From an uncultured Alphaproteobacteria bacterium (GTDB lineage Bacteria; Pseudomonadota; Alphaproteobacteria; CACZRW01), in the NCBI GenBank assembly GCA_944390645.1, contig CALXRE010000004.1:1-35993 (forward strand): a stretch of DNA of 35,993 nt, written 5' to 3'. A program made the translations under genes and the position numbers. Shown here piece by piece: positions 1 through 35,993 of the stretch (position 1 is its first letter; every line of letters begins with the position of its first letter). Under the pieces are notes generated by a model. That model was not told the DNA's origin. It worked only from the letters and a program-made list of their open reading frames with translations, and did no database searches.

Positions 1-599
1 ATGCAAATAATTTACCCAAACAAATAAAAGAAGCAAAGAAGAATGGTAAAGAGATTATGCTTCATATTCCCATGGAAGCTCAGAGCTCGGTGGATACTGG
101 TCCACAGTCATTGACTACGCATATGTCAGCATTAGAGGTATCAGAGGTCTTAAAAAAGAACTTATCTTCAGATCTTTTATCTCAAGGCGTTGTAGGAGTA
201 AACAACCATATGGGTAGTAAGTTTACGAAGGATATGAAGAGCATGAAGCATTTTATGAAAGCATATTCTTCTTATGGTCTTTTTTTTATAGATTCTAGGA
301 CGATACCAGGTTCTTTAGGAGTAAGTATTGCAGATTCCATGGGGGTTGCGACAGCAGGTAGGAATGTATTTATAGATAATAAAGATGAAGTTTCGTATAT
401 TTTAGGTCAGTTACATCTTTTAGAGCAAGAAGCAAGGAAAAGAGGTTTTGCGATAGGAATAGGTCATCCACATGATGGAACAATAAAAGCACTTCAAGAA
501 TGGATACCGAGCCTTTCTTCAAAAGGAATATACTTAGTCCCTGTTTCATATATTGTTAAAGAGCGTTTAGCTACGAAAAAAGCAAGAGATAAAGTTTAG
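1..599 (+). CDS. Divergent polysaccharide deacetylase family protein (YibQ-like), 5' partial
   Basis: The reading frame is open from base 3 through the left edge, so the gene is cut at its 5' end; the first in-frame ATG at 57 is internal, because the residues before it (…GKEI then MLHIPME) continue the family motif. About 199 residues are visible. The motifs HIPME, NNHMGSKFT and FFIDSRT, followed by a late GIGHPHDGT stretch, match the divergent polysaccharide deacetylase family (PF04748), predicted envelope proteins related to NodB-type deacetylases. In many alphaproteobacteria this gene follows a carboxyl-terminal protease gene and the murein hydrolase activator envC, which would lie to the left here (inference). 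The stop overlaps the stop of the convergent downstream gene by 4 bases. The substrate is not established for the family. The family call is firm; the function is not. Confidence 0.85.
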   Translation, partial: ANNLPKQIKEAKKNGKEIMLHIPMEAQSSVDTGPQSLTTHMSALEVSEVLKKNLSSDLLSQGVVGVNNHMGSKFTKDMKSMKHFMKAYSSYGLFFIDSRTIPGSLGVSIADSMGVATAGRNVFIDNKDEVSYILGQLHLLEQEARKRGFAIGIGHPHDGTIKALQEWIPSLSSKGIYLVPVSYIVKERLATKKARDKV

Positions 600-1675
600 G
601 CTAAATCAAATGACGAATAAGAAGGTGGTTCATAAACTAGTATTTCAGTAGTTCCTGTAAATTTTAAGGTTTTATCGCCATGAGATATGATTCCTGCCGT
701 ATCTGGTAATCGTCCATGTCTAGATTGGAACTCTTTTACATCTGATAGACTCATTATAAGACCATTTTCGAAGTTAACATTCCATCCATAAGTTGAAGAC
801 GTTTCTATACGAATAACAGAACGTAGAGGTGTTCCAATAAATTCTGCGTTTTCATCATTTGCAGAGAAATAAAATAATTCTTGCTTTTCAGGGGTAATAG
901 AATTTGTTTCTAATAAGATTTCTTTTAAATTATAGTTTTGAAATTCAGTTTTTATATTATTTAAATTAGGTATTTTAATTTCAGAGAAATTAGCAAGATG
1001 TAAAATATTTCCTTGAGGTCCAGTAAGGACAGCAATTTCATCTGGTAGTAATTTTAAAGAGAAGTTATCAAATTTAGCTAGATTTACGACTCTACATCCA
1101 GTAACAACAAGTCCCCAAGCAGCATCTCCTTTTGAACCTAAGTTTCCCATTAAGAATAGATGATTTTTTTCTGTATTATTTTGTTGTTGATTTTCAGGTA
1201 TAGTTATTTTTTCAACATTACAGAAATCAGCACGAAAACCATCTTCACTTAAGAGGGTTCCCCGAGTCATTCCTTTAGGAAAATCGATAGTTTTTCCAGT
1301 TTTTTCAGCTAAAGGGATAATTTCTGTTTTAGAAATTATAATATTCCAATCTGCTAATGAATAAGAAGGAGCACCGATATCAGAAATTTCCAAGATATCA
1401 TTTTCATTTATAGCAATAATTGTTTTTTCTCCATCTCCAAACCCGAAAGTATAAGTGCTAGGTTTTGTTTGAATATTTTGTTTTTCAGAAGTTTTATTAT
1501 CTATATTTTTAGTTTTTTTAGTTTTCCTATTTACTTTAGGGGAAGATTTTGGATTTAAGGGAAGATTATTTTGAGAAGGAAATTCATCTCCGATTTCCAT
1601 TATTTTCATAGCGGAAGGGGTAATTTTTTTTCTATTTGGCATTTTTGCCGTTTTTTTTCTTTTTGAGGCTACCAT
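596..1675 (-). CDS. Unknown basic-N-terminus protein
   Basis: This is a 359-residue protein that I do not recognise. The start is taken as the ATG at 1675, which has an AGGT about 9 bases upstream; an in-frame TTG at 1684 would add three residues. The first 20 residues are strongly basic (KRKK, NRKK), with further lysine- and asparagine-rich sequence to about residue 75. The remaining 280 residues look like a soluble beta-rich fold (alternating hydrophobic strands, many Gly-Asn turns) with no membrane segment, signal peptide or cysteine motif. It lies 79 bases downstream of envZ on the same strand. A TATAAT hexamer on the minus strand at 1725-1730 could give it its own promoter, but the matching -35 is poor. 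It could be a lineage-restricted regulator or structural protein; nothing in the sequence decides this. Confidence 0.75.
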   Translation of the reverse strand: MVASKRKKTAKMPNRKKITPSAMKIMEIGDEFPSQNNLPLNPKSSPKVNRKTKKTKNIDNKTSEKQNIQTKPSTYTFGFGDGEKTIIAINENDILEISDIGAPSYSLADWNIIISKTEIIPLAEKTGKTIDFPKGMTRGTLLSEDGFRADFCNVEKITIPENQQQNNTEKNHLFLMGNLGSKGDAAWGLVVTGCRVVNLAKFDNFSLKLLPDEIAVLTGPQGNILHLANFSEIKIPNLNNIKTEFQNYNLKEILLETNSITPEKQELFYFSANDENAEFIGTPLRSVIRIETSSTYGWNVNFENGLIMSLSDVKEFQSRHGRLPDTAGIISHGDKTLKFTGTTEILVYEPPSYSSFDLA

Positions 1676-1754
1676 TAAGTTCAAACCTGTTTATTTTTAG
1701 ATAAGTCACTATAACAACAAAGTTATTATAAGTCTATATATCAAAAATTAAAAA

Positions 1755-3104
1755 CTATAAAGGAAAGATTAAACGTACTCTTAAACCGCCTAAAGGACTT
1801 TCAGCTAAAGTAATTTCACCACCATGGGCAATAACAATGTCTTTAGTTATTGTAAGTCCGAGCCCGACACCTCCAGTTTGTTGGTTTCTAGAAGCGTCTA
1901 GACGGAAGAAAGCTTTGAAAACATCATTTCGATTTTTTTCTGGGATTCCAGGACCATCATCATCAACGGTTATTTCTAAGAAATTGTTTCTAACACCGAT
2001 ATTTACTTTAGTATATTTAGCGTATCGATTAGCATTTCCTATGATATTAGAGATACAACGAGAGAAATCATTAGGACGTAACATTATTTCTTGTTTTTGT
2101 TCGACATGGAGATCAATATTTGGGTAATTTTTACGCATATTTTGAACGATTTTTTTTACTAAATTTGATACTTCGACTTTTTTGAAAGGTTCTTTACCTT
2201 CGCCTCTTGCAAAAGCTAAATATCCTTCGAGCATATTTTCCATTTCTAAGACGTCTTGATTTAAATCATTTAAGGCATCATTTTTTTTCATCATAGCTAA
2301 TTGTAATTTCATTCTAGTTAAAGGAGTTCGTAGATCGTGAGATACGCCTGCAAGCATAGTAGTTCGTTCATCAAGTTGTCGTTTAATTCTATCTCGCATA
2401 GCAAGGAAAGCGAGAGCAGCTTGTCTAACTTCCGTAGCTCCTTCAGGTTTAAAGTTTTCTACATCATGACCTTTTCCTAAGCTATCAGCAGCTTTAGCCA
2501 ATCGTTTTATAGATCGTACTTGGATTCGCAAGAATAAGATAGCAACAATAAATAATAAAAGAGAAGAGCCTAGCATCCAAGCGGAGAATACATAAGCAGT
2601 TGAACTAAAGAAACGTTTTTTAGGTACGGTTACGGTTAGTAGTCCGTCAGGTTGACGTATATATATATTAACACTTTTTTTTAAGCTTCCTTCTTGAATA
2701 GAAAAGGTTTCTCCGAAAGCGAATTTTAAAGCTCTACTAAGTTCGGACACGACCATACTATCAGTATCTAAAGATGTATTAGTAGGGAGTCTTGCATTTT
2801 TGGTAAAGAAAAAACCGATTTTCAAATTTCGTTGAGCTGCATCGAATAAGGGTTTGAGATTTTTTTCATCAGTTTTTTGCATTAAAGCGATAACAAAAGT
2901 AAGATCACCAGCAATGCTATTAGCCATTCGTCTACTTATAGTTTGCCAATGTTGATCATAGAAGAAGATAGCAATTATAAGCTGCAGAAGGATTAAAGGA
3001 ATAACGATAATAAGTAAAGAACGAGCCCATAAACCTTTAGGCATTATATGATAATGGATGAAATTGATAAATTTGGTAAGGAAAGATAGATAATTATTTT
3101 TCAT
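1755..3104 (-). CDS. envZ: EnvZ-type sensor histidine kinase
   Basis: A 449-residue membrane histidine kinase, partner of the adjacent OmpR-type regulator. The ATG at 3104 is chosen because a GGGAGA lies 10 bases upstream and the ompR stop is 19 bases away; the frame is open further upstream, but only inside ompR. Order of parts: a transmembrane helix at about 29-49, a periplasmic loop at about 50-172, a second helix at about 174-193, a HAMP linker, the H-box AGVSHDLRTPLTR with phospho-acceptor His256, an N-box (IGNANRYAK), G1 (DDGPGIP) and G2 (GVGLGLTI). The H-box is close to that of enterobacterial EnvZ. It is expected to autophosphorylate and to control the phosphorylation of the regulator. 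The stimulus cannot be read from the sequence. Alphaproteobacteria have several EnvZ-like kinases, so the symbol denotes the family rather than an orthologous role in porin control. Confidence 0.88.
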   Translation of the reverse strand: MKNNYLSFLTKFINFIHYHIMPKGLWARSLLIIVIPLILLQLIIAIFFYDQHWQTISRRMANSIAGDLTFVIALMQKTDEKNLKPLFDAAQRNLKIGFFFTKNARLPTNTSLDTDSMVVSELSRALKFAFGETFSIQEGSLKKSVNIYIRQPDGLLTVTVPKKRFFSSTAYVFSAWMLGSSLLLFIVAILFLRIQVRSIKRLAKAADSLGKGHDVENFKPEGATEVRQAALAFLAMRDRIKRQLDERTTMLAGVSHDLRTPLTRMKLQLAMMKKNDALNDLNQDVLEMENMLEGYLAFARGEGKEPFKKVEVSNLVKKIVQNMRKNYPNIDLHVEQKQEIMLRPNDFSRCISNIIGNANRYAKYTKVNIGVRNNFLEITVDDDGPGIPEKNRNDVFKAFFRLDASRNQQTGGVGLGLTITKDIVIAHGGEITLAESPLGGLRVRLIFPL

Positions 3105-3123
3105 ATTAAAAATATCTCCCTGT

Positions 3124-3837
3124 TTAGTCAGGCAATAAAATATAACCCTTTCCTCGGATTGTTTGGAGATATCGAGGTACTTTAGGATCAGGTTCAATTT
3201 TAGTTCTTAAGCGAGTAATTTGAACATCTATTGTTCGAGGATTATTTTCATCTCCAGTTTTTCGGACAATATCTTCTCTAGTTAAGATTTGTCCGGTTTG
3301 AGAAGCAAAGATTTTTAATAAAGTTGATTCTGCAGGAGTAAGTTTAATTTTTTGACCATTTTTCAACAAACAAGCATTTTCTGTATCATAAGAACAAAGA
3401 CCAAGTTTTAATATTCCTTTATTTTCTTCTTTTACAGAAGGGATTCTTTTTAGAATATTTTTTATTCTTAATAGTAGTTCTTTAGGTTCAAAGGGTTTAG
3501 TTAAATAATCATCAGCCCCGCTTTCTAAGCCTGATATTCGATTTTCTGGTTCTCCCATAGCCGTTAACATTAATATAGGTATATTTGTAAATTTTCGGAT
3601 ATCATTTGTAAAATCAATACCATTTTCTTCTGGCATCATAATATCGACAACAAGTAGATCGAAAATAAATAACTTCATTATTTCACGAGCTTCAGTAGTA
3701 TTTTTAGAAGTTGAGACTCTGAAGTCATTTTCTTGTAAGAAACGACGTAATAACTCTCTTAGACGTGTATCATCATCTATAACAAGGATATGTTTTTTAT
3801 ATTTATTTTGATTGTTTAAATGCATTTTTATCATCAT
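3124..3837 (-). CDS. ompR: OmpR-family response regulator
   Basis: A 237-residue two-component regulator. The receiver domain (about 16-130) shows the acidic pocket DDD at 21-23, phospho-acceptor Asp65 in VVDIMMPEENG, and Lys114 in LTKPFEP. A winged-helix DNA-binding domain (about 145-235) ends in RTIDVQITRLRTKIEPDPK and IRGKGYILLPD, typical of OmpR/PhoB. The start is uncertain: the ATGs at 3837, 3834 and 3825 all lie inside the 3' end of pgsA and none has a clear Shine-Dalgarno sequence, so translation is probably coupled to pgsA. The gene for the cognate kinase follows after 19 bases. Its targets are unknown; envelope genes are the usual ones for the family. Confidence 0.9.
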   Translation of the reverse strand: MMIKMHLNNQNKYKKHILVIDDDTRLRELLRRFLQENDFRVSTSKNTTEAREIMKLFIFDLLVVDIMMPEENGIDFTNDIRKFTNIPILMLTAMGEPENRISGLESGADDYLTKPFEPKELLLRIKNILKRIPSVKEENKGILKLGLCSYDTENACLLKNGQKIKLTPAESTLLKIFASQTGQILTREDIVRKTGDENNPRTIDVQITRLRTKIEPDPKVPRYLQTIRGKGYILLPD

Positions 3838-4396
3838 TTTTTTGAGATATAGGGACAGCGTCCATATATTTCATACCAGCACGTAAATAATCATATCCTG
3901 TGATTATAGTTAACATAGCAGCGATCCATAATAGAATGGAACCGATATCAGCTAATAACCATATTTCTTTACCAAAGATGATTACAGGTATTGCAGTCAT
4001 TTGGAAACCAGTTTTCCATTTAGCTAATTTTGTGACCGGCATACTTACTTGTAGTTCTGCAAGATATTCACGCAAACCAGAGACCGTAATTTCTCGGCAA
4101 AGGATTATTAAAGCAGGAATAATTCCAAGGAAAGGAATCTGCATAGTTGCAACTAACATAAATAAGACAGAAGAGACAAGAAGTTTATCTGCGATAGGAT
4201 CTAGGAAGCGACCGAAACTAGATAATTGATTCATCGTTCTAGCAAGATATCCGTCGAAATAATCAGTTACAGCAGCGGCAATAAATAGAATTCCACAAAG
4301 TAATATAGCAAAAGGGCTATTAAAGAAGAACAGCAAAACGATCAAAGGAATAACAAGGATTCTTGATATTGTAAGGATATTAGGCAAATTATACAC
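3803..4396 (-). CDS. pgsA: CDP-diacylglycerol--glycerol-3-phosphate 3-phosphatidyltransferase
   Basis: A 197-residue membrane enzyme making phosphatidylglycerol phosphate from CDP-diacylglycerol and glycerol-3-phosphate, the committed step to phosphatidylglycerol and cardiolipin. The CDP-alcohol phosphotransferase signature D-x2-DG-x2-AR-x8-G-x3-D-x3-D is complete (DYFDGYLAR … GRFLDPIADK at about residues 45-71), so the metal-binding aspartates are present. Several hydrophobic segments span the rest. The start is GTG with a strong GGGGAAG 8 bases upstream. It sits 41 bases after uvrC, an arrangement common in proteobacteria, and its 3' end overlaps ompR by 35 bases. The length is normal for the family. 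Confidence 0.93.
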   Translation of the reverse strand: MYNLPNILTISRILVIPLIVLLFFFNSPFAILLCGILFIAAAVTDYFDGYLARTMNQLSSFGRFLDPIADKLLVSSVLFMLVATMQIPFLGIIPALIILCREITVSGLREYLAELQVSMPVTKLAKWKTGFQMTAIPVIIFGKEIWLLADIGSILLWIAAMLTIITGYDYLRAGMKYMDAVPISQKNDDKNAFKQSK

Positions 4397-4437
4397 TTTT
4401 AGACTTCCCCAAAAAATAAAAATAAGACTCTCTATAA

Positions 4438-6276
4438 TTAACCATAAGGGTGAAAGTATGTATAGACTTTTTTAGCAATATTTTCATTTATTCCTTCTAC
4501 GGTTAAGAGTTCGCTTAAAGAAGCTTGAGCAACCTCTCGAGCAGAACCAAAATGTTCCAGTAGAGCTTTTTTTCTTTTAGCCCCAATACCTATTATATTA
4601 TCTAATTTATTAGAGAACATAGCTTTTTCTCTTCGATTTCGATGAGATCCTATAGCAAAGCGATGAGCTTCATCTCTTAGTCTTTGGATATAGAATAATA
4701 AAGGAGAATTAAGAGGAAGTTTTAAACGTTTTCCAGAATCAAGGATTAAGGTTTCATCGCCTGCATTTCGATTTTCTCCTTTTGCGACTCCTAGAATTTT
4801 TATTGTCGAGATTTTTAAGTTATCCATAACTTCTTGAGCAATTTTAAATTGTCCTTTTCCCCCGTCTACAATAATTAAATCAGGCAAATCATTTTCTTTT
4901 ATTCCTCTAGAAAGTCTTCTAGTTAATACTTCTCGCATCATTGCATAATCGTCTCCTGGAGTTATGTTTTTTGTAGAGATATTAAATCTACGGTAAGCAC
5001 TTTTTTTAAAGCCGTCAGGAGAAGCGACAATCATAGCTCCAACAGCATTAGTTCCTTGGATATGACTATTATCAAATACTTCTATTCTTTTAGGAGGATT
5101 TTTAAGACCGATAATTTCTGCTAATTCATAGTTTATTTTATCATCAGCGGTTTTTTCGATTTTATGTCTAGCTAGAGCTTCTTTTGCGTTTAACAAGGCG
5201 TTTTCTAGCAATTTTTTTCGGATACTTTTAGGATTAAAATTTATTTTAAGATTTAAAGCTTTTTCGATTTCTTTTTCATCTTTTAATTTGTGACTTAGAA
5301 TAATTTCTTTAGGTTTATCATGGGATTGATAGAATTGCCCAATAAAGGTTTCTAAGATTTCATTTTCAGTAATTTCTTTAATTCCTGTATTAAAATAAGG
5401 GTAATTTCCACAATTAAAACCAGATCTGATAAAGAAGACTTGGATACAAGCAAGATCATCTTCTTTATATATTGCAATAATATCAATTTCTGTTTCAGAA
5501 GAGATATCAATTATTGTATGAGTTTGTACTTGGTTTAAAGCTTTAATTCTATCTCTAATAATAGCGGCTTCTTCGTATTTTTGTTTTTTGCTTAGATAAG
5601 CCATTTTTTCTCCGAGGTTTCGTTGTATTTCAGAGCTTTTCCCTTTCATAAAGGATTTAGCATCATGAACCATTTTTAAATATTCAGTATTTTCAATTTT
5701 TCCTACGCAAGGAGCAGAACATTGTTTAATTTGGAATAAAAGGCAAGGTCTTATTCTGCTTTCAAAGACAGAATCAGAGCAAGAACGTAAAAGGAAAGCT
5801 TTTTGTAGTATTTTCAAGGTTTGATTTACAGCTTGTACCGAAGCGAAAGGACCAAAATAAGTTCCTTTAATATTTTTTGTTCCTCTGTGTTTTAGTATTT
5901 GAGGCCATTTTTCATTTTCTGTAATTAGAATATGAGGGAAAGTTTTATCATCACGAAGAAGGATATTGAAATGAGGCTTAAGATTTTTAATAAGGTCGTT
6001 TTCTAGTAAGAAAGCTTCGGCTTCACTATTAGTAGTGATTACAATTAAGTCTTCTGTCATAGAGACCATAAGCTGTATTCTTGCAGATAGTCGTTCAAAT
6101 TGAGTATAATTTGTAATTCTTTTACGTAAATTTTTAGCCTTACCGACATAAAGAACGTTGCCATTTTTATCTAGCATGCGATATACCCCAGGTTGGGTAG
6201 GCAAAGAAGGGAGGCGTTTTTTTATCAATGAAGCGCCTCGGAGGAAACTACTAATTTTCTGAGATTTTTCCGCCAA
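4438..6276 (-). CDS. uvrC: Excinuclease ABC subunit C
   Basis: A 612-residue nucleotide-excision-repair nuclease that cuts on both sides of a lesion in the UvrB-DNA complex. The GIY-YIG domain is at about 24-105 (PGVYRMLDKNGNVLYVGKAKN); a UVR motif for UvrB contact lies near 205-240 (KKQKYEEAAIIRDRIKAL); the RNase-H-like 5'-incision domain starts near IEVFDNSHIQGT, with its aspartates in place (FDNSH, IIVDGGKGQ); tandem helix-hairpin-helix motifs close the C terminus. The start is TTG, supported by AAAGAGGA 5-6 bases upstream and by the absence of a better ATG. It lies in the same run as uvrB, separated by the reductase gene, so two excinuclease subunits are probably made from one unit. UvrA is not in the window. 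Confidence 0.95.
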   Translation of the reverse strand: MAEKSQKISSFLRGASLIKKRLPSLPTQPGVYRMLDKNGNVLYVGKAKNLRKRITNYTQFERLSARIQLMVSMTEDLIVITTNSEAEAFLLENDLIKNLKPHFNILLRDDKTFPHILITENEKWPQILKHRGTKNIKGTYFGPFASVQAVNQTLKILQKAFLLRSCSDSVFESRIRPCLLFQIKQCSAPCVGKIENTEYLKMVHDAKSFMKGKSSEIQRNLGEKMAYLSKKQKYEEAAIIRDRIKALNQVQTHTIIDISSETEIDIIAIYKEDDLACIQVFFIRSGFNCGNYPYFNTGIKEITENEILETFIGQFYQSHDKPKEIILSHKLKDEKEIEKALNLKINFNPKSIRKKLLENALLNAKEALARHKIEKTADDKINYELAEIIGLKNPPKRIEVFDNSHIQGTNAVGAMIVASPDGFKKSAYRRFNISTKNITPGDDYAMMREVLTRRLSRGIKENDLPDLIIVDGGKGQFKIAQEVMDNLKISTIKILGVAKGENRNAGDETLILDSGKRLKLPLNSPLLFYIQRLRDEAHRFAIGSHRNRREKAMFSNKLDNIIGIGAKRKKALLEHFGSAREVAQASLSELLTVEGINENIAKKVYTYFHPYG

Positions 6277-6336
6277 TTTTTCCTCTTTAATTTAGCGTAT
6301 TAGATTACATAGTAAGTAATTTTCATAAGAGAATGT

Positions 6337-8313
6337 TTATAGATGTTGTCCTCCATCAATAATAATTGTTTCTCCAGTTAAAGCATCGGTATTAAGAATG
6401 AATTTAATAGCATTATATATTTGAAGAGGATTTGTTTTTTGTTTTAGTGGTAAAGTAGCTATTTTAGCCTCCATTTCTTTAGCGTTCATTTCAGGCGAAG
6501 GAAGCACTATACCAGGAGCAATGGCATTTACTCTGATATTAGGAGCTAAAGCGAGAGCAACCATTTTTGTCATATCAGCCAAGGCACATTTGCTTAATGT
6601 ATAGCTGAAGAAAGCAGGATTTGGTCTTACAGTTTTTTGATCGGTTATATTAATAATGTTTCCGATAGAGCCATCATTTGAAGCAAACTGAGCAGCAAAA
6701 TCTTGCATTAAAAGGAAGGGAGCGCGTAAGTTTATCATCATATGTTTATTCCAAGTTTCTAGGGATACAGAATCAAAGGAATCTTTTTCAAACACAGCAG
6801 CACAATTTATTAAGCAGTCTACTTTTTCAAAAACACTAAATATTTGAGGGAAGATTTGTACTACTTCATTTTCATCTTCTAGATCAGCCTGTAATAGAGC
6901 GGTTCGAACTTTACATTTTCCAATTTCTCTAGCCAATTCGCGAGCTTCAGCAATAGAGTTATTACAATGGATAATAACGTTCCAACCATCTTTAGCAAAA
7001 CCCAGAGCGATTTCTTTCCCGATTCGTTTAGCAGCACCAGTGATTAGAACAGTTTTTCTTTCTGCTGCAGCCAAAGGAGTTGGTCGCAATTGAGTTTTGA
7101 AGCTTTCATTTTTTTTAGTGTCTATATTTAGATTATTCATAGGAATAGCAGGTTTTATATGCAATTTTTCCTCTATTTTATCAGAAGGTTTTTTAATTAT
7201 AGTTACAGAAGAATTTGAAGAAGCTGAAGCATTAGGGAAAGCGTTTAATTCCCAAGTATGTATATTATCATTAGTTTTTATAGTTAAAGATATAGTTCTA
7301 GGTTTATTTTCTTCTTCTTTATTTATGTTTATTAAGCGAATATGTTCAAGTACACTTTCATATACAATAAAAGAATCTTTTCCTTGTAAGAGCAGACACC
7401 CATGTTGATCTATATTAGTAAGAGTAATAGAAGTATCTTCTACTTGCCCATTTTCATCTAAAAATAGAGCCCAAGGACGAAGGCGATCATTATTTTGTCG
7501 TCCAGCGACTATTTTTATATTTAAGGATTTAATTTGCTCATTAGCTAATTCCTTTAAAGATAATCCTGGAGCAAAGGATTCAGGATATAAAGTCATAAAG
7601 TTTTCTTCGCCGATTAATAGTTTTAATCTAATATTATTATATAGAGCACTTTCTGGTTTAAGGATATCACAGAAGCCAATAGTTAGAGAGTCTCCAGCAT
7701 TATCGAAATAGATAGCAGCATGTTGGAAACCATCAGGGTTTAGTAAAGAATAAGCACCTTTTGCAATGGTATGGAATATATGTCCAGCAAGGATCTGTGG
7801 TCCATAAGTTTCTGAATCCCAAATAAGTACAGGGTTTTTAGATTCTAAAGAAGCTGGTTTTGTTTTTTCTAAGAAGGCATGGTTTTCTCGATCTATCCAA
7901 AATATTTCGCCATTTTTTTCTTTTGCAGGAATAGCCTTCCAATTTAGAGAACGTTCAAAGAAGAATAAGGATCCATTTTTATTGCCTGCCAGATTAGAGA
8001 AGTCAGGAATATTTTGGTTTAAAGAGAAGCCATTATTGATAAGGAAGAAGCTTATTTTTTTACGAATATAATCTTTTGGTAAAGCAAAAGAACTTACAGT
8101 AGGGATTAAGGAATCTGGAGCTAAGTTAGGAAAAGCGATTTTAGGATTTTTTAAAAATCCATTATCATCAACTTCATATATTCCGAAGATATGAGGTCCA
8201 CTTAGAGATTTTAAAAAAGTTAATTTTACAGGGAAATCATATTTAAGGAAAAGATTTCCAGGTATTTCTTCAGCTTTTCGATTATACTGTAAAGGGTTTA
8301 AATTTTCTTCCAC
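6337..8313 (-). CDS. FolM/pteridine-reductase-like SDR with ~410-residue unknown N-terminal extension
   Basis: A 658-residue protein in one uninterrupted frame. Residues about 418-658 are a short-chain dehydrogenase: the cofactor loop TGAAKRIG (425-432), NCAA (503-506), the active-site pair Tyr571 and Lys575 in YTLSK, and the end IIIDGGQHL. The usual catalytic Ser is replaced in ITDQ (556-559), as in the FolM/PTR1-like reductases usually coded beside uvrC in alphaproteobacteria, which are normally only about 250 residues long. Residues 1-410 match nothing I know: no signal peptide, no helical membrane segment, and a mixed alpha/beta or beta-rich character, then a low-complexity Ser/Asn and Lys linker (about 360-415). 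The start is GTG with AAGAGG upstream; it overlaps the end of uvrB by 16 bases. The SDR part probably reduces a pteridine (dihydromonapterin-like) with NADPH; the N-terminal role is unknown. Confidence 0.88.
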
Positions 8314-10382
8314 TTTTTTCCTCTTAGATTGTTATTTAAGCCCAAATCATTTTTTTGTAATTTTGCTATTTCATCTCTTAATCTAGCAGCTTCTTCAAAT
8401 TCTAGATTTTCAGCAGCGATCAACATTTTCTTTTCCAAGTCAGCAATAATATTTTTTAACTTTTTAGGAGGTATTGCAATGGATATTTCTTTATTTACAT
8501 CAATGTAGTCTTGATTAGATATTTCTTGTAAAGCAGAAGAAATATTTTTCTTAATAGTTTCAGGAGATATTCCATTAGCAAGATTATAAGCAGTTTGTTT
8601 TTCTCTACGTCTTTCAGTTTCAGACAAAGCAAGTTGTAAAGAATTGGTAATTTTATCAGCATAAAGGATTACGCGCCCATTTACGTTTCTTGCCGCTCTA
8701 CCTATAGTTTGGATTAAAGAAGTTGTAGAGCGTAAGAAGCCTTCTTTATCGGCATCTAAGATAGCAACTAGAGCACATTCAGGGATATCAAGACCTTCAC
8801 GCAGTAAGTTAATACCGACTAATACGTCAAAAGAACCTTTTCTAAGTTCTCGCATAATTTCTATTCGTTCTAAGGTTTCTACATCTGAATGCATATATCG
8901 TACTTTAATAGAGTGTTCAGCGAGATATTCAGTTAAATCTTCAGCCATTCGTTTAGTTAAGGTTGTAACTAAGACTCTTTCTCCTTTTGCAGCAGCGATT
9001 TTAACTTCAGCCATAAGATCATCTACTTGGTTTTCCACAGGTTTAACGATACAGACAGGATCAACAAGTCCAGTAGGTCGAATAACTTGTTCGACGAAAC
9101 ATCCTTCAGTTTGTTTAAGTTCCCATTCTCCAGGTGTAGCTGATACGAAGATAGTATTTGGTCTCATTTGATCCCATTCTTCAAACTTTAACGGTCGATT
9201 ATCAATACAACTAGGTAGACGGAAGCCATAATTTGCAAGAGTACTTTTTCGACTAAAATCACCTCGATACATAGCTCGTAATTGAGGTATAGTTACATGA
9301 CTTTCATCAACGAATAATAAAGCATCTTCAGGGAGATATTCAAAAAGGGTAGGAGGCGGTTCCCCAGGTTTACGTCCAGTTAGATGACGAGAATAGTTTT
9401 CAATTCCTTTGCAAGATCCCGTAGCTTCTAACATTTCCAAATCAAAATTAGTTCTTTGAGCCAATCTTTCAGCTTCTAAAGGCATTTTTTGTTTTTCGTA
9501 GAATAAGAGACGTTCAGCTAGTTCTTTTTTTATACTTTTGATAGCTTTTGATAAAGCTGGACGAGGAGTTACATAATGGCTTGCGGGATATATGATAATT
9601 TCCTCAAGATTTGCGCCTTTTTCTCCAGTTAAAGGATCGAACTCACATATAGCATCTATTTCATCGCCGAAGAAAGATATCCGCCAAGCTGTATCTTCAT
9701 AATGACTTGGGAAAATATCAAAAGTATCTCCCTTTATCCGGAAACACCCACGATTAAAAGCCATATCATTTCGTTGGTATTGTAATTCTACGAGATGTTT
9801 TGCTAAATTTTTAATTTCCAAAGTATCTTGTTTACGGACAGCGAAAGCCATTTGAGAATAAGACTCGACACTTCCTAAGCCATATATACAAGAAACAGAA
9901 GCAACAATAATAGTGTCTCTTCTTTCTAGGATACTGCGAGTAGCCGCATGTCGCATTCGATCTATTTGTTCATTGATAGCAGAGTCTTTTTCAATATAAG
10001 TATCTGTACGAGGAATATATGCTTCTGGTTGATAATAATCGTAGTAAGAAACAAAGTATTCGACAGCGTTATGAGGGAAGAACTCTTTCATTTCTTGATA
10101 TAATTGAGCTGCTAAAATTTTATTATGAGCAAGGATTAAAGCAGGTTTTTTTAAGCGATTTATGGTTTGAGCCATTGTAAAAGTTTTTCCAGAGCCAGTT
10201 ACGCCAAGGAGGACTTGATTTTTTTGATTATTATTTATTCCGTTAACGAGTTGATCTATTGCTTGAGGCTGATCTCCTGAAGGAATGAATTTAGCTTCTA
10301 GTTTAAAGTCAGCAGGAATTCCAGGAGGTTGTTTCATAGCCAACGGATAGTCTGTCAGTATTTCAGTATGATAATCAGTCAT
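8298..10382 (-). CDS. uvrB: Excinuclease ABC subunit B
   Basis: A 694-residue helicase-like damage-verification subunit of UvrABC. The ATG at 10382 is chosen because GGAGGG lies 10 bases upstream; 19 further in-frame codons upstream are untypical of UvrB. Seen: Walker A GVTGSGKT near residue 40, the beta-hairpin region [24 protein letters not shown]-box VDESH, helicase motif [11 protein letters not shown], and the C-terminal UVR coiled coil ([13 protein letters not shown]) that binds UvrC. Length and all motifs are normal. It follows epmA by 90 bases and overlaps the reductase gene. An inverted repeat covers its ribosome binding site (listed separately). No alphaproteobacterial LexA box (GTTC-N7-GTTC) was found upstream. 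Confidence 0.95.
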
Positions 10383-10390
10383 GTAAAAGT

Positions 10391-10409
10391 ATCCCTCCAA
10401 GCGAGGGAT
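10391..10409 (-). promoter_or_regulatory. Perfect 7-bp inverted repeat containing the uvrB Shine-Dalgarno
   Basis: On the minus strand ATCCCTC, a 5-base spacer GCTTG and GAGGGAT form a perfect inverted repeat whose second arm is part of the GGAGGG ribosome binding site of uvrB. As RNA it would hide the site; as DNA it could be an operator at the start of transcription. Only the repeat and the overlap are seen; the regulatory role is inferred. Confidence 0.45.
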
Positions 10410-10439
10410 AGTATAGTATTTTCGAGTATATGCAAACAA
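10410..10439 (-). promoter_or_regulatory. Candidate uvrB promoter (TTGTTT-18-TATACT)
   Basis: On the minus strand TTGTTT (10439-10434) and TATACT (10415-10410) are separated by 18 bases, just upstream of the inverted repeat. Transcription would start near 10403, inside the repeat. The -10 matches the consensus at 5 of 6 positions; the -35 is weak. Confidence 0.3.
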
Positions 10440-10472
10440 GCAAATAGATTTAAAGAAATAAGTTCCTTGCTT

Positions 10473-11522
10473 TTATTCTTTTGTTACAGGTACCCATAAG
10501 ACATCATCAATATTATTAGCCCCAGTGATTACCATTACCAAGCGGTCAACACCTACGGCTATACCTGCAGAAGGAGGCATACCGAAAGCTAAAGCATTCA
10601 TGAAGTCTTCATCGATAGGATATCGTTCTGCATAGAGTTTTTCTTTCATATCCATATCTGCAGTGAATCTTTTTCTTTGTTCTTGGACATCGGTTAGTTC
10701 AGAGAAAGCATTACCTAATTCTAGCCCACATACGTATAGTTCGAAGCGTTCAGATACTCTAGGATCAGAAGGTTTTTTTCTAGATAAAGCAGCTAAACAT
10801 TTAGGATATTCATAAAATATTGTAGGCACTCCATTAAAACCTAGTTTTGGTTCTACTTTATCTAGGCAGATTCGGAAGAAGACGTCTTCCCAACGGTCAT
10901 TTTCAGAACAATGTATGCCGATTTTTTTTGCTTCTTTGATAAGTTTTTGAGGATTAGGGTCTGGATTATCAGGGTTATCGATAGTAGCGAGTACATCGAT
11001 ATTTGCATATTTAAGGAAAGCATTTTGAATAGTTAACATTTCCCAATCTTTGAAAGGATCACAAAAAGATCCTTTATAAGAGAGTATGTTTTTCCCAAGA
11101 TTTTTAGTGGCATTTCGGATTAGTTTTTTACAGTCTTCCATAATAGATAAATAGTCATCATTAGCACGATACCATTCAATCATTGTAAATTCTGGATGAT
11201 GTCTATCAGAGCGTTCAGCATTTCGATAGACATGGCAGATTTGATAGATTTTAGGGAGCCCTGCGACCAAGAGTTTTTTCATCGAGAATTCAGGAGAAGT
11301 ATGTAAGTATAAGGTTTTAGTTTTGTCATAGAAAGGTTCTTCTAAAGATGTTTTAAAAGCTTTTAAATGTACCTCTAATCCAGGAGATATTTGTAAAGAA
11401 GGAGTTTCTACTTCAAAGAAGCCTTGTTCATCGAAATAATTTCGGATTGATTTAATAATTTTTTGTCTTTCTTGTAAGAAAGTTATTTTACGTTGATAAA
11501 GTTCAGGTTTCCACCAATTCAT
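10473..11522 (-). CDS. epmA: Elongation factor P--lysine ligase (EpmA/GenX/PoxA type)
   Basis: A 349-residue paralogue of the class II lysyl-tRNA synthetase catalytic core without an anticodon-binding domain. It activates (R)-beta-lysine and attaches it to the conserved lysine of EF-P. Motif 2 is clear (ICHVYRNAERSDRHHPEFTMIEWY, about residues 94-117) and motif 3 lies at the C terminus (GIAVGVDRLVMVI). The gene is divergent from efp across 159 bases, which fixes the substrate. An AAGGA lies 11 bases ahead of the ATG. The length is slightly above that of E. coli EpmA. The aminomutase partner EpmB is not in the window. Confidence 0.92.
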   Translation of the reverse strand: MNWWKPELYQRKITFLQERQKIIKSIRNYFDEQGFFEVETPSLQISPGLEVHLKAFKTSLEEPFYDKTKTLYLHTSPEFSMKKLLVAGLPKIYQICHVYRNAERSDRHHPEFTMIEWYRANDDYLSIMEDCKKLIRNATKNLGKNILSYKGSFCDPFKDWEMLTIQNAFLKYANIDVLATIDNPDNPDPNPQKLIKEAKKIGIHCSENDRWEDVFFRICLDKVEPKLGFNGVPTIFYEYPKCLAALSRKKPSDPRVSERFELYVCGLELGNAFSELTDVQEQRKRFTADMDMKEKLYAERYPIDEDFMNALAFGMPPSAGIAVGVDRLVMVITGANNIDDVLWVPVTKE

Positions 11523-11681
11523 GATTTTATTTCCTTAAAATAATTTGCAATAGTCTTTGTAATATCACGGTATAGATTTGATACAAGGGAAAAGTTTTTA
11601 AATATTTTCGTAAAGAAGTTGCGGGAATTGAAGAGATATGGTAGCTTCCAGAACAAAAGAAGAAATTTTAAGGAGAAATAA
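11523..11681. promoter_or_regulatory. Divergent intergenic region between epmA and efp
   Basis: These 159 bases separate two divergent, functionally linked genes and must hold both promoters. On the plus strand TTGATA (11578-11583) and AATATT (11601-11606) are 17 bases apart and are the best candidate for efp. The efp ribosome binding site AAGGAGA lies just before 11682. No convincing hairpin was seen. The promoter assignment is weak. Confidence 0.4.
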
Positions 11682-12248
11682 ATGAAACAGAACGCAAATT
11701 TAATCCGTCCAGGTTGGGTAATAGAACATAATGGAAAACAATGGTCAGTTATAAAGATTAATCTAGTTCAGCCCGGTAAAGGGGGAGCATTTATTCAAGT
11801 AGAAATGAGAGATGTAGAGACAGGAACCAAGACGAACGAGCGTTGGCGTACAGCAGATACGGTAGAGAAGTTAATGTCAGAAGAAAGGGATTGTCAGTAC
11901 CTTTATAAAGAAGGAGATAATCTTATATTTATGAATACGGAGACATATGATCAATTTTCAGTTCCGACATCAGTTATGGGAGAAAGTGCGGGTTTTTTAC
12001 AAGATAGTATGATGGTTACGGTTAATTTTATAGAGGATCGTCCGATATCCGTAAATTTACCACCATCTGTTATAATGGAAGTTGTAGAATGTGAGCCAGT
12101 TGTAAAAGGACAAACCATTACATCATCCTATAAACCAGCTAAGCTAGAAAATGGTATGAGAATAACAATTCCTCCATTTATTGGTCAGGGAGAGAAAATA
12201 GTAGTTTCTACTTCGGATTGTTCTTATGTTGAGCGAGCGAAGGGTTAA
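11682..12248 (+). CDS. efp: Translation elongation factor P
   Basis: A 188-residue EF-P that relieves ribosomes stalled on proline runs. It has the three expected domains: a KOW-like domain I (1-65) and two OB folds, with the family motif near residue 150 (SYKPAKLENGMRITIPPFIGQGEKI). The modification loop is VQPGKGGAF, with Lys33 at the position of E. coli Lys34, the residue beta-lysylated by EpmA, whose gene is divergent next door. AAGGAGA precedes the ATG. The next gene follows after 29 bases, so efp and the IMPase homologue are probably cotranscribed. Confidence 0.96.
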   Translation: MKQNANLIRPGWVIEHNGKQWSVIKINLVQPGKGGAFIQVEMRDVETGTKTNERWRTADTVEKLMSEERDCQYLYKEGDNLIFMNTETYDQFSVPTSVMGESAGFLQDSMMVTVNFIEDRPISVNLPPSVIMEVVECEPVVKGQTITSSYKPAKLENGMRITIPPFIGQGEKIVVSTSDCSYVERAKG

Positions 12249-12277
12249 GCTTTTAAAGAAGGAAAAAAAGATAAAAG

Positions 12278-13144
12278 ATGTCAGAAATACAAAGGTTGAG
12301 GGCATTTAGGAATCCTAAAGAAGAGAGGCTAATGTCTTCTTTATCACCATCTTTAAATGTTATGATCATGGCGGTTAGGAAGGCAGGCAAGAAGATTATC
12401 CGAGATTTTGGAGAGTTGGAGAATTTGCAAGCATCAGAGAAGAGCGTAGCAGATTTTATGTCAACAACAGAGAATAAGGTAGAGAAGGTACTTTTAGACT
12501 ATTTACAAGAAGTTAGACCTCGTTATGGTTTTAAGGTAAAAGATAATAAGGAAATAGTAGGGGAAGATATCTCCAATAAGTTTTTGATAAGTCCATTGGA
12601 TGGTAGAGTTAATTTTTTGCATGGCATACCATTATTTTCCGTATCTTTAGTTCTTTATAGGGATAATGATATTTTTTCTGGAGTTATTTATAATCCTATA
12701 ATGGATGAGCTTTTTTATGCAGAGAGAGGTTCTGGTGCATTTTTAATGACTTCTCAAGGAGATAAGCGTTTGAGGGTTTCAGGTAGGAAGAAAATATCAG
12801 AAGCTGTTATAGGGGTTGATTTTGCTGTTGAGGAAGATTTACAAAAGACGAGTGATTATATGCTACCATTATTGAAGAAGACGTTAGGAGCACGTCGTTT
12901 AGGTTGTATATCATTAAATCTAGCGTATGTAGCATCGGGACGTTTTGATGGAGGTATATATAGAGGTAGTAGACCTTGGCAGACGGCGGCAGGTTTTCTT
13001 TTGATAAAAGAAGCAGGAGGTCATATTAGGGGAAGCAGATGGGAAGAGAAGTCTTCAGAGGTTTTAAGTTCTCAAGATATAATAGCATCTAATGATAATA
13101 TGGATAAGGAAATATCGAATTCATTATCAAAAAGAAGAATATAG
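12278..13144 (+). CDS. Inositol-monophosphatase-fold protein with degenerate active site
   Basis: A 288-residue member of the SuhB/IMPase family, in the place after efp where alphaproteobacteria usually code an intact family member. The fold is well kept (VNFLHGIPLFSVSLVLYRD; GVIYNPIMDELFYAERGSGAF; ASGRFDG). The catalytic set is not: the metal-binding Glu of the usual EE is Lys88, the first Asp of DPxDGT is Ser105 (SPLDGR), the Thr is Arg110, and the Asp of WDxAAG is Gln235 (WQTAAG). Only Asp108 of the main metal ligands remains. It is therefore unlikely to be a phosphatase. A second start at 12332 with GAGAGG upstream would give a 270-residue protein closer to the family length. E. coli SuhB has a catalysis-independent role in rRNA antitermination; a binding role here is inference. 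Confidence 0.88.
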   Translation: MSEIQRLRAFRNPKEERLMSSLSPSLNVMIMAVRKAGKKIIRDFGELENLQASEKSVADFMSTTENKVEKVLLDYLQEVRPRYGFKVKDNKEIVGEDISNKFLISPLDGRVNFLHGIPLFSVSLVLYRDNDIFSGVIYNPIMDELFYAERGSGAFLMTSQGDKRLRVSGRKKISEAVIGVDFAVEEDLQKTSDYMLPLLKKTLGARRLGCISLNLAYVASGRFDGGIYRGSRPWQTAAGFLLIKEAGGHIRGSRWEEKSSEVLSSQDIIASNDNMDKEISNSLSKRRI

Positions 13145-13181
13145 TAAGAGGAGTTATTTTGATAGAGTTTGGAGGCGACTT

Positions 13182-14093
13182 GTGCAACACATTTATAGGT
13201 TAACTTTATCGATATTTTTAGGATTTTCGTTAATATTATTTTCGAATAGAGTTCAAGCAGGAGAAGAGGTTATATATGTGAATTCTCCGAACGTTATAGT
13301 TGATTTAAGCGTTTTAGATGATATATCGATAGAAGAAGGTCCAGTTAAATTAACACCTCCAGCAAGGATAAAAGGTTCAGCTAAGAAGGTTCAGAATCAG
13401 GAACGCAAAGAAGTTTCAGATAAGAGAGCGAGAACAAAGAAAAAAGTTTATCCTAAGAATGTATCTAAGCCAGATATTTTAGGGATATCAACAGGTACCG
13501 ATACAGTTGAAAGAGTTTCGCCTGAGAGTTCGGAGGGGACAGTAGAAGCAGGTTCAGCAGTTGTATTAGGAGGAGATGCAGCTCCAGTTCCTAGGGTTTC
13601 TAAGACAGAGCCAGTAGAAGTTAAAGAAGAAGGAAGTAAGGAAGAAAAAGGAAATAAGGAGAGCGTATCCAAAGATTTTCTAGATTCGAATATATCGAAG
13701 AGCGAGGAAGTTAGAGACAATACGTTGGAAAAGAAGGAAGTTAAGCAAGATTCTGGAAAAGAAGATTCATCGACATTTTCCGACTCGGGAGATCTTTTGG
13801 TATTAGAATTTTCTTCTGATGCAACGATTTTAAGTTCAGAGAATGAGTCTAAGTTAAAGACATTAGCTTCTCGTCTTAAGAGCAATGAGACTATAAGTGT
13901 TAGGATAATGTCTTATGCACGAGATGAAGAATCAGGCTCTAGTAAAGCGAGGAGGCAATCGTTATCAAGAGCACTTGCGGCGCGATCAGTTTTATTAGAT
14001 GAGGGTGTTCGTTCGACCCGTATAGAAGTTAGGGCTTTAGGGAATAAGGTACAAGAAGATAAGATATATTTAGAGATTATTGAAAGGAAATAG
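13182..14093 (+). CDS. Exported OmpA-domain protein
   Basis: A 303-residue envelope protein. The start is GTG at 13182, with GGAGG 7 bases upstream; the frame is open further into the preceding gene, but without a ribosome binding site. A signal peptide covers about residues 1-26 (cleavage after VQA). The middle (about 70-200) is a charged Ser/Glu/Lys-rich linker of low complexity. The last 100 residues resemble the peptidoglycan-binding OmpA C-terminal fold: LEFSSDATILSSENESKLK near the start, then ARRQSLSRALAARSVLLDEGV and RIEVRALG. It probably anchors to peptidoglycan in the periplasm. It follows the IMPase homologue by 37 bases. There is no lipobox. Confidence 0.8.
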   Translation: MQHIYRLTLSIFLGFSLILFSNRVQAGEEVIYVNSPNVIVDLSVLDDISIEEGPVKLTPPARIKGSAKKVQNQERKEVSDKRARTKKKVYPKNVSKPDILGISTGTDTVERVSPESSEGTVEAGSAVVLGGDAAPVPRVSKTEPVEVKEEGSKEEKGNKESVSKDFLDSNISKSEEVRDNTLEKKEVKQDSGKEDSSTFSDSGDLLVLEFSSDATILSSENESKLKTLASRLKSNETISVRIMSYARDEESGSSKARRQSLSRALAARSVLLDEGVRSTRIEVRALGNKVQEDKIYLEIIERK

Positions 14094-14122
14094 TTGCTTT
14101 TTGATTTTCTTTACTGTATATT
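14094..14122 (+). promoter_or_regulatory. Promoter of rpmE (TTGCTT-17-TATATT)
   Basis: TTGCTT at 14094-14099 and TATATT at 14117-14122 are separated by exactly 17 bases, right after the stop of the upstream gene and 29 bases before the rpmE ATG. The TTGC-type -35 recurs ahead of rpsF and tRNA-Arg. Confidence 0.62.
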
Positions 14123-14151
14123 TCAGCCCTTAATTTTATTGGGAGCTAGTT

Positions 14152-14376
14152 ATGAAGAAAGATATTCATCCGGATTACCATGAAATAACTTTAGTAATGA
14201 CCGATGGAACCGAAATAAAGACACGTTCTACGCTTGGGAAAGCAGGAGACGTTGTAAGATTAGATATAGATCCTCTTACCCATCCAGCGTGGACAGGAGT
14301 ATATCGTTTAGTTGATACAGGAGGTCAACTAGCGAAGTTTAACAAGCGTTTTGCAGGTTTTGGTATCAAGGCGTAG
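14152..14376 (+). CDS. rpmE: 50S ribosomal protein L31
   Basis: A 74-residue L31 starting [12 protein letters not shown], with the conserved [10 protein letters not shown] and [10 protein letters not shown] stretches. The zinc-binding CxxC pairs of the C+ form are absent, so this is the zinc-independent form. A GGGAG lies 7 bases ahead of the ATG. It has its own promoter and a hairpin terminator, so it looks monocistronic. Confidence 0.96.
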
Positions 14377-14394
14377 AAGTTTTCAGGTTATGTA

Positions 14395-14430
14395 AAAGAA
14401 GACCCATTCTTTTTAGGATGGGTTTTTTAA
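14395..14430 (+). terminator. Rho-independent terminator after rpmE
   Basis: ACCCAT (14402-14407) pairs with ATGGGT (14418-14423) across a 10-base loop, followed by six T. An A-rich run just upstream can extend the stem against the T tract. It lies 25 bases after the rpmE stop and 70 bases ahead of the cyclase gene. Confidence 0.78.
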
Positions 14431-14499
14431 CGTCTTTTTCATTTTTTTTAGGTATTTAAGTAGGTTAAAGTTTATTAGGCGAAAATAAAGGAAAGTGCC

Positions 14500-16461
14500 G
14501 TGGCTTTAATTACGAACTATGAAGTTTACCTTTTTGATAAAGGAGAATGGAGTATATATTCTAGATATCCTTCCTCACAGAGGGATATAGCTATAAGTGA
14601 AGCCAAAGAATTAGAAGAACAAACAAATCGTCCTACGAAAGTAGTAAAAGAACGTTATGATCCGAAGACGAATCATGGAGATGAGGTAGTAGTTTATTTA
14701 AGTGAAAGGATAATGCAAGGCTCGAAGTATTATTCTAAATCAGGGTCATATAGTAGTAGATATGGTTCAGATTCTTCATGGTTAGATAACATTTCGCCAC
14801 AAAGGATAGGTAAGAACAAAAGAGTAATATCTTATACGGGATTATTTTTACGTCTTTTTTTATTGATTTTAGCAAGTTTAGTTATAGCGTCATTAATATC
14901 TTATTTAGTAGTATTACTTTTAAATAATTTTGGATCAGGATGGTCTTCCTCCACATTATATTCGATAACCTTTGGTGCATTTATTATTATTTTTATACTT
15001 ATCTCGATATTTTCTTCGATAATTTTAATACCATGGAAAGATATAGATTTGAGTTCTCCGTTAAGGATTGAAGGATTAAGCCCTCTTTTTAAGAGCAGAT
15101 ATCAAAAGATGTCAGAATATAATCCATTTGATTCTTTTATGAGTTTTTTTAGATATTTATTTTCCAAGAAGGAGCAAGAGCAGAGAGAAAGTACAGGTTC
15201 AGAGATTAGTAACGAGGAAGTTAAAGAGGCGGAAGAAGGAGAAGAAGAAAGAGTTTTAGAAGAAGAGTCTGTATCGAAAGCTGATATATCAGAAGATTTA
15301 CGAACAAAGGAAGTAATAAGAGAGGGAGGAGAAGAAAAGTTAAAGGTTTCAAAGAAGGAAGAAGAGAAGGCATCAGTTTCCCGAGAAAAGATGGAAAAGA
15401 TTATCAAGATTATTGATAATTTTGTGCATGAAGTTTTAGATGTAGCGAAGAGGTATGATATTCGAAAGGATATTTATACAAGGGTTTCGATAAATTTAAT
15501 AGTTGCAGGTGCGAGTGAGAGATTAAGTACTTTTTTCAATTTACCGAAGAAAGAATATAAAGACATATTAGGATATGCAGTCAAGAAAGTAAGCTTATCG
15601 ACATATGTATCAGAAGATAGTCAGATCAGGACTTTTTATGAAGCATTTAATGATCCAGGATTAGAGAGTTATCATAGGGAGCTTATAGTTTGTGGTAACC
15701 GTTCAATGGATAAAGTACTACGTAAGATAAAGAGGGATGCATTTGAAGGAATAGGGGATCAAATGCGTTTATGGAGGGATTTAGTTACCAAGCAGATAAA
15801 GCCGATAGAGGATATAGAGAAGGAAACGAAGATAATAACACTTATGTTTACGGACATAAGTGGTTCTACGGAGATTTCCCAGAATTATGGACAAGAATTT
15901 ATGCAGAATATATTACATATTCATAATTCGATAGTTAGAGAGGCGATACGTTTATATAGAGGCAAAGAGATAAAACATTTAGGGGATGGAATGTTTTTAA
16001 GTTTTGTTTCTGCGATAGAAGGCATAAGAGCAGCGATATATATTCAAGATCGTATACATATTCATAATTTAGCACATCCAGAAGAAGCATTTTATGTACG
16101 TATAGGAATGAACTCAGGAGAACCGATATCAGAGGATGGAGATTTATTTGGGACAGTAGTTCAAGTTGCCTCTAGGGTTTGTGAGCATGCAGGAGGAGGA
16201 GAGATTTTAATAACGGAAGCGTTACATAATCTTTTAGGAGTAGAAGAATTTAAATTTAAGGATGAAGGAGAGATAAAGTTAAAGGGGATAAAAGAAAGAA
16301 TGCATCTTTACCGAGTAAGTTTGCAAGAAGATAGAAGGGAAAGGAGTAATAAAGGGGATTTATCGGAAGTATCCAAGCAGGAAGCTGAAGATATTTTATT
16401 AGTATCAGGGGAAAAAGAAGAGGAAGAGACAGAAGGAAAAGGATTAGAGATCAAAGTTTAG
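14500..16461 (+). CDS. Membrane-anchored class III adenylate cyclase
   Basis: A 653-residue protein starting at GTG, with AAAGGAAA upstream. Residues 1-100 form a soluble N-terminal part; two transmembrane helices follow at about 113-142 and 154-178; residues about 225-300 are a very acidic Glu/Lys linker; 300-440 are helical; the class III cyclase domain is at about 445-610. Metal-binding Asp452 (FTDISGST) and Asp496 (LGDGMF) are present, Lys492 and Asp548 fit adenine-specific recognition, and Arg559 is kept; the usual Asn before it is Gln555, a variant I recall in related bacterial cyclases. It should make cAMP on the cytoplasmic face. The residues 1-100 and 300-440 have no recognised sensor domain. 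What it senses, and which cAMP receptor it serves, are not visible here. Confidence 0.88.
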   Translation: MALITNYEVYLFDKGEWSIYSRYPSSQRDIAISEAKELEEQTNRPTKVVKERYDPKTNHGDEVVVYLSERIMQGSKYYSKSGSYSSRYGSDSSWLDNISPQRIGKNKRVISYTGLFLRLFLLILASLVIASLISYLVVLLLNNFGSGWSSSTLYSITFGAFIIIFILISIFSSIILIPWKDIDLSSPLRIEGLSPLFKSRYQKMSEYNPFDSFMSFFRYLFSKKEQEQRESTGSEISNEEVKEAEEGEEERVLEEESVSKADISEDLRTKEVIREGGEEKLKVSKKEEEKASVSREKMEKIIKIIDNFVHEVLDVAKRYDIRKDIYTRVSINLIVAGASERLSTFFNLPKKEYKDILGYAVKKVSLSTYVSEDSQIRTFYEAFNDPGLESYHRELIVCGNRSMDKVLRKIKRDAFEGIGDQMRLWRDLVTKQIKPIEDIEKETKIITLMFTDISGSTEISQNYGQEFMQNILHIHNSIVREAIRLYRGKEIKHLGDGMFLSFVSAIEGIRAAIYIQDRIHIHNLAHPEEAFYVRIGMNSGEPISEDGDLFGTVVQVASRVCEHAGGGEILITEALHNLLGVEEFKFKDEGEIKLKGIKERMHLYRVSLQEDRRERSNKGDLSEVSKQEAEDILLVSGEKEEEETEGKGLEIKV

Positions 16462-16476
16462 AGTAGAGAATAAAGA

Positions 16477-16505
16477 TTTATTTTTAAGGTTATATAGGAT
16501 ATAAT
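16477..16505 (+). promoter_or_regulatory. Possible promoter of the PPC-like gene
   Basis: A perfect TATAAT at 16500-16505 has only a weak TTTATT 17 bases upstream. It lies 37 bases before the ATG of the next gene in an AT-rich 81-base gap. Confidence 0.35.
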
Positions 16506-16542
16506 AGAATAGAGAAGGTATATATATGACGGGAGGATAAAA

Positions 16543-17313
16543 ATGGCCTCAATTACCATAGGAGCAGAAGCAAGTAGTTATCAGCCTAGAGTAGGGGTTT
16601 GGGATAAGAGTACAAAGGATGTAGCCAACAGCGTTGAAGGACAGAATAATGCTCGAGATATAGGGTATGTTAGGAATAATTATTCTCGTCTTAATCTTGC
16701 AAGTTCTTTAACGAAAGAAGATAAAGAAGATTGGTATTCGTTTAATGTTATTTCACAAGGCAAGTTAAGGATAACGATTCGTACATCAGGAGAAACAACG
16801 GAAACAGAAAGTAGCAATACATCAGAAGAAGCAGTAGATGCATTTGAGCAATATAAGCAAGATTTTGAAGGAAAGAATATAATTTTTGAGGTTTACGAGA
16901 GCGTAGGCTATGGTCGTACGAAGCTTATAGCGAGCAATGATGAGAGTAAGACAGAACTTTATGAGAAGTTTAAGGAATTAATGACAGGAGATACGAAGGT
17001 TCAAGAGACAGGGACATATTATATTAGGGTATCACGTAAAGAAGGAGCTTCCATGCAGACAGAGGAGCCATATTTAATTCAAGTTCAAATGGGAGATAGT
17101 TATAAGCATGATTATGTTACGACAGAATCGGCAACGGATCAGAGTTCAGCGGCACAACAGAATGCGTTATTAGATAAGGTTCAAGAGACGATGTCGAGTA
17201 GTTTCAATCAAGGAGAAGCATTATCTAATATGTTACAAATAGGATATAACAACATTGCTCAGATGCAAAAAGGCAAGAGTGGAGTAAAGACGATAGCGGA
17301 TCTTTTAGCGTAG
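16543..17313 (+). CDS. PPC-like beta-sandwich protein of unknown function
   Basis: A 256-residue protein with GGGAGG 7 bases ahead of its ATG. Residues about 40-185 follow the pattern of bacterial pre-peptidase C-terminal (PPC) domains: NLASSLTKEDKEDWYSFNV, then an IIFEVYESVG strand pair and GTYYIRVSRKEG near 165. A predicted helical tail (200-256) rich in Gln, Ala and Met follows. PPC domains normally sit on secreted enzymes, yet there is no signal peptide, transmembrane helix or catalytic domain. It may be exported by a non-Sec route or act inside the cell. It lies 81 bases after the cyclase gene. The domain call rests on pattern and is moderate. Confidence 0.72.
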   Translation: MASITIGAEASSYQPRVGVWDKSTKDVANSVEGQNNARDIGYVRNNYSRLNLASSLTKEDKEDWYSFNVISQGKLRITIRTSGETTETESSNTSEEAVDAFEQYKQDFEGKNIIFEVYESVGYGRTKLIASNDESKTELYEKFKELMTGDTKVQETGTYYIRVSRKEGASMQTEEPYLIQVQMGDSYKHDYVTTESATDQSSAAQQNALLDKVQETMSSSFNQGEALSNMLQIGYNNIAQMQKGKSGVKTIADLLA

Positions 17314-17385
17314 AATAAGTTTATACCTAATAGATTAAATAGTATTTTAGTAAGAAGCAAAAGCATAAGAGAAGGTATATTTTAC

Positions 17386-17413
17386 TTGCCAATTAAGAAA
17401 AAGAGTGTATTTT
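17386..17413 (+). promoter_or_regulatory. Promoter of the rpsF operon (TTGCCA-16-TATTTT)
   Basis: TTGCCA (17386-17391) and TATTTT (17408-17413) with a 16-base spacer lie 118 bases ahead of rpsF. Transcription from here would begin immediately before the folded leader. Confidence 0.5.
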
Positions 17414-17417
17414 AACA

Positions 17418-17450
17418 GGTTCCGTTTTCCTTGCTGGCCAACGGACCAGC
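17418..17450 (+). ncRNA. Structured leader ahead of rpsF, candidate S6:S18 autoregulatory element
   Basis: Two mutually exclusive helices are visible. GG-T-TCCGTT (17418-17426) pairs with AACGGACC (17440-17447) over 8 pairs with one bulged T. Alternatively GCTGG (17433-17437) pairs with CCAGC (17446-17450). The 217-base gap is GC-richer here than its surroundings. Many bacteria autoregulate rpsF-rpsR through an mRNA motif bound by the S6:S18 complex; the position fits, but I could not match the consensus with certainty. Confidence 0.45.
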
Positions 17451-17530
17451 TATGCTTTTTATGCGATTTTCCATGGTGGATTATCGGGTTTCATAAAGAG
17501 TTGAGATAAGCCAAAAGGAAGGAAGATAAC

Positions 17531-17929
17531 ATGCCTTTTTATGAATGCGTTTTTATTGCGCGACAAGATATTTCGACCTCTGCGGTTGATGATTTAGCGA
17601 ACAAATTTGCAGCTATCATCACAGATAATGGAGGAAAAGTAACAAAGAGAGAAGATTGGGGGTTGCGACAATTAGCATACCGCATAGAAAAGAATCGTAA
17701 GGGACATTATGTTTTATTTAATATAGATTCTCCAGCTACAGCAGTTAAGGAGATGGAGAGGCTTATGGGATTAAGTGAAGACATATTGCGTTATATGACC
17801 ATAAAGGTTGATTCATTAGAGGAAGGACCTTCGGTTATGATGGCACCCAAGAACAGGGAGCTTAAAGATACAGAAGATAAGTTTGACTTTGATGAAGAAG
17901 AATTTGTTGTAGAAGGGAGAGAAGAGTAA
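17531..17929 (+). CDS. rpsF: 30S ribosomal protein S6
   Basis: A 132-residue S6 with the expected start ([15 protein letters not shown]) and core ([24 protein letters not shown]). The last 30 residues form an acidic tail, as is common in this family. AAGGAAGGAAG lies upstream of the ATG. The stop shares one base with the rpsR start (TAATG), so the two partners, which bind each other on the 30S platform, are translated together. Confidence 0.96.
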
Positions 17930-18165
17930 TGGTACCGAACAATCAACGTCCTTTTACGCACCGTCGTAAATCATGTCCGTTTTCTTCAGCGAATGCTCCG
18001 GTGATAGACTATAAGGACATAAAGTTACTTTCACGTTTTATTTCTGAACGAGGGAAGATAATACCAAGCCGTATTACAGCGGTTTCGGCGAAGAAGCAAA
18101 GAGAGTTAGCTAAAGCGATAAAGCGTGCTCGTTATATAGCACTTTTGCCGTATGTAGAGGACTAA
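17929..18165 (+). CDS. rpsR: 30S ribosomal protein S18
   Basis: A 78-residue S18 with the conserved CPF near the N terminus, [19 protein letters not shown] and the C-terminal [14 protein letters not shown]. It begins in the rpsF stop codon. It precedes the DUF2232 gene by 17 bases in the usual alphaproteobacterial order. Confidence 0.97.
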
Positions 18166-18182
18166 TTTCTAAGAATCGATAA

Positions 18183-19172
18183 ATGAAGGAAGAAACCAAG
18201 GATATGTCGTTATCGATCCAAAATATAGGATGGAGTATAATTGCGGGTTTAGCCAGTGGATCTATGTTTGGTTTAATAGGTTTAGGTGGTTTTCCGGCGA
18301 TGTTAGGCATATATTTTTCAGCCGTTCCTCTTTTTATGGTTGGATTAAGCTATGGTAAGATTTTATTATTAATTTCTATTTTTAGTGGGATAACGATATT
18401 ATCGTTTATATTTGGTGTATCAGCGGCATCACTATTTTTATTTTGTGATGTAATACCTGCTTTTTTGTTAGTTTTTTTATTATTGAAGAAGACGAAGAGC
18501 AAGACAGGAGATCAAGATTGGTATCCAGTAGGTTATGCTTTAAGTTGGCTAGCGATAGCAGGAGGGATTTTTGCTTTATTAATGATGTCAGCTATTATAG
18601 GAGCAGCAATTTCGAGTGGTTTACCATCAGAGATTACCGCGCAAGAAGCCGTATCTAAGTTATTAGAGCGAGGATTTTCTACGGTTATGGTAGCTAATCA
18701 AGAAGCTCAAGTTTCATTTATAGAGATGCTAACACCAGTATTTATGTCTTTTATAGCGTTATTGTGGTTTGTAAGAATTTTGATAGCCGTATTTATATCA
18801 GAGTATATTTTACTTAAGTTAAATAAGGCGTTACGACCGAGACCAGATTATTTGAATATATATATTCAGAATTGGTTGTTAGTTATAGTTATAATATCTG
18901 TGTTTACTGGTTTATTTTCATCAGGAGATATAAGGTATTTTGCATTAAATTTTGCAGCTGCGATATCATTACCCTTTTGCATATTAGGTCTTTGTTGGGT
19001 TCACAAGACGGTTTTGGGGGTACGTTATTCGACGGTTATTTTAATAGTTTTTTATGGATTATTATTTTTGGTTTCACAGATTTCATTTATAGTTTTAGGG
19101 ATTTTAGGTTTATTTGAACAATTTTCTCGGATTTATAGTAGCTATAGGACGAGATTGAAGGAGGAAAAGTAA
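18183..19172 (+). CDS. DUF2232 family membrane protein
   Basis: A 329-residue polytopic membrane protein with about eight hydrophobic segments, placed between rpsR and rplI as in most alphaproteobacteria. This location, together with the size, identifies the DUF2232 (YybS-like) family, which resembles ECF-transporter-like or CvpA-like small membrane proteins and has no proven role. The ATG at 18183 has a poor ribosome binding site; a second ATG at 18204, after AAGGAAGAAACCAAGG, is an equally possible start. Its stop overlaps the rplI start by one base, and a GGAGGAAA inside its last codons serves rplI. Confidence 0.82.
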   Translation: MKEETKDMSLSIQNIGWSIIAGLASGSMFGLIGLGGFPAMLGIYFSAVPLFMVGLSYGKILLLISIFSGITILSFIFGVSAASLFLFCDVIPAFLLVFLLLKKTKSKTGDQDWYPVGYALSWLAIAGGIFALLMMSAIIGAAISSGLPSEITAQEAVSKLLERGFSTVMVANQEAQVSFIEMLTPVFMSFIALLWFVRILIAVFISEYILLKLNKALRPRPDYLNIYIQNWLLVIVIISVFTGLFSSGDIRYFALNFAAAISLPFCILGLCWVHKTVLGVRYSTVILIVFYGLLFLVSQISFIVLGILGLFEQFSRIYSSYRTRLKEEK

Positions 19173-19816
19173 TGGAAGTTATATTGCTTGAGCGCATAGA
19201 GAAGCTTGGACAGATGGGAGATGTAGTAAAGGTAAAGGATGGTTTTGCTAGGAATTATCTTCTTCCGCAGAAGAAGGCTCTTCGCTCTAACAAAGCTAAT
19301 TTAGAATATTTTGAGAAGAAGAGAGCAGAGATTGAAGCATTAAATGCAAAGAAGAAAGAGCAAGCTATTTCGGTAGCGAAAGACATAGAAGGATTGAAAG
19401 TAATTATAGTTCGTCAGGCATCAGAGTCTGGCCATTTATATGGTTCAGTTACGGCTAGGGATGTTTATGATTCGATCATAGCTTCAGGACACAAGATAGA
19501 GCGGAGTCATGTAGTATTAGACCAACCATTAAAAGATGTAGGAGTATACGAAGTATATATTGCACCACATCCAGATGTTAGAGAGAAAGTAATAGTCACT
19601 GTTGCACGTTCACAAGAAGAAGCAGAACGACGTGTAGCAGAATTTTTTGCTTCAGAAGCTAAGGTATCTGAAGAAAGTTTGTCAGATTCAGAAACTTCAG
19701 TAGTTACGGCAGAAGGAGATAAAGCTTCAAGTAACAAGAAGAAAGAGAAGAAGAAAGGCAAGAAAGAAGATGTAGAGGCAGTTTCTTCCGAAGAAGCGAC
19801 TTCTACAGAGGTATGA
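19172..19816 (+). CDS. rplI: 50S ribosomal protein L9 with extended charged tail
   Basis: A 214-residue L9, about 65 residues longer than the 149-residue E. coli protein. The rRNA-binding N domain has LGQMGDVVKVKDGFARNYLLPQ, a long connecting helix follows, and the C domain has SGHLYGSVTARDV and DVGVYEVYIAPHPDV. After about residue 155 comes a Ser/Glu-rich then Lys-rich tail (KKKEKKKGKKE). Extended tails on L9 are known in alphaproteobacteria. It is coupled to the DUF2232 gene through TAATG and is followed by a terminator. Confidence 0.95.
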   Translation: MEVILLERIEKLGQMGDVVKVKDGFARNYLLPQKKALRSNKANLEYFEKKRAEIEALNAKKKEQAISVAKDIEGLKVIIVRQASESGHLYGSVTARDVYDSIIASGHKIERSHVVLDQPLKDVGVYEVYIAPHPDVREKVIVTVARSQEEAERRVAEFFASEAKVSEESLSDSETSVVTAEGDKASSNKKKEKKKGKKEDVEAVSSEEATSTEV

Positions 19817-19836
19817 TAGATTTTGATAAGTAGTTT

Positions 19837-19872
19837 AAGGCGGGGAGGAAATAGTTTCTTTCCGCCTTTACT
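19837..19872 (+). terminator. Terminator hairpin after rplI
   Basis: AAGGCGG (19837-19843) pairs with CCGCCTT (19862-19868), and the inner AGGAAA/TTTCTT extends the stem with one G-T pair. A short T-rich stretch (TTACTTTTG) follows. It lies 20 bases after the rplI stop and separates the ribosomal genes from dnaB. Confidence 0.72.
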
Positions 19873-19892
19873 TTTGTTATAGTTTTAAGATT

Positions 19893-21365
19893 ATGATAGA
19901 GAAAGAGCAGATAGATTTTAGAGAAGCTCCGAAGAATTTAGAGGCAGAGCAAGCTTTATTAGGAGCATTATTAGCGAACAACCGAGCCCTTGAGAAGGTT
20001 GGGGATTTTTTGCGACCGTATCATTTTGCGTCTCCAGTTCATTCAAAGATTTATGAGGCATGTCAGAGTTTGATAGAGAGGGGTCATATAGCGGATCCAG
20101 TTACGTTACAAGGTTATTTTAACTCTACAGGTTCATTAGATGAAGTAGGAGGTAGTTCATATTTAATGAAGTTAGCCGCATCTTCAGTAACGATAATTAA
20201 TGCAGAAGATTATGGGCGTCAAATATTTGATCGTTATTTAAGAAGAGAGTTAATAGATTTAGGTTATGAAGTAGTAAATGATGCTTTTTCAATAAGTTTA
20301 GATAATGATGCATTAAGTCAAATAGGTTCAGCTGAGAAGAAATTGTTTGATTTATCTAGTCAAGGACACATAGAAGGAGGACTAGAAGCATTTTCAGTAT
20401 CGTTAAGGGAAGCGATAGACGAAGCAGAGCGAGCGAAGAGGAATCCAGATGGAATATCTGGAGTATCTTCAGGGTTAGTAGATTTTGATCATTTTTTAGG
20501 AGGTCTTCATCCATCGGACTTAATAATTCTTGCGGGACGTCCAGGTATGGGGAAGACGGCATTAGCGACATGTATAGCCTTCAATGCAGCGAAAGATTTT
20601 GCTGAAGAGAATAAGAAAGAAGGTGTTGAGAAGAAATCGGTAGCATTTTTTTCTTTAGAGATGTCTTCGGAGCAATTAGCGTCAAGGGTTTTATCAACAG
20701 AGACGCAAATAGAGAGTCATTCGATGAGGACAGGCAGGATTAGTGCTTCAGATTTTGAGAAGTTAGCAGGAGCAGTATCGGATTTCAACAGGATACCATT
20801 GTATGTAGATGATACTCCAGGATTAACGGTTAGTGCAATTCGGACAAGAGCTCGTCGTATGAAGAGGGATAAGGAGAAGGGATTAGGTCTTATAGTTATA
20901 GACTATATTCAGCTTATAGATTCTTCGGATGTTAGGAATCAAGAGAATAGGGTTCAAGTTTTATCTGAGATAACGAGGGGATTAAAGATTTTAGCTAAGG
21001 AATTAGATGTTCCAGTTTTAGCGCTTTCTCAATTAAGCAGGCAGGTTGAACAGAGAGAAGATAAACGCCCATTATTATCAGATTTAAGGGAATCAGGTTC
21101 TATTGAACAAGATGCGGATGTAGTTTTGTTTGTTTTTAGAGAGATTTATTATTTAGAGAGGGAGATACCAGTTCAGAGAGCCAATGAGACGGAAGAGAAG
21201 TTTCAACAAAGGTACAGCAAGTGGGAAGAGAGGGTTTTAGCATTACAAAACAAGGCAGAATTGATAATAGCGAAGCAACGACATGGAGCGACAGGTACAG
21301 TTAATTTATATTTTAATGGTAAGTACACCCAGTTTGGTAGCTTAGACATAGGAGATAGGCAATGA
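19893..21365 (+). CDS. dnaB: Replicative DNA helicase DnaB
   Basis: A 490-residue replicative helicase. The N-terminal primase-interacting domain (about 10-115) begins with PKNLEAEQALLGALLANN; the RecA-like motor has Walker A GRPGMGKT (215-222), FSLEMSSEQLA, the Walker B region LIVIDYIQLI, and the arginine-finger region RESGSIEQDADVV. The length is normal and no intein is present. The start ATG has no strong ribosome binding site. Its last four bases overlap the alr start (ATGA), so alr is translationally coupled. Confidence 0.96.
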   Translation: MIEKEQIDFREAPKNLEAEQALLGALLANNRALEKVGDFLRPYHFASPVHSKIYEACQSLIERGHIADPVTLQGYFNSTGSLDEVGGSSYLMKLAASSVTIINAEDYGRQIFDRYLRRELIDLGYEVVNDAFSISLDNDALSQIGSAEKKLFDLSSQGHIEGGLEAFSVSLREAIDEAERAKRNPDGISGVSSGLVDFDHFLGGLHPSDLIILAGRPGMGKTALATCIAFNAAKDFAEENKKEGVEKKSVAFFSLEMSSEQLASRVLSTETQIESHSMRTGRISASDFEKLAGAVSDFNRIPLYVDDTPGLTVSAIRTRARRMKRDKEKGLGLIVIDYIQLIDSSDVRNQENRVQVLSEITRGLKILAKELDVPVLALSQLSRQVEQREDKRPLLSDLRESGSIEQDADVVLFVFREIYYLEREIPVQRANETEEKFQQRYSKWEERVLALQNKAELIIAKQRHGATGTVNLYFNGKYTQFGSLDIGDRQ

Positions 21366-22516
21366 GATTTAAGGAAGCAGGAGCTTTTTTAAATATAGAT
21401 TTAGGAGCATTAGTTTTTAACTGGGAAGGAATGAGAAGGTATATATCACCAAGCAGTCGTTGCGGAGCGGTTGTTAAATCAGATGCGTATGGTTTAGGAG
21501 CAGAGAAGATTTCTTCTGCATTATATAGGGCAGGTTGTAGGGATTTTTTTGTAGCTTATTTAAGTGAAGGGATAGCATTAAGGAGAGTTATAGGAGATTC
21601 TGGGAGGATTTTTGTTTTACACGGATTTTTTTCTGGTACGGAAAGAGAATTTACGCGCTATAAATTGATACCAGTTTTGAATACGATAGAGCAAATAGAA
21701 GGTTGGCTTTTATATACCCAGAAGGTAGGTCATCGTTTTCCCGTTGCGTTACATTTTGATACAGGAATGAGTCGTTTATCTTTTTCGCGTCAAGATCAAG
21801 AATTTCTTTTTGGAGAAGGACAAGACAAACTAAAGTTATTAGAAGTAGTTTTAGTTATGAGTCATTTAGCGAATGGGGATATTCAAGGAGATAAGAAGAA
21901 TGAAGAACAGCTTAATTTATTTAGGGATATAAGGGATAAAGTTTCAAAGATTTTAGGATATTCTCCAGAATATAGTTTAAGTGCTACGGCGGGTATTTTT
22001 TTAGGTAAAGAATATTTATTTGATTTATGTAGACCAGGTTTAGGGTTGTATGGTATTTATCCGTATATAGGTTTAGAAGATAAGATATTATTGAGGCCAG
22101 TAGTTTCTTTATATGCCAAGATTATACAGTTACAGAGAGCGCATATAGGTCAGAGTGTAGGTTATGGTTCTAGTTATTCTTTTACGAGGGAAGGAATTAT
22201 AGCGACAGTTTGTTTAGGTTATGCGGATGGTTTTTTGAGGAGTTTAGGGAACAAAGGCTATGGAAGTATATGCGGTAAGCAAGTACCGGTTATAGGTAGG
22301 ATATCTATGGATTTAACAACATTTGATGTTACGGAAGTACCATCAAAAGATTTATACATAGGTCAAGAAGTAGAAATTATCGGACCGCATAATACGATAG
22401 ATTTTTTAGCGAATTCTGGAGGTACGATACCGTATGAGCTTTTTACGAATATAGGGGATCGTTATTATCGGCGATATAAGAATGAGGAAAAACTTTTTTC
22501 TGTAGATAGGAAGTAA
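21362..22516 (+). CDS. alr: Alanine racemase
   Basis: A 384-residue PLP enzyme making D-alanine for peptidoglycan. The PLP-binding lysine is Lys39 in AVVKSDAYGLGA (the family usually has KADAYGLG; Ser replaces the first Ala). The C-terminal domain carries the second catalytic Tyr in the YGSSY region, with CLGYADGF following, and the substrate-site RISMDLTTFDVT. It overlaps dnaB by four bases, a conserved alphaproteobacterial pairing, and is followed after 51 bases by mlaE. Confidence 0.94.
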   Translation: MRFKEAGAFLNIDLGALVFNWEGMRRYISPSSRCGAVVKSDAYGLGAEKISSALYRAGCRDFFVAYLSEGIALRRVIGDSGRIFVLHGFFSGTEREFTRYKLIPVLNTIEQIEGWLLYTQKVGHRFPVALHFDTGMSRLSFSRQDQEFLFGEGQDKLKLLEVVLVMSHLANGDIQGDKKNEEQLNLFRDIRDKVSKILGYSPEYSLSATAGIFLGKEYLFDLCRPGLGLYGIYPYIGLEDKILLRPVVSLYAKIIQLQRAHIGQSVGYGSSYSFTREGIIATVCLGYADGFLRSLGNKGYGSICGKQVPVIGRISMDLTTFDVTEVPSKDLYIGQEVEIIGPHNTIDFLANSGGTIPYELFTNIGDRYYRRYKNEEKLFSVDRK

Positions 22517-22567
22517 AGTTTATAGGAAGAAGGAAAAAGAGGAAATTATTTTTGGAGCATAAATAAA

Positions 22568-23341
22568 GTGGATTTTATTAATCTTATAGGACGAGTTTTT
22601 TTAAATTTTTTAGAATCTATGGGTAGATTTTTAATTTTTGGCAGTAAGACATTTTATCATTGTTTTACGCCTCCATATTATTTTCGTTCGATAATTTCTC
22701 AGATGATAGAGATAGGTTTTTATTCATTACCAGTTGTTGCGTTAACGACACTTTTTGCAGGTTTAGTTATAGCGTTACAAAGTTATGCTGGGTTTACGAA
22801 GTTTTCAGCGGAAGGAGCAGTAGCTATGGTAGTAGAGCTTTCCGTGACAAGAGAGTTAGCACCGGTAATGGCAGGTTTGATGGTAGCTGGACGCATAGGA
22901 GCGGCTATGGCAGCGGAATTAGGGACGATGAGGGTTACGGAACAAATAGATGCTTTATATACATTATCTACCAACCCGTTTAAGTATTTAATAGCACCGA
23001 GGGTATGGGGAGCGGTATTAATGATGCCGTTATTAGTTTTTATAGGAGACATTATAGGTATTTATGGAGGCTATTTAGTTTGTGTATACAAATTAGGGTT
23101 TAATCCATCTAGTTATATAAGTAACACATGGGAATATCTACAGTATATGGATATAGTTTCAGGGATGGTAAAGGCGGCAGTTTTTGGTTTAATAATATCG
23201 CTTATGGGTTGTTATAATGGTTATTACTCTAGGGGAGGGGCGCAAGGAGTTGGTTCAGCGGCAACGAATGCAGTAGTTACGGCATCGATATTAATTTTAA
23301 TAACTAATTATATGCTTACAGAATTATTTTTTATGAAATAA
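22568..23341 (+). CDS. mlaE: MlaE-type lipid ABC transporter permease
   Basis: A 257-residue inner-membrane permease of the Mla phospholipid transport system, which keeps the outer membrane asymmetric. It starts at GTG. The family signatures LSVTRELAPVMAGLMVAGRIGAA (around residue 90) and the ending GVGSAATNAVVTASI are present, with five to six hydrophobic segments. The ATPase gene follows after 12 bases. The substrate-binding MlaD is not adjacent and would have to be coded elsewhere. Confidence 0.92.
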   Translation: MDFINLIGRVFLNFLESMGRFLIFGSKTFYHCFTPPYYFRSIISQMIEIGFYSLPVVALTTLFAGLVIALQSYAGFTKFSAEGAVAMVVELSVTRELAPVMAGLMVAGRIGAAMAAELGTMRVTEQIDALYTLSTNPFKYLIAPRVWGAVLMMPLLVFIGDIIGIYGGYLVCVYKLGFNPSSYISNTWEYLQYMDIVSGMVKAAVFGLIISLMGCYNGYYSRGGAQGVGSAATNAVVTASILILITNYMLTELFFMK

Positions 23342-23353
23342 GGAAAAGATAAG

Positions 23354-24124
23354 ATGTCTATCCCGAAAATAGAAATGCAACATGTGTATAAGTCGTTTGG
23401 CAATAAGAAGGTATTAGAGGATTTTAATCTTACAGTATCTAAGGGAGATTCTTTAGTTATTATAGGAGGTTCAGGGTCAGGTAAATCTGTTACGATAAAG
23501 AGTATTTTAGGTCTTTTGAAACCGGACAAAGGGTCTATAAAAGTAGATGGTAGAGAGATAGTAGGAATAGGTTCTAGAGAGTTAGAAGAAATAAATTCTC
23601 ATTCAGGTATGTTATTTCAAGGAGCAGCATTATTTGACAGTCTTAATGTTTGGCAAAATGTTTCATTTGGTTTAGTTCAAGGTAAGAAGGTTAATTTAAA
23701 GGAAGCTAGGTTGATAGCAATAGATAAGTTAAAGGATGTAGGTTTATCATCAGAAGTAGCGGAACTTTACCCAGATGAGCTTTCAGGAGGTATGAAGAAG
23801 AGGGTAGGTTTAGCGAGGGCGATAGCAAGTAATCCAGAGCTTATATTTTTTGATGAGCCTACGACAGGATTAGATCCAATAATGTCAGATGTTATAAACG
23901 ATTTAATCAAGCGTTGTGTAGATCATTTAGGTGCGACAGCAATTACGATAACGCACGATATGTCTTCGGCGAGGAAGATAGCCAATAAGATAGGAATGTT
24001 GTATCAGGGTAAAATAATATGGCAAGGTAGCGTCAAGGATTTAGATGTTTCAGGTAATCCATATGTAGAGCAATTTATAAATGGAAGAGCAGCAGGTCCG
24101 ATATCAATGGAAGTTCGTAAGTAA
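23354..24124 (+). CDS. mlaF: MlaF-type lipid ABC transporter ATPase
   Basis: A 256-residue ABC ATPase energising the MlaE permease. Walker A is GGSGSGKS (38-45), a Q-loop follows (MLFQGAALFDS), the signature is LSGGMKKRVGLARAI, and Walker B is LIFFDEPTTGLDP; ITHDM gives the H-loop. MLFQ..ALFDS and the GMKKRVG signature are typical of the Mla/TGD subfamily. AAGGAAAA lies 8 bases before the ATG. Its stop is one base from the proposed radA start. Confidence 0.94.
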   Translation: MSIPKIEMQHVYKSFGNKKVLEDFNLTVSKGDSLVIIGGSGSGKSVTIKSILGLLKPDKGSIKVDGREIVGIGSRELEEINSHSGMLFQGAALFDSLNVWQNVSFGLVQGKKVNLKEARLIAIDKLKDVGLSSEVAELYPDELSGGMKKRVGLARAIASNPELIFFDEPTTGLDPIMSDVINDLIKRCVDHLGATAITITHDMSSARKIANKIGMLYQGKIIWQGSVKDLDVSGNPYVEQFINGRAAGPISMEVRK

Positions 24125-24125
24125 A

Positions 24126-25523
24126 GTGTCGAAGAAGGGGAGGAATTTTGTTTGTCAATCATGCGGGATGGTTTATTCCCGGTGGTCAGGTCATTGTGAT
24201 TCTTGTGGAGAATGGAACAGTATAATAGAGGAGGAAGTTAATTTTACTTCTGTTCCGAAGTTAACTGGAGGTAAAGGAGGACAAGCTTTAAAGTTTCAGG
24301 ATCTTTCAGGACAAGAGGAAATATCATATAGGTACAAATCAGGGATTAAGGAATTAGATAGGGTTTGTGGAGGAGGTTTAGTATCTGGTTCAGTTTTACT
24401 TGTAGGAGGAGATCCAGGAATAGGTAAGTCTACATTGCTTTTACAAGTTACGGCAGCGTTATCAAAGACGGTTAATGTAAGAGGAGAAGCGATAAAGAGT
24501 GTTTATATTTCAGGAGAAGAAGCGGTATCGCAGGTACAACTAAGGGCGAAGAGATTAGGTCTTTCTGATTATGAAGTTAAGCTAGCGTCTTCCAGCAATA
24601 TAAGAGACATAGTAGCGACGCTTGATGATTTTCATTCTGCAGACATAGTAGTAATAGATTCGATACAAACGATGTTTATAGATACCATAGATTCCTCTCC
24701 AGGTTCTGTTGGACAAGTTAGGGCATGTGCGAATGAGCTTATTCGTTTAGCCAAGAAGAGAGGATTTGTTTTATTTTTGGTAGGACATGTTACGAAGGAA
24801 GGGACACTTGCAGGACCTAGAGTACTAGAGCACATGGTTGACACAGTATTATATTTTGAAGGAGAGAGGGGACATCAGTTTAGGATATTAAGGACGGTTA
24901 AGAATCGCTTTGGAGCTACTGATGAGATAGGAGTTTTTGAGATGACCGACAAAGGTCTTTCAGAAGTATCGAATCCTTCAGCGTTATTTTTAGCGGAGAG
25001 GCGAGGGAATGTTTCAGGATCTTGTGTTTTTGCGGGTATAGAAGGTTCGAGGCCGATTTTAGTAGAGATTCAAGCGTTAGTTTCATCAAGTGGTTTAGGA
25101 ATGCCACGAAGAGCTGTTGTAGGTTGGGATACAGGTAGATTATCGATGATATTAGCGGTTTTAGAGGCACGTTTAGGGATTAGATTTTCGGATAAAGATG
25201 TATATTTGAATGTAGCAGGGGGTATGAGGATAACCGAGCCAGCAGGAGATTTAGCAGTATCAGCGGCACTTTTGTCTTCTTTAGGAGGGGTTCCAGTTTC
25301 ATCGGATATGGTAGTTTTTGGAGAAGTTGGATTGTCAGGAGAAATAAGAGCAGTATCTCAGATAGATTTGAGACTAAAAGAAGCGATGAAGATGGGATTT
25401 AATTCAGCGATTATTCCCCGAAATCATAAACAGAAACAAGGATATACAGGTATAAAAGCAATAGAATATGGCAATTTACAAAGCCTAGTAGATTTTTTTG
25501 GTTTAGGAGAGAGAAGGTGCTAG
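24126..25523 (+). CDS. radA: DNA repair protein RadA
   Basis: A 465-residue RadA, a RecA-like branch-migration helicase for recombinational repair. The GTG at 24126 is preferred because it places the zinc finger close to the N terminus as usual; an ATG at 24081 would overlap mlaF by 44 bases and add 15 untypical residues. Parts: a C4 zinc finger (FVCQSCG … HCDSCGEW), Walker A GDPGIGKST, Walker B-like IVVIDSIQT, the RadA-specific KNRFG, and a Lon-protease-like C domain (YLNVAGGMRITEPAGDLAV) without protease function. The next reading frame overlaps its end by 7 bases. Confidence 0.93.
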   Translation: MSKKGRNFVCQSCGMVYSRWSGHCDSCGEWNSIIEEEVNFTSVPKLTGGKGGQALKFQDLSGQEEISYRYKSGIKELDRVCGGGLVSGSVLLVGGDPGIGKSTLLLQVTAALSKTVNVRGEAIKSVYISGEEAVSQVQLRAKRLGLSDYEVKLASSSNIRDIVATLDDFHSADIVVIDSIQTMFIDTIDSSPGSVGQVRACANELIRLAKKRGFVLFLVGHVTKEGTLAGPRVLEHMVDTVLYFEGERGHQFRILRTVKNRFGATDEIGVFEMTDKGLSEVSNPSALFLAERRGNVSGSCVFAGIEGSRPILVEIQALVSSSGLGMPRRAVVGWDTGRLSMILAVLEARLGIRFSDKDVYLNVAGGMRITEPAGDLAVSAALLSSLGGVPVSSDMVVFGEVGLSGEIRAVSQIDLRLKEAMKMGFNSAIIPRNHKQKQGYTGIKAIEYGNLQSLVDFFGLGERRC

Positions 25524-25825
25524 GCGAAGTTATAGAGATTTTAATATTTAGTGTTATTTTAGTAATAATATTTTCAATATTATCGCTTTTATTATTAAAG
25601 GTTTTAAAAGATAGATTTAGATTTACAGATGTAGTTTTACGTTCACTAAGGAATTTATTGTTATCAGGAATTTTTTTAGGTAGTGGCGGATTATTTATGT
25701 GGTTGATGCAAGGTATATTATATTCAGCACTGATTAGTTTTTGCATATCTAGTATGATATTTTTGATTAGTATATTTTTTGCACATAAATTTTTGTCATT
25801 ATCTAGCAAAGATTTTGAAGGATAA
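25517..25825 (+). CDS. Small unknown membrane protein between radA and cvpA
   Basis: A 102-residue hydrophobic protein, not recognised. The GTG start at 25517 overlaps the end of radA and has AGGAG 8 bases upstream. Three hydrophobic stretches are visible (about 5-30, 45-66 and 68-93), with a basic loop (KVLKDRFRF … RSLRN) between the first two and a short charged C-terminal end. It lies 12 bases ahead of cvpA, so it is part of the operon. Coding is supported by the overlapping start, a good ribosome binding site and codon use like that of its neighbours. Confidence 0.72.
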   Translation: MLGEVIEILIFSVILVIIFSILSLLLLKVLKDRFRFTDVVLRSLRNLLLSGIFLGSGGLFMWLMQGILYSALISFCISSMIFLISIFFAHKFLSLSSKDFEG

Positions 25826-25837
25826 ATAGGGGATTAA

Positions 25838-26521
25838 ATGGGTATAACATTTGGTTTTATTGATGGTTTTGTTTTATTTGTATTATTAATATCAGGCTTA
25901 ATAGCGTTTTATAGAGGATTTATAAAAGAGGCTTTAGGTTTAAGTTCATGGATATTAGCGATTTTAGCGGGATTATATGGCTTACCAATTTTAAGACCGA
26001 TTTATAGTTATTTTTTAAAGAATCCCATAATAATAGACATTTGTTCAGGCATAAGTGTATCTATTTTAGTTTTAGTTTTATGTACGATATTGCTTAGTAG
26101 AATAAACAAGAGGATTAGGGAAAGCTCTCTAAGCGGTTTAGATAGGATTTTTGGTTTTATTTTTGGGATTGTCAGGGGTCTTTTAATAATTCTTCTAGTT
26201 TATGTTTTAGCGATAATTGCAATGCCAGGAGAAATTGATAAAGCAAAAGAAAGTAATATGAGTTTAGGTTATATAGAAGAAGGTATAGAAGAGCTATCAG
26301 AGTTTATGCCAGAGTATCTTACGAAGGATTTAGAAGGTAGGAAGAAAGAGGCGGAGGAAATAAAAGAAGAACGATTAAAAGCAGGAGAGAAAGTTTTTAA
26401 TAAATTGAACAATCGTCGACCTATTGCAGATGAGAAAGAAGATAATGGTTATGATGAAACGGAGAGGAAAGATTTAGATGGTCTTATCAATGCCATTGAG
26501 GAGGATTCTGCTGGGGAATGA
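25838..26521 (+). CDS. cvpA: CvpA family membrane protein
   Basis: A 227-residue protein with four hydrophobic segments in the first 130 residues and a soluble acidic tail. The CvpA patterns are clear: GLIAFYRGFIKEALGLSSWI near the start and SGLDRIFGFIFGIVRGLLI around 100-118. The family was linked to colicin V production and more recently to envelope stress resistance; the biochemical role is unsettled. AGGGGA lies 5 bases ahead of the ATG. It sits after radA in the common alphaproteobacterial order, but purF, the usual next gene, is absent; tsaB follows instead with a four-base overlap. Confidence 0.88.
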   Translation: MGITFGFIDGFVLFVLLISGLIAFYRGFIKEALGLSSWILAILAGLYGLPILRPIYSYFLKNPIIIDICSGISVSILVLVLCTILLSRINKRIRESSLSGLDRIFGFIFGIVRGLLIILLVYVLAIIAMPGEIDKAKESNMSLGYIEEGIEELSEFMPEYLTKDLEGRKKEAEEIKEERLKAGEKVFNKLNNRRPIADEKEDNGYDETERKDLDGLINAIEEDSAGE

Positions 26522-27165
26522 GTACTATTTTAGGTATAGAGTGTGCAAGTTCTAGTTGTTCTGTTGCATTATTATCGAAAGGAGAGATTATTTCTTCAGA
26601 TAAGGTTACACTTTCTAGTGGATATCCAGAGATATTAGTACCAATGATACAAAGAGTAGTTAATGTTTCTGGTATAGATTATAGAGACATTGATATTTTT
26701 GCTTCTTCTGTTGGAGCAGGTTCTTTTACGGGAGTAAGGGTAGGTTTAGCCACGGCAAGGGCTATGGCATTATCTTTGGGGAAGAGGAGTTCAGGAGTAA
26801 GTAATTTTGTAGCTTCTGCGTATATGGTTCCATTTTCAGAAAGAGAGAAGCACGAAGCAATATTAGTTGCTTTAGAGACGAGGAGAGAAGATTTTTATTT
26901 GCAATTTTTTTTACCAGATTTAAGACCTTTTAGTTCTCCGTTTGTTAGCGTTGCCAAAGGGTTTGAGAGTCCATTTAAAGACATTTTACTAGTTGGAGAC
27001 GGTATAACTCGTTTTCAAGAAGCATCGGGAAGAGAATTTAGCCATTTTTGTAAATCAGTTCCAGATGCACAGACGATTTGTTTTTGGACAGAAGAGCATA
27101 AAGATTCACTTCCAGAAGCACGTCCTTTATATGTATCGGAAGCACATGTTACCGTTAACCGATAA
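26518..27165 (+). CDS. tsaB: tRNA threonylcarbamoyladenosine biosynthesis protein TsaB
   Basis: A 215-residue ASKHA-fold partner of TsaD in making t6A37 in tRNAs reading ANN codons. The N terminus ILGIECASSSCSVALL and VGAGSFTGVRVGLATARAMAL are diagnostic. The start overlaps the cvpA stop (ATGA). rimI overlaps its 3' end, the usual bacterial arrangement. Confidence 0.93.
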   Translation: MSTILGIECASSSCSVALLSKGEIISSDKVTLSSGYPEILVPMIQRVVNVSGIDYRDIDIFASSVGAGSFTGVRVGLATARAMALSLGKRSSGVSNFVASAYMVPFSEREKHEAILVALETRREDFYLQFFLPDLRPFSSPFVSVAKGFESPFKDILLVGDGITRFQEASGREFSHFCKSVPDAQTICFWTEEHKDSLPEARPLYVSEAHVTVNR

Positions 27166-27559
27166 AGACATAAGTTTAGCAGCAGAGCTTTATGGAGGAT
27201 CATTTTCTAGAGCATGGAGCGAAGAAGAGATTTATAAATTAACAAGATTACCAGGTTTTATAGGTTATATTTGTAAAGATGGAATGATAATTCTTAACAT
27301 AGTAGCAGATGAAGCAGAAATATATACGATTTGTGTTCGTCCAGAGAGAAGAGGAGAAGGATTAGGAAAGCAACTTTTAAAAGAAGGAATATCTAGAGCA
27401 TTAGAAAAAGGAGCGAAGAAAATATTTTTAGAAGTTGCTGTTGATAATCGAATAGCAATAAATCTTTATGAAAGTTTTGGTTTTATTAAAGTAGGGATAA
27501 GGAAGAAGTATTATAATAATACTACAGATGCGTTAATTTTAGCCAAGGAATTTTTATAG
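27146..27559 (+). CDS. rimI: Ribosomal-protein-alanine N-acetyltransferase RimI-like
   Basis: A GNAT acetyltransferase of about 137 residues, expected to acetylate the N terminus of ribosomal protein S18 or similar targets. The acetyl-CoA loop is VRPERRGEGLGKQLL and the C-terminal part has VAVDNRIAINLYESFGF. The ATG at 27146, with CGGAAG upstream, places MLPLTDKDI at the N terminus and overlaps tsaB by 20 bases; an ATG at 27131 is possible. Pairing with tsaB is the standard context. Its stop is three bases from the stop of the convergent gene, with no room for a separate terminator. Confidence 0.88.
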   Translation: MLPLTDKDISLAAELYGGSFSRAWSEEEIYKLTRLPGFIGYICKDGMIILNIVADEAEIYTICVRPERRGEGLGKQLLKEGISRALEKGAKKIFLEVAVDNRIAINLYESFGFIKVGIRKKYYNNTTDALILAKEFL

Positions 27560-27562
27560 AGA

Positions 27563-28216
27563 TTAAGTATTTAAATAAGGTTTAGATAGTATTCGTTGGA
27601 AAGCTATTTCAGGAGTTGAGGCATACATAATTTTTTGTGATTTTAAGGCGATTATTCCAGGGTTAAAACCAAGTATTTTTTCGAATTTTTTTTCTTTTTT
27701 AGCGATAAAAGTATTATATAAGAAAGGAGGTAGCAATAAAGCTTTACGTTTTTGAGCTATTGTAAATAGGTTATTTTGCAATAGAGAATAAAGGTATTTT
27801 TGAGAATAGTATTTTCCTTTTTTTAGAGGTATTTTTTTATTTATAGCCCACAAGCTTTTAGGGTTTGCTATTATCAACAAAGAAGTTGCTCCATCTTCCA
27901 TAATCCGCCAGATTTCTTTAATAAAGCAATTATCATTTCCTGTTATTTCTAAGGTATTAAATATTATTACATAATCGAAAGAACAATCCTTAAAAGGCAA
28001 GATAAAGTTATCAGGGATAGGGAAAGAGTTTATTTTATAGAAGATAGTATTTTTAGGTAAAGCATCATAGAATAGTTTTTTTTCACCGATAAGAAGTACT
28101 TTTTGTTTTTCTAGATTTGTAGTCATATTTTGTATGAGATTTTGTAAGGCTATTGCGAGAGCAAAAGCTTTATTATAAGAATGAAAAGAAATAATATCAG
28201 TGTTTACATTTTTCAT
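27563..28216 (-). CDS. Divergent class I methyltransferase-fold protein
   Basis: A 217-residue protein resembling the alphaproteobacterial Methyltransf_11-type family usually coded near gloB. Recognisable are LPFKDCSFDYVIIFNTLE (motif II/III region, about 74-91), IKEIWRIMEDGATSLLIIANPKSLWA, and a proline-containing LLLPPFLYNTF late stretch. Motif I, which should bind S-adenosylmethionine, reads VLLIGEKKLFYDAL and lacks the usual second glycine pattern, so activity is uncertain. It lies divergent from the lipid-kinase-like gene with 53 bases between. No strong ribosome binding site is seen at the ATG. Confidence 0.72.
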   Translation of the reverse strand: MKNVNTDIISFHSYNKAFALAIALQNLIQNMTTNLEKQKVLLIGEKKLFYDALPKNTIFYKINSFPIPDNFILPFKDCSFDYVIIFNTLEITGNDNCFIKEIWRIMEDGATSLLIIANPKSLWAINKKIPLKKGKYYSQKYLYSLLQNNLFTIAQKRKALLLPPFLYNTFIAKKEKKFEKILGFNPGIIALKSQKIMYASTPEIAFQRILSKPYLNT

Positions 28217-28269
28217 AAGGTTTATTAAAAACGAAAAAAGAGATTAATCCAAGAGGTTTTAAAAATTCC

Positions 28270-28875
28270 ATGCAAATATCATACAAATCAGAAATAGAAA
28301 GAAAGCTTTTACATTTAAGTTCTTTATGGATGGTAGCTTTTTTATATTTTTTTCCATATTTACCGAGTGTTATTCTTTTTGGGAGTTTAGTTATCCTTGG
28401 TATAATTTTTGAATATGGATATCATAAACGTTTAAGGCCGTTTTATTTTATTTATAAAGCATTTTTTGGCAATATTTTACGTTCTTCAGAGCGTTCCAAA
28501 AAGTTTCAATTAAGTGGAGGAGTATACGTTTTAATTTCAGCGTTTATCGCAGCTGTTTTTTTTACTAAAGAAGTAGGATGTATAGCGATGACGGTAATGT
28601 TAATAAGTGATACTTTTGCAGGGCTTATAGGTAGGAGGATAGGGAAGTATAAGATAACAGAGAATAAGACAATAGAAGGCACGACAGCATTTGTTTTATC
28701 AGGATTTTTTGTAGTTATAAGTTTATGTTTAATTTTCAAAGCAGATGCGGTTATGTACATAAAAGGTTGTACCAGTATATTTTTTGCCGCATTAGCAGAG
28801 TTATATGAGAAGAGAATAAAGATTGATGACAATCTTATGATTGTTTTAGTAATAGGTATAATTCTATCTATTTAA
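28270..28875 (+). CDS. CTP-dependent polyprenol/diacylglycerol-kinase-like membrane protein
   Basis: A 201-residue polytopic membrane protein of the dolichol/phytol/diacylglycerol kinase group related to CDP-diacylglycerol synthases. The N-terminal ERKLLHLSSLW and the core SDTFAGLIGRRIGK (113-126) followed by NKTIEGTTAF are the family motifs. It probably phosphorylates a lipid alcohol with CTP; the substrate (undecaprenol, diacylglycerol or another) cannot be told. It is expected in the inner membrane with six or seven helices. A GAGG 14 bases before the ATG is the only ribosome-binding-like site. Confidence 0.75.
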   Translation: MQISYKSEIERKLLHLSSLWMVAFLYFFPYLPSVILFGSLVILGIIFEYGYHKRLRPFYFIYKAFFGNILRSSERSKKFQLSGGVYVLISAFIAAVFFTKEVGCIAMTVMLISDTFAGLIGRRIGKYKITENKTIEGTTAFVLSGFFVVISLCLIFKADAVMYIKGCTSIFFAALAELYEKRIKIDDNLMIVLVIGIILSI

Positions 28876-28894
28876 GCAAATTTTTACGAAAGCA

Positions 28895-30076
28895 TTATCT
28901 TACGAAGATTAAGACTTCACTAGATTTAGCTTTTGAACTACCCATAGCAGATAGTTTTATTCTATTTGCAGGGAAACCCATTTTTACAAGAGAACGCATA
29001 ACGTTTTCAGCATATCTTCTAGCATCATATACCCCAGCAGCTACGCCGCTTGCAGAAGGAGTAACAGCTACGACATCAAAGATTACATCAGGATTACGTT
29101 CTAGAGCTCGTTTAGCCGTTTGATATAGAGCCTGTTCATAAGAGACATCTCGCCTATCGAAGCGAATAGTCATTAAAGGTTTCCGATTATCGACATTAGC
29201 TAAAGGAAGTGAGCCATAAGAAGCTTTAGTACCAGGAGCAGCGGATAGATTATTTAGCATATTTCCAGCGGTAGCTAAAGGATCAGAAAGGCTATTACCA
29301 TATAATTGACCATCACGGATAGCGAGAGAAAGAGTATTTATATTTTTTCTTTCATTTGCGACATATTGTTGTTGTCTAGTTACATCATTATTTATTTCGG
29401 AGAGCAATCTTTCGATTAAGATAGAAGTTTGATTTGTTTCATCTTCTAAGCGTCTAAGGTTTCGATGATCTTGATCTACCGCTCCAGACAAGCTGTAAGT
29501 AGCCCGTACAGAATCTAGAAGATAAGAAGTCATAGCCGAATCAGAAGTTACTTGAGAAGCTAGTTGTCCCAGAGCGATTACATCTTGATTTAGGTTTTCT
29601 AATTGCTCTACAGCTTTATACCAATTTTCAACCATTATAGGGTTTCCAGGAGTAGTTCCAACTTGTAATTTAGAGTTTATGAAAGCTACGGTTTCGTGGT
29701 AACGACTAGCATCATCAGAGATTTTATCTCTTAAAGAAGCAAGATCATCGGCACGTTTATTTATAGTATTTTGCAAAGAATTGAGTTCAGATTTTAAAGT
29801 AGCGACTTTTTTTCCTGGTACAGTTTTTAAATTTAATTTTTGATAAGGACTAGTATATTCATTATTTTGTTTTTGGGGTGTTACAGGTATTACATTTTTA
29901 TTTATATTTTGAGTTTTTTCTTCTGAGTAAGCAGCATCAGATGTTTGGACATTGTTAATTTGAGTTGGATTATCCGGCTCAGTTACAGGAGGGAACAAAG
30001 TATCAGAAGCAAAAGAGCATCCACTGATAGTGAGCAAAGAGAAGCAAGAAATTATATAAAAAGACGAACGAGTCAT
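28895..30076 (-). CDS. OmpA-domain lipoprotein with coiled coil
   Basis: A 393-residue lipoprotein. The lipobox ISGC (lipidated Cys20) follows a hydrophobic signal. Residues about 22-80 are a Pro/Asn/Gln-rich linker; about 85-255 are helical with heptad-like repeats (LKSELNSLQNTINKRADDLASLRDKI); the last 90 residues contain an OmpA-like segment (LMTIRFDRRDVSYEQALYQTAKRAL … RRYAENVMRSLVKMGFPANRIKLSAMG). This suggests an outer-membrane-tethered coiled coil reaching to peptidoglycan or a partner. GAGG lies 11 bases before the ATG. The exact family is not recognised. Confidence 0.82.
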   Translation of the reverse strand: MTRSSFYIISCFSLLTISGCSFASDTLFPPVTEPDNPTQINNVQTSDAAYSEEKTQNINKNVIPVTPQKQNNEYTSPYQKLNLKTVPGKKVATLKSELNSLQNTINKRADDLASLRDKISDDASRYHETVAFINSKLQVGTTPGNPIMVENWYKAVEQLENLNQDVIALGQLASQVTSDSAMTSYLLDSVRATYSLSGAVDQDHRNLRRLEDETNQTSILIERLLSEINNDVTRQQQYVANERKNINTLSLAIRDGQLYGNSLSDPLATAGNMLNNLSAAPGTKASYGSLPLANVDNRKPLMTIRFDRRDVSYEQALYQTAKRALERNPDVIFDVVAVTPSASGVAAGVYDARRYAENVMRSLVKMGFPANRIKLSAMGSSKAKSSEVLIFVR

Positions 30077-30137
30077 TGTTTAAACATCCTCAAAAAATAC
30101 CTTTAAAAGAATAGGTAGCCAACAAACATTGTGAAGG

Positions 30138-30166
30138 ATTTTAGCCAAAGCAAAGTATTCATACAA
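30138..30166 (-). promoter_or_regulatory. Candidate promoter of the OmpA-domain lipoprotein gene (TTGTAT-17-TAAAAT)
   Basis: On the minus strand TTGTAT (30166-30161) and TAAAAT (30143-30138) are 17 bases apart, 61 bases ahead of the ATG. The -10 matches at 5 of 6 positions and the -35 is weak. Confidence 0.38.
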
Positions 30167-30215
30167 GAAATATATTCATAAAAAGTATAAAATAAAATTT
30201 TTTATAAAAAAAGAC

Positions 30216-30243
30216 TTGCTTTTTAGGATATTTCGGCTATTAA
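30216..30243 (+). promoter_or_regulatory. Promoter of tRNA-Arg (TTGCTT-16-TATTAA)
   Basis: TTGCTT (30216-30221) and TATTAA (30238-30243) with a 16-base spacer lie 18 bases ahead of the tRNA 5' end. An A/T run at 30186-30212 upstream resembles an UP element. Confidence 0.52.
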
Positions 30244-30261
30244 ATCAGCACTTAGCGTAGA

Positions 30262-30338
30262 GCGCCCGTAGCTCAATTGGATAGAGCGTTTGACTACGGA
30301 TCAGAAGGCTGAGGGTTCGAATCCTTCCGGGCGCGCCA
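30262..30338 (+). tRNA. tRNA-Arg (anticodon ACG)
   Basis: A 77-base cloverleaf: a perfect acceptor stem GCGCCCG/CGGGCGC, D arm GCTC…GAGC, anticodon stem TTTGA/TCAGA with loop CTACGGA (anticodon ACG), variable AGGCT, T arm GAGGG-TTCGAAT-CCTTC with one G-T pair, discriminator G, and an encoded CCA. A34 should be converted to inosine by TadA, so that CGU, CGC and CGA are read. Confidence 0.97.
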
Positions 30339-30394
30339 TTTTTCCAATAAAGGTATGTATTATTATTTAGAGATTTTAAGTAAAGCTTAGAATC

Positions 30395-30426
30395 TAAAAT
30401 TACTTTTGTCATAAAAGGTAATTTTA
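30395..30426 (-). terminator. AT-rich hairpin at the 3' end of hisS
   Basis: TAAAATTAC-TTTT (30395-30407) and AAAAGGTAATTTTA (30413-30426) form a 13-pair stem with one bulge around a short loop. It includes the hisS stop codon. On the minus strand a T-rich but interrupted tail follows, so it may terminate hisS or serve both directions between hisS and the tRNA. Confidence 0.5.
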
Positions 30427-31728
30427 GAAATTTTCAAAGATATTTTTTTGAAGTTTATCAATATTAAGATTTAATTGTTTAGTTGTTTGTAGATTTTTAA
30501 TAATGAGTTCATTTTTTTTGATTTCTTCTGGAGCTAGATAGCAAGCGTATTTAGCATTTCTTTTAGCAGCGGTAGCAAAGAATTTTTTAAGATTTATCGG
30601 ATTAAAAGCGATATCGGTTATCATTCCATATTTAGCGAAGGAGTCAGCGATTTTAATAGCTTGTTCTAGCATATTTTGTTCATAGAATCCGACTAATATT
30701 TGGATTTCAGGATATTTATTTGGTCTACCGAATTTCATAGCGTACATTTCTTCGATTACGACATCACCGAATCCTAGGCCGACAGCAGGTATTTTTTGTC
30801 CTGTCATTTTTTCGAACAAGTTATCGTATCTTCCCCCTCCAAATATTGCTCGTAATTCTCGTTTAATATCAAAAGCTTCGAATACGATACCTGTATAATA
30901 AGATAATCCTCTAATAATAGAAGTATCGATAGTAATGAAGTTTTCAATATTTAAAGCTTTACAGTAAAGAATGAATTGATTTAATAGTTTCCAGCCATTT
31001 TTTTGTATATTAGCGAATTGAGCTAGGTTTTGTAGGTTTTTGATTTCCATAAAATCATATAAGGACTCGGCCTGTTTTAAGGACAAACCAGTTTGGATTA
31101 ATTGTTCCAAGAGATAATTTTTTTCAACTTTTTCTTTTTTATCCATCAAGATAAAGACATTATTGAATAAGTTATTTGGTACACCGATTTTTTCGAGATA
31201 GTCAGTAATAATTTCTCGACTATTTACATGGACTTTGAAGTCTTCAGAGTTGAAGCCGAGATCAGTCATTACATTAATAGCGGCAGCAATGATCCAAGCT
31301 TCAGCCGCTGGATTATTTTCCCCTATTATATCGAGATTCCATTGGAAATGTTCTCTTTTTCGTCCTCTAGTAGTTCTTTCGTAACGGAAGCATTGCCCTA
31401 TAGAGTATATTTTAGCAGTAGGAGGGAAAGCTTCACGGTTAGCATTGAATATGCGTAACATAGAAGGGGTTATTTCTGGTCTTAAAGCAAGTTTTCGTTC
31501 AGATTTATCAACGAAAGAGTAAATTTGTTCAGAAATTTCTTCTCCCGCTTTACGAACAAATAGTTCCAAGTTTTCGACGATAGGAGTTTCATATTTATAG
31601 AATCCGCGATTTTTAGCAATTTTATTCCAAGTTTTCATTAATTTATCACGGAAGATCCAATCAACGGGTAAGAAATCACGCATTCCGCGAACGGGTTCTA
31701 ATTTTTGTTTATTTATATTTTCAGCCAT
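30424..31728 (-). CDS. hisS: Histidyl-tRNA synthetase, alphaproteobacterial divergent type
   Basis: A 434-residue class II synthetase. Motif 1 follows PVRGMRDFLP; motif 2 is FRYERTTRGRKREHFQWNLDIIGE; the histidine motif is RGLSYYTGIVFEAF, with Ser in place of the common Asp of RGLDYY; motif 3 is IPAVGLGFGDVVIEE (the Arg usually found after GFG is absent). The C-terminal anticodon-binding domain starts near ILVGFYEQ. Motif 2 and the altered histidine motif fit the divergent HisRS known in some alphaproteobacteria whose tRNA-His lacks the extra G-1 (from memory of the family). It has its own candidate promoter upstream. Confidence 0.93.
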   Translation of the reverse strand: MAENINKQKLEPVRGMRDFLPVDWIFRDKLMKTWNKIAKNRGFYKYETPIVENLELFVRKAGEEISEQIYSFVDKSERKLALRPEITPSMLRIFNANREAFPPTAKIYSIGQCFRYERTTRGRKREHFQWNLDIIGENNPAAEAWIIAAAINVMTDLGFNSEDFKVHVNSREIITDYLEKIGVPNNLFNNVFILMDKKEKVEKNYLLEQLIQTGLSLKQAESLYDFMEIKNLQNLAQFANIQKNGWKLLNQFILYCKALNIENFITIDTSIIRGLSYYTGIVFEAFDIKRELRAIFGGGRYDNLFEKMTGQKIPAVGLGFGDVVIEEMYAMKFGRPNKYPEIQILVGFYEQNMLEQAIKIADSFAKYGMITDIAFNPINLKKFFATAAKRNAKYACYLAPEEIKKNELIIKNLQTTKQLNLNIDKLQKNIFENF

Positions 31729-31766
31729 TTATTAAAATCCAGCAAATAGGTAAAAGTTTGGAAAGG

Positions 31767-31794
31767 ATCTTACATCAAAAAGTAAGACAGTCAA
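31767..31794 (-). promoter_or_regulatory. Candidate hisS promoter (TTGACT-16-TAAGAT)
   Basis: On the minus strand TTGACT (31794-31789) and TAAGAT (31772-31767) are 16 bases apart and 38 bases ahead of the ATG. The -35 matches the consensus at 5 of 6 positions. The rest of the 225-base gap (31729-31953) shows no gene I can support. Confidence 0.48.
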
Positions 31795-31953
31795 TAAATA
31801 GACTCGAAAAGGAAGAAATGGGAGAGACAATTTTTTTAAAAAGGGTATAGATACTTATTAGCGTAAAGAGTAGAATTTCTGATTAATGTGTTTTTGGAAA
31901 AATAGTAAAGGTAAAGAACCGTTAAAATTGTTTATAGAGAAGGGTTTACGTGA

Positions 31954-33369
31954 TTGATTAGGAGAATTTTTATAATATTTTTGGTTATGACAATCACGTC
32001 ATGTGGTTCTATAGATCGTCATAAAGCAGAAGAGTATAGATTGTTTTATGAACGAGGAGAGTATTGTCAGGCAAGTGAAGTTTCATTAGGAACAAGTACA
32101 TATTGTAGTAGAACATCAAAGACAAAAGATTTCCAAGATTTAGATATTTTAGATGCATTAAATGGGGGTAGTTCTTTATTTGCCTTAGGTTTTTATGATA
32201 ATTCAGATGTTCTTTTTAGTTATTCCACGAAGGAGATAGATAAGTACGAGAAAGCGAATTTATTATCCGAGGGAGGTAGGGCAGCGATAGATATTTTAGG
32301 TAATGCGAGTTTTCATGGTTATACGCCGTACATTATGGATAGTATTTATGCGGGAGCATATTTAATTTTAGGGAATTTAGCTCTTGGAGACAAAGAAGGA
32401 GCGAGAATAGAAGTAAATAGGGTTTATCATAAGCAGCAAGAAGCATCAGAAGTTTTTCGTCAAGAGATCAAGGCTCAAGAAGAAGGGCTTAATAGGGATA
32501 AGAGTCAACTAGATAAGAATAATTTAGAGATGCTGGCAAAGAATGAAAGAGAAATAGTTTCAAAGTATTATGATGATATAAGGAAGTGGGGATCATATAA
32601 AGATTTTATGAATCCATATGTTACATATTTGAGTGGGCTTTATTTTTTAAATAATTCTTCAAGTTTAAGTGATTATGAAGTTTCCTTGACATATTTAAAG
32701 AGAGTATCAGGGATGGTTCCGCACAATCGAACCATTTTAGAGGATTTGAAGTTATCAGAGAGGTATGCAAACAATGAAGGATCGAGGGTTAAAGAAGGAA
32801 AATATGTTTGGGTTATTTTTGAGAATGGTATGGTAGGGAGATTAGAAGAAATTTCACTAAATATACCCATGTTTTTAGTTACGAGAGAAGTTAGTATGAT
32901 ATCTTTTTCGCTTCCTAGACCGAGAGTAGGGAAGGAAGCGTATAAATTTCTTGAAGTATCTTTAGGTAACAGTAAGAAGAAGACGGAGTTATTAACGGAT
33001 GTAGATTCGCTATTTATTTCAGAGTTTAATAAGAGGTTTCCGGTGATTTTATCGAAGGCGATAGCATCAACGACCATAAAGGCGATAATGCAATATGGAG
33101 TTCACAAGAATGACAGCAGTGGTTTAGGAGGATTAGTAATGGGAATATATACGCTTGCGACGAGTGGAGCGGATTTAAGGAGTTGGCAGAGTTTACCGAA
33201 GAATGTTCAGGTTACTCGTTTACCTATAGATGGAGGTGAAGAGTTAAAGATTTTAGCAGGAGGTAAGGAAGTTTCAAAAATAGATATACCTATGGGAAAA
33301 AATTCGATAGTCTATATTAGGATTCCAGAAGCAGGGGTTAAGCCGTCAGTATCGTTAATAGAATTATAG
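31954..33369 (+). CDS. COG3014-like outer-membrane lipoprotein
   Basis: A 471-residue lipoprotein starting at TTG with AAGGG 8-9 bases upstream. A signal peptide ends at the lipobox ITSC (lipidated Cys17). Residues 20-260 are helical and TPR-like (FYERGEYCQAS; ALGDKEGARIEVNRVYHKQQ; YLSGLYFLNNSSS), and the C-terminal half is a beta-rich domain (FENGMVGRLEEI, VTRLPIDGG). This layout, and the neighbouring LpoB-like gene 12 bases downstream, match the uncharacterised COG3014 family often paired with COG3417. It may assist peptidoglycan synthesis from the outer membrane, but that is inferred from context only. Confidence 0.78.
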   Translation: MIRRIFIIFLVMTITSCGSIDRHKAEEYRLFYERGEYCQASEVSLGTSTYCSRTSKTKDFQDLDILDALNGGSSLFALGFYDNSDVLFSYSTKEIDKYEKANLLSEGGRAAIDILGNASFHGYTPYIMDSIYAGAYLILGNLALGDKEGARIEVNRVYHKQQEASEVFRQEIKAQEEGLNRDKSQLDKNNLEMLAKNEREIVSKYYDDIRKWGSYKDFMNPYVTYLSGLYFLNNSSSLSDYEVSLTYLKRVSGMVPHNRTILEDLKLSERYANNEGSRVKEGKYVWVIFENGMVGRLEEISLNIPMFLVTREVSMISFSLPRPRVGKEAYKFLEVSLGNSKKKTELLTDVDSLFISEFNKRFPVILSKAIASTTIKAIMQYGVHKNDSSGLGGLVMGIYTLATSGADLRSWQSLPKNVQVTRLPIDGGEELKILAGGKEVSKIDIPMGKNSIVYIRIPEAGVKPSVSLIEL

Positions 33370-33381
33370 GAGAGAGGAATA

Positions 33382-34002
33382 ATGAAAGGATTAAAAGCGA
33401 TAAAGAGTATAATTTTTGTTGGTGCCTCATTTATTATAGGAGGATGTGGTACGACGGTTATAGATTTAGATAATCCAGAAGAGAAGGCTGGAATGAGTAA
33501 TGTAATGGCTTTAGAATATCGGGATTTTGAGAAGGCAGCGAATGCAGCAGTTCAAGATATGTTAAATTCAGGAGCATTAAAGGATCGTAGTGGAGGTCGT
33601 TATGTTTTAGCGATTTCGAGAGTTACGAATGATACGATGCAAAGGATAGATACCGATCAATTAATAAAGCAAATTCGTACGCAGCTTTTACAAAGTGGTA
33701 AAGTTGTAGTTACTTCAGCGATAGGAGTTAATGAAGCAGAGGATCCTATGGTTATGAAGGCTAGGGAATTAAGGAATTCTAAGGAATTTGATCAAAAGAA
33801 TGTAGCGAAGCCAGGCACGATAGTAGCTCCAGATATAAGTTTATCAGGGAAAATTATTCAACGTAATTTAGCCTTAGATTTTGGAGGAGAGAGGGTAGAA
33901 TATTATTTTCAGTTAACCTTAACGGATTTAAGTACAGGTCTTGCTATTTGGGAAGGGGAGACTCCTATAATCAAGGAGGGCAAGAAAGCACCGATATGGT
34001 AA
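33382..34002 (+). CDS. LpoB-like penicillin-binding-protein activator lipoprotein
   Basis: A 206-residue lipoprotein with lipobox IGGC (Cys22). The LpoB/PF13036 pattern is clear: RDFEKAANAAVQDMLNSGAL, then a strand YVLAISRVTNDT, DTDQLIKQIRTQLLQSGKVVVTSA, and the final beta part YYFQLTLTDLSTGLAIWEGE. E. coli LpoB reaches from the outer membrane to stimulate PBP1B; homologues outside enterobacteria are less studied. It is in one unit with the COG3014-like gene (12-base gap). The symbol is withheld because orthology to E. coli lpoB is unproven. Confidence 0.82.
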   Translation: MKGLKAIKSIIFVGASFIIGGCGTTVIDLDNPEEKAGMSNVMALEYRDFEKAANAAVQDMLNSGALKDRSGGRYVLAISRVTNDTMQRIDTDQLIKQIRTQLLQSGKVVVTSAIGVNEAEDPMVMKARELRNSKEFDQKNVAKPGTIVAPDISLSGKIIQRNLALDFGGERVEYYFQLTLTDLSTGLAIWEGETPIIKEGKKAPIW

Positions 34003-34054
34003 ATTTGCTTAAAGAGAAAACATTAAGTTGATAAGTTAGGGAAAAAGGTATTAT

Positions 34055-34840
34055 ATGCTTTCTTATCAGCACATTTATCATGCAGGTAATTTAGCGGACA
34101 TTCATAAGCATCTGGCTTTAAGTATTATATTAGAAGCTATGACAATGAAGTCTAAGCCATTATCATATATGGAGACTCACGCTGGTCGAGGTATTTACAA
34201 TTTACGCTCTACAGAGAGTTTAAAGACAGGTGAAGCGAATATCGGCATTTTATCTTTAAGTTTAGCAAGTAAAATAGGTAAAGATACAGGGTATTATAAG
34301 GCAATAGAGAAGGTAAGAAAGTCTTTAGGGAAAGATTTTTATCCTGGTTCTCCGTTGCTTGCTCGTTTATTGCTTAGAGATTATGACAGTCTTAATTTAA
34401 TGGAATTACATCCAGAAGAATATAGGGTTTTGCATAAGACCATGTGGTCTTTTGCAAATGTTCATGTTCATAAGAGAGATGGATATGAAGGGGTTTTAGC
34501 TATATCTCCACCTATAGCGAGGAGAGGATTAATTTTAATTGATCCTAGTTATGAAGTTAAAACAGAGTATGAGAAGGCTGGTAAATTTGTCAGCAAAATA
34601 CATCGTAAATGGGCAGAAGCAGTTATTATGGTTTGGTATCCATTATTAGATGCAGGGCTTCATGAAAACTTAAAAAAGATTATTTTGGAAAGGGATTTTC
34701 CAAAGTTATACGTGAGTGAGGTAAGTTTTAAAAAGATACAAAGAGATAAAGGATTAAAAGGATCTGGTTTTATAATTATTAATATGCCATATGGGATTAA
34801 AGAAAGGCTTGATAAGCTACCAGATATATTTTCTAATTAG
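34055..34840 (+). CDS. rlmJ: 23S rRNA (adenine-N6)-methyltransferase RlmJ
   Basis: A 261-residue SAM-dependent methyltransferase, expected to modify 23S rRNA A2030. The N terminus MLSYQHIYHAGNLADIHKHL is diagnostic, and THAGRG (41-46) provides the SAM region. The catalytic amino-methyltransferase motif reads DPSYE (Asp163 to Glu167), with Ser at the third position where E. coli has Pro; the aspartate and tyrosine remain. AAGG lies 7 bases before the ATG. It lies 52 bases after the LpoB-like gene and converges on the last gene of the window. Confidence 0.9.
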   Translation: MLSYQHIYHAGNLADIHKHLALSIILEAMTMKSKPLSYMETHAGRGIYNLRSTESLKTGEANIGILSLSLASKIGKDTGYYKAIEKVRKSLGKDFYPGSPLLARLLLRDYDSLNLMELHPEEYRVLHKTMWSFANVHVHKRDGYEGVLAISPPIARRGLILIDPSYEVKTEYEKAGKFVSKIHRKWAEAVIMVWYPLLDAGLHENLKKIILERDFPKLYVSEVSFKKIQRDKGLKGSGFIIINMPYGIKERLDKLPDIFSN

Positions 34841-34853
34841 CATTAGAATAACT

Positions 34854-35993
34854 TTACTTTTCTTTGTATATTTGCACAACAGGAGCTTCTGGAATCTTGA
34901 TTCGGTATGCGCCAGCAATTCCTCCTCCGACAGTTGTTTTTATACAGGTTAAACCAGATACACTAAAGCATTTTCCTGAACCATCTCCAGCTCCAGGTCC
35001 ACTTTTAGAGGCCCAATCAGTACCTACACCACCACCTCCTCCTCCAGTACCTGCTGGAGCATCAGTAGCGTAGGTCCAACCTTGGTCTGTCCAATATTTA
35101 GATCCATCTCCGCCTATTTTAACACCACCATAGGAACACCCCTTGCCACCAGAGGAAGAGGAATATGATGAGCCATGGTAACCTGCTCCACCATCACATA
35201 CAAACCCTTTCCCACCACCAGATATAGTCCAGGAGTTTCCTGCAAACCACCACCATTGACTGCCACCACCTCCGCCCCAGCCACCACCGCCACCGCCTTC
35301 TCCTACTGCGCCACCACCGCCAGCAACTACCAGCATAGTTGAAGAAGAAGTACAAGGTGAAACGCCAAGGCATATCCCAACTCCAGAAGCACCAACAGCG
35401 CTACTAAAAGGATGAGATCCTCCACCACCTATATTAACGCCACCTGTTCGTGTAGTGAAAGCAAAATTAATTGTTTCAGAAGAAGTATATTTAGCTTCTG
35501 CATATCCTCCATTTCCGCCATAAATACTGCCATGTGGTGTGAAACTTCCGCCACCACCTCCCTTGGCTACAATTCGATAAGTACCAGGACATAGGTTATT
35601 TAAATACTGGGTCATGTTACCTGTTGGGGCAAAAGATGAGGCATATATCAATCCAGTATCTTTATCTAAGTAGGTAACTTCACAACATTGACAGCAAGTT
35701 AAAGTTACAGATTTTTCAGAGGTAACAGTATTATTATTACCGACTCTAGAAGGATCATATTTTACGATGTTATCACAAGTATTATTGTAGGCATTATCAT
35801 AACCATAACGACACGCTATATTTGACGTTTCGTTTGCTCGATTACATTCTGTAATAGTCTCAACCGCTGTTGCCACTCGATTACCTATAAAATAACAGGG
35901 TCTACTACTTCCTGCTTTCTGGCTCGAATTTATATAATAATACTTTGAACTCGCTGTCGGATTGCTCTGTATAATACTGCTACAGCTACGATT
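34854..35993 (-). CDS. Glycine-rich, cysteine-containing probable surface protein, 5' partial
   Basis: The frame is open from the stop at 34854 to the right edge (380 residues visible). The GTG at 35876 is probably internal, because 39 in-frame codons precede it without a stop. The upstream part (residues 1-120 of what is seen) is Ser/Thr/Asn-rich with many cysteines (NRSCSS, RPCYF, TECNR, IACRYGYDNAYNNTCDN, CCQCCE). A long Gly-rich region follows, with runs such as GGGGGGWGGGGG and a WWW cluster, and the end AGAYRIKIPEAP is less repetitive. Such Gly-rich sequences occur in secreted, pilus-like or adhesin-like proteins with disulphides; the export signal would lie beyond the edge. The base composition is much richer in G+C than its neighbours, largely because of the glycine codons. 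The function is unknown. Confidence 0.78.
   Translation of the reverse strand, partial: NRSCSSIIQSNPTASSKYYYINSSQKAGSSRPCYFIGNRVATAVETITECNRANETSNIACRYGYDNAYNNTCDNIVKYDPSRVGNNNTVTSEKSVTLTCCQCCEVTYLDKDTGLIYASSFAPTGNMTQYLNNLCPGTYRIVAKGGGGGSFTPHGSIYGGNGGYAEAKYTSSETINFAFTTRTGGVNIGGGGSHPFSSAVGASGVGICLGVSPCTSSSTMLVVAGGGGAVGEGGGGGGWGGGGGSQWWWFAGNSWTISGGGKGFVCDGGAGYHGSSYSSSSGGKGCSYGGVKIGGDGSKYWTDQGWTYATDAPAGTGGGGGGVGTDWASKSGPGAGDGSGKCFSVSGLTCIKTTVGGGIAGAYRIKIPEAPVVQIYKEK

Follow-up and report, generated by a model that had tools for sequence, protein, structure and literature searches.

Why should a gene directly downstream of efp be kept when the protein it encodes has the fold of an inositol monophosphatase (IMPase) and almost none of the residues needed for IMPase catalysis? 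We examined this question in a stretch of alphaproteobacterial DNA of 35,993 nucleotides, hereafter called the window, and in related genomes. The genes around the locus were as follows.

10473..11522, reverse strand: epmA (genX), EF-P lysine ligase, divergent from efp (TIGR00462, 378.7 bits, cut-off 286.9)
11682..12248, forward strand: efp, elongation factor P (EF-P), directly upstream of suhB (three EF-P Pfam domains)
12278..13144, forward strand: suhB, a SuhB with the IMPase fold that is very probably catalytically dead, 288 amino acids plus stop (PF00459, PDB matches, AlphaFold, alignment)
13092..14093, forward strand: OmpA-domain protein, after suhB; found also in the two relatives from the same order described below

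The suhB frame begins with an ATG at 12278, 29 nt after the efp stop codon, and ends with a stop codon at 13142-13144. The reverse strand across 12278-13144 contained no long frame. A second in-frame ATG (Met19) is present at 12332 with a purine-rich AGAGAGG just 5' of it, but residues 10-22 are conserved in the order of the window organism and in the sister-like family f73, in which the SuhB active site is intact, and this conservation supports the upstream start at 12278. The first-pass annotation had argued against decay from the intact frame and the ribosome-binding site. The frame is indeed intact, while the putative site (AAGGA, 12259-12263) is weaker than stated, being 14 nt from the ATG. 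The start codon of the OmpA-domain gene is uncertain because its listed frame overlaps suhB. Further downstream of efp-suhB, positions 14500-16461 encode a membrane protein with a C-terminal adenylate/guanylate cyclase domain. On the reverse strand, 6337-8313 encodes a short-chain dehydrogenase domain preceded by an N-terminal region of about 400 amino acids without a Pfam match, and 34854-35876 encodes a glycine-rich protein, also without a Pfam match.

The assignment to SuhB was clear. PF00459 matched residues 23-278 with 129.2 bits (cut-off 27) in the Pfam search, and the best PDB sequence match was Bartonella SuhB (3luz, E 7e-62). The AlphaFold model had a mean pLDDT of 93.5, and its top Foldseek matches in the PDB were all SuhB: 3lv0/3luz, a P. 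aeruginosa set, and E. coli 6ib8 and 6tqn. The last of these, SuhB within the rrn antitermination complex, matched with a TM-score by target of 0.93. These results agree with the earlier claim, made from the letters of the window, that the IMPase fold and the full length are kept. The equivalog models of HisN (103.7, cut-off 275) and CysQ (74, cut-off 228.8) scored below their cut-offs, and by these models the protein does not qualify as HisN or CysQ. A motif of the SuhB class was largely retained.

12893..12940, forward strand: SuhB-class motif, residues 206-221, RRLGCISLNLAYVASG (alignment)

A motif RR...GSAAL has been described for SuhB (PMC5516325), and the SuhB-class segment RR...G..(A/S)LDLAYVAAGR appears in the window as RRLGCISLNLAYVASGR, in which the Asp of the segment is Asn. 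The protein is encoded directly 3' of efp and carries at residues 42-53 the signature RDFxE-LQxS, the two marks of the efp-linked SuhB of Alphaproteobacteria. We conclude that it is an orthologue of this SuhB which has, very probably, turned into a pseudoenzyme.

Comparison with known proteins located the difference in the active site. Bartonella henselae SuhB (3luz, 3lv0) is the closest solved structure, with 37-39% identity and a TM-score by target of 0.91-0.97, and it has the signature as RDYGEVQNLQVS; its site, however, is intact (MEE, DPLDGT, WD), where the window protein has K, S, R and Q. E. coli SuhB (6ib7, 6ib8, 6tqn) has the same fold (TM-score by target 0.86-0.93) and shares the segment RR.G...L.LAYVA.G, but it has an intact site with IMPase activity, lacks RDFxE-LQxS and the N-terminal extension, and has no link to efp. 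The AlphaFold model of an intact sister protein (L085) showed the same architecture as the window SuhB. A remodelled mobile loop was considered from these two models and set aside, as helix 2 begins about 3 residues earlier in the window protein, which is too small a difference to interpret. The window genome also has two paralogues from the same superfamily, one CysQ-like (contig C54; 218.2 bits, just below the CysQ cut-off) and one HisN-like (contig C106; well below the HisN cut-off). Unlike the window SuhB, both have intact ligands, no efp link and no signature, and between them they would account for the rest of the IMPase-family phosphatase chemistry of the genome. In Sinorhizobium meliloti, the IMPase-family gene smc04042 acts as a histidinol-phosphatase (PMC5929573).

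When the window protein was aligned with E. coli SuhB, Lys88 corresponded to Glu67, Ser105 to Asp84, Asp108 to Asp87, Arg110 to Thr89 and Gln235 to Asp212. All residues named in the first-pass annotation (Lys88, Ser105, Arg110, Gln235 and the kept Asp108) were correct in this alignment, and two more active-site positions, Glu65 and Asp89, were found to be altered.

12470..12472, forward strand: Glu65 in place of an active-site Asp (E. coli Asp44) (alignment)
12539..12544, forward strand: Lys88-Asp89 in place of Glu-Glu (E. coli Glu67-Glu68), with loss of the metal-ligand Glu (alignment)
12590..12607, forward strand: S105-P-L-D108-G-R110 in place of D-P-L-D-G-T, Asp108 alone being kept (alignment)
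12977..12982, forward strand: Trp234-Gln235 in place of Trp-Asp (E. coli Asp212) (alignment)

The ligand set of active IMPases (Glu, Asp-x-x-Asp-Gly-Thr, Trp-Asp) is therefore not found in the window SuhB.

The same state was observed in the two relatives. The sample of the order consisted of three species: the window genome, which is a metagenome-assembled genome (MAG) of 1.2 Mb in 114 contigs, 87% complete; a congener (G001), in which suhB lies on a 158-kb contig and encodes a protein 77% identical to the window SuhB; and a member of a second genus (G002), whose SuhB is 48% identical. The gene order epmA-efp-suhB was common to all three. At the positions of the Glu and the first, second and last Asp, the residues were K/S/D/Q in the window, R/S/D/Q in the congener and A/E/D/S in the second genus; read with the Thr in place of the second Asp, they were K/S/R/Q, R/S/E/Q and A/E/V/S. 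A check for a close relative with intact ligands, or for a frameshift, thus found both relatives without the ligands, differently replaced, and no frameshift. Since all ligand and nucleophile-activating positions but one are gone across the whole order, the known two-metal phosphatase chemistry of IMPases should be impossible, as judged from the sequences.

The gene is nevertheless constrained. Between the window and the congener, pN was 0.156 and pS was 0.84, given as proportions only because synonymous sites were saturated; third-position GC was 27% and 43%, respectively. The divergence of SuhB relative to EF-P was 2.7-3.3 in the order versus about 1.1-2 in many intact families, with intact f73 reaching 3.9. 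Because SuhB of the order outpaces many intact SuhBs when scaled to EF-P, the constraint is probably looser than on an enzyme, yet real. SuhB is thus under purifying selection, with its fold and locus retained.

We examined whether the loss extends beyond the order in 120 alphaproteobacterial genomes, among which weak matches were over-sampled. An efp-type SuhB that lacked two or more of the four core ligands was counted as dead; the tally excludes three loci, L118 for an apparent frameshift, L166 as truncated and L175 as too divergent. Dead SuhB was found in 25 of the 120 genomes, in 17 families, which is not a frequency because the sample was enriched for weak matches, and 21 of the 25 copies still follow efp. 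The idea that the loss is private to the order of the window was rejected, as weak-scoring genomes elsewhere in the class included further dead copies. Intact SuhB was present in 93 of the 120 genomes and in all of 34 further named records. As most alphaproteobacterial copies keep the active site, catalysis or metal binding must matter in most lineages, a point against the scaffold reading preferred below. On a tree of EF-P, which is independent of the SuhB sequence, the dead state needed 16 changes, and well-supported branches forced at least 6; the tree was built on 192 columns and has many weak forks, so that the number of losses is inexact. Families f34, f102 and f103 contained both intact and dead copies, and the losses there are comparatively recent. 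The active site has accordingly been lost independently in several to many alphaproteobacterial lineages, with the scaffold and mostly the signature of helix 1 kept. In the literature, we found no report of a naturally inactive SuhB, nor of SuhB or inositol monophosphatase as a pseudoenzyme. At L118 (G171, family f46), SuhB seems to be frameshifted near its end, with the WD motif lost and an out-of-frame tail, while another member of the family (L148) is intact; this may reflect a sequencing error or a pseudogene of recent origin.

If the active site can be discarded, the positions that are retained may indicate what is selected. Active-site columns outside the definition of dead were mostly lost in the dead copies (retention of Asp65 5%, Glu89 5%, Thr110 18%, Trp234 23%). 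In contrast, the non-catalytic columns Asp43, Phe44, Glu46, Leu76 and Arg206 were each retained in 95%, Leu50 in 91% and Gln51 in 86%, and Gly109, Asn112, Gly153, Gly209 and Gly221 in 100%. Several of these columns belong to the signature.

12401..12436, forward strand: non-catalytic signature, residues 42-53, RDFGELENLQAS, kept in intact and dead alphaproteobacterial SuhB

In its full form, R-D-F-x-E-[ILV]-x2-L-Q-x-S, with near matches allowed, the signature was found in 21 of the 25 dead and 86 of the 93 intact copies. It was absent from E. coli SuhB, which has KNYETPDAVEAS there, and from HisN-like paralogues. In the AlphaFold model of the window protein, the signature spans the last part of helix 1 and the loop after it. 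Its recurrence in divergent lineages excludes chance.

The loss of the active site, the purifying selection and the repeated independent losses together indicate that the selected function rests on the scaffold and not on catalysis. In E. coli, complementation of suhB showed that IMPase activity is dispensable for the known cellular role of the protein; SuhB is a component of the rRNA transcription complex, and variants that do not bind RNA polymerase fail to complement (PMC6614801, PMC4807359). The SuhB dimer has been described as a hub touching NusA, S10 and NusG (PMC10250234). By analogy, we regard SuhB in this order as a scaffold without enzymatic function, whose most likely place is the SuhB/Nus complex of rRNA transcription, and we give this reading a probability of roughly 0.6. 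It would act as a dimeric hub joining NusA, NusE (S10), NusG and leader RNA on RNA polymerase during rRNA synthesis, and RDFxE-LQxS would serve as a contact site particular to the class. A translational or RNA-related role, as first proposed for the gene, is plausible on the same analogy. That proposal spoke of a new, non-enzymatic job; non-enzymatic holds, while new is probably wrong, because repeated loss of the active site with the scaffold retained is most simply read as an old non-catalytic role under selection.

K251 and L254 of E. coli SuhB are needed for binding of the NusA AR2 domain (PMC6614801). These contacts are not conserved in the window protein, which has K277 and S280 in the two columns, but the columns vary in all alphaproteobacterial SuhB, intact or dead, and are therefore uninformative. 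NusA carrying both of its C-terminal repeats was present in the congener (two TIGR01954 repeats) and in the second genus, whereas the search of the window genome, 87% complete, did not find it. It was rejected as a diagnostic partner, being nearly universal and found even in genomes without detected SuhB (G021, G033, G059, G062). Two genomes (G131 and G084, loci L172 and L175; 97% complete) with a very degenerate efp-linked SuhB gave no NusA match at E 1e-20, and in G093 and G130 neither SuhB nor NusA was found; it is possible that NusA has been lost in some Alphaproteobacteria or is too divergent for the search. Near nusA of the congener, a glycine-rich frame (L079, 3984-4499, reverse strand) resembles the glycine-rich protein at 34854-35876 of the window.

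Because the AR2 residues are not conserved, NusA is uninformative and no NusA was found in the window genome, a partner specific to Alphaproteobacteria, EF-P included, is a serious rival, although we regard it as doubtful. The dead scaffold would then serve a partner outside the Nus complex, for example EF-P, an EF-P modification enzyme or an early step of ribosome assembly, with RDFxE-LQxS as the docking site. In most alphaproteobacterial loci efp immediately precedes SuhB, which fits this reading, as does a signature that is class-specific among the sequences compared; E. coli SuhB, encoded away from efp, lacks it. Adjacency of genes alone is, however, a weak argument, and some copies, degenerate as well as intact, lie apart from efp on the stretch read. 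The first-pass annotation had taken the efp neighbourhood as a clue to the job; efp was, however, directly upstream in 81 of the 93 intact copies, so that the order efp-suhB looks ancestral in Alphaproteobacteria and is not specific evidence for the window lineage. In the literature, we found no experiment that ties alphaproteobacterial SuhB to rRNA transcription. We tentatively suggest, at well below even odds, that efp-linked SuhB is primarily a non-enzymatic scaffold of ribosome biogenesis or translation in the whole class, with RDFxE-LQxS as its own docking signature for a partner that E. coli SuhB does not use; the phosphatase site would then be an optional relic, lost at least about 6 and perhaps about 16 times.

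Other readings were weaker than the scaffold. With Asp108 retained and acidic residues at positions 65 and 89 (Glu65, Asp89), some metal binding is conceivable and the protein might still be an enzyme with one metal or a re-engineered site. A new conserved site would not be expected to differ among related species as the replacements do here, and no new consensus arose at the ligand columns across the dead copies of the class; we consider this reading improbable.

Even less probable, and already largely refuted, is that suhB lost catalysis and is now decaying on its way out. The raised divergence relative to EF-P and the lack of any SuhB match in some small genomes would suit decay, but intact f73 diverges just as strongly, frames remain full-length across three species that have diverged to about 50% identity, pN is far below pS, and the signature at residues 42-53 is retained in most dead copies of the 17 families. 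The earlier view that the gene is not decaying and is kept for a non-enzymatic job is thus strongly supported, by purifying selection, diversifying loss across the order, repeated loss across the class, synteny and the non-catalytic motif. The two independent related MAGs, together with pN/pS, led us to reject a pseudogene or sequencing error. An assembly artefact or misassigned paralogue, which the fragmented window MAG might have suggested, is refuted because those MAGs share both the loss and the gene order, and there is no frameshift.

Whether the phosphatase activity of SuhB has any relevance to its role in rRNA transcription has been an open question since the E. coli mutant work. The lineages described here are a natural repeat of that experiment, as the parts of SuhB that stay selected can be read from those without the active site, and the recurrence of the loss gives a direct test of whether SuhB catalysis matters. 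These lineages also offer orthologues in which catalysis has already been abolished, together with a short motif that is a candidate contact site. An annotation as inositol monophosphatase beside efp in Alphaproteobacteria need not mean a phosphatase.
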